Shown here piece after piece: positions 1 to 35,867 of a stretch of DNA of 35,867 nucleotides; the first letter of the stretch is position 1; each line of letters starts with the position of its first letter. The notes beneath the pieces were generated by a model. The model made no database searches. It saw only the letters and a program-made list of their open reading frames with translations, and was not told where the DNA came from. Source of the stretch: Pedobacter sp. HMWF019 (GTDB lineage Bacteria; Bacteroidota; Bacteroidia; Sphingobacteriales; Sphingobacteriaceae). Position numbers and translations under genes: made by a program. Location: positions 1-35,867 of the forward strand of contig NZ_QAIL01000133.1 of assembly GCF_003061025.1 (NCBI RefSeq), given 5' to 3'.

Positions 1-260
1 ATTAAATACTCTTTACCTTCGATGGTTACTTCTGTACCACCGTATTTGCTGTATAAAACCTGATCTCCAACTTTAACGCTCAAAGGAATTAAATTTCCAG
101 TCTGGTCTGCATATTTACCCGGACCAACTGCTACTACTACTCCTTGTTGAGGTTTTTCTTTAGCGGTATCAGGGATATAGATACCTGAAGCTGTTTTTTC
201 TTCTGCAGCGGCAGCTTCAACAACTACTCTATCTGCATTAGGTTTAAAGTTTAAAGCCAT
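1..260 (-). CDS. groES: GroES co-chaperonin (10 kDa), 3' end cut by window edge
   Basis: Reading the minus strand from ATG at 260 gives an open frame starting [16 protein letters not shown] and continuing to the window edge, about 86 residues of an expected 90-95. It contains the family's mobile-loop region ([21 protein letters not shown]), followed by VVAVGPGKY and the [14 protein letters not shown] strand typical of Cpn10. GroES caps the GroEL folding chamber in the cytoplasm; groEL would be expected just beyond position 1 on the same strand. The gene lies downstream of the secG operon but is separated from it by a strong terminator, so it very likely has its own promoter. Identification is secure; only the last few residues are missing. 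Confidence 0.97.
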
Positions 261-357
261 AACTTATTCTTAAATTTAAATTTTATATTAAATATGAAAA
301 GCGCATAATACGCCGTACTCATAGTATCAGTTTTTATGCCAAGCCCCTATAGCTTGC

Positions 358-365
358 CAAATTTA
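358..365 (-). promoter_or_regulatory. Possible -7 element of groES promoter (TAAATTTG)
   Basis: On the minus strand TAAATTTG matches the Bacteroidota -7 consensus TAnnTTTG exactly. It sits about 97 bp upstream of the groES start and downstream of the secG terminator. No TTTG is found at the expected -33 distance. Two TTGGCA motifs follow within 25 bp on the same strand. The match is seen directly; promoter function is inference. Confidence 0.35.
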
Positions 366-416
366 CACAGCCTTGTCAGCTAATGCTTTGAGGTGTTTAC
401 GTTTTGTGTCAGAGTG

Positions 417-437
417 GCAGAAAGCAGAAAGCAGAAA
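417..437. repeat. Three tandem copies of GCAGAAA
   Basis: GCAGAAA occurs three times head to tail (417-423, 424-430, 431-437) and the last copy runs into the left arm of the adjacent hairpin. On the minus strand it reads as pyrimidine-rich TTTCTGC repeats right after the hairpin, so it may act as the T-rich tail of the secG terminator. Confidence 0.7.
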
Positions 438-469
438 GCCCGTTAAGAGTAAATCTTAACGGGCTTTCT
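433..469 (-). terminator. Strong hairpin terminator downstream of secG
   Basis: Arms 433-448 and 454-469 form a perfect 16-bp stem with a 5-nt loop. It begins about 22 bp after the secG stop on the minus strand and is followed there by pyrimidine-rich TTTCTGC repeats. It separates the secG operon from groES. Confidence 0.8.
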
Positions 470-490
470 ATATGGGTTAATGGAACCGTC

Positions 491-853
491 TTATTTAACT
501 GGCTTACTTTGGTCAGCAGGAGTCGGTGCCGGAGCAGGTTTCTGTGTATTGTTTGCCGGTAATTGTCCAAGCGGAGAAGGTGCAACAGTTTTATCCAACT
601 GTTCCTGAATCTTGGAAGGTCCCGATCCTGTATTTCCTGTTTTTGCAATTGTGGTTACAGTTAAAGAAATCACAACGATTAAAGTCAGACAAATCCATGT
701 ACCTTTTTCCAGAACATCACCTGTACGCTGAACCCCAAACATGTTACTTCCCGAACCACCTGTAGCTAAACCACCACCTTTAGGGTTTTGTATCAAAACA
801 AACAGGCCTAATGCGATGCAAATGATGATCAATAAAATAATTAAAAAAATCAT
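491..853 (-). CDS. secG: Preprotein translocase subunit SecG
   Basis: A 120-residue protein with the SecG layout: a hydrophobic helix at residues 2-20 (MIFLIILLIIICIALGLFVL), the conserved IQNPKGGGLATGGSGSNMFG loop, a second helix at about 54-73, and a long low-complexity tail rich in Pro, Ala and Gln. SecG assists SecYE in the inner membrane and works with SecA, whose gene is also in this window (23795-27100). Its start lies 14 nt after the stop of the acidic TPR-like gene, so it looks like the last gene of the miaB-lptE operon, ending at the 433-469 terminator. The C-terminal tail (about residues 80-120) is longer than in E. coli SecG and looks disordered. Confidence 0.95.
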   Translation of the reverse strand: MIFLIILLIIICIALGLFVLIQNPKGGGLATGGSGSNMFGVQRTGDVLEKGTWICLTLIVVISLTVTTIAKTGNTGSGPSKIQEQLDKTVAPSPLGQLPANNTQKPAPAPTPADQSKPVK

Positions 854-867
854 AGTCGTTTATATAG

Positions 868-1890
868 TTAAATTTTCTTTTCTAAAGATTGGATAAGGTC
901 GGCAAAGTAACGGCTTTTTTCTGGAAACTTCAAACTTAATTTTTGATAAGTATCTATTGCCTTGTGATAAAGCATTTGTTCAATATAGATTTTGGCCAGG
1001 GTTTCCGACACCAGGTCATTGTGGTCTTCGGCACTTTTCTTTGCTTTGTTCTCATTGTCGATCTGCTCTGCCTTCGGAGGGCTGATTTGTGGATCCTTTT
1101 TCAGGAAATTGTCAATGATCTCCGTTTCTTTATGATCAATGGGTTTTGCCTGTATGGTATTGCTAGTCACTTCATCCGCATCAAACGGACTTTGAAGGTG
1201 AAATATATGTTCTACATACTGCTGCTGCAGCTCACCAGGATTATTGCTTTTTTTAGGGGAGGCGTAAGGTTGAAAAATTGACTGATGCTCTTTTCGGGTC
1301 TTGGCCAACCACCATAAAAAGGTATAAGGTAAGGTATCGTCATGATAATTGCTCACGGTTACCGTCTCTTCGGGCTGAACATCGGCAGGAGGAGCAACCT
1401 CTTCCCTGGAATCTTCAGGGGCAAATTTTTCTTCGAAAGCAAAGAAGTCAACAGACATACCCTCTAATACAAAGTCATCCTCAATAGTCTCTATTCTTGA
1501 AGAAGGATCATCCTGGGCAGGAGGGGGCTGATGAGCAGCAGTCCGAAAATCTTCCACATTCAATTCTGAAATTTCTTCAAATATTTCCTCTTCTTCTTCC
1601 TCTTCGGGATTTGACTGAGGGACCGCACCGATCAATTCAATATCTCTCTGAAGTGGCCATTCCTGCTGTTCCAGTACTTTGTGAAGTAAGGACCCATTGG
1701 TATAAAATGCAGCCCTATTCCTTGAACGCTCATCAGTGGTATTTGCTTTTGCCGACAGCAGATGCAGGGGCTGGAAATAAGGATACAGCCTTGTCAGATC
1801 TTCTAATAAAGAAATATCCTGCTGATCTGCCAGATTTGGCTCGGCAAGTAATATTGAAAGTCTATCTTGTCTATTTTTTTCCAGCTCCAC
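868..1890 (-). CDS. Acidic TPR-like protein of the lptE-secG operon, function unknown
   Basis: A 340-residue soluble-looking protein with no signal peptide. The start is a GTG at 1890: the only nearby upstream in-frame ATG (1917) hits a stop after five codons. Residues 1-90 resemble helical-repeat sequence (DLTRLYPYFQPLHLLSAKA). Residues 96-110 are a run of Glu, within a broadly acidic and probably disordered middle region. The last 45 residues (LVSETLAKIYIEQMLYHKAIDTYQKLSLKFPEKSRYFADLI) match a single TPR hairpin well. It lies 32 nt after lptE and 14 nt before secG. Homologues at this position in other Bacteroidota are, as I recall, annotated only as hypothetical or TPR proteins. A scaffolding role near the secretion or LPS machinery is speculation from context. 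Confidence 0.85.
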   Translation of the reverse strand: MELEKNRQDRLSILLAEPNLADQQDISLLEDLTRLYPYFQPLHLLSAKANTTDERSRNRAAFYTNGSLLHKVLEQQEWPLQRDIELIGAVPQSNPEEEEEEEIFEEISELNVEDFRTAAHQPPPAQDDPSSRIETIEDDFVLEGMSVDFFAFEEKFAPEDSREEVAPPADVQPEETVTVSNYHDDTLPYTFLWWLAKTRKEHQSIFQPYASPKKSNNPGELQQQYVEHIFHLQSPFDADEVTSNTIQAKPIDHKETEIIDNFLKKDPQISPPKAEQIDNENKAKKSAEDHNDLVSETLAKIYIEQMLYHKAIDTYQKLSLKFPEKSRYFADLIQSLEKKI

Positions 1891-1922
1891 GTTGCTAAGT
1901 TAGGGATTGAAATTCATTTAGT

Positions 1923-2429
1923 TTACCACTGAGCAAAAGCCCTGTTAAAAATATCGTCTATCAGCATCACATTCACATCTTTAATCAGTTGGGGTTCAAG
2001 TTGCTGTATCGTCGATCCGTTTAACGGGAAATTTTTAAACTTGGTAAAAGTCTCTTCAAAACTCTGTTTCGGATTGATGTTATTGGTGTATTTTGCCGTA
2101 ATGGTAATCGTGATCCTGTTGGTTCCAGGGGTAAGTTGCTGATTATCCGTGATGGTTACGGGTACAATCTCATAATTGGTAATTCGACCCTCAATCGTTG
2201 CATCGGCCTCATTTTGACTAAGGCTTAAACGGGTCTGTTCCCGGATGCGTTTCTTCAGCGCTTCAGTGAAATCCTGACTTAATGTTGGGATAACAAGGGG
2301 TGCATTGTTCTCAAAGAACTGTACATTGATGGTTTTCATGTTGTCTGGAATGGAAATCCCTTTCAAACTGACCGAACAGGAATTGAACATAACCACAATA
2401 AGTACGAGCAGTATCGATAATTTCTTCAT
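1923..2429 (-). CDS. lptE: LPS-assembly lipoprotein LptE
   Basis: A 168-residue lipoprotein: positively charged start MKKLS, hydrophobic core, and lipobox ending FNSC, so Cys18 is the likely lipidated residue. The mature part (VSLKGISIPDNMKTINVQFFENNAPL ... LSQDFTEALKKRIREQTRL ... ADATIEGRITNYEI) matches the Bacteroidota LptE family. LptE plugs the LptD barrel that inserts lipopolysaccharide into the outer membrane. The ATG lies one base after the stop of the sigma-54 regulator gene, implying translational coupling. No lptD is in this window. Family assignment rests on the recognisable sequence pattern and the conserved gene order. Confidence 0.85.
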   Translation of the reverse strand: MKKLSILLVLIVVMFNSCSVSLKGISIPDNMKTINVQFFENNAPLVIPTLSQDFTEALKKRIREQTRLSLSQNEADATIEGRITNYEIVPVTITDNQQLTPGTNRITITITAKYTNNINPKQSFEETFTKFKNFPLNGSTIQQLEPQLIKDVNVMLIDDIFNRAFAQW

Positions 2430-2430
2430 A

Positions 2431-3663
2431 TTAATTCAAATTCAATTCCTTAATCTTTCTGTACAATGTCCGTTCGGAGATACCCAGTTCCTGCGCGGCA
2501 AATTTACGTTTGCCTTTGTGCTTCTTTAATGCTTTTTTGATCAGATCAGATTCCTTGTCAATTAAAGACAGGGATTCTTCTACTTCTTCTGCATCGTGTG
2601 CATAATTATACTCTACAGGAGTATTGGATACGGGCTTTTTTATGGTCAGCGTGGGTTCCAGACCAGAACCCAGTTCTGCATCCTGGTAAAGCTGATTGAT
2701 GAAGTGAGGGTTGTCTGCAATAATATGAGATGTATTTCCTCCGCTCTGGATAATCTCTGCAACCAATTTCTTAAGCTCCATCATATCCTTTTTCATATCA
2801 AAAAGAACTTTGTACAGGATGTCACGTTCTGTAAAATCTTCTTTATTGTGCTGTCCGCTTAAGGCAGGCAGATTGCCGGAACTTTCATTAGGAATGTAGT
2901 TCAGCAGGGCCTGTGCAGTTACATTTCTGTCTTTTTCCAGTACACAGATTTGCTCTGCAATATTTTTTAACTGGCGCACATTACCAGGCCAGCTGTAATT
3001 GCTGAGCATTTGTATGGCATCTGGTTCCAGTTGAATGCCCGGACTGCGGTATTTATCACTAAAATCTGCCGAAAATTTTCTGAACAGTAAATAAATATCC
3101 TCTTTACGCTCATGCAGGGCAGGTATCCTCAAAGGGACAGTGTTTAAGCGATAATAAAGATCCTCGCGGAACTTTCCTGACTTTACACGGTTGTAAACAT
3201 CCACATTGGTGGCTGCAATAATTCTTACGTCCGTTTTTTGTACTTTGGAAGAACCCACCCTAAGATATTCTCCACTTTCCAGTACCCTCAGCAAACGGGC
3301 CTGGGTACCCAATGGAAGTTCTGCTACCTCATCAAGAAATATAGTACCTCCGTTGGCCACTTCAAAATAACCTTTCCGGGCTTCGTGAGCACCAGTAAAA
3401 GATCCTTTCTCATGTCCAAATAATTCCGAATCAATTGTTCCTTCGGGAATAGCCCCACAGTTCACGGCGATAAATGCCCCGTGTTTTCTGGCACTCAACT
3501 GATGTATGATGTGCGAAAAAACTTCCTTGCCACTACCACTTTCTCCTGTAATTAAAACAGACATATCTGTAGGAGCAACTTGTCTGGCAGTATCTATGGC
3601 CCGGTTCAAAAGAGGAGAGCCCCCAATAATCCCGAAGCGGTTTTTAATGTCTTGTATATCCAT
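2431..3663 (-). CDS. Sigma-54-dependent transcriptional activator, AAA+ plus Fis HTH, no sensor domain
   Basis: A 410-residue bacterial enhancer-binding protein. Walker A is GESGSGKE (residues 40-47), the sigma-54 contact loop reads GSFTGA (87-92, the usual GAFTGA with Ala to Ser), Walker B is GGTIFLDEV (D111, E112), and an arginine-finger region follows (FREDLYYRLN). SWPGNVRQL lies in the lid domain. The C-terminus is a Fis-type helix-turn-helix (FAAQELGISERTLYRKIKELNLN). The AAA+ module begins almost at residue 1, so there is no receiver, GAF or PAS input domain; activity is probably set by expression level or a partner. It is 3 nt from miaB and 1 nt from lptE, inside one operon. This gene order recurs in Bacteroidota, but its regulon is unknown to me. 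Confidence 0.93.
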   Translation of the reverse strand: MDIQDIKNRFGIIGGSPLLNRAIDTARQVAPTDMSVLITGESGSGKEVFSHIIHQLSARKHGAFIAVNCGAIPEGTIDSELFGHEKGSFTGAHEARKGYFEVANGGTIFLDEVAELPLGTQARLLRVLESGEYLRVGSSKVQKTDVRIIAATNVDVYNRVKSGKFREDLYYRLNTVPLRIPALHERKEDIYLLFRKFSADFSDKYRSPGIQLEPDAIQMLSNYSWPGNVRQLKNIAEQICVLEKDRNVTAQALLNYIPNESSGNLPALSGQHNKEDFTERDILYKVLFDMKKDMMELKKLVAEIIQSGGNTSHIIADNPHFINQLYQDAELGSGLEPTLTIKKPVSNTPVEYNYAHDAEEVEESLSLIDKESDLIKKALKKHKGKRKFAAQELGISERTLYRKIKELNLN

Positions 3664-3666
3664 ATA

Positions 3667-5097
3667 TTAATCTGCTATTCTGCCCAATAAGGTAGCTGAA
3701 GTACAACGTTCAATGAATACGTTCAGATATTGCCCTGCTTTAATTTCTTCAGAGGCCGGGAAAACAACCATTGCGTTCTGGTCTGTCCTGCCACAATAGT
3801 CTTTATCTGATTTTTTAGAAGGACCTTCGACCAGAATGCGGAGTGTTTTACCTACATTTTGCTGCAACCTGTATAAGGACCATTCCTGTTGTTTAAGCAG
3901 AATCTCACTTAACCTGCGTCTTTTTACCTCGTCAGGAATATCATCTTCCAGTTTTCTTGCAGCCAGCGTACCGGGTCTTTCAGAATAACTGAAGGTAAAA
4001 GCAAAATCATAACCCACATAATCCATCATGGTCAGCGTTTCCTGATGCTCTTCTTCTGTTTCGGTACAGAAACCTGCAATGATATCAGAAGAGATGGCAC
4101 AGTCTGGAATGATGTTTCTGATGGCGTCTATCCGGTTGATGTACCATTCACGTGTATATGTACGGTTCATCAGGTCCAGGACCCTGCTGCTTCCGGATTG
4201 AACAGGAAGGTGGATATAATTGCAAATATTATCGTATTTGGCGATAGTGTATAAAACTTCATCGGTAATATCTTTAGGATGTGAGGTAGAGAAACGAATC
4301 CGGATTTCAGGGCTGATTAATGCCACTTTCTCCAGGAGTTGGGCAAAGTTAACCTCAATTTCAGCATTTTCTGCAGCATCTGCCCCCTTCCATTTATAGG
4401 AGTCAACATTTTGCCCAAGTAAGGTCACTTCTTTATAACCCTTATCAAACAAATCCTGTGCTTCAGCTAAAATAGAATGTGGATCCCTGCTGCGCTCCCT
4501 TCCGCGGGTAAAAGGAACCACGCAAAAAGAGCACATATTGTCGCAGCCCCGCATAATCGAAATAAAAGCAGTAATGCCATTTCCATTTAAACGCACCGGG
4601 CTGATGTCTGCATAAGTTTCTTCTCTTGACAGGAGTACATTGATGGCTTTTTGCCCGTCTTCTACCTGACCAATCAGCTGTGGAAGATCACGATAAGCAT
4701 CAGGTCCAACTACAACATCTACCAGTTTTTCTTCTTCTAAAAACTTTGATTTTAAGCGCTCGGCCATACAGCCCAGTACACCTACGATGAGTTTTGGATT
4801 GCGGCGTTTTTCGACACCAAACTGAGAAAGACGGTTTCTAACCCGTTGTTCTGCATTCTCTCTGATGGAGCAGGTATTGATGAACACCACATCCGCTTCT
4901 TTATAATCCCCGGTGGTTTCAAAACCCTGGTCCAGCAAGATAGATGCTACGATTTCACTGTCTGCAAAATTCATTTGGCAACCATAACTTTCGATATAGA
5001 GCTTTCTGCCGTTGCGCTTTGCGGGTGCATCTATTACTAAAGCCTCGCCCTGGCGTCCTTCATCGTGTGTCTTATCTGTTAGCTGTAAATCAATCAT
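3667..5097 (-). CDS. miaB: tRNA-2-methylthio-N6-dimethylallyladenosine synthase MiaB
   Basis: A 476-residue radical-SAM methylthiotransferase. The N-terminal UPF0004 domain carries the three auxiliary-cluster cysteines C40 (SYGCQMN), C76 ([10 protein letters not shown]) and C110 (GCMAERL). The radical SAM CxxxCxxC motif is C185, C189 and C192 ([19 protein letters not shown]). The C-terminus is a TRAM RNA-binding domain (about 410-476). MiaB adds the 2-methylthio group to i6A37 in tRNAs reading UNN codons. The N-terminal extension of about 30 residues before KLYIESYGC is normal for this phylum. It is the first gene of the minus-strand operon and has a recognisable promoter directly upstream. 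Confidence 0.98.
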
Positions 5098-5122
5098 ATA
5101 TAGTTACTCTTTATTGGGACTC

Positions 5123-5155
5123 CAAAAATACATAAATAATTTCGTAAATGACAAA
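5123..5155 (-). promoter_or_regulatory. Promoter of the miaB-lptE-secG operon (TTTG-N21-TATTTTTG)
   Basis: On the minus strand TTTG (5152-5155) is followed after 21 nt by TATTTTTG (5123-5130), a full match to the Bacteroidota housekeeping promoter (-33 TTTG or TTG, -7 TAnnTTTG). The predicted transcription start near 5117 leaves a leader of about 20 nt before miaB ATG at 5097. Confidence 0.6.
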
Positions 5156-5156
5156 G

Positions 5157-5172
5157 TGGCAGAGATATTGTA
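5157..5172 (+). promoter_or_regulatory. Sigma-54-like promoter motif before the AsmA-like pair
   Basis: TGGCAGAGATATTGTA aligns to the sigma-54 consensus TGGCAC-N5-TTGCW with the GG and the -12 dinucleotide at correct spacing. The -12 reads GT instead of GC, and the last C of the -24 box is G. The predicted start near 5183 would leave only about 11 nt before the ATG at 5194 (17 nt to the ATG at 5200). It could be a chance match. Confidence 0.25.
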
Positions 5173-5193
5173 CAGATTCTGTTTCTAGATTGG

Positions 5194-6951
5194 ATGCTTA
5201 TGACCAAAAAACGAAAAATGTCTGGAATATGGAAATGGATCATTGTCTCCTTTCTGTCTCTGTTTCTGCTTGTCGGAGCAGCTGTTATGTATTTTAGTGT
5301 TAAATGGAAACCACGAATTACTAAAAGGATCAAGACGGAAGTATACAATGGGTCACATCATTTATATAAAATAGATTTTAAAGACATTCATTTAAATATA
5401 CTCCTTGGAAATGTAACGCTGGATACCCTTACACTGATACCGGATACCGCTGAATTTCGTATGTTAAGAGACTATGGTCTGGCCCCTTCCAACATCTTCC
5501 AGGTAAAGCTGGCCCACCTCAAGATTTCGGGAGTATCCATACTGAAAGCCTATTTTAAAAAGAAAATAGATATTTCCAGTATTCTTCTGGACCAGCCGTC
5601 TGTGCATATGATCCATAATGATGTGGCAAGGAAGAAGAAAGAAGAAGGACCCTCTCTGTTTGAGATGCTTTCGGGAACATTTAAATCTGTGCATGTAGGA
5701 CAAATTAAGATGAACAATGCTGATATAGACTATATCAGCGGAACCAATTGGGAGAAACTGCATCAGATCAGACATTTCAATCTTAGGGTAGAAGATTTGT
5801 TGCTGGATTCTGCTTCCAGACATGACCCAGCCCGATTTTATTATGCAAAAGATGTCGCGTTTGAACTGTTTGGTTACAGCGCACTCAGTAAAGATAAAAT
5901 GTATACGATGAAGATAGATACCCTTCGGGGTTCTGCTACTGGTGGAATGCTGAAAATCAGGGGGCTTAAAATGATTCCAATGTATTCGGAGCTGGAGTTT
6001 ACACGCAAATATAAAGTACAAAAAGACCGTTATAACCTGGACTTTTCTGCCCTGGATTTTAAAGGGCTTAATTTTACCCGGCTGGATGACGAAGGCCGGC
6101 TACATGCCAGTTCTCTCCAGATAGGTCCTGGAAAAGCAGCCGTCTTTATGAACCGGGAACTTCCGCCTCCTTCTTTTGATAAAGGAAGGAATTATCCGCA
6201 CATTGCCCTTCAGCGTTTGCCTTTGCAGTTGTTGATTGATACGGTACAGCTGGACCATATAGATGTAGCCTATACGGAGTACAACCCCATTGCCAAAGAA
6301 AAGGGAACTGTCAAACTGGACCATTTGCACGGACAATTGCTCAACATCACCAACGACACATTGCAATTGCCTAAAAAAAATCATGCCTATGCTGATCTGC
6401 GCACAAGAATTATGAAAGCGGCCGATCTGCATGTAAAAATTGATTTTAACCTTGAGGATAAGAATGGCGCTTTTCACTATTCAGGTAATGTTGGTCCGAT
6501 GGATATGGTCGCGCTAAATCCTTTGGCTAAATCGCTTGGACTGGTTAAAATTGAGCAGGGGAAAGTGCAGAAAGCTGATTTTGATATTCAGGCCAATCTT
6601 CAGGGCTCAAAGGGAACGATGCACTTTTACTACAAAGACCTTAAAGTTTCTTTACTTAAAGAAGGAGAGGACGGCGCGCCGGCTAAGAAAAGGGGTTTTT
6701 TATCCTTTTTGGCGAATAAACTGGTGATCATTGACGCCAACCCTTCTGAGGGTAAAGCCCTTCGGACTGCAAATATTGTTTTTCAGCGCAGTCCGGCAGC
6801 TTCTTTTTTTAATTTGCTCTGGAAAGGTGTTTTTGTGGGCATGCGAGAGACTATAGGAATAGGGATGGTGGAAGTCAAAAGTCCGGAAAAAGCCTATGAG
6901 AAAGTCAAAGAAAAAAAGAAACAACGTCTGGAAAAGAAAACAAAAGGCTAG
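5194..6951 (+). CDS. AsmA-like membrane-anchored protein, first tandem paralog
   Basis: A 585-residue protein with one N-terminal membrane anchor (residues 10-31, IWKWIIVSFLSLFLLVGAAVMYF) and a large beta-rich remainder with repeated amphipathic strands (HLYKIDFKDIHLNILLGNVTLDTLTLIPD; LQIGPGKAAVF). This is the pattern of the AsmA/DUF748 superfamily of envelope proteins, some of which bridge lipids across the periplasm. The C-terminus has a conserved block RGFLSFLANKLVI ... SFFNLLWKGVFVGMRETIGI and then a Lys-rich tail. It is clearly paralogous to the next gene, which starts 60 nt downstream. An alternative ATG is at 5200. Substrate and partners cannot be read from sequence. Confidence 0.8.
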   Translation: MLMTKKRKMSGIWKWIIVSFLSLFLLVGAAVMYFSVKWKPRITKRIKTEVYNGSHHLYKIDFKDIHLNILLGNVTLDTLTLIPDTAEFRMLRDYGLAPSNIFQVKLAHLKISGVSILKAYFKKKIDISSILLDQPSVHMIHNDVARKKKEEGPSLFEMLSGTFKSVHVGQIKMNNADIDYISGTNWEKLHQIRHFNLRVEDLLLDSASRHDPARFYYAKDVAFELFGYSALSKDKMYTMKIDTLRGSATGGMLKIRGLKMIPMYSELEFTRKYKVQKDRYNLDFSALDFKGLNFTRLDDEGRLHASSLQIGPGKAAVFMNRELPPPSFDKGRNYPHIALQRLPLQLLIDTVQLDHIDVAYTEYNPIAKEKGTVKLDHLHGQLLNITNDTLQLPKKNHAYADLRTRIMKAADLHVKIDFNLEDKNGAFHYSGNVGPMDMVALNPLAKSLGLVKIEQGKVQKADFDIQANLQGSKGTMHFYYKDLKVSLLKEGEDGAPAKKRGFLSFLANKLVIIDANPSEGKALRTANIVFQRSPAASFFNLLWKGVFVGMRETIGIGMVEVKSPEKAYEKVKEKKKQRLEKKTKG

Positions 6952-7011
6952 AGGCCTGGCGTATTCTGTATGGATAAAATTGTATCTTAGAAAAGATATT
7001 TGCCTTAACAA

Positions 7012-8814
7012 ATGCCAGATCAGATCACTAAGAAATTCAATAGCGTTAAATGGATGGCCCTGGTGGCACTGGTTGTCTTTCTGGTTTTTGGAACGGGATT
7101 TATATATTTTGAACTCCGTATTAAACCCTTGATCGAACAGGAACTCCGTGAGCTCGTACCTCGTTCAACTGAAGGGCTGTATCATCTTGATTTTACGGGT
7201 CTAAGTATCAATCTTCTGACGGCTAACGCCAGCCTCTCTAATGTTAAACTTATTCCAGATCCGATAGTACTGGAGAAACTTCGGCTTTTAAAAAAGGCGC
7301 CAAATAATGTGTATCATATAGAACTCCGAAAATTGTCTGCACTGAATTTTCATTTGTTCAGAATGTTCAAAGATAAAAAGCTGAATATAGATGAGATAGA
7401 AATTAACCGGCCTATGATCACCATGGTGAACCGTCAGATGGATTATAACGAAAACAGGGCTCCAAGGCCACTGAAATCGCCTTATGATTATATCTCGAAA
7501 GTTCTGAAAGAATTGAGTGTAGATACGGTGAATTTCCGGGAGGCTGCTTTCAAATATGTAGATAACAACAAGGCAAAGCCAATAATAGACTCCATTGCCA
7601 ACCTGAATGTTACGCTTGCGGACTGGCTGATCGACAAGGACTCTGCAAGAGATACCACCAGGATGTACCTCCTTAAAGACATCATGCTCAATCTTGATGA
7701 TTATTCCTATGCCACCCCCGATAGTCTCTACAATATTCACCTTTCGGAAATGAATTTCAAGGCCTCGACCGGATTGCTTCATATAGATAAATTTGAGTTA
7801 CTGCCCAGATACAGCGAAATGCAATTTGGTCAAAAGGTGGGATACGCCAAAGACAGATACAGTATCCGGATGAACGATCTTCAGCTGGCCGGAATTAATT
7901 TGCCACTGTATATCAAGAAGCAGGAGCTGTTTGCCAGACAGATGAGTATTGGCGACGGCGCAGTTTCTGTATTTAACAACAATGAGCTGGAAAAGCCAAA
8001 GGAACCTAAAACAGGGAAGTATCCGCACCAGCTTTTGCAGAAGGTGGGCAGTAAGATCACGATCCAGAAACTGGACCTTTATCACCTGAATATCGCTTAC
8101 GCGGAGTTTGACCGCAACAGCAAGCAAAAAGGAAAGATCACTTTTGAAAATACTTCTGGAACCATTACCAACATTACCAATGCTCCGGCCGCAAAGCAAA
8201 AGAACAAATTTATGGTTGCAGACCTGACCACTTACATGATGGGACAAGGAAAGTTAGATACAAAATTTACCTTTGATCTATTGGCCGAAGATGGAGCTTT
8301 TGCTTATTCAGGCCTTCTTCATGGATTGAACGGGCCGGCAATGAATGCTGTAACCAAGCCTCTGGGGATGGTCCATATCAAAAGTGGTGTAGTTGATGAA
8401 CTGAGTTTTGACTTGAAAGCAGATGAGCATGGTGCATCCGGAAGTATGGTTTTTAAGTACCACGATCTGGCTATTGCGGTCCTGAAGCGGGAAGCTGGTA
8501 CAGTCTGGCTGATCCGGCAGGGTTTTCTATCCTTTCTGGCCAACAATCTGATTATCAATCCGCAGAATCCAAGTAAAGAGGGAATACTCAGTAAAGCCGT
8601 CATTGACTATAAGCGTGCACCAGACCGCTCTTTCTTCAATCTGATCTGGAAATCGCTATTCCAGGGCATTAAATATAGTGTTGGCGTTACCCCTCAAAAG
8701 GAAGCGCAAATCAAGGCCCAGGTCGCACGATTTGAAAAAATGAAAACAGAAAGAGACAAGCGTAGGGCAAACCGCCAGAAAAGAAGAGCGCAACGGAAAC
8801 AGGAGCATAACTGA
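7012..8814 (+). CDS. AsmA-like membrane-anchored protein, second tandem paralog
   Basis: A 600-residue protein with the same plan as its upstream neighbour: membrane anchor at residues 12-33 (WMALVALVVFLVFGTGFIYF), a beta-rich body (GLYHLDFTGLSINLLTANASLSNVKLIPD aligns to HHLYKIDFKDIHLNILLGNVTLDTLTLIPD), the C-terminal block QGFLSFLANNLII ... SFFNLIWKSLFQGIKYSVGV, and a strongly basic tail (KRRANRQKRRAQRKQ). The similarity shows a tandem duplication with substantial divergence. The two genes share orientation and have no terminator between them, so they are probably cotranscribed. The stop codon is embedded in a perfect palindrome acting as terminator. Most likely an inner-membrane-anchored periplasmic protein of envelope lipid homeostasis; exact function unknown. 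Confidence 0.8.
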   Translation: MPDQITKKFNSVKWMALVALVVFLVFGTGFIYFELRIKPLIEQELRELVPRSTEGLYHLDFTGLSINLLTANASLSNVKLIPDPIVLEKLRLLKKAPNNVYHIELRKLSALNFHLFRMFKDKKLNIDEIEINRPMITMVNRQMDYNENRAPRPLKSPYDYISKVLKELSVDTVNFREAAFKYVDNNKAKPIIDSIANLNVTLADWLIDKDSARDTTRMYLLKDIMLNLDDYSYATPDSLYNIHLSEMNFKASTGLLHIDKFELLPRYSEMQFGQKVGYAKDRYSIRMNDLQLAGINLPLYIKKQELFARQMSIGDGAVSVFNNNELEKPKEPKTGKYPHQLLQKVGSKITIQKLDLYHLNIAYAEFDRNSKQKGKITFENTSGTITNITNAPAAKQKNKFMVADLTTYMMGQGKLDTKFTFDLLAEDGAFAYSGLLHGLNGPAMNAVTKPLGMVHIKSGVVDELSFDLKADEHGASGSMVFKYHDLAIAVLKREAGTVWLIRQGFLSFLANNLIINPQNPSKEGILSKAVIDYKRAPDRSFFNLIWKSLFQGIKYSVGVTPQKEAQIKAQVARFEKMKTERDKRRANRQKRRAQRKQEHN

Positions 8815-8836
8815 AAAGGGCTGCAGCCCTTTTCAG
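8811..8836. terminator. Bidirectional terminator, perfect 26-bp palindrome
   Basis: CTGAAAAGGGCTG followed directly by its reverse complement. The palindrome contains the TGA stop of the AsmA-like gene (8812-8814) and lies 10 bp from the end of the converging DPP-IV gene. Both strands end the stem in CCCTTTTCAG, so it can serve both transcripts. Confidence 0.7.
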
Positions 8837-8846
8837 TAGAATATGA

Positions 8847-10904
8847 TTATAACAATTCAGCCGGGACCGGCTTATTGAGCAAATTCAGATAATAAAAACG
8901 AATCCGTTCAGAATGGTCATGGGCCGATTTTGCCCCGCCCCAACCGTGTCTTCCACCCGGATAGATCATCAGTTCAAAATGTTTGTTTAAATTTTCCAGC
9001 TTATCGATCAGCTGTATGGTGTTTTGCATATGCACATTATCGTCCATATCCCCATGCATAATCCTCAGCAATCCCTTGTAACGGTCGGCATAAGTCAGCA
9101 CCGAAGCATTCTTATACCCTTCCGGATTTTCCTGCGGCGTATCCATAAAACGTTCTGTATAATGGCTGTCGTATAGCTCCCAGCTGGTTACAGGTGCACC
9201 GGCATATCCATAGTCAAAAACATCTGCTCCATAAGTTAAGGCCATGCAGGTCATATAACCTCCATAGCTGTGCCCGGTAATGAGTAGCTTATTCTGGTCT
9301 ACCCAGGGTTGGGCTTTTAACCATCTGCCTGCGGTCATATAGTCTTTCATTTCCCATTTGCCGAGGTTACGGTGCATTAGGGCAACACCTTCTTTTCCAA
9401 ACTGGCCTGAAGCACGATGGTCAACCGAAATTTGTACAATACCCTCATTTGCCCACCATTGGTTGGCTGTTCCTTTCCAGGTATTGGTTACAGTTCCCGC
9501 ATTCGGGCCACCATACATACTGAAAATAACCGGATAACGTTTAGCCGGATCGAAATCTGTTGGATAAGTGATCACTGCAGGCAGCAGGTAGCCATCATCT
9601 GTAGGAATGGTGATCATCTCCGTTTTACCAAAAGCATATTGACCAAAGTCTGCTGATTTGCTATCTCCTAATTCTTTCAGGATCTTTCCGTTATTGTCCA
9701 GTAAAGCTCTCTTTGGCGGGGTGGAAACATTGGAATAGGTGGTGATAAATTTATCGCCAGACGGGGAAAGTTCTACCTGATGGGTGTAATCACCAAAAGT
9801 TAGTCGCTTGAGATTTTTACCACTATAGTCAACACGGTACAAATCTGTGCGTGTAGAAGCTTCCTTGCGTGCCATAAAATAGATTACCTTATGCTGTTCA
9901 TCTGCTTTGAGCAAACGAGTTACCTGCCATTTTCCTGTGGTGATTGGATTGACCAGTTTGCCGGCAAGGGTATAGAGGTAAAAATGAGCCCAGCCTGTTT
10001 TGTCACTTTTCAAGATATAATGCTTATTGTCTTTCAGGTACTCAATACGGCCATCATAATCCAGATCAATCCAGGAACTTTGCTTTTCATCATAAATCTC
10101 TTTCTTTGATCCCGTCAAAGGGTCAACACTATAGAATTTCAAGTTATCCTGACCGCGGTTTAGCCATTGAACCATCATGTTCTTGCTGTCAAAGCTCCAG
10201 TAGGGTGTGCCAAAATACTGATCGTCCTTTTCATTGAAATCTGCCCAGACCACTTTTCCCCCCGCTGAAGGTACAAAGCCAATCTTCACTTCAGGATTGG
10301 GATCGCCCGCTTTCGGGTATCTGGTTTTCTCCGTATAGCCATGCTGGCCGGTAGATCCATTGATTGGAAACATAGGAACTTTGGTGTCGTCGAAACGCAT
10401 AAAGGCCAGATGTTTGCTGTCTGGTGACCACCAGAAAGCTTTGTATTTTGTAGGACGGCCTAAAATTTCTTCAAAATAGACCCAGGAAGAATATCCATTA
10501 TAAATGACATCGGTAGCATCAGTCGTATACCGGATTTCTTTTCCGGTCGCAACTTCCACCGCATAGAGGTCATTGTTACGGGTAAAAGCCATGTATTTTC
10601 CATCCGGAGATAAGGTAGGGTTCTTGTCGCCTTCTTTAACCGGTGTCTCCTCCTTCGATTTGACCGGGGGACTATACACCGCATGCGCTCCGGTTTTCAC
10701 ATCAACCGTTTCAAATTTTCCGGCTTTTGTATTGTATTCTATAAAATGCCGGTCATCGCTCCAGCCATAAATATAAGGCAAAGTAGTGCTTAGAGATGGC
10801 TGGCCGCCAAAAGTTTGCTGCTTATTGAGTTTTTTGAGTTGTGCATGACTTGAAAAGCTGAATGCGCAAACTACAGCTAAACTGCAGAGTAGAATTCTTT
10901 TCAT
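8847..10904 (-). CDS. Dipeptidyl peptidase IV, exported S9 family serine peptidase
   Basis: A 685-residue protein with signal peptide MKRILLCSLAVVCAFSFSSHAQ. It has an N-terminal beta-propeller (about 25-440) and a C-terminal alpha/beta hydrolase. The nucleophile is Ser546 in GHSYGGY; the acid is in HGDMDDNVH and the histidine in GGRHGWGG, both near the C-terminus. The propeller carries WVYFEEIL, the paired-glutamate motif that anchors the substrate amino terminus in DPP-IV, which separates it from prolyl oligopeptidases. Expected activity: release of X-Pro and X-Ala dipeptides from peptides in the periplasm or at the surface. It is slightly shorter than the common 710-740 residues. No promoter consensus is obvious in the 93 bp upstream. 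Confidence 0.93.
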   Translation of the reverse strand: MKRILLCSLAVVCAFSFSSHAQLKKLNKQQTFGGQPSLSTTLPYIYGWSDDRHFIEYNTKAGKFETVDVKTGAHAVYSPPVKSKEETPVKEGDKNPTLSPDGKYMAFTRNNDLYAVEVATGKEIRYTTDATDVIYNGYSSWVYFEEILGRPTKYKAFWWSPDSKHLAFMRFDDTKVPMFPINGSTGQHGYTEKTRYPKAGDPNPEVKIGFVPSAGGKVVWADFNEKDDQYFGTPYWSFDSKNMMVQWLNRGQDNLKFYSVDPLTGSKKEIYDEKQSSWIDLDYDGRIEYLKDNKHYILKSDKTGWAHFYLYTLAGKLVNPITTGKWQVTRLLKADEQHKVIYFMARKEASTRTDLYRVDYSGKNLKRLTFGDYTHQVELSPSGDKFITTYSNVSTPPKRALLDNNGKILKELGDSKSADFGQYAFGKTEMITIPTDDGYLLPAVITYPTDFDPAKRYPVIFSMYGGPNAGTVTNTWKGTANQWWANEGIVQISVDHRASGQFGKEGVALMHRNLGKWEMKDYMTAGRWLKAQPWVDQNKLLITGHSYGGYMTCMALTYGADVFDYGYAGAPVTSWELYDSHYTERFMDTPQENPEGYKNASVLTYADRYKGLLRIMHGDMDDNVHMQNTIQLIDKLENLNKHFELMIYPGGRHGWGGAKSAHDHSERIRFYYLNLLNKPVPAELL

Positions 10905-10992
10905 TTTTGTAAGGTGTGTTTGAAATGTTGAAATTAGTAAAGAAGAACGAAGGGAAGAAATTGTCTGACAGATGTTACCAATTTCAGTGCAT

Positions 10993-11022
10993 AAAAAAGG
11001 CGCCTGTGGTTCTCAGGCGCCT
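10993..11022 (-). terminator. Intrinsic terminator of ilvE
   Basis: Arms 10998-11006 and 11014-11022 (AGGCGCCTG / CAGGCGCCT) form a perfect 9-bp GC-rich stem with a 7-nt loop. On the minus strand it is followed by six Ts (10993-10998), about 50 bp after the ilvE stop. The same GGCGCC core recurs in the terminator at 35521-35548. Confidence 0.85.
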
Positions 11023-11072
11023 CAAAGAAAATCATCATGCCGAAAAAACATGACGTAAATTTTAAACCGGGC

Positions 11073-12137
11073 TTATAATACCCAGTTCCAGCCAAATTCA
11101 TCCGGGGCAAGGCCGTAGCGGATATCATTCAGGGTTTTTGCAATACCAGCAGAAACTGTACGGGTAGAAGGATCCGTTAAGGTATACAGCTTGCCTTCGT
11201 AGCTGATTTCTCCGATCGGTGTTACTGTTGCCGCAGTACCCGCAGCAAAAGCATCCGTTAAGCGGCCGCTCTCAATACCTGCAATCACTTCTTTAACACT
11301 TACCCGTCTTTCTTCTACTTCAACACCTGCTTTATGGGCAAGTTGAATGATCGTATCTCTGGTCACCCCGTCCAATACGGTGTTTCTTACAGAAGGAGTA
11401 ACCAGTTTGCCGTCAATCACAAAGAGTAGATTGGCGGTACCAGCCTCTTCAATAAACTCATGCGAAACCGCGTCTGTCCAGATTAACTGGTCAAAACCTT
11501 CTTTTAAAGCTTCGGCAAAAGGATATAGAGAACGGGCATAATTACCGGCAGTTTTGGCAAAACCAACACCGCCTTCATCGGCACGTGTATATTCAGTTTC
11601 TATTTTAACTTTCAGGGCTTTGCTGTAATATGGGCCTGTTGGGGTGGTCAGCACAGCAAAAATATATTTGTCTGAAGCACGGACACCTAAATAAGGGTCT
11701 GTAGCAAACATCACCGGACGAAGGTACAGGGAATAACCATCCTGGTTAGGCACCCAGGCCTCATCTGTTTTAATCAGGGCTGCAATACCCTGCATAAAGA
11801 CTTCTTCAGGAATGGTCGGCATAGACATCCGGACCGCTGATTTGTTGAAGCGCTCAAAATTCTTGTCTGCTCTGAAAACACTGATCTTACCATCCGCCTG
11901 GCGGTAAGCCTTCATGCCTTCAAAAATAGCCTGTCCATAGTGTAGGGCAGAAATCGCCGGGCTCATTGGGATCGGACCATAAGGTAGGACCTGCAGGTTT
12001 GTCCATTCGCCATTATCGTATTCTGCGATAAACATGTGATCAGTAAAAACCTTGCCAAAAGGCAGGTTTGTTAAGTCAGTCCCAGCTAATCTGGACTGCG
12101 TAGCTTTAGTGGTTTTAATGTTTAAAGTCTCTGTCAC
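11073..12137 (-). CDS. ilvE: Branched-chain amino acid aminotransferase (class IV PLP enzyme)
   Basis: A protein of about 354 residues of the BCAT family. Visible signatures are the early FGKVFTDHMFIAEYDNGEW, ALHYGQAIFEGMKAYR, the PLP-lysine region GFAKTAGNYARSLYPFAEAL, and EEAGTANLLFVIDGKLVTPSVRNTVLDGVTRDTI. It interconverts Leu, Ile and Val with their 2-oxo acids using glutamate/2-oxoglutarate in the cytoplasm. Start choice: a TTG at 12164 is also in frame, but a full TAnnTTTG promoter element (12162-12169) overlaps it, so I prefer the GTG at 12137 (MTETLNIKTT). It follows the SerB-like gene on the same strand after 120 bp. No other branched-chain biosynthesis gene is nearby. Confidence 0.96.
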   Translation of the reverse strand: MTETLNIKTTKATQSRLAGTDLTNLPFGKVFTDHMFIAEYDNGEWTNLQVLPYGPIPMSPAISALHYGQAIFEGMKAYRQADGKISVFRADKNFERFNKSAVRMSMPTIPEEVFMQGIAALIKTDEAWVPNQDGYSLYLRPVMFATDPYLGVRASDKYIFAVLTTPTGPYYSKALKVKIETEYTRADEGGVGFAKTAGNYARSLYPFAEALKEGFDQLIWTDAVSHEFIEEAGTANLLFVIDGKLVTPSVRNTVLDGVTRDTIIQLAHKAGVEVEERRVSVKEVIAGIESGRLTDAFAAGTAATVTPIGEISYEGKLYTLTDPSTRTVSAGIAKTLNDIRYGLAPDEFGWNWVL

Positions 12138-12161
12138 TGCCGTATATTCTAAAAATTCAAT

Positions 12162-12169
12162 CAAAAGTA
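12162..12169 (-). promoter_or_regulatory. -7 promoter element of ilvE (TACTTTTG)
   Basis: The minus strand reads TACTTTTG, an exact TAnnTTTG match, preceded by a T-run but no clear TTTG at -33. The predicted start near 12155 gives a leader of about 18 nt to the GTG at 12137. It rules against translation starting at the TTG at 12164. Confidence 0.45.
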
Positions 12170-12257
12170 GTTAAAAAAACCTATTCCGCACTGGTTTAAT
12201 TTCAGATTAAATGGTGTGTTTCTTACACTAAGAGCCCTGAAAACCCACACTTTAGTC

Positions 12258-13553
12258 TTAATATAATACCCTGAATTTAATGGTCTGCTCAATTTTCTTA
12301 AGCGCTTTAAAAAGGGCTTTATCGTATTGAGCGTTAATGTCTGTGATCACATAACCAATCGTCGGATTGGTCATTAGAAACTGCCCTACAATATTGATGT
12401 CATGTTTAGCAAAAATAGTGTTGATCTTCGCCATAATTCCAGGAATATTGTGGTGAATATGGATCAAGCGGTGGGATTTCTCTATCCGGGGCAATTGCAG
12501 GTTCGGGAAATTATGACTCATATAGGTGGTACCGGTATTCATAAAGTCGATCATCCGCTTAGGAATAAAATTCTGGTTGCGCGGATTGTGTTTCGGGTCG
12601 TCAAAAACGACAATACCCATTTCTGTACAGGTTTGAAGTTCCAGCCTTTTGGCATTGCCCAGGTAACCAATGGTTTTAAGTTTAACCGCTCTTTTTAAAG
12701 TTTCCGGTTCAATATGCTCCCCGTCTGCCAGGAGCAACATATGCACATCAGCAACATATTTTTCCTCAAAAGTCTCCTTGTGACGTATCGAAAAACCATC
12801 TTTTTTCAGCAAGTCAATACTCTCTGGTGTTGCCTCACCGATCACCAGGCATAAAATCCTGTTTTTAGGGTAGGAAATCGCTCTGGGTAAATTGTTTACA
12901 TAAAGAAATTCATCGAAACTTGGCGTAACGTGGTCGGCCTTTTTAACAATACTCTCCCGGGCAATATTCTCCGTAAACGCATAGAATTTTTTGATCAGCC
13001 CGCTCTCCCGGAGCTGGAAATCAGAATAGCCATCACCAATACCATACAGGTCACCCTCCAGGTTCAGGTGCTGCATAAGCTTTACTTTTCCACCTTCCTC
13101 ACTTAAAGGATTGGCATGATCATAATCGATAATCTTGCCATCACCAGTGGTTACAAAGGTATTGGCATAAATATTTTCCTTTTTGATGTGGTACTGGCTC
13201 ACTACAGGTGTAATAAACTCTTTAAACCCTCCTGAAACAATAAGTACTTCATCAGCATGTTTCTTGAAAAATTCTGCATTACGGGAAAAAGAACTGGAAA
13301 CCTTTTTCTTCAGGTGTTTGATGAGTTGCTTGAGGTGGTTCTCGTCTGCTTCCAGTAATTTTACGCGCTGCGCCAGGCTCTCGCCGAAAGAAAGCTTTCC
13401 TTCCATGGCCAGATTGGTATAGTCTTCAATCTTTTTATAGATCAATTCTCTGTCCGGGTGCTTTTTAAGGGAAATACGGGCAAGTTCATCCAAGGCCTCC
13501 ACCTGGGTAAAAGTACTGTCGAAATCAATAATGTAGTAGTTCTTTTGATTCAT
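12258..13553 (-). CDS. Phosphoserine phosphatase fused to an eroded SerA with intact ACT domain
   Basis: A 431-residue fusion. Residues 1-215 are a SerB-type HAD phosphatase with all motifs: DFDST (D10 nucleophile, D12), S107-G-G, K156, and GDGYSD (D174, D178). Residues 230-320 align to the N-terminal substrate domain of 3-phosphoglycerate dehydrogenase, but its substrate-binding arginine motif (RSRT in E. coli SerA) and the GTNQ motif are gone. The Rossmann NAD-binding domain is entirely missing. Residues 325-431 align directly to SerA from just after that domain through the ACT domain (HRLIHIHHNIPG ... KHDINIVGQFL). H367, N369 and N387 match serine-binding H344, N346 and N364 of E. coli SerA. 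Full-length SerB-SerA fusions of about 630 residues exist in Bacteroidota. I infer a phosphoserine phosphatase with a serine-sensing ACT domain. It starts 7 nt after the SDR gene. Confidence 0.9.
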   Translation of the reverse strand: MNQKNYYIIDFDSTFTQVEALDELARISLKKHPDRELIYKKIEDYTNLAMEGKLSFGESLAQRVKLLEADENHLKQLIKHLKKKVSSSFSRNAEFFKKHADEVLIVSGGFKEFITPVVSQYHIKKENIYANTFVTTGDGKIIDYDHANPLSEEGGKVKLMQHLNLEGDLYGIGDGYSDFQLRESGLIKKFYAFTENIARESIVKKADHVTPSFDEFLYVNNLPRAISYPKNRILCLVIGEATPESIDLLKKDGFSIRHKETFEEKYVADVHMLLLADGEHIEPETLKRAVKLKTIGYLGNAKRLELQTCTEMGIVVFDDPKHNPRNQNFIPKRMIDFMNTGTTYMSHNFPNLQLPRIEKSHRLIHIHHNIPGIMAKINTIFAKHDINIVGQFLMTNPTIGYVITDINAQYDKALFKALKKIEQTIKFRVLY

Positions 13554-13560
13554 GTCAATT

Positions 13561-14541
13561 TTAATTTTTATCCCTGTTTAGCAGGGCGGTGCAGGTTTCT
13601 GCAATACTAAGTTCTAGTGGTCTGAACTCTATACCTATGGTTTTTTTAATTTTATCGTTGCTGTACAAACTCTCGTTCAGACTGCTCCTGGCCGCATCAC
13701 TGGTTAGTGCGGCTGGTTTGCCGGTAAAAATAGAAATGATTTTTGCGGCCCTCCAGGCAATTCCGAGCATCCAGGCCTTAGCTTCTTTAGCGGGAGCTTT
13801 AACACCAAAGCCTCTGGCAATAGAACTGAACAAAGTTTGGTAGTTGTAATTTTCGGACGAAAGGATAAAACGGTCTTCACTTTTTCCGCTGTTCATTAAT
13901 GCGATCATCGCAGTGGCCACATCGCGTACATCCACCAGGCCGGTAGCTCCTTTGGTGTAATAGGATAGTCCTTCTTTCACCAGTTTGAATATAGCCCCGC
14001 TACCTTCAAAACCAGCATTTGCACCAATAATGACAGAAGGATTTACAATCACTGCGTCCAGGCCTTCGGCAATTCCCCGCCAAACTTCCATTTCTCCTTC
14101 ATATTTTGAAATTGCATAAGCATGTACGTGGGCATCATAGACCCAATAGTCATCTTCTGTAATCAGTGTCATGCCTTTTTTAGGATTGCCCAGGGCGGCT
14201 ACTGAACTCACATGAAGTAACCGGATGCCTTTTTCCTGGCAAAGATTAACCACATTACTGGTGCCTTCAATGTTTATTTTGAGCAGTTGTTCCTTATCTT
14301 TTGGATGGAAAGATACCATTGCTGCACAATGATAAACCTGTGTAATCCCTTCAAAGGCCTCCTCCAGTGTTGCCGGATCATTAATATCGGCTACTACCCA
14401 CTCAATTAAGGGTTCAGTAACAAGTAATTCAGGAATTAAAGAGGTCGTCCTTTTCAGTGCACGAACCCTGATGCCCTCACGGGTGAGTTGTTGGATCAGT
14501 TCTGCTCCTAAAAATCCAGTAGCGCCGGTAACCAGTATCAT
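13561..14541 (-). CDS. NAD-dependent epimerase/dehydratase family protein (extended SDR)
   Basis: A 326-residue extended short-chain dehydrogenase. The dinucleotide-binding motif is GATGFLG (residues 6-12). An aspartate ends the second Rossmann segment (VVADINDPATLEEAF, D52), HCAAMVSF follows, and the catalytic set is S112/S113 (HVSSVAALG) with Y142 and K146 (YAISK). The substrate is unknown; similar proteins are annotated as dihydroflavonol-4-reductase-like or nucleoside-diphosphate-sugar epimerases. It is the first gene of a minus-strand pair with the SerB fusion 7 nt downstream, so they are probably cotranscribed. No serine-pathway role is evident from its motifs. Confidence 0.88.
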   Translation of the reverse strand: MILVTGATGFLGAELIQQLTREGIRVRALKRTTSLIPELLVTEPLIEWVVADINDPATLEEAFEGITQVYHCAAMVSFHPKDKEQLLKINIEGTSNVVNLCQEKGIRLLHVSSVAALGNPKKGMTLITEDDYWVYDAHVHAYAISKYEGEMEVWRGIAEGLDAVIVNPSVIIGANAGFEGSGAIFKLVKEGLSYYTKGATGLVDVRDVATAMIALMNSGKSEDRFILSSENYNYQTLFSSIARGFGVKAPAKEAKAWMLGIAWRAAKIISIFTGKPAALTSDAARSSLNESLYSNDKIKKTIGIEFRPLELSIAETCTALLNRDKN

Positions 14542-14611
14542 TTCATTTCTTTTAGGATGTTCCGGGTATGTTTAAAATTTATTTAAACGTACTCTTATTA
14601 ATATATGCTCT

Positions 14612-14619
14612 CAAAAATA
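14612..14619 (-). promoter_or_regulatory. Possible -7 element for the SDR-SerB transcript (TATTTTTG)
   Basis: The minus strand reads TATTTTTG, an exact TAnnTTTG match, about 70 bp upstream of the SDR start at 14541. No TTTG is at -33. The divergent ureohydrolase-like gene starts at 14650, so the element lies in a shared 108-bp spacer. Confidence 0.35.
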
Positions 14620-14649
14620 GATATTTGATGCCATAGATTATATTACTTT

Positions 14650-15831
14650 ATGTCCTTATCAGATTTTTTTTCTCCTTTAAGCCTTGATAAAATCACGCCT
14701 AAACCGGGATTTTATACCAGTCAGCTGGGATTAAAGGCCAGTTTTTACACTGATGAATTTCCTGAACTGGAAGAAAACAGTTATGATATTGCCATTATAG
14801 GTGTACTGGACGACCGGGCTGCGGTAAACAACAATGGTTGCGCACTTGGTCCGGATTATTTCAGGGCACAATTCTATCTGCTCCATGAAGGCGATTTTAC
14901 CAGTAAGATCGTTGACTTGGGAAACATTAAAGCCGGTGCCAATATTTCTGATACCTATATCGCCCTCAAAATGGTGGTGGCTGAACTGATCAAACTTCAC
15001 ATCTTACCTGTCATTATTGGTGGTGGACAAGACCTGACCTATGCGCAATATATGGCTTATGAAGCCCTGGAGCAAAAAGTAGACCTCGTGGTGGTTGATA
15101 ACCGCTTTGACCTGGATGAAGATGATCATGAAGGAATAGAAGCGCGCTCTGATACCTATCTCAACAAGATCTTCTTACATCAGCCGAACTACTTGTTCAA
15201 TTTCAGCAATATCGGCTATCAGACCTACTTTGTGAATCAGGACAGCCTTAGGGTAATGAACAAGCTTTATTTTGATGTACACCGGCTGGGAGAATTCTCT
15301 GAAGACATTAGTCCGGCAGAGCCCATCATCAGAAACGCCAATATGCTCAGCTTTGATCTTTCTGCCATTCGGTCTTCTGATGCAGGAGCCAATGCCAATG
15401 CAGGACCTAATGGTTTCTATGGAGAACAGGCCTGCAGGATCACCAGGTATGCTGGTATGAACGATAAACTCACTTCGATCGGTTTCTATGAATTTAATCC
15501 GGCCTTTGACAATAATGGACAAAGTGCAATGCTGCTGGCACAAATGGTTTGGTATTTTGTAGATGGTTATTATAACCGGAAAAAAGATTTTCCTTTAACA
15601 CCCAAATCCCAGTATCTGATCTACAGAACCAGTCTGAACGAAGGACCAGGAGAAATGCTTTTTGTAAAAAGTAAGAAATCAGATCGTTGGTGGATGCAGG
15701 TTCCTTATCCCAGCGGGGTTTCCAAAAATGAACGCTACCATCTGATACCATGCCGTTACGAAGATTATAATACCGCGGTTAATGGCGAAGTTCCTGACCT
15801 CTGGTGGCGGACCTATCAAAAGCTACTGTAA
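14650..15831 (+). CDS. Ureohydrolase-fold (formimidoylglutamase-like) protein with incomplete metal site
   Basis: A 393-residue protein of the arginase/agmatinase/formimidoylglutamase fold. The three metal motifs are in the right places but altered. GGGHD is GGGQD (Q127 for His), DAHxD is DNRFD (D150, R152 for His, D154), and DxDxxDP is DLSAIRS (D236, S238 for Asp). Three of the six dimanganese ligands are therefore non-ligating residues. The rest of the core is well kept (IAIIGVLDDRAAVNNNGCALGPDYFR; NANAGPNGFYGEQACRITRYAG). Homologues I recall from Bacteroidota also carry GGGQD and DxRFD, suggesting an inherited pseudoenzyme rather than recent decay. Databases usually label it formimidoylglutamase; real function unknown. 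No histidine-degradation genes are nearby. Confidence 0.85.
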   Translation: MSLSDFFSPLSLDKITPKPGFYTSQLGLKASFYTDEFPELEENSYDIAIIGVLDDRAAVNNNGCALGPDYFRAQFYLLHEGDFTSKIVDLGNIKAGANISDTYIALKMVVAELIKLHILPVIIGGGQDLTYAQYMAYEALEQKVDLVVVDNRFDLDEDDHEGIEARSDTYLNKIFLHQPNYLFNFSNIGYQTYFVNQDSLRVMNKLYFDVHRLGEFSEDISPAEPIIRNANMLSFDLSAIRSSDAGANANAGPNGFYGEQACRITRYAGMNDKLTSIGFYEFNPAFDNNGQSAMLLAQMVWYFVDGYYNRKKDFPLTPKSQYLIYRTSLNEGPGEMLFVKSKKSDRWWMQVPYPSGVSKNERYHLIPCRYEDYNTAVNGEVPDLWWRTYQKLL

Positions 15832-15870
15832 TTTTTGTGTAGTGATTACCAGAAATTTGCAGACAATAAT

Positions 15871-15878
15871 TAGCTTTG
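15871..15878 (+). promoter_or_regulatory. -7 promoter element of the TlpA-like gene (TAGCTTTG)
   Basis: TAGCTTTG matches TAnnTTTG exactly and lies 50 bp before the ATG at 15928. A TTTG at 15856-15859 is only 11 nt upstream, too close for the usual spacing, so the -33 half is not convincing. Confidence 0.4.
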
Positions 15879-15927
15879 ATTAACGTTTTAATAAATCGCA
15901 AACTATTATCATAAAATAAACCCACAA

Positions 15928-17064
15928 ATGAAAAAAACCATTTTATCTGCCGCCTTCTTATTGCCATTGGCAGCGATGGCACAAGATGGATACACCATCA
16001 AAGGAAAAGTAGGTGCGCTGAATGCACCCGCTAAAGCGTATTTGCAATACCGCACTGCTAAGGCAGTGGTCGTAGATTCAGCTGAATTAAAAAACGGCGT
16101 TTTCGAGTTCAAAGGAAAAGTAACCGCGCCAGCTGAGGCCCGTTTAATCCTTAAACACGATGCAAGCCCCGTAGACCAAAGAAAAGCAGGTGATGTCCTG
16201 TCTTTCTATGTAGAAAATAAAGTAATCACCGTTAATGCGGCCGATTCTGTAAAAAAGGCTACCGTTAAAGGTTCATTGGTAAACGATGACAATGCAAAAT
16301 TAAAAGCCTTGTTAAAATCTCCAAACGACAAGATGAATGCGCTGTCTACTGAATACTATAGTAAAACAGCTGAGCAACGTCAGGATCCCGCTTACAGAAA
16401 ATCTCTGGAAGAGCGTTCTGATGCAATTGAGAAAGAAATGGCTCCAATCAATAAGAAGTTTATTGCTGAAAACAGAAATTCTTACATTGCTTTGGTGGCT
16501 TTCAGAGGAAGTATGGACCTGGATGCTGATCCTCAGGGTACAGAAGCAGATTTTAATAAATTCTCTGCTGCAGTAAAAGCAACGGATTTGGGTAAGAGCA
16601 TTTCTGAAACCATCGAGTCTGGCAAGAAAACGGCTGTAGGACAAATGGCTATGGATTTTACACAAAACGATGTGAATGATAAACCCGTTAAATTGTCTGA
16701 TTTCCGCGGAAAATATGTATTGGTTGATTTCTGGGCTTCATGGTGTGGACCATGCCGCGGAGAAAATCCAAATGTAGTGGCTGCGTACAATAAATTTAAA
16801 GATAAGAACTTCACTGTTTTAGGCGTATCCCTGGATCAGCCAGGTAAAAAAGATGCCTGGGTGCAAGCCATTGAAAAAGATGGTCTGAACTGGACTCAGC
16901 TTTCTGATCTTCAGGGCTGGAACAATGCTGCAGCCAAAATGTACGGTGTTCGTGCAATTCCTGCCAATTTTCTAATCGATCCTTCAGGTAAAATTGTTGC
17001 TAAAAACGTTAGGGGAGAAGAATTGCATAAGAAACTTGGTGACTTGCTGGGCACTTCCAAATAA
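15928..17064 (+). CDS. Periplasmic TlpA-type thioredoxin with N-terminal DUF4369
   Basis: A 378-residue exported protein. The signal peptide is MKKTILSAAFLLPLAAMAQ. An N-terminal DUF4369-like beta domain (about 22-120: GYTIKGKVGALNAPAKAYLQYR) is followed by a helical linker (about 125-235) and a thioredoxin/AhpC-TSA domain. The redox motif is W272-C273-G-P-C276 in LVDFWASWCGPCRGENP, and the cis-proline is in VRAIPANFLID. Such proteins are thiol-disulfide reductases in the periplasm of Bacteroidota, often reducing cytochrome c apoproteins or other cysteines; the substrate here is unknown. It has its own promoter element and ends at a strong terminator shared with the converging NRPS gene. Confidence 0.93.
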   Translation: MKKTILSAAFLLPLAAMAQDGYTIKGKVGALNAPAKAYLQYRTAKAVVVDSAELKNGVFEFKGKVTAPAEARLILKHDASPVDQRKAGDVLSFYVENKVITVNAADSVKKATVKGSLVNDDNAKLKALLKSPNDKMNALSTEYYSKTAEQRQDPAYRKSLEERSDAIEKEMAPINKKFIAENRNSYIALVAFRGSMDLDADPQGTEADFNKFSAAVKATDLGKSISETIESGKKTAVGQMAMDFTQNDVNDKPVKLSDFRGKYVLVDFWASWCGPCRGENPNVVAAYNKFKDKNFTVLGVSLDQPGKKDAWVQAIEKDGLNWTQLSDLQGWNNAAAKMYGVRAIPANFLIDPSGKIVAKNVRGEELHKKLGDLLGTSK

Positions 17065-17079
17065 GAAAAGTAATGACCT

Positions 17080-17121
17080 AAATAAAAAATGCTATCTGAT
17101 TTCAGATAGCATTTTTTATTT
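17080..17121. terminator. Bidirectional terminator between TlpA-like and NRPS genes
   Basis: Arms 17080-17099 and 17102-17121 are perfect 20-bp reverse complements with a GCTATCTGA core, and each strand ends in a T-rich run. The stop codon of the minus-strand NRPS gene (17120-17122) overlaps the base of the stem, so both converging genes use one structure. Confidence 0.9.
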
Positions 17122-20100
17122 ATACAGGTTTTACCGGGCTGCCTGTCCAGGAGGTTCCGGGAGCCAGGACTTCTCCTTTCATCACCAGCGAGAGGGGCTC
17201 CAGTTTAACATCATTGCCAATCTCGCTGTCGTATAGAATAATACTGCGTGCGCCTATGCTTGTTCTTGCCCCTATTTTTACAGGACCTACTTTCATAACG
17301 CGGTCTTCAAATAAATGCGTCTGTGGTCCGCAATCTTCATTTAGTGCAGAATCATCCCCAATACTGACCATGTCATATTCGGTCACGTCGGTAGTGTTCA
17401 TCCAGACCCGTTTTCCTGTTTTTACTCCAAGTAAACGAAGGGCAAGAGGGAGCCATGGGGTTCCTTTCAGATATTCCAGCAGGAAAGGAACAGACAAGGC
17501 CTCGTAAGTTGAAGTAATGGCTTCACTGCGCCAAACTTCCCATGTCCACATTGGGCTTTGTTTCACTTTGTATTTTCCTACAAAGAGCCATTTAAAGATC
17601 ACGGTGACTAAAAAGGCTGGAAGCCCCATAAGACCAAGATAATAGAAAGGAAAGAGCAATAGAACTTTCCATAATGGTTTTTGGGTGATCAGATCATGCC
17701 CAAGGGCAATAAATAAAATACTGAAGCAAATGATGGCTGTTTCTGGTGTAATGATCCGGATAAACTCTGTAATTGTTCTGGCCATTTTTCTTGGAAACGA
17801 AGGCGTGGTGGTCAGCTCATCGGGGAAAGGATTGCTTTCCTGACGACGTGGCAATGCAATAGCTGGTGAACCAAACCAATCCTTAGCATTTGAGCCGGCA
17901 AGTTGCTCCTGATCAGGCGGCGTAGACAATACCCCAATCAGCATATTTCCCGGCAGGTGATAACCCTGTGGGATGAGTGCACTATTCCCAACAAAGCTTT
18001 TACTTTCTATAATGGTTTTGTCGAGAATGAGCTGCTGTCCGCGGACATCAGATTCACCGAGAGTTACTGCGTCGGCTACAAAGGCCCCATCGCCGATCTC
18101 AAGTAAAGGGTGTGTCACATTACTGGCGGTTGAAATTTCTGTATTTTTACCCACTTTTGCCCCCAATAACCTGAAAAAAGGCGCCACGAAAACGGTGGCA
18201 TAGATGGGGTGCATTACAATAAGACTCAAAGACATCAATTGGTCTGCCAGCCATTTACGAACATAGAAGCCACTGTAAACAGAATGTTTCCCCGGCTTAA
18301 TGCCATGCTGCAACAATCTGGTGACTGCTATGGTTTCAAACGCATATAAAATGATATAAGAAATGGCCAGCAGGGGTACGGTGATCATATAATTGAAATT
18401 ATAGTCTGGTGCAGCATCATCCATCGCATTTAAAACCAATATGGTAGGTAACAGGGGTAATAAAATGATGACAGGAAAAAGGATCAGCAGTACAGTAAAG
18501 ATAAAACTATACAGGCTACGTTTGGCTGCAGTGACCAGTAGGGGCTGAGGAAGTTCTTCCAAAGTCCTGGTTTCTTTAAGCTGGGCCGGACTACCTTTCC
18601 AGACCTCACGGGCACCTATTTTTTGCCCGGACTGCAAGTGGCTCAAGTCCTGGAGTTCTCCCCATTCCTCTACGGAAGCATCGGCAGAAATAATGGCACT
18701 GCTGCCAATATAGGCATGATCTCCAATATGAATGCTGCGGATTTTCAGCCAACCGTCTTCTACAACCGCATTATTAAAAATTACCTGCGAACTGATGCTG
18801 ACATCTTCCCCTATGGTGAGCAGATCTTCTGCACCAATGGTGAGCGAACTGAGTTGTGCAGTGGGGGCCACTTTAACACCAAGCATACGTAGATAAACCG
18901 GATAGATTGGCGTTCCGTTCATAAACTGGGTAGGAATTAAAGCTTGTATAGTTTTAACAAACCACCAGCGGAAATAATAAGTTCCCCAAAGCGGATAATC
19001 CCCTGCACGGATCTTCCCAATGACCAGGCGTTTCACCAGAATACTCAGGGAAGTGAAAAAGGGTGGAATCAGGCAATAAAGTCCTAGTGCAGTAACAATT
19101 CCATAGGATAATTTCTCTGTACTTTCGCGTACATAATAATAGCCCAGATAAGGCACAAAGATTTGTATGGCAAACAGCCCGTAGATGAGCAACAGGGAAA
19201 TGCTCTGTGCAAACCAGCAGATCAGGTACCTCCATTGTGGTATTTTGTTGAAGATACTTTGCTTTGGAGGCGCTTGTTGTGGTACCGATTCCCATACTTT
19301 AACCAGGCTGCTGAGTGGGCGGTGTGTGTAAACGTCTTTTAATGAAGCATAAGGGATGTTACAATCGTTGCGAAGCTTGGAAATAAAGGCAGCCGCCAAA
19401 AGGGAATGTCCACCCAGGTCTGTAAAAAAATCAAGGTCGAGGCTGATGTCTCTGCCCGGAAAAGTTTTCCTGAGCATAGCGAGTACCCGGTCTGGCAATG
19501 GGGCATTCACATCCAGTGTCTCTCCGGAAAGGTCTGCCGGTGTACTTAACATGGCCTCGGGTACGGGAAGAGCCTTCCTATTCACTTTTCCGCTCGGCAT
19601 CCGTGGCATTTCTGAGAGAAGGGCTATAGTACCCGGAACCATATAAGGTGGCAGGAATTTGGCCAGTTCGAGCCTGATCAGCGCATCATCTAAATTGATG
19701 GTGCCATCGGGAACGAGGTAACCTACCAGCTGATCCTGGTCATTGCTGTCTTTTTTTACGGCTACAGCAGCGGCAGATACACCTTGAAGGGCATTTAAAC
19801 GGCTTTCAATTTCTCCCAGTTCGATCCGGTAGCCCCTGAGTTTGATCTGATCATCCAGGCGGCCAAGAAAGTCAATACTTCCGTCGGTATTGATGGTGGC
19901 GGCATCGCCGGTACGATAAATCCGATCTCCAGGCATCAGGGCCAGGGGCTCTGGTTTATTCAAAAACTTCTCTGCGGTAAGTTCCGGAAGGTTTACGTAG
20001 CCATTGGAGACGCCCGGACCGGAGATCACCAATTCCCCGCGTTCCCCAAGTGGTACGGGGTTGTATTGCTCATCGACAACCGCAAGTCCGTAATTGGGAA

Positions 20101-21079
20101 TAGGCAGTCCTATGGTAATGTTATCACCTGGGCGCAATTCAGCCATTGTAGCCGATACGGTTGTTTCGGTAGGTCCGTAACTGTTGAAAAATCTTCTGGA
20201 AGGCGTTGCCCATCGGGCCAATACCTGTGGCGTACAAGCTTCTCCGCCGGCATTGATGAGCCGTATCGAGGGAACGGTGTCTTCTATGACGGCCAGCAAG
20301 CTGGGTACCGCATGAAGGATAGTGATGCCCTGCGTACGCAGCGTATCACTGAGTTCATCAATGGCCTTTGAAGTCGTATTGTCGGCTATCCAAAGCGTAG
20401 CCCCGGCTAGGTAGCTTACCCAGGTTTCCTCACACCACATGTCAAAGGATACAGAGAAACCCTGGTATACTTTGTCGGTGGACAGGATATTGAAAATATA
20501 TTGTTCGGCACGTACCAGATGACAGATCTGGCGGTGTGTAATGGGAATTCCTTTAGGTTTTCCGGTGCTGCCGGAGGTATACAGTACATAAGCATCATCA
20601 TCAGGCCCGGCACCATCACTCGCAACTGTTGCTACACTTTTCTCTGCCCCTGGCTGGGGAACTTCTAACTGTAAACAGCTGGCATTGATCTGATGCTCGC
20701 AAAAACAGGCTGATGCACCTACCTCACTCATCACCAGTTCCACTCGTTCTGCTGGCATTTCCCGGTCTAAGGGAACATAAGCTGCCCCAGCTTTGATGAT
20801 ACCCAGGATAGCCACATGCAATTCTATGCCACGAGGCCACCAGATGCCTACTTTAGCCCCTTTTCCAATACCCTGCTGGTTTAAAAATTGGGCGACAGCA
20901 TCACTCCACTGATCCAGTTCAGCGTAGGAAAGGGAAATTTGGTTAAAAATCAACGCTGTGTGCTGCGCATGTTTTTTAGCTGTTTCCCGAAACAGATCTG
21001 CCAGGGTTTCCTCGCGAAGAATTTCCGGTTTTAAAGGTCCGGTAACCATACTCACAGGCATCATACAATATGCGTTCAT
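17120..21079 (-). CDS. Pls/PosA-type NRPS: A-PCP with six-TM tandem beta-helix ligase region
   Basis: A 1319-residue single-module synthetase. Adenylation domain (about 20-510): A3 YTSGSTGKPKG (167-177), A5 NSYGPTET (299-306), A7 YRTGD, A8 GRLDDQIKLRGYRIELGE (406-423), A10 lysine K498. Carrier domain: Ser559 in DLGGHSL is the phosphopantetheine site. There is no standard condensation or thioesterase domain. Instead, six membrane helices (about 618-645, 655-685, 853-885, 896-918, 1112-1130, 1137-1162) alternate with three left-handed beta-helix modules (about 734-830, 972-1052, 1217-1312). This is the layout of epsilon-poly-L-lysine synthetase, where the tandem membrane domains join free amino acids into an isopeptide polymer. 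Predicted selectivity residues are D213, M214, E217, H256, I275, A277, S300, V308, S309, K498. A PPTase gene lies divergently 132 bp away. The amino acid used is not certain. Confidence 0.92.
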   Translation of the reverse strand: MNAYCMMPVSMVTGPLKPEILREETLADLFRETAKKHAQHTALIFNQISLSYAELDQWSDAVAQFLNQQGIGKGAKVGIWWPRGIELHVAILGIIKAGAAYVPLDREMPAERVELVMSEVGASACFCEHQINASCLQLEVPQPGAEKSVATVASDGAGPDDDAYVLYTSGSTGKPKGIPITHRQICHLVRAEQYIFNILSTDKVYQGFSVSFDMWCEETWVSYLAGATLWIADNTTSKAIDELSDTLRTQGITILHAVPSLLAVIEDTVPSIRLINAGGEACTPQVLARWATPSRRFFNSYGPTETTVSATMAELRPGDNITIGLPIPNYGLAVVDEQYNPVPLGERGELVISGPGVSNGYVNLPELTAEKFLNKPEPLALMPGDRIYRTGDAATINTDGSIDFLGRLDDQIKLRGYRIELGEIESRLNALQGVSAAAVAVKKDSNDQDQLVGYLVPDGTINLDDALIRLELAKFLPPYMVPGTIALLSEMPRMPSGKVNRKALPVPEAMLSTPADLSGETLDVNAPLPDRVLAMLRKTFPGRDISLDLDFFTDLGGHSLLAAAFISKLRNDCNIPYASLKDVYTHRPLSSLVKVWESVPQQAPPKQSIFNKIPQWRYLICWFAQSISLLLIYGLFAIQIFVPYLGYYYVRESTEKLSYGIVTALGLYCLIPPFFTSLSILVKRLVIGKIRAGDYPLWGTYYFRWWFVKTIQALIPTQFMNGTPIYPVYLRMLGVKVAPTAQLSSLTIGAEDLLTIGEDVSISSQVIFNNAVVEDGWLKIRSIHIGDHAYIGSSAIISADASVEEWGELQDLSHLQSGQKIGAREVWKGSPAQLKETRTLEELPQPLLVTAAKRSLYSFIFTVLLILFPVIILLPLLPTILVLNAMDDAAPDYNFNYMITVPLLAISYIILYAFETIAVTRLLQHGIKPGKHSVYSGFYVRKWLADQLMSLSLIVMHPIYATVFVAPFFRLLGAKVGKNTEISTASNVTHPLLEIGDGAFVADAVTLGESDVRGQQLILDKTIIESKSFVGNSALIPQGYHLPGNMLIGVLSTPPDQEQLAGSNAKDWFGSPAIALPRRQESNPFPDELTTTPSFPRKMARTITEFIRIITPETAIICFSILFIALGHDLITQKPLWKVLLLFPFYYLGLMGLPAFLVTVIFKWLFVGKYKVKQSPMWTWEVWRSEAITSTYEALSVPFLLEYLKGTPWLPLALRLLGVKTGKRVWMNTTDVTEYDMVSIGDDSALNEDCGPQTHLFEDRVMKVGPVKIGARTSIGARSIILYDSEIGNDVKLEPLSLVMKGEVLAPGTSWTGSPVKPV

Positions 21080-21134
21080 TTAGATAGAAAAATAGAGGAA
21101 GTGGCAGCCGCCTCTACGAAGTACCAAAATACAT

Positions 21135-21170
21135 TATTTTTGTGAAGTGTTTGATGTCTTTTCTAAAGAC
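21135..21170 (+). promoter_or_regulatory. Putative PPTase promoter element and leader hairpin
   Basis: TATTTTTG (21135-21142) matches TAnnTTTG exactly, though no TTTG is visible at -33. Just downstream, GTCTTT (21156-21161) and AAAGAC (21165-21170) form a 6-bp stem with a 3-nt loop that would lie near the 5' end of the transcript. The 132-bp spacer must also hold the NRPS promoter, for which I see no clear match. Confidence 0.35.
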
Positions 21171-21211
21171 GGAAGCTAACTGGCATATATAGAGCGTTAA
21201 ATAATAAAAAT

Positions 21212-21862
21212 GTGACCGGAAAGGATCAGAATAAAAGAATTTATATTTATTTCAGCGAATGCAAGGTGGAGAAATCTGAGGTCCGTTTTGAGGCGAAGAT
21301 GGAGCAGCTGCCTGTCGGTATGCAGGAAGAAATCAGGGCGTATCATTCCCCGCAAGATCGGGCATTAAAGCTGGGCGGACGGTTGCTGCTGAAAAAAATA
21401 CTGGAGGATCTGAATCAACCCCATTCACTTTCTACCATGCAGCATGGTCTCTATGGCAGGCCTTTTTTTGATGGTGATTTTCAGTTCAATATATCTCATT
21501 CCGGAGACCGGGTAATTTGCGCTGCACAGATGGGTGGAGATCTTGGGGCCGATTTGGAAAAGGTCATTCCCGTTGATCTGAAGGATTATACTAACTATTT
21601 TACAACAGAAGAATGGGTAGAAATCTATCGTGGTCCGGATCAAAATGCCTGTTTTTTCAGTGCCTGGTCTAAAAAGGAAGCTTTTTTAAAAGCAACTGGA
21701 ATGGGGGTTCAATTGCCATTGGATAAAGTCAATGCTATTGGAAGCCATTTTCGGTATGAGGGCAGGTCGTATTACTTTCACCGGGTAGATATTGATTCAG
21801 AGTATCCTTGCTGGTTAGCAAGCAGTATTGCGTTTCCTGAAATCGTGCTTAAGAGAAGGTAG
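21212..21862 (+). CDS. Sfp-type 4'-phosphopantetheinyl transferase
   Basis: A 216-residue PPTase. The conserved signatures are FNISHSGDRVICA (residues 92-104), GADLEKV with magnesium ligands D114 and E116, and W152-S-K-K-E156-AFLK160-ATGMG. It transfers the phosphopantetheine arm of CoA to a carrier-protein serine, here most plausibly Ser559 of the divergent NRPS. The start is a GTG at 21212; an ATG one register earlier (21210) is followed immediately by a stop. The length fits the smaller Sfp-type family. It might also serve the fatty-acid acyl carrier protein, but adjacency to the only NRPS in the window argues for a dedicated partner. Confidence 0.93.
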   Translation: MTGKDQNKRIYIYFSECKVEKSEVRFEAKMEQLPVGMQEEIRAYHSPQDRALKLGGRLLLKKILEDLNQPHSLSTMQHGLYGRPFFDGDFQFNISHSGDRVICAAQMGGDLGADLEKVIPVDLKDYTNYFTTEEWVEIYRGPDQNACFFSAWSKKEAFLKATGMGVQLPLDKVNAIGSHFRYEGRSYYFHRVDIDSEYPCWLASSIAFPEIVLKRR

Positions 21863-21928
21863 GTTTGGATAAAAGTTTGTGGCGCTTAATTGGGCGAGTC
21901 CAGGCATGACGTGTAGGAAGATATTATA

Positions 21929-22056
21929 GTCCTGGTTTATATTGACTCCAGAATTAGTGCCTGATTAGAGCAGAGTAAGTCCGGGTTTTTGCGGAAAAAC
22001 CCGGACTTACTCCGGACTCAGACCGGACTCACTCCGCTAGGAATATAAACCAAGAC
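21929..22056. repeat. 128-bp nested palindrome between PPTase and purD
   Basis: Two inverted repeats share one centre (21992.5). Outer arms 21929-21943 and 22042-22056 pair over 15 bp with one mismatch (TGGTTTATATT / AATATAAACCA core). Inner arms 21973-21990 and 21995-22012 form a perfect 18-bp stem with a GCGG loop. The right inner arm continues into 11-bp tandem repeats beginning CCGGACT (22001-22033). No coding potential is evident. It could be a miniature inverted-repeat element, a structured RNA, or an elaborate terminator of the PPTase gene. No target-site duplication is obvious. Confidence 0.75.
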
Positions 22057-22260
22057 ACAATTATTTGCACCCTGTCCGGTCACCGCCCTCCCTCTGCAAT
22101 TTGCTGCGGAAAATTTTCGTACGCTGCGGAAAGACCTCAGAGATCTGCGGGCCTCTTCGGCCCGCCTGATATCGTTAGTCTTGAAGCAGCTGTACAGAAT
22201 TTTCTGAACAATTCACCTTCTCCACACCTGTTGTATTCCTGGTAAAACCTGGATTGACTT
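22057..22260. other. Noncoding remainder of the PPTase-purD spacer with short repeats
   Basis: No open frame with a recognisable product. It contains GCTGCGGAAA twice, exactly 20 bp apart (22103-22112, 22123-22132), with a third CTGCGG at 22145-22150. It also has the palindrome GAAAATTTTC (22109-22118) and a GC-rich hairpin GCGGGCC / GGCCCGC (22147-22153, 22159-22165). None matches a known RNA family that I can recognise. Confidence 0.5.
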
Positions 22261-22261
22261 T

Positions 22262-22292
22262 AAAAAACAAAACCCGCTGTTTTGGCAGCAGG
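22262..22292 (-). terminator. Intrinsic terminator of purD
   Basis: The minus strand reads CCTGCTG, a 6-nt loop, then CAGCGGG (one G-U pair), followed by TTTTGTTTTTT. Arms on the plus strand are 22286-22292 and 22273-22279. It lies 24 bp after the purD stop. Confidence 0.7.
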
Positions 22293-22315
22293 CTTCGCTT
22301 AGAATTTTTGTGTAA

Positions 22316-23587
22316 TTACATCAGATCAAAACCGATATCTTCCCGGAAATATTTGCCATCAAAATAGATGCGCGCTGCATCCGCTGTTGCAGATTGCAAG
22401 GCTTCAAACTGGCTGTCTTGTAAGCTGGTTACGGCCAGTACACGGCCGCCGTTACTTTTAATGATGCCTCCCTCAGAAAGGGTTCCTGCATGAAAAACAG
22501 TCGATTGTCTGACATTATCCAATCCGCTGATGCTTTTGCCTTTTTCGTAGGTTCCGGGATATCCACCGGCAACGATCATTACGGTTGCTGCATTTTTAGG
22601 ACTGATGCGGATTTTTACATCCTTTAATTTTCTTTGAGCTGTGGCCTGGAACAGTTCTACCAGGTCGTTTTCAATACGTGGCATAACGCTTTCCGTTTCC
22701 GGATCCCCCATTCTGCAGTTGTATTCAATAATCATTGGTTTATCACCCACTTTGAACAAACCAAAGAAAATGAAACCAGTATAGTCTATCTTGTCTTTCT
22801 TTAAACCATTAATGGTTGGAATGATGATGGTCTTTTCTACTTCAGCCAGGAATTTATCGTCAGCAAAGGGAACAGGAGAAACAGAACCCATGCCGCCGGT
22901 ATTTAAACCAGTGTCGCCCTGACCAATGCGCTTGTAGTCTTTTGCCTCTGGTAAAACAACATAATTTTCTCCATCTGTCAAAACAAATACAGAAAGTTCG
23001 ATACCCGTTAAAAACTCTTCTATAACTACAGTTGTTCCGGCATCGCCGAATTTACCACTCAGCATCAGTTTAAGTTCTTCCTGAGCTTCGGCCAGATTGT
23101 CTATAATCAAAACCCCTTTACCTGCGGCCAATCCGTCAGCTTTTAAAACAACAGGAAAGCTGTGTGTTTCCAGATAAGTAAGCCCTTCTGCTAAATTCTT
23201 GTTTGTGAAAGACCTGGATCCGGGAGTTGGGATGCCATGACGTGCCATGAACTGTTTGGAGAAATCTTTACTCCCTTCCAGTATGGCGCCCTCTTTCTTT
23301 GGGCCAATTACCGGAATAGAAGCCAGCTGGGCATCTGCAAGAAAGAAATCGTGAATCCCGTTAACCAGAGGTTCTTCAGGGCCCACCACAACCATATCAA
23401 TATTTTCTTTCAGTACGAGGTCTTTAACGGCCTGGAAGTTGTTTGGATTGATGTTTACATTTTTTCCATAAGCAGAAGTTCCACCGTTACCCGGAGCAAT
23501 AAATAATTGAGGGTTTAATGAGGATTGACTCATCTTCCAGGCTAATGCACTTTCCCTGCCGCCAGAACCTAATAATAAGATATTCAT
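22316..23587 (-). CDS. purD: Phosphoribosylamine-glycine ligase (GAR synthetase)
   Basis: A 423-residue ATP-grasp enzyme of de novo purine synthesis joining 5-phosphoribosylamine and glycine. Visible signatures are the N-terminal MNILLLGSGGRESALAWKM, VVVGPEEPLVNGI, the ATP-grasp glycine loop VLKADGLAAGKGV, EEFLTGIELSVFVLTDG, and the PurD signature region NTGGMGSVSP followed by EYNCRMGDPETESVMPR. Length equals the family norm (about 420-430). It is a single gene on the minus strand with its own promoter and terminator, divergent from secA. No other pur gene is in the window. Confidence 0.98.
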   Translation of the reverse strand: MNILLLGSGGRESALAWKMSQSSLNPQLFIAPGNGGTSAYGKNVNINPNNFQAVKDLVLKENIDMVVVGPEEPLVNGIHDFFLADAQLASIPVIGPKKEGAILEGSKDFSKQFMARHGIPTPGSRSFTNKNLAEGLTYLETHSFPVVLKADGLAAGKGVLIIDNLAEAQEELKLMLSGKFGDAGTTVVIEEFLTGIELSVFVLTDGENYVVLPEAKDYKRIGQGDTGLNTGGMGSVSPVPFADDKFLAEVEKTIIIPTINGLKKDKIDYTGFIFFGLFKVGDKPMIIEYNCRMGDPETESVMPRIENDLVELFQATAQRKLKDVKIRISPKNAATVMIVAGGYPGTYEKGKSISGLDNVRQSTVFHAGTLSEGGIIKSNGGRVLAVTSLQDSQFEALQSATADAARIYFDGKYFREDIGFDLM

Positions 23588-23644
23588 CTTGACTGTGGTT
23601 TGTTTTTAATTGTTAGAAGGAACTCCTGAGCGTCGTTCGCAGGG

Positions 23645-23678
23645 CAAAGATAAAATAAAACGTCAGTGCGGGAGCAAA
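23645..23678 (-). promoter_or_regulatory. purD promoter (TTTG-N22-TATCTTTG)
   Basis: The minus strand has TTTG (23675-23678) and, 22 nt downstream, TATCTTTG (23645-23652), matching both halves of the Bacteroidota promoter with slightly long spacing. The leader to the purD ATG at 23587 would be about 50 nt. Confidence 0.5.
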
Positions 23679-23794
23679 GTACAGGATATTTTGTAATTTT
23701 AGCGCCCGACAACTGCCAATCTGACTTATAGTTTGCTGTGGCTTGGTTGTTGTAATTTGATGATTTTAAAATAAATAAACACAAGCATAAAGAG

Positions 23795-26700
23795 ATGTTA
23801 GGATTTTTAACCAAGGTATTTGGAAGCAAATCAGAAAGAGATATTAAAGCCATACAGCCAATCGTCATCAAGATCAATGAGGAATACGCTAAGCTTTCAG
23901 CATTATCTAATGATGAATTAAGGAATAAAACAGTCTATTTTAAAGATGTTATTGCCAAAGCATTAGCAGATATAGACGGTAAAATTGGCGGACTTAAAGC
24001 AGATGCAGAGCAATCTGAATTGTCGTTGGCTGAAAAAACGGCTTTGTATGATCAGATTGATGCGCTGATCAAAGACCGGGATAAAGAACTGGAAGTGGTA
24101 TTGTCTGATATCCTTCCGCAGGCTTTTGCTGTAGTGAAGGAAACGTCCCGACGTTTCTCTGAGAACCAGTTCCTGGAAGTAACTGCAACCCAGTTTGACC
24201 GGGATTATGCGGCAAGAAAGAACAATGTAAAAATTGAAGGAGATAAAGCCGTATGGGCTAACCATTGGGATGCTGCCGGTAATGAGGTGGTATGGAATAT
24301 GGTGCACTATGACGTACAGCTGATTGGTGGTATTGTATTACATAGTGGTAAGATTGCGGAGATGGCTACCGGTGAGGGTAAAACCCTGGTAAGTACACTT
24401 CCTGCTTATCTGAATGCATTGGCCGGACAAGGTGTACATATCGTTACAGTGAATGATTACCTTGCCCGTCGTGACTCGGAGTGGAATGGTCCTTTATTTG
24501 AATTCCATGGTTTAGCGGTAGATTGTATTGACAGACACGAACCAAACTCTCCCGAACGCAGAAAAGCTTATCTGGCAGATATTACTTATGGTACCAATAA
24601 TGAGTTTGGTTTTGACTACCTGCGTGACAATATGTCGCAGGAACCAGGCCAGCTGGTACAGCGTAAGCTGCATTTTGCCATGGTGGATGAGGTCGATTCC
24701 GTTTTGATTGATGATGCCCGTACACCATTGATCATTTCAGGTCCAGTTCCTTTTGGAGATCAGCACGAGTTTCATGAATTGAAACCAAGGATTGAGCGTC
24801 TGGTTAATGCGCAAAAAGAATATGTAACCAAAGCTTTAAATGAAGCTAAAAAATTAATCAATGATGGTAAAGCCGGAACCGAAGAGGGTGAAGGTGGATT
24901 GGCGCTGTTAAGAGCACACCGTGGTTTGCCAAAAAATAAAGCACTGATCAAGTTTTTAAGTGAAGGTAGTGTAAAACAAACCTTGTTGAAAACGGAGAAC
25001 CATTACATGGCAGATCAGTCTAAGAATATGCCTAAGGTAGACTCTGAGTTGTATTTCTATATTGACGAGAAAAACAACCAGGTAGAGCTTACTGAAAAAG
25101 GTATTGAACTGATCACTAAATCTGGTGAAGATCCTCATTTCTTTGTTTTGCCTGATGTGGGTACAGAGATCGCTGATATTGAGAAATCAACTTTGAGCAG
25201 TGAAGAAAAGATTGCCAGGAAAGATGAGCTGATGCGTGATTATTCGATCAAGGCAGAGCGTATCCACTCGGTAAATCAGTTGCTGAAAGCCTATACCTTA
25301 TTTGAGATTGATGTAGAATACATTATTGATGAAGGTAAAATTAAAATTGTAGATGAGCAGACAGGCCGTATTATGGATGGCCGTCGTTATTCTGATGGTT
25401 TGCACCAGGCCATTGAGGCTAAAGAAAATGTAAAGGTAGAAGATGCTTCGCAAACTTATGCGACGGTGACTTTACAGAACTTTTTCCGGATGTACCACAA
25501 ACTTTGTGGTATGACGGGTACAGCAACAACAGAGGCTGGTGAGTTCTGGTCTATCTATAAACTGGATGTGGTGGAAATTCCAACAAACCGGGTGATTTCC
25601 AGAAAAGATCATCAGGATTACGTATACCGCACCATTCGCGAAAAATATAATGCAGTAGCAGAAGAAATCGTTCAGCTGACCCAGGCCGGACGTCCGGTAC
25701 TGGTAGGTACCACTTCAGTAGAGATCTCAGAGTTGCTGAGCCGTATGCTGAAACTGCGCGGTATCAAACACAATGTACTGAATGCAAAAATGCACCAGAA
25801 GGAAGCCGATATTGTTGCTGAAGCTGGTCAGGCCGGTCAGGTAACCATTGCCACCAACATGGCGGGTCGTGGTACAGATATCAAGCTTGGGCCTGGTGTT
25901 AAAGAAGCCGGAGGTCTGGCGATTGTAGGTACGGAGCGTCATGAGTCCCGTCGTGTAGACAGACAGTTGCGCGGTCGTGCCGGACGTCAGGGGGATCCGG
26001 GTTCTTCTCAGTTCTTTGTCTCTCTTGAAGACAACCTGATGCGTTTGTTTGGTTCTGAAAGGATCTCCAACATCATGGTGAAAATGGGTATTGAAGATGG
26101 AGAAGTGATCCAGCATTCTATGATCACCAAATCTATTGAACGTGCACAGAAAAAGGTGGAGGAAAACAACTTTGGTATTCGTAAGCGTTTGCTGGAATAT
26201 GATGATGTGATGAACTCTCAGCGTTCTGTGATTTATGCCAAACGCAGAAATGCTTTGTTTGGAGAGCGTTTGGATGTAGACATGAACAATATGGTGTTCG
26301 ATGTTGCTGAAGATATCGTTACAGAATATAAAGAAGAAGGAAATTACGAAGGGTTTAAGCTGGAAGTGATCAAAAACTTCTCTTTGGATACTTCAATTAC
26401 AGAAGCGGATTTCAGTGCAAGGAATATCCATACCTTAACAGATAAATTGTTTGAAGAGGCTGCGGCCTTCTACGCCAGAAAATCGGAAGGCATGATCAAT
26501 CAGGCCATGCCGGTGTTGCATCAGGTGTTTGAAGAACGTGGAGAACATATTGAGCAGATTGTGATTCCGTTTACTGATGGTTTGCGCAGCATCCAGGTTC
26601 CTGTGAACTTAAAAGCTGCCATTGACAACAATGGTCGCGAAGTAACAAAGGCTTTTGAGAAGACAATTGTTTTGGGCTTAATTGATGAGTCGTGGAAAGA

Positions 26701-27100
26701 GCATTTGCGTGAAATGGATGAGTTGAAGCAATCTGTACAGAATGCAGTATACGAACAAAAAGATCCATTGGTTATCTATAAAATGGAGGCTTTTAACCTG
26801 TTTAAAAACATGCTGAATGCGGTAAATAAAGAGGTGGTGAGTTTCTTATATAAAGGTGGTATTCCTGTACATCAGGAAGCAGAAGACCTTCGTGCCCCAC
26901 AGGCACCAAGACCTGCACCCAGCCGTTTAAAAATGTCTAAACCTGAGTTTCAGCAAGGTGGTGGCGAGGCGGTAATGGAAGATACCAGGGAACAAGTACC
27001 TCAGCAACCCGTACGTAAAGAGGTTACAATTGGTAGAAATGAGCCTTGTCCTTGCGGAAGCGGCAAAAAATACAAGAATTGCCATGGTGCAGGATTGTAA
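23795..27100 (+). CDS. secA: Preprotein translocase ATPase SecA
   Basis: A 1101-residue DEAD-type motor. The Walker A is MATGEGKT (K196), motif II is [19 protein letters not shown], the helicase-C motif is [13 protein letters not shown] followed by [39 protein letters not shown], and the end is a zinc-binding tail [21 protein letters not shown]. It drives protein export through SecYEG. It is about 200 residues longer than E. coli SecA. Part of the excess is an insertion at about residues 340-430 ([20 protein letters not shown] ... [17 protein letters not shown]) after the ISGP motif, a feature I recall as typical of Bacteroidota SecA. It stands alone with its own terminator. Confidence 0.98.
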
Positions 27101-27116
27101 TTTGTAATAAACATAT

Positions 27117-27156
27117 AGAATGCCGAGTTTTGTAAGAAATTCGGCATTCTTTTTTT
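27117..27156 (+). terminator. Intrinsic terminator of secA
   Basis: Arms 27117-27130 and 27137-27150 (AGAATGCCGAGTTT / AAATTCGGCATTCT) form a 14-bp stem with one G-U pair and a 6-nt loop, followed by a run of Ts to 27156. It starts 17 bp after the secA stop. Confidence 0.92.
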
Positions 27157-27239
27157 ATAGCCTTTTCATGAAACCTGTATAAGCCTGCACTAAAAAGGTA
27201 TTGCCTATATAAGCTTCAGTACTGTGAAACCTAATTTAA

Positions 27240-27680
27240 ATGAAAGTAGTTTATACCTGTTTGTTTTGTTTGTTATGTATTCCTGTATTTGCACAGAAGA
27301 AAGGTGAGGTCATTATTATTAAAGATCCGCTGATTGACAGCATGATTGAGAAAAGGCTGGAACTGAGTAAAAGAACAGCGCCTGCTACGATTAAAAGAAC
27401 TGGACCTGTAGTGGCACAAATGGGATATAGAGTGCAGGTTTTTTACGGTTCAGACCGAAAAGAGACCTTCCAGCAGCAATCCAGGTTTAAAACCCTTTAT
27501 CCTAAATTAAATACCTATATTACCTACAGGGAACCCAATTATTATCTGAGGGTGGGAGATTTCAGGACACGGCTGGAAGCGCAGCGTCTCATGAATGCGC
27601 TGCGACCTAATTTTCCAACGCTTTTCATTTTCAGAGAAAAAATTAATGCCCCTACTTTAGACTACAGCAATGATGATTAA
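27240..27680 (+). CDS. Exported SPOR-domain protein
   Basis: A 146-residue protein with signal peptide MKVVYTCLFCLLCIPVFAQ, a short linker with the charged segment DPLIDSMIEKRLELSKR, and a SPOR-like domain at about residues 60-135 (GYRVQVFYGSDRKETFQQQSRFKTLYP ... YYLRVGDFRTRLEAQRLMNALRPNFP). SPOR domains bind denuded peptidoglycan glycan strands, often at division sites. This is a minimal periplasmic version with no other domain. It overlaps the next gene by 11 nt, implying cotranscription and coupled translation with the amidohydrolase. Confidence 0.88.
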   Translation: MKVVYTCLFCLLCIPVFAQKKGEVIIIKDPLIDSMIEKRLELSKRTAPATIKRTGPVVAQMGYRVQVFYGSDRKETFQQQSRFKTLYPKLNTYITYREPNYYLRVGDFRTRLEAQRLMNALRPNFPTLFIFREKINAPTLDYSNDD

Positions 27681-28857
27681 AGATCAGATACAACAACAGG
27701 CTGCCCATATCTTTGATGAGGTGGTGACTTCGCGCAGACATTTACACGCCAATCCGGAACTCTCTTTTAAAGAATTTGAAACTTCTTTATTTGTACAGCA
27801 TAAATTGAAATCCTGGGGCATTCCTTTTACAACTATGGCCAATACGGGGGTAGTTGGGCTGATCAAAGGAGATTTGCCTTCTGATCAGGTGATTGCGCTG
27901 CGTGCAGATATGGATGCATTGCCTATACATGAAGCGAATGACAAACCTTATGTTTCTAAAAATAAAGGCGTGATGCATGCCTGTGGTCATGATGTACATA
28001 CCTCTTCTTTATTAGGGACGGCGTATATTCTGAGCCAGCTTAAAGCAGAATTTGCCGGTACCATTAAACTGATCTTCCAGCCGGGAGAAGAACTGCTGCC
28101 CGGTGGAGCAAGCATTATGATTAAAGAAGGGGTGCTGGAAAACCCTAAGCCGGACCATATCATTGGACAGCATGTGATGCCTTTTATTGATGCGGGAAAA
28201 GTAGGCTTCCGTTCCGGAATTTATATGGCTTCTACAGACGAATTGTACGTTACGGTAACTGGAAAAGGCGGCCATGGGGCACAGCCTCACCAAAATATAG
28301 ATCCGGTATTAATTGCTTCTCATATTATTGTTGCCCTGCAGCAAATTGTAAGCAGGAATGCAGATCCAAGGTTGCCTTCTGTGCTTTCTTTTGGAAAGGT
28401 GATTGCTAATGGGGCAACGAACATCATCCCAAATGAGGTGAAACTGGAGGGGACCTTCAGGACCCTGGATGAAGAATGGCGTCTGGAAGCCAAGCGTTTG
28501 ATGAAAAAAATGGCGGAAGGAATTGCAGAGAGTATGGGTGGAAGTTGCGAATTTAAGATTATGAATGGTTATCCTTTCCTGGTCAATGAGCCCGTACTGA
28601 CCGATAATGCGCGTACTTATGCAGAAGATTACCTGGGCAAGGATAATGTGCTGGACCTGGACATCTGGATGGCTGCGGAAGATTTTGCTTATTATTCACA
28701 GGTAACCGATGCTTGTTTTTACAGGTTGGGTACAGGTAATGCAGAAAAAGGAACTACGTATTCCGTACACCACCCTAATTTTGATGTAGATGAAGATGCA
28801 CTAAAGGTTTCAACAGGTTTGATGGCTTATATCGCCTTAAAGCAATTGGGCAATTAA
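27670..28857 (+). CDS. M20 family amidohydrolase (N-acyl amino acid / hippurate hydrolase type)
   Basis: A 395-residue dinuclear zinc amidohydrolase. Motifs: VIALRADMDALPIHE, the metal and catalytic motif HACGHDVHTSSLLG, the base region QPGEELLPGGASIMI, a dimerisation domain starting GKVGFRSGIYMASTDELYVTVTGKGGHGAQPHQNIDP, and the terminal histidine region TTYSVHHPNFDVDE. No signal peptide, so cytoplasmic. The subfamily hydrolyses N-acyl or N-benzoyl amino acids, or related amides; the substrate cannot be fixed from sequence. ATGs at 27670 and 27673 are both possible; both overlap the SPOR gene end. Confidence 0.93.
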   Translation: MMIKDQIQQQAAHIFDEVVTSRRHLHANPELSFKEFETSLFVQHKLKSWGIPFTTMANTGVVGLIKGDLPSDQVIALRADMDALPIHEANDKPYVSKNKGVMHACGHDVHTSSLLGTAYILSQLKAEFAGTIKLIFQPGEELLPGGASIMIKEGVLENPKPDHIIGQHVMPFIDAGKVGFRSGIYMASTDELYVTVTGKGGHGAQPHQNIDPVLIASHIIVALQQIVSRNADPRLPSVLSFGKVIANGATNIIPNEVKLEGTFRTLDEEWRLEAKRLMKKMAEGIAESMGGSCEFKIMNGYPFLVNEPVLTDNARTYAEDYLGKDNVLDLDIWMAAEDFAYYSQVTDACFYRLGTGNAEKGTTYSVHHPNFDVDEDALKVSTGLMAYIALKQLGN

Positions 28858-28886
28858 TACTGTCCGGAGGCGTTGAATAGGCAGGG

Positions 28887-29819
28887 ATGAAGAGGTTACT
28901 TTTAATCAGCATAGGACTGATGGCAATGGTTAAGGCCAGGGGTCAGGAGATCAAAAGGTTTAACCCGGATACGATACAGACCATCCAGCTGGATTCTACG
29001 GTCAATATTACGGCCAGAAGGCTCAGTGTGCAAACTTTCATTGATGCAGTGACTACTGATACCAGTTTCTACAGGGCTTTCCGGGAGATGAAAAAATATG
29101 GGTTCATTGCCGAGAACCGCATCTATACTTATGATAAGAAGAATAAGGTGAATGGCAGGATCTACAGGAAGATCAGGCACAATATTTCTGCTCCCCGGCT
29201 GGAATACCTGGTGAAACAGGATACAGGAAGGGTGTATAAGAAGAACGGAAAGTATCAGTTGTATACGGTGGAGATGTTTGACTATATCTTTATGAATGCT
29301 TATCAGTCTGAATTTTCGGATGCCTCTTTTGGAGGGAAGGCTGAAGGCTCCAATGCAAGCTATAAGGATAAGCTGAAGACCTTGATCTTTTCGCCGGGCA
29401 GACCGGTTAAAGGGCTTCCGTTTATTGGAAGCAAAACAGAAATCTTTACGCCAAATATGCGGCAGTATTATGATTATACTTTCTATAGTGGAACTTACCT
29501 GGATTCTATTCCGGTATACCGGTTTAAGGTTTCCATTAAACCTGACCTGAGCAGCTGGACAAAAGACGGCTTGATGATCAAAGAACTGACCACCATTTTC
29601 GACAAGCGGAATTTTGAGATTCTGGGGCGGTATGTGGATATGAAATACAGCAATATGCTATTTGATTTTAATGTGCAGATGAATATTGAGATGAGTTATT
29701 TTAATGAGGTTAAACTGCCCTCTAAGATCTCTTACCAGGGCAATTGGAATGTTCCGTTAAAGAAAGAAGAACGGGCAAGCGTATTGGTGGTTCAAAAAGA
29801 TTACCATACGGGGAAATAG
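28887..29819 (+). CDS. Exported protein of unknown function
   Basis: A 310-residue protein with a likely signal peptide (MKRLLLISIGLMAMVKARGQ). I do not recognise a catalytic motif. The mature part starts with IKRFNPDTIQTIQLDSTVNITARRLSVQTFIDAV, then has basic, tyrosine-rich segments (RIYTYDKKNKVNGRIYRKIRHN) and a beta-rich C-terminal half with lipocalin- or LolA-like alternation (YYDYTFYSGTYLDSIPVYRFKVSIKPDLSSW ... LTTIFDKRNFEILGRYVDMKYSN). The last part faintly resembles the region preceding DUF5686-type barrels of Bacteroidota, but no barrel follows. It starts 29 nt after the amidohydrolase and is probably in the same transcript. Likely periplasmic or surface-exposed. Confidence 0.75.
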   Translation: MKRLLLISIGLMAMVKARGQEIKRFNPDTIQTIQLDSTVNITARRLSVQTFIDAVTTDTSFYRAFREMKKYGFIAENRIYTYDKKNKVNGRIYRKIRHNISAPRLEYLVKQDTGRVYKKNGKYQLYTVEMFDYIFMNAYQSEFSDASFGGKAEGSNASYKDKLKTLIFSPGRPVKGLPFIGSKTEIFTPNMRQYYDYTFYSGTYLDSIPVYRFKVSIKPDLSSWTKDGLMIKELTTIFDKRNFEILGRYVDMKYSNMLFDFNVQMNIEMSYFNEVKLPSKISYQGNWNVPLKKEERASVLVVQKDYHTGK

Positions 29820-29885
29820 CATCTTAAACAATAAAATCTTTAACTTTATGCAGTGTTTTTTCTGACCTTCCGTATCGTCTGTTCT

Positions 29886-31457
29886 ATGAATAAAATTAAA
29901 ACGATTTTCTTTTTTCTATTTGTTATTCTGGCTGTTTCAGGCCCTGTGCGTGCCCAGCTTTCGGAAAACCAAATGGACAGTCTTGTAAAAAAGACGCTTG
30001 TGACCTTTAATGTTCCCGGAATTTCTCTGGTGGTGGTGAAGGATGGAAAGGTAGTTCATATGAAAGGTTATGGGCTGCGGTCCTTGCAAACCAAAGCACC
30101 TGTTGATGTACATACGTTTTTCGGTATAGCTTCTAATAGTAAGGCCTTTACAGCTGCGGGTCTGGGTATTTTGGTGGATGAGGGAAAGTTAAACTGGGAT
30201 GATAAAGTGGTGGACCTGATTCCTGGATTTAAGTTGTATAATTCTTATGTTACACAGGAATTCACAATAAGGGATCTGCTGACCCATAGGAGTGGACTTG
30301 GTTTGGGTGCTGGTGATCTGATGATCTTTCCGGATTCCAATCGGGTAACAAAAAGTGAGTTGATCCATAATTTGCGATACCTGAAGCCTGTATCTGCCTT
30401 CAGGACTAAGTTTGATTACGATAATCTATTGTATATTGTTGCGGGAGAGGTGTTGGCAAAGGTTTCCGGGATGAGTTGGGAGGAATTTATTGAAAATAGG
30501 ATCATGAGGCCATTAGGCATGGATCAGAGTGCGGCTTCTTATCCGCGTTTGAAGGATAAAGTAAATTCTATTGATGCACATGCTCCTGTGGACGGAGCGC
30601 TCAAGGTGATCAGTAAAGGTTTTCCGGAGATTTCTAATGCGGCAGGAGGTATATGGACCAATGCTGATGAATTGAGTAAGTGGGTCATCATGCAGATGAA
30701 CGGTGGGAAATATGGCGAAAGTCTGGCTAAAAAGTTATTCAGTCCGGAAGTACACGAAGAAATGTGGTCTCCACAAACTATTATGCCCGGAGGTGGTCTT
30801 TATAGGAACCATTTCAGAAGTTATGGCTTGGGTTGGTTCCTGGGTGATGAAAATGGTTACCTGGAGGTAGAACATACAGGAGGATTAAGTGGAATTGTTT
30901 CTCAGGTCACTTTGATCCCGGAAATGAAACTCGGAATCATTGTTCTGACCAACCAGGAGTCCGGTTATGCATTTACTTCTATTACCAATTCCATTAAGGA
31001 TAGTTATTTTGGAATTAAGGGAAAGGACCGGATTAAGGCCTATAAAGAATTGGAAAAACAGCATGAAGCAGAGGGTAAAAAAGTAACTGAAGCTGTATGG
31101 GATGCCATTAAACTGCAACAAAAGAAGAGCGTGGAAAAGCCGGATTTAAGTCGGTATGAAGGGCTTTTTAGGGATTCCTGGTTTGGTGAGGTGCAGATTC
31201 AGCAACGAGAAGGGAAACTCTGGTTCCAGTCGTTAAACTCTCCTAAATTGGAAGGGGAGATGTTGTTTTATAAGGGAAACACCTTTGTGGTGAAATGGGC
31301 GCAAAGAAGCATGAATGCAGATGCATTTGCGATTTTTTCATTAGATAAAGAGGGTAAAGCTACAGGTATGAAGATGGAGGCGATTTCTCCACTTACTGAT
31401 TTTAGTTATGATTTCCAGGATCTGGATTTCACTAAGAAAGGTCAGAACAAGATTTAA
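29886..31457 (+). CDS. Exported serine hydrolase, class C beta-lactamase-like, with DUF3471 tail
   Basis: A protein of about 523 residues. I place the start at the ATG at 29886 because it opens a clean signal peptide (MNKIKTIFFFLFVILAVSGPVRAQ); a GTG at 29853 would add eleven residues in front. Catalytic motifs of the penicillin-binding/AmpC fold are all present: SxxK in GIASNSKAFTA, YxN as FDYDNLLY, and HTGG in EVEHTGGLSG. The C-terminal about 100 residues (YEGLFRDSWFGEVQIQQREGKLWFQSL) fit DUF3471. Such proteins are usually D-aminopeptidases, esterases or peptidoglycan-linked hydrolases rather than true beta-lactamases. A weak TAACTTTA element lies at 29841-29848. Confidence 0.92.
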   Translation: MNKIKTIFFFLFVILAVSGPVRAQLSENQMDSLVKKTLVTFNVPGISLVVVKDGKVVHMKGYGLRSLQTKAPVDVHTFFGIASNSKAFTAAGLGILVDEGKLNWDDKVVDLIPGFKLYNSYVTQEFTIRDLLTHRSGLGLGAGDLMIFPDSNRVTKSELIHNLRYLKPVSAFRTKFDYDNLLYIVAGEVLAKVSGMSWEEFIENRIMRPLGMDQSAASYPRLKDKVNSIDAHAPVDGALKVISKGFPEISNAAGGIWTNADELSKWVIMQMNGGKYGESLAKKLFSPEVHEEMWSPQTIMPGGGLYRNHFRSYGLGWFLGDENGYLEVEHTGGLSGIVSQVTLIPEMKLGIIVLTNQESGYAFTSITNSIKDSYFGIKGKDRIKAYKELEKQHEAEGKKVTEAVWDAIKLQQKKSVEKPDLSRYEGLFRDSWFGEVQIQQREGKLWFQSLNSPKLEGEMLFYKGNTFVVKWAQRSMNADAFAIFSLDKEGKATGMKMEAISPLTDFSYDFQDLDFTKKGQNKI

Positions 31458-31486
31458 ATGAATGACTGAAATAAACGGATTGATAA

Positions 31487-33445
31487 ATGATTAACCAGGC
31501 TACGATAGATAAGATCATGGACACCGCTCGTATTGAGGAGGTGGTTGGTGATTTTGTGGCCTTGAAAAAGCGGGGTACGAGTTTAATTGGCAATTGTCCT
31601 TTTCACAATGAGAAAACGCCTTCTTTTAATGTTTCTGTAACCAAGGGAATTTATAAATGCTTTGGCTGCGGTAAGGGAGGGGATTCGGTCCATTTTATTA
31701 TGGACCATGAGAAGTATTCTTATCCGGAGGCTTTAAAATACCTGGCTCAGAAATATAATATAGAGGTTGAAGAAACCGTACAATCTCCGCAAAATCTGGA
31801 AGCACAGAATGCAAGGGAGACTTTATATGTGGTTTCGCAGTTTGCAGCCGGCTTCTTTGCCAATGAACTTTGGACAGGGGCAGATGGAAGAGCCATTGGT
31901 TTAAGTTATTTTAAGGAGCGGGGCTTCAGGGAAGACATCATTAAGAAGTTTGAACTGGGTTATTCTCCTGATGTATGGGACGCGCTGACACTTAAGGCGG
32001 TAAACAGCGGGCACAAAGAAGAGTACCTGGAGCGTGTGGGTCTATCGATCCGTAACGATAAAGGGAAGCTCTATGACAGATTTAGGGGGCGGGTGATGTT
32101 CCCTATTCACAACTTTACCGGCCGGATTATTGGTTTTGGTGGACGGACTTTAAAGACAGATAAAAAGGTTCCTAAATATGTCAACTCGCCGGAGAGCGAT
32201 ATTTACCACAAATCCAATGTGCTCTATGGTCTTTTTCATGCTAAAAAGGCCATCCGGGATACGGACAATTGCTACCTGGTAGAAGGATATGCAGATGTAT
32301 TGTCTGTGCATCAGGCTGGTGTGGAGAATGTAGTGGCTTCTTCGGGAACCTCTTTAACCACAGAGCAGATCAGATTGATCAGTCGTTTCACGCAAAATGT
32401 GACCATTTTATATGATGGAGATGCAGCGGGTATAAAAGCTTCCCTGAGGGGATTGGACATGATCCTGGAGGAGGGCCTGAATGTAAAAGTGGTCAACTTC
32501 CCCGATGGACATGATCCGGATTCTTATATGCACCATGTAGGCTCGGGTGCTTTTAAGGAATATATTGAAAATAACCGCAAGGATTTTATCCTGTATAAGG
32601 CCAATACACTGCTTAAAGAAGCTGGAAATGATCCTATTAAAAGAGCGGGCATTATCCGGGATATTGTTGAAAGTATTGCCAAGATCCCGGATGACATCAA
32701 GGCTTCTGTTTTTATTCGTGAATGCAGCCACTTGCTCCAGGTAGAGGAAAGAATTTTACTTTCCGAGCTGAACAAAATTCGGGCGGCAAAGTTCAAAAAA
32801 TCCACGCCTTCAAATCCATCGCCTTCTGCTTCACCTTATGAGGATGGTCCTCCGGACAATCTATTTGAAGATGGTGCACCGGGAGTTCCTGCAGAGCCGA
32901 TAGAAAGCAGAAATGAAAGCGACATCCTGCAAGAGCAGGAAATTGTGCGGCTGCTGCTGACCTTTGGTCATGAGTTGGTGAGCTGGGACAATATTGACAA
33001 CATGTACATTGGTTCTTTTATCATGCAGAATCTATCTGACGTTACTTTTGAAGATGGTGTATGTGAGAAGATCATTGCGCACTATAAGGAAGAAATCGAG
33101 AATGGACATTTGCCTGTAGCCAGTCAGTTTATTAAAAACCCAGACAGGGAGATCGTTAACCTGGCCATTACTTTATCTACTTCACCCTATAGCCTAAGTG
33201 AGAACTGGTACAATAAGCACCAGATCTATGTGAGGGATGAGACGGTGAATTTAAAGGCGACAATTCTGAGTGGGATCTTTCACCTGAAAAAAAGAAAGGT
33301 GGACCGTATTTTGTTAAACCTGCTGCAGGAGATCAAAAATGAACAGGATGCGGTGAATCAGGAAATTCTGATGCAGCGTTATTCTTTTATTAAAGGAGTA
33401 GAAAGGGAGATTTCTAAGTTCCTGGGTTCTGTAATTTTGAAATAA
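31487..33445 (+). CDS. dnaG: DNA primase DnaG
   Basis: A 652-residue primase. The CHC2 zinc ribbon uses C37, H40, C58 and C61 (NCPFHNEKTPSF ... YKCFGCGKGGD). The RNA-polymerase core contains FRGRVMFPIHNFTGRIIGFGGRTL, and the Toprim domain has YLVEGYADVLSVHQAG and ILYDGDAAGIKA. A variable Pro/Ser-rich linker (about 435-470) precedes a helical C-terminal region that should contact the replicative helicase. It makes the RNA primers for replication. Its stop overlaps the yraN start in TAATG (33443-33447), showing translational coupling. Confidence 0.98.
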   Translation: MINQATIDKIMDTARIEEVVGDFVALKKRGTSLIGNCPFHNEKTPSFNVSVTKGIYKCFGCGKGGDSVHFIMDHEKYSYPEALKYLAQKYNIEVEETVQSPQNLEAQNARETLYVVSQFAAGFFANELWTGADGRAIGLSYFKERGFREDIIKKFELGYSPDVWDALTLKAVNSGHKEEYLERVGLSIRNDKGKLYDRFRGRVMFPIHNFTGRIIGFGGRTLKTDKKVPKYVNSPESDIYHKSNVLYGLFHAKKAIRDTDNCYLVEGYADVLSVHQAGVENVVASSGTSLTTEQIRLISRFTQNVTILYDGDAAGIKASLRGLDMILEEGLNVKVVNFPDGHDPDSYMHHVGSGAFKEYIENNRKDFILYKANTLLKEAGNDPIKRAGIIRDIVESIAKIPDDIKASVFIRECSHLLQVEERILLSELNKIRAAKFKKSTPSNPSPSASPYEDGPPDNLFEDGAPGVPAEPIESRNESDILQEQEIVRLLLTFGHELVSWDNIDNMYIGSFIMQNLSDVTFEDGVCEKIIAHYKEEIENGHLPVASQFIKNPDREIVNLAITLSTSPYSLSENWYNKHQIYVRDETVNLKATILSGIFHLKKRKVDRILLNLLQEIKNEQDAVNQEILMQRYSFIKGVEREISKFLGSVILK

Positions 33446-33807
33446 TGGCGAAACATATCGACCTTGGAAAATATGGTGAAGAGCTGGCGAGGAATTATCT
33501 GGAAAATAAAGGTTACAGGATTTTAGAGAAGAACTGGGTGTATGGCAGGGCAGAAATAGATTTGATTGCTTTCTGGGAAGGGCAGATCATTTTTGTCGAA
33601 GTAAAGACCAGGCGTTCTGCCGAGCATGGGGAGCCGGAAGATTTTGTGGACTGGAAAAAAGAAAAACAGCTGGAATTTGCTTCCTTGGAATATATAGAGC
33701 GGAAAAACCATCAGGGGGAGATTCGTTTCGACATCATTGCAATTGTGTTTGAAAATAAAGAACTTTATACGATAAATCATATAGAAGATGCATTTTGGCC
33801 AACATAG
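33445..33807 (+). CDS. yraN: YraN family (UPF0102) nuclease-fold protein
   Basis: A 120-residue protein with the UPF0102 pattern: GKYGEELARNYLENKGYRILEKNWVYGRAEIDLIAFWEGQIIFVEVKTRRS, then an FDIIAIV strand. The D/E-x-K arrangement (EIDLIA ... FVEVKTR) is the core of a restriction-endonuclease-like fold related to Holliday-junction resolvases; activity and role are not established. It overlaps dnaG by one base and the glutaminyl cyclase gene by 20 bp, so all three are probably one transcript. Confidence 0.95.
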   Translation: MAKHIDLGKYGEELARNYLENKGYRILEKNWVYGRAEIDLIAFWEGQIIFVEVKTRRSAEHGEPEDFVDWKKEKQLEFASLEYIERKNHQGEIRFDIIAIVFENKELYTINHIEDAFWPT

Positions 33808-34864
33808 GATAAAAAAAAATCTGCTCGCTTTTTGCGTGGCAATGGGTGTTACCTTTACTTTCGCTTGTAAACAGGATAAAGGGGGAGCCAGTATTGGCTT
33901 TAAGTCTCCTGAACAGGGCAAGGCTGTGGCGCAGGGAGAAGATGTCAAGATTGAACTGGACGTCCCGCCAGGAACACAGGTTACTGCAGCAACCTATTTG
34001 GTTGATGGCAAGGTACTGGGATCGAAAAATAATGCTGAGGCATTTACTTTACATACGAAAGAATTGCCTCTGGGTTACAGGTTGGTTTCTGCGGTGGTAG
34101 AGCATTCAGGGAGTAAAGATACTTTGACGGTGAATATGGAACTGCGATCGGCAGTAACGCCTGCTGAGTTTGGTTATAAGGTAGTGAATACTTTTCCGCA
34201 TGATACAACTTCTTATACACAGGGACTGGAATACCATGATGGTAAATTCCTGGAAAGTACCGGTGAATATGGTTTTTCTACGTTGAGGTGGGTAGACCTG
34301 CAATCTGGCAAGGCTTTGCAGAAGATCAATCTGGATAAAAAATATTTTGGGGAAGGATCTTCCCTGGTTGGTGATAAAGTGATCCTGCTGACCTGGCAGG
34401 AAAATACCGGTTTTGTTTATGATGCGAAGACTTTTAAGCAAACAGGCACCTTTATGTACCAGAACAGTCGCGAAGGCTGGGGGCTGACTTTCGACGGGCG
34501 CAGGCTTTTGAAATCGGATGGAACCAATAAGATCTGGTTCTTAAACAAAGATACCTATCAGGAAGAAGGGTTTATTGAGGTTTATGACAATAAAGGACAA
34601 GTAGACCAATTGAACGAACTGGAGTATATTGACGGTAAGTTGTATGCCAACATCTATCAGACAGATAAAATTGCTATAATTAACCCATTAACGGGTGTTG
34701 TAGAGCGTTATATTGATCTGACAGGTATTCTTTCGGCTAAAGATAGATTTTCGAATACAGACGTTCTAAATGGTATTGCCTGGGATGCTAAAGGAAAGAG
34801 ACTCTTTGTGACGGGAAAGAAATTTGATAAACTGTTCCAGATTACCTTGGTGCCGAAGAAATAA
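33788..34864 (+). CDS. Glutaminyl-peptide cyclotransferase, bacterial beta-propeller type, probable lipoprotein
   Basis: A 358-residue protein. Residues 8-27 (IKKNLLAFCVAMGVTFTFAC) form a signal peptide with a plausible lipobox, Cys27 being the lipidation site. A beta-sandwich-like segment (about 35-125) precedes the five-bladed propeller of the glutamine cyclotransferase family (YKVVNTFPHDTTSYTQGLEYHDGKFLESTGEYGFSTLRWVDL ... LNGIAWDAKGKRLFVTGKKFDKLFQITLV). It turns N-terminal glutamine into pyroglutamate, protecting exported proteins from aminopeptidases. Such capping of exported proteins is reported in Bacteroidota, where signal peptidase often leaves an N-terminal Gln; several exported proteins here would begin with Gln. 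It starts inside yraN (20-bp overlap); no later in-frame start precedes the signal peptide. Confidence 0.9.
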   Translation: MHFGQHRIKKNLLAFCVAMGVTFTFACKQDKGGASIGFKSPEQGKAVAQGEDVKIELDVPPGTQVTAATYLVDGKVLGSKNNAEAFTLHTKELPLGYRLVSAVVEHSGSKDTLTVNMELRSAVTPAEFGYKVVNTFPHDTTSYTQGLEYHDGKFLESTGEYGFSTLRWVDLQSGKALQKINLDKKYFGEGSSLVGDKVILLTWQENTGFVYDAKTFKQTGTFMYQNSREGWGLTFDGRRLLKSDGTNKIWFLNKDTYQEEGFIEVYDNKGQVDQLNELEYIDGKLYANIYQTDKIAIINPLTGVVERYIDLTGILSAKDRFSNTDVLNGIAWDAKGKRLFVTGKKFDKLFQITLVPKK

Positions 34865-34898
34865 TATGTCGTCCCGGCTTTTGCAGGGACAACATATT
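34863..34898. terminator. Imperfect hairpin at the 3' end of the cyclotransferase gene
   Basis: AATATGT-C-GTCCC (34863-34875) pairs with GGGAC-A-ACATATT (34886-34898): 12 pairs with one internal mismatch and a 10-nt loop. It begins within the TAA stop. No strict T-run follows directly on either strand, so it may act as a 3'-end stabiliser or weak bidirectional terminator between converging genes. Confidence 0.55.
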
Positions 34899-34914
34899 AG
34901 GTTTTTGCCAAAGC

Positions 34915-35445
34915 CTATTTTTTTGGTTTTTTAGGCTCGCTGATATACCCGTAGAAAGAAATGGGCTGTCTGTTGTTGTTGGTCACATCTAGTGTCGCAT
35001 AACCGCTCTCCGATACGTTAAGAATCAATTTTTGACTGTCTTTGACGTCTTTAGGGACAATGGTAATTGTCCAGCCGCCTTTTTTCTTTTTTGTATTGGT
35101 ATAGGTAAAGTCTTTAGACTTAAATTTTATTCCGGCATCGTCGGGGTTCATGGTTGCGGTATATGCTCGGCCATAATAAGGTAAATAAGCCACTATACTA
35201 TCTTTTTTAATGGTCAGATCATATTGAGATCCGCTTAAATTGATATTACCTGCACCGCCAGGATTGTTCATCCTGTTGAGTACCCGGCTGACATCCATAT
35301 TGGCCATAGGCATTGCGCTGGTGGCTTGAAAAACGAAGTCCTGGTCTTGTACCACCCGTTGAGTGGTTGCTTTATCTGTCTGCGCAAAAACCGGTAAGGT
35401 CAATGCGATGAGCAAAATGCTTAGTGTATTTTGAATTCTTTTCAT
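34915..35445 (-). CDS. Exported DUF4251 domain protein
   Basis: A protein of about 176 residues. I use the ATG at 35445, which opens the signal peptide MKRIQNTLSILLIALTLPVFAQ; a GTG at 35487 would add a charged extension. The mature domain has the DUF4251 pattern: DFVFQATSAMPM, NLSGSQYDLTIKKDSIVAYLPYYGRAY, GIKFKSKDFTY, WTITIVPKDV, and ends SFYGYISEPKKPKK. The family is widespread in Bacteroidota, periplasmic or outer-membrane associated, and without a known function. It is monocistronic, bounded by the terminator at 35521-35548 upstream and converging with the cyclotransferase gene downstream. Confidence 0.9.
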   Translation of the reverse strand: MKRIQNTLSILLIALTLPVFAQTDKATTQRVVQDQDFVFQATSAMPMANMDVSRVLNRMNNPGGAGNINLSGSQYDLTIKKDSIVAYLPYYGRAYTATMNPDDAGIKFKSKDFTYTNTKKKKGGWTITIVPKDVKDSQKLILNVSESGYATLDVTNNNRQPISFYGYISEPKKPKK

Positions 35446-35520
35446 GTTGATAAAGATTATACTATGAATATAGACATTTTTTTGCACGGATAGTTTAAAA
35501 TACAGAGGGATATGTACACA

Positions 35521-35548
35521 AAAAAGGCGCCTTTTGGGCGCCCTTTTT
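35521..35548 (-). terminator. Intrinsic terminator of the gene at the right edge
   Basis: GGCGCC (35526-35531) and GGCGCC (35537-35542) form a 6-bp stem with a 5-nt loop. It is extended by A/T pairs across a bulged C and on the minus strand is followed by TTTTTTG. It lies about 20 bp after the stop of the partial gene. Confidence 0.8.
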
Positions 35549-35565
35549 CATAGAATATTGTTCGG

Positions 35566-35867
35566 TTAATTGAAATCTGCAGCTTTCAGATCTGTGTTGA
35601 GTTTGACGTCTTTTATCGTGATCACAAATTCCTGACTGCCTTGAGGGCTTTGTACAGATTGGACCATTTTAAATGGAAGTAACACATTGTCTACTTTGCG
35701 ATAGTCGCTGTATTCTATAGACTGGTTAATTTCTGCTCCGTTTGCTTTCCTTGTTTTTTCTTCTTTTACAAGGTATCCTGTGGCTACATCATAGTATTCA
35801 GTAGTAGCTTGACCAGAGGGAGAAGTTACGATCAGCTTATAGGCATCGGCTTGTCCAACTTTGGCGG
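35566..35867 (-). CDS. C-terminal fragment of a LolA-like (outer-membrane lipoprotein-sorting) domain protein
   Basis: An open frame running off the right edge, about 99 codons ending at TAA (35566-35568). The translation includes KVGQADAYKLIVTSPSGQ, TEYYDVATGYLVKEEKT, YSDYRKVDNVLLPFKM and VITIKDVKLNTDLKAADF. The pattern of a YYD residue pair, LVK, SDYRxVxxVLLPF and a final KVN strand is that of LolA-like domains in Bacteroidota, found either as stand-alone exported proteins or fused C-terminally to M16-family zinc peptidases. The upstream part is outside the window, so the full architecture cannot be decided. It is followed by a terminator. Confidence 0.7.
   Translation of the reverse strand, partial: AKVGQADAYKLIVTSPSGQATTEYYDVATGYLVKEEKTRKANGAEINQSIEYSDYRKVDNVLLPFKMVQSVQSPQGSQEFVITIKDVKLNTDLKAADFN

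Follow-up and report, generated by a model that had tools for sequence, protein, structure and literature searches.

A Pls/PosA-family synthetase gene of Pedobacter sp. HMWF019 with a PosA-like substrate pocket and an adjoining phosphopantetheinyl transferase gene

By the account of the authors who described PosA, cationic isopeptide homopolymers were known from actinomycetes only before the Acinetobacter enzyme; homologues in many bacterial phyla are already reported in the same article (PMC10522769). Two described systems are relevant here. Pls, the epsilon-poly-L-lysine synthetase of Streptomyces albulus, has the domain order A, T, C1-C3 with six transmembrane helices (PMC8117764). PosA of Acinetobacter baumannii, a delta-poly-L-ornithine synthetase (PDB 8G95-8G98), has three transmembrane helix pairs and three left-handed beta-helices and yields 7-12-mers in vitro (Patel and Gulick, PMC10522769). 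The substrate of PosA is contacted by Asp217, Met218, Glu221, Thr304 and Ser313; Met218 has been proposed to determine the chain length of the substrate, and the exchange M218A raised the efficiency with lysine nearly ten-fold (PMC10522769). At this second position of the pocket, alanine is reported for lysine enzymes and phenylalanine for diaminopropionate and diaminobutyrate enzymes (PMC10522769).

Here we describe a locus of Pedobacter sp. HMWF019 on a stretch of 35,867 nucleotides that was analysed at its full length (the window). It consists of a synthetase gene and a divergently transcribed 4'-phosphopantetheinyl transferase (PPTase) gene (Table 1). With a probability of roughly 0.78, we read it as encoding a PosA-subtype homopolymer synthetase, bound to the membrane, whose Ser559 is loaded by the PPTase and whose product is delta-poly-L-ornithine.

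Table 1. Features of the synthetase locus (positions in the window)
Feature	Position	Strand	Details and basis
Pls/PosA-family synthetase, A-PCP-terminal domain	17120..21079	-	1319 aa; TIGR02353, PosA-like pocket
Adenylation domain, residues 30-504	19568..20992	-	PF00501, PF13193, TIGR01733; closest single-domain structure PosA 8g95-8g98
Peptidyl carrier domain, residues 541-593, Ser559	19301..19459	-	PF00550, GGHS motif, carrier-fold matches
Membrane-type terminal (polymerisation) domain, residues 624-1316	17132..19210	-	TIGR02353, AlphaFold2 model, hydropathy
His1255, candidate catalytic residue, third repeat	17315..17317	-	conservation in aligned members
Intergenic region, synthetase/PPTase, 132 bp	21080..21211	.	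between two divergently transcribed genes
Sfp/AASDHPPT-type 4'-phosphopantetheinyl transferase, 216 aa, probable synthetase partner	21212..21862	+	PF01648, PF22624, recurring adjacency

Domain order and terminal domain of the synthetase

By its profile matches, the synthetase is a member of the known Pls/PosA family. The original prediction had assigned the C-terminal region to this family and staked the assignment on a comparison with the family model: TIGR02353 ('Pls/PosA family non-ribosomal peptide synthetase') matches with 656.2 bits, far above its cut-off of 423.1, and residues 624-1316 cover model positions 2-695 of 695. Eight TIGR02353 matches are present in the host genome (6.9 Mb), and only the window synthetase is above the cut-off. 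The adenylation match (TIGR01733, residues 51-439, 393.5 bits, cut-off 317.4) is followed by a PP-binding match (PF00550, residues 541-593, 24.6 bits, cut-off 20.8), in which the serine of the GGHS motif is Ser559. At E<=0.001, Pfam gives five matches (AMP-binding, the AMP-binding C-terminal part, PP-binding, two beta-helix families); condensation and thioesterase models are absent from the list. With the TIGR and Pfam profiles, the predicted arrangement of one A domain, one PCP and neither condensation nor thioesterase domain holds in coordinates, strand and domain order.

The terminal domain was modelled with AlphaFold2 (residues 520-1319, 42 aligned sequences, model residue + 519 = protein residue; mean pLDDT 84.2, pTM 0.86). 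The model has three repeats, each of them a pair of long helices followed by a beta-helix: the six long helices span residues 615-654, 657-687 (with a short break), 851-889, 901-923, 1095-1133 and 1136-1167, and the beta-helix stretches lie at about 746-837, 993-1069 and 1238-1312. This agrees with the six membrane helices interleaved with three beta-helix modules that had been read from the letters, six being a model-based count because hydropathy places hydrophobic segments at all six modelled helices and adds a seventh of like strength at residues 947-972, a region modelled as portions of shorter helices and not as a long one. The modelled layout also fits the published architecture of PosA. 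Searched with Foldseek, the model retrieves beta-helix proteins (gamma-carbonic-anhydrase-like subunits, acetyltransferases, LpxD) at low TM-scores, which support the fold only. A PDB sequence search with the terminal domain gave only short beta-helix matches; a second list of fold matches was filled by carrier-domain matches to the N-terminal part of the model and is uninformative on the terminal domain.

Conservation narrows the polymerisation site: an alignment of 37 members, near and far relatives, has 28 invariant positions (37/37) within residues 600-1319, among them Arg704, Trp706, Asp1003, Asn1032, Arg1101, Glu1186, Thr1207, Glu1234, Gln1253 and His1255. In this alignment, and in another of 21 members, His1255 is the sole invariant histidine of that range, and it lies in the third repeat. 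We propose that the third repeat, with His1255, may house the site at which the amine attacks the ornithyl thioester. In the full sequence of events, the adjoining PPTase would put phosphopantetheine on Ser559, and the adenylation domain would activate L-ornithine with ATP and load it onto the Ser559 arm. The terminal domain would then couple the thioester to a delta (side-chain) amine, either of a second ornithine or of the chain being built; by repeating this step without condensation or thioesterase domains it would make a short cationic isopeptide, delta-poly-L-ornithine.

Substrate pocket and its variation among relatives

When the nine variable pocket positions are aligned on PosA, the window reads DMEHNGSVS and PosA DMEHNGTVS (8/9 identical). 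The counterparts of PosA Asp217, Met218, Glu221 and Ser313 are Asp213, Met214, Glu217 and Ser309, all identical; at the position of Thr304, the window has Ser300, which keeps the hydroxyl in a different residue. Serine is the usual residue at this position: it is found in 99 of 104 distinct Bacteroidota rows (window included), with threonine in three and two rows unread. Pocket position 2 is Met214, and the alanine reported for lysine enzymes is absent from the window. The closest single-domain solved structure to the window adenylation domain is PosA (8g95-8g98), with 357 bits versus 302 for the epsilon-poly-lysine enzyme (7wew) and, in the pocket region, 154 versus 94; multi-domain chains, for example gramicidin synthetase, outscore PosA in total because two domains match. 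As the pocket is one position away from that of PosA, we predict delta-poly-ornithine, not epsilon-poly-lysine. The likeness to the Streptomyces epsilon-poly-lysine synthetase in the original prediction stands for the domain order, but the adenylation domain is nearer to PosA and lacks the lysine-type alanine. A homopolymer of one amino acid is the best reading of the sequence, with the monomer narrowed by the pocket to, probably, ornithine.

Of 395 genomes sampled from the phylum, 6 carry a TIGR02353 match above the cut-off; the corresponding figures are 32 of 301 for the family and 23 of 145 for the genus. Five of the six pockets from the phylum scan are ornithine-type and one is lysine-like, and all pockets that were read in the family scan are ornithine-type (31/31, of 32). 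The genus scan, which is free of bait sequences, gave 21 readable pockets of 23, 13 ornithine-type and 8 lysine-like, and the genus is therefore not uniformly ornithine-type. A scan of contigs kept 80 of 282 relatives; relatives with titles are chiefly from Mucilaginibacter, Chitinophaga and Pedobacter, with many further Bacteroidota assemblies. Removal of 11 duplicates from 115 rows left 104 distinct Bacteroidota synthetases, window included, four of them without a whole pocket. The 100 pockets that could be read are DMEHNGSVT (77), DMEHNGSVS (18), DMEHNGTVT (2), DMESNGSVS (2) and DAESIGTVI (1). The pattern D-M-E-x-N-G-[ST]-V-[ST] is present in 99 of these 100 (window included), a set that says little on other pocket types because it was mostly found with close relatives as bait; the family-model scans are the fairer sample.

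The two Bacteroidota members with DMESNGSVS (L143, L145) have Ser, not His, at pocket position 4. A second Pls/PosA type was seen in eight Pedobacter genomes (L232-L239): its frames of 1497-1518 residues are about 36-37% identical to the window protein and have the pocket DAESIGTVI, lysine-like by the position-2 rule. These proteins are ~180 residues longer, and a fused PPTase was considered and rejected: the extra part is N-terminal and, in the one protein tested, weakly resembles the end of a condensation domain (last fifth of PF00668, E 1.2e-4, 21.4 bits, cut-off 30.6). Among four plasmid members with a phenylalanine pocket, two (Streptomyces sp. NBC_01527, Skermanella) have an adjoining diaminobutyrate transaminase gene, in line with the position-2 rule; none is listed in the fetched stretches for Phe-pocket Rhodococcus and Phyllobacterium.

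Three other explanations of the locus were weighed. That it is a decayed or silent gene without a product would suit its patchy presence (23/145 genus genomes) and is nevertheless very hard to credit: the frame is intact across the family model, and it retains the carrier serine, the pocket and, in the adenylation domain, the PSGK lysine, whose role we presume. A synthetase of the same kind may instead use another diamino acid (lysine, diaminobutyrate) or a mixture and make a different cationic isopeptide; PosA was crystallised also with L-lysine and with D-ornithine, its authors stress the degeneracy of pocket codes (PMC10522769), and the window has Ser at the Thr304 position. We regard this as unlikely, though worth keeping in mind, given the methionine that the window shares with PosA at position 2, where lysine enzymes have Ala and diaminopropionate/diaminobutyrate enzymes Phe (PMC10522769), and given the eight lysine-like members of the genus, which combine Ala at position 2 with a different pocket.

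The Foldseek matches, weak and informative on the fold only, include left-handed beta-helix acetyltransferases and the acyl-carrier-dependent LpxD and would be compatible with a beta-helix domain acting as N-acyltransferase, in an enzyme that passes one or a few ornithines from the carrier to a different amine, for instance on a membrane lipid or a cell-surface acceptor. Such a transfer is distinctly improbable, as 7-12-mers are the in vitro product of PosA (PMC10522769), whose domain order is the same and whose pocket is nearly so. We thus prefer the synthesis of delta-poly-L-ornithine by a PosA-subtype enzyme; by analogy, the biological role of the polymer may be antifungal or at the surface or in biofilms.

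The PPTase gene and the chromosomal context

The PPTase gene had been predicted as Sfp-type, 132 bp from the synthetase on the opposite strand, and both the gap and the divergent orientation hold. Its product matches PF01648 with 39.8 bits (cut-off 25) and PF22624 with 33.4 bits (cut-off 27). It is not the sole candidate for loading the synthetase, since the host genome has five PF01648 matches, four besides the window PPTase. Two other contigs of the host genome hold condensation-domain matches, and on both of them there is a PF01648 match as well.

Linkage was counted in 80 distinct loci, window included, whose synthetase is flanked by 1.2 kb or more on either side: 18 have the PPTase family next to the synthetase, 15 of them divergent and upstream as in the window and three downstream on the same strand, and the other 62 lack it there. 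Wherever the family is found, it directly adjoins the synthetase (22/22 loci, of 111 with duplicates still included). Clustering would miss distant PPTases: of four loci examined from other Bacteroidota families, three (L149, L150, L151) have a PPTase match no more than 0.7 kb from the synthetase but outside the window PPTase cluster, and the stretch of the fourth (L152) lacks one. A tree of 47 PPTase rows places every linked Bacteroidota row (22, with duplicates) in one branch of 25 (95/92), in a sample that is uneven because most unlinked rows were chosen by similarity to the window PPTase and L153 and L157, two of the five PF01648 matches of the host genome, were left out. The three unlinked rows of this branch are from genomes that also carry a synthetase; outside it are 20 other rows from synthetase carriers (two of them the same gene) and the linked PPTases of Sphingomonas and Rhizobium. 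Whole-genome searches of 31 carriers found six without a match to the window PPTase at E<=1e-6. The recurring adjacency and the largely separate branch favour the 'dedicated PPTase' of the original prediction, but the dedication is not strict, with the family missing beside the synthetase in 62/80 loci.

Synthetase and PPTase occupy the joint between tlpA and purD, which are about 5.25 kb apart in the window. Of 29 congener loci, nine show purD no more than 1.3 kb from tlpA, five of these within 200 bases; the other 20 stretches end too early or have no visible purD, and one of them (L162) shows a synthetase. The ends of the tlpA and purD matches are 77, 195 and 83 bases apart in L192, L193 and L194. 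G703, the genome of L192, has a synthetase on a different contig; the 23 synthetase carriers of the genus do not include G281 and G224. The nearest relative, Pedobacter G702, has a synthetase that is 82% identical at the same tlpA/purD joint, and in the PPTase position it has open frames of 133 and 460 residues instead (L191:9906-11713). The 460-residue frame resembles, by eye, what we take to be a secreted non-specific endonuclease. In a quick tree, the window and G702 group with mostly Mucilaginibacter genes (95), and a second lineage comprises P. steynii, P. caeni and others; a constraint uniting six Pedobacter rows was rejected (p-AU 1.3e-5). To account for the Pedobacter synthetases, one must assume two or more entries, or else an ancient duplication followed by losses. 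No mobile element came to notice at the locus. Between PPTase and purD (window 21970-22040), inspection by eye showed an inverted repeat, AAGTCCGGGTTTTTGCGGAAAAACCCGGACTT, with CCGGACTCA-like words recurring after it.

An arginase-family gene (14650-15831), whose end is some 1.3 kb away from the 3' end of the synthetase gene, was considered as an ornithine supplier. This was rejected: the gene lies beside the same tlpA in 27 of 29 congener loci, some of them without a synthetase there, and it is absent from the other 110 synthetase loci compared; G702 has it because G702 shares the tlpA/purD joint. Its nearness to the synthetase is ordinary synteny. Further pathway genes were likewise rejected, as no window gene besides synthetase and PPTase recurs in any of the other 110 loci; neighbours conserved elsewhere (transglutaminase-like, SpoU methylase, sigma factor) are found in subsets of loci and are absent from the window. 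The lack of a degrading or exporting gene beside the synthetase, as predicted, was borne out: the Pfam-scanned neighbours include no recognisable gene for export, degradation or immunity. Two adjoining proteins of 585 and 600 residues (window 5194-8814) form one similarity cluster and have no Pfam match at E<=1e-5.

Ten Chitinophaga loci (L079, L082, L083, L084, L088, L095, L096, L098, L099, L100) have a GNAT gene 3' of the synthetase at a median gap of 20 bp (Pfam scan of the L083 copy); elsewhere, a GNAT gene comes after the PPTase in Sphingomonas (L223), and another after the synthetase in Phyllobacterium (L229). A shared GNAT-based self-protection was rejected, as the Chitinophaga GNAT has no similarity to the Sphingomonas and Phyllobacterium GNATs; a search of the Chitinophaga GNAT against the host genome, run without a positive control, gave no match. 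It is possible that GNAT genes serve in self-protection or polymer capping.

Comparison with known systems

What this analysis adds is the predicted ornithine assignment, the Bacteroidota clade, the PPTase linkage and the insertion joint. Among the matches listed from the open-licence literature, we found no description of a Bacteroidota polymer or synthetase of this kind and no biochemical work on a Bacteroidota member. Tentatively, and with somewhat less than even confidence, we suggest that the Bacteroidota hold a large clade of delta-poly-ornithine synthetases that spread sideways between genera, in some lineages with a specialised PPTase lineage as a self-sufficient unit, and that polymerise at one third-repeat site around His1255. 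If true, about a hundred distinct synthetases with ornithine-type pockets would make such polymers a Bacteroidota trait, open to testing in named strains of Pedobacter steynii, P. caeni and species of Chitinophaga and Mucilaginibacter.

The window synthetase shares with PosA the domain order, the TIGR02353-type terminal domain and eight of nine pocket residues, and it is 39% identical overall to PosA of A. baumannii VB958, a copy that contains the 8g95 fragment letter for letter. It differs from PosA in Ser300 for Thr304 and in its adjoining PPTase gene, whereas no PPTase is listed in the 11-kb stretch examined of the Acinetobacter posA locus. Pls has the same domain order as the window, but its adenylation domain is less similar than that of PosA, and the window has Met in place of the Ala of lysine enzymes. 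On plasmids of Sphingomonas parapaucimobilis (pocket DMEHNGTVT) and Rhizobium sp. CCGE532 (pocket DLEDIGTVV), the Pls/PosA gene adjoins a PPTase gene as in the window; these pairs are co-directional, whereas the window pair is divergent.
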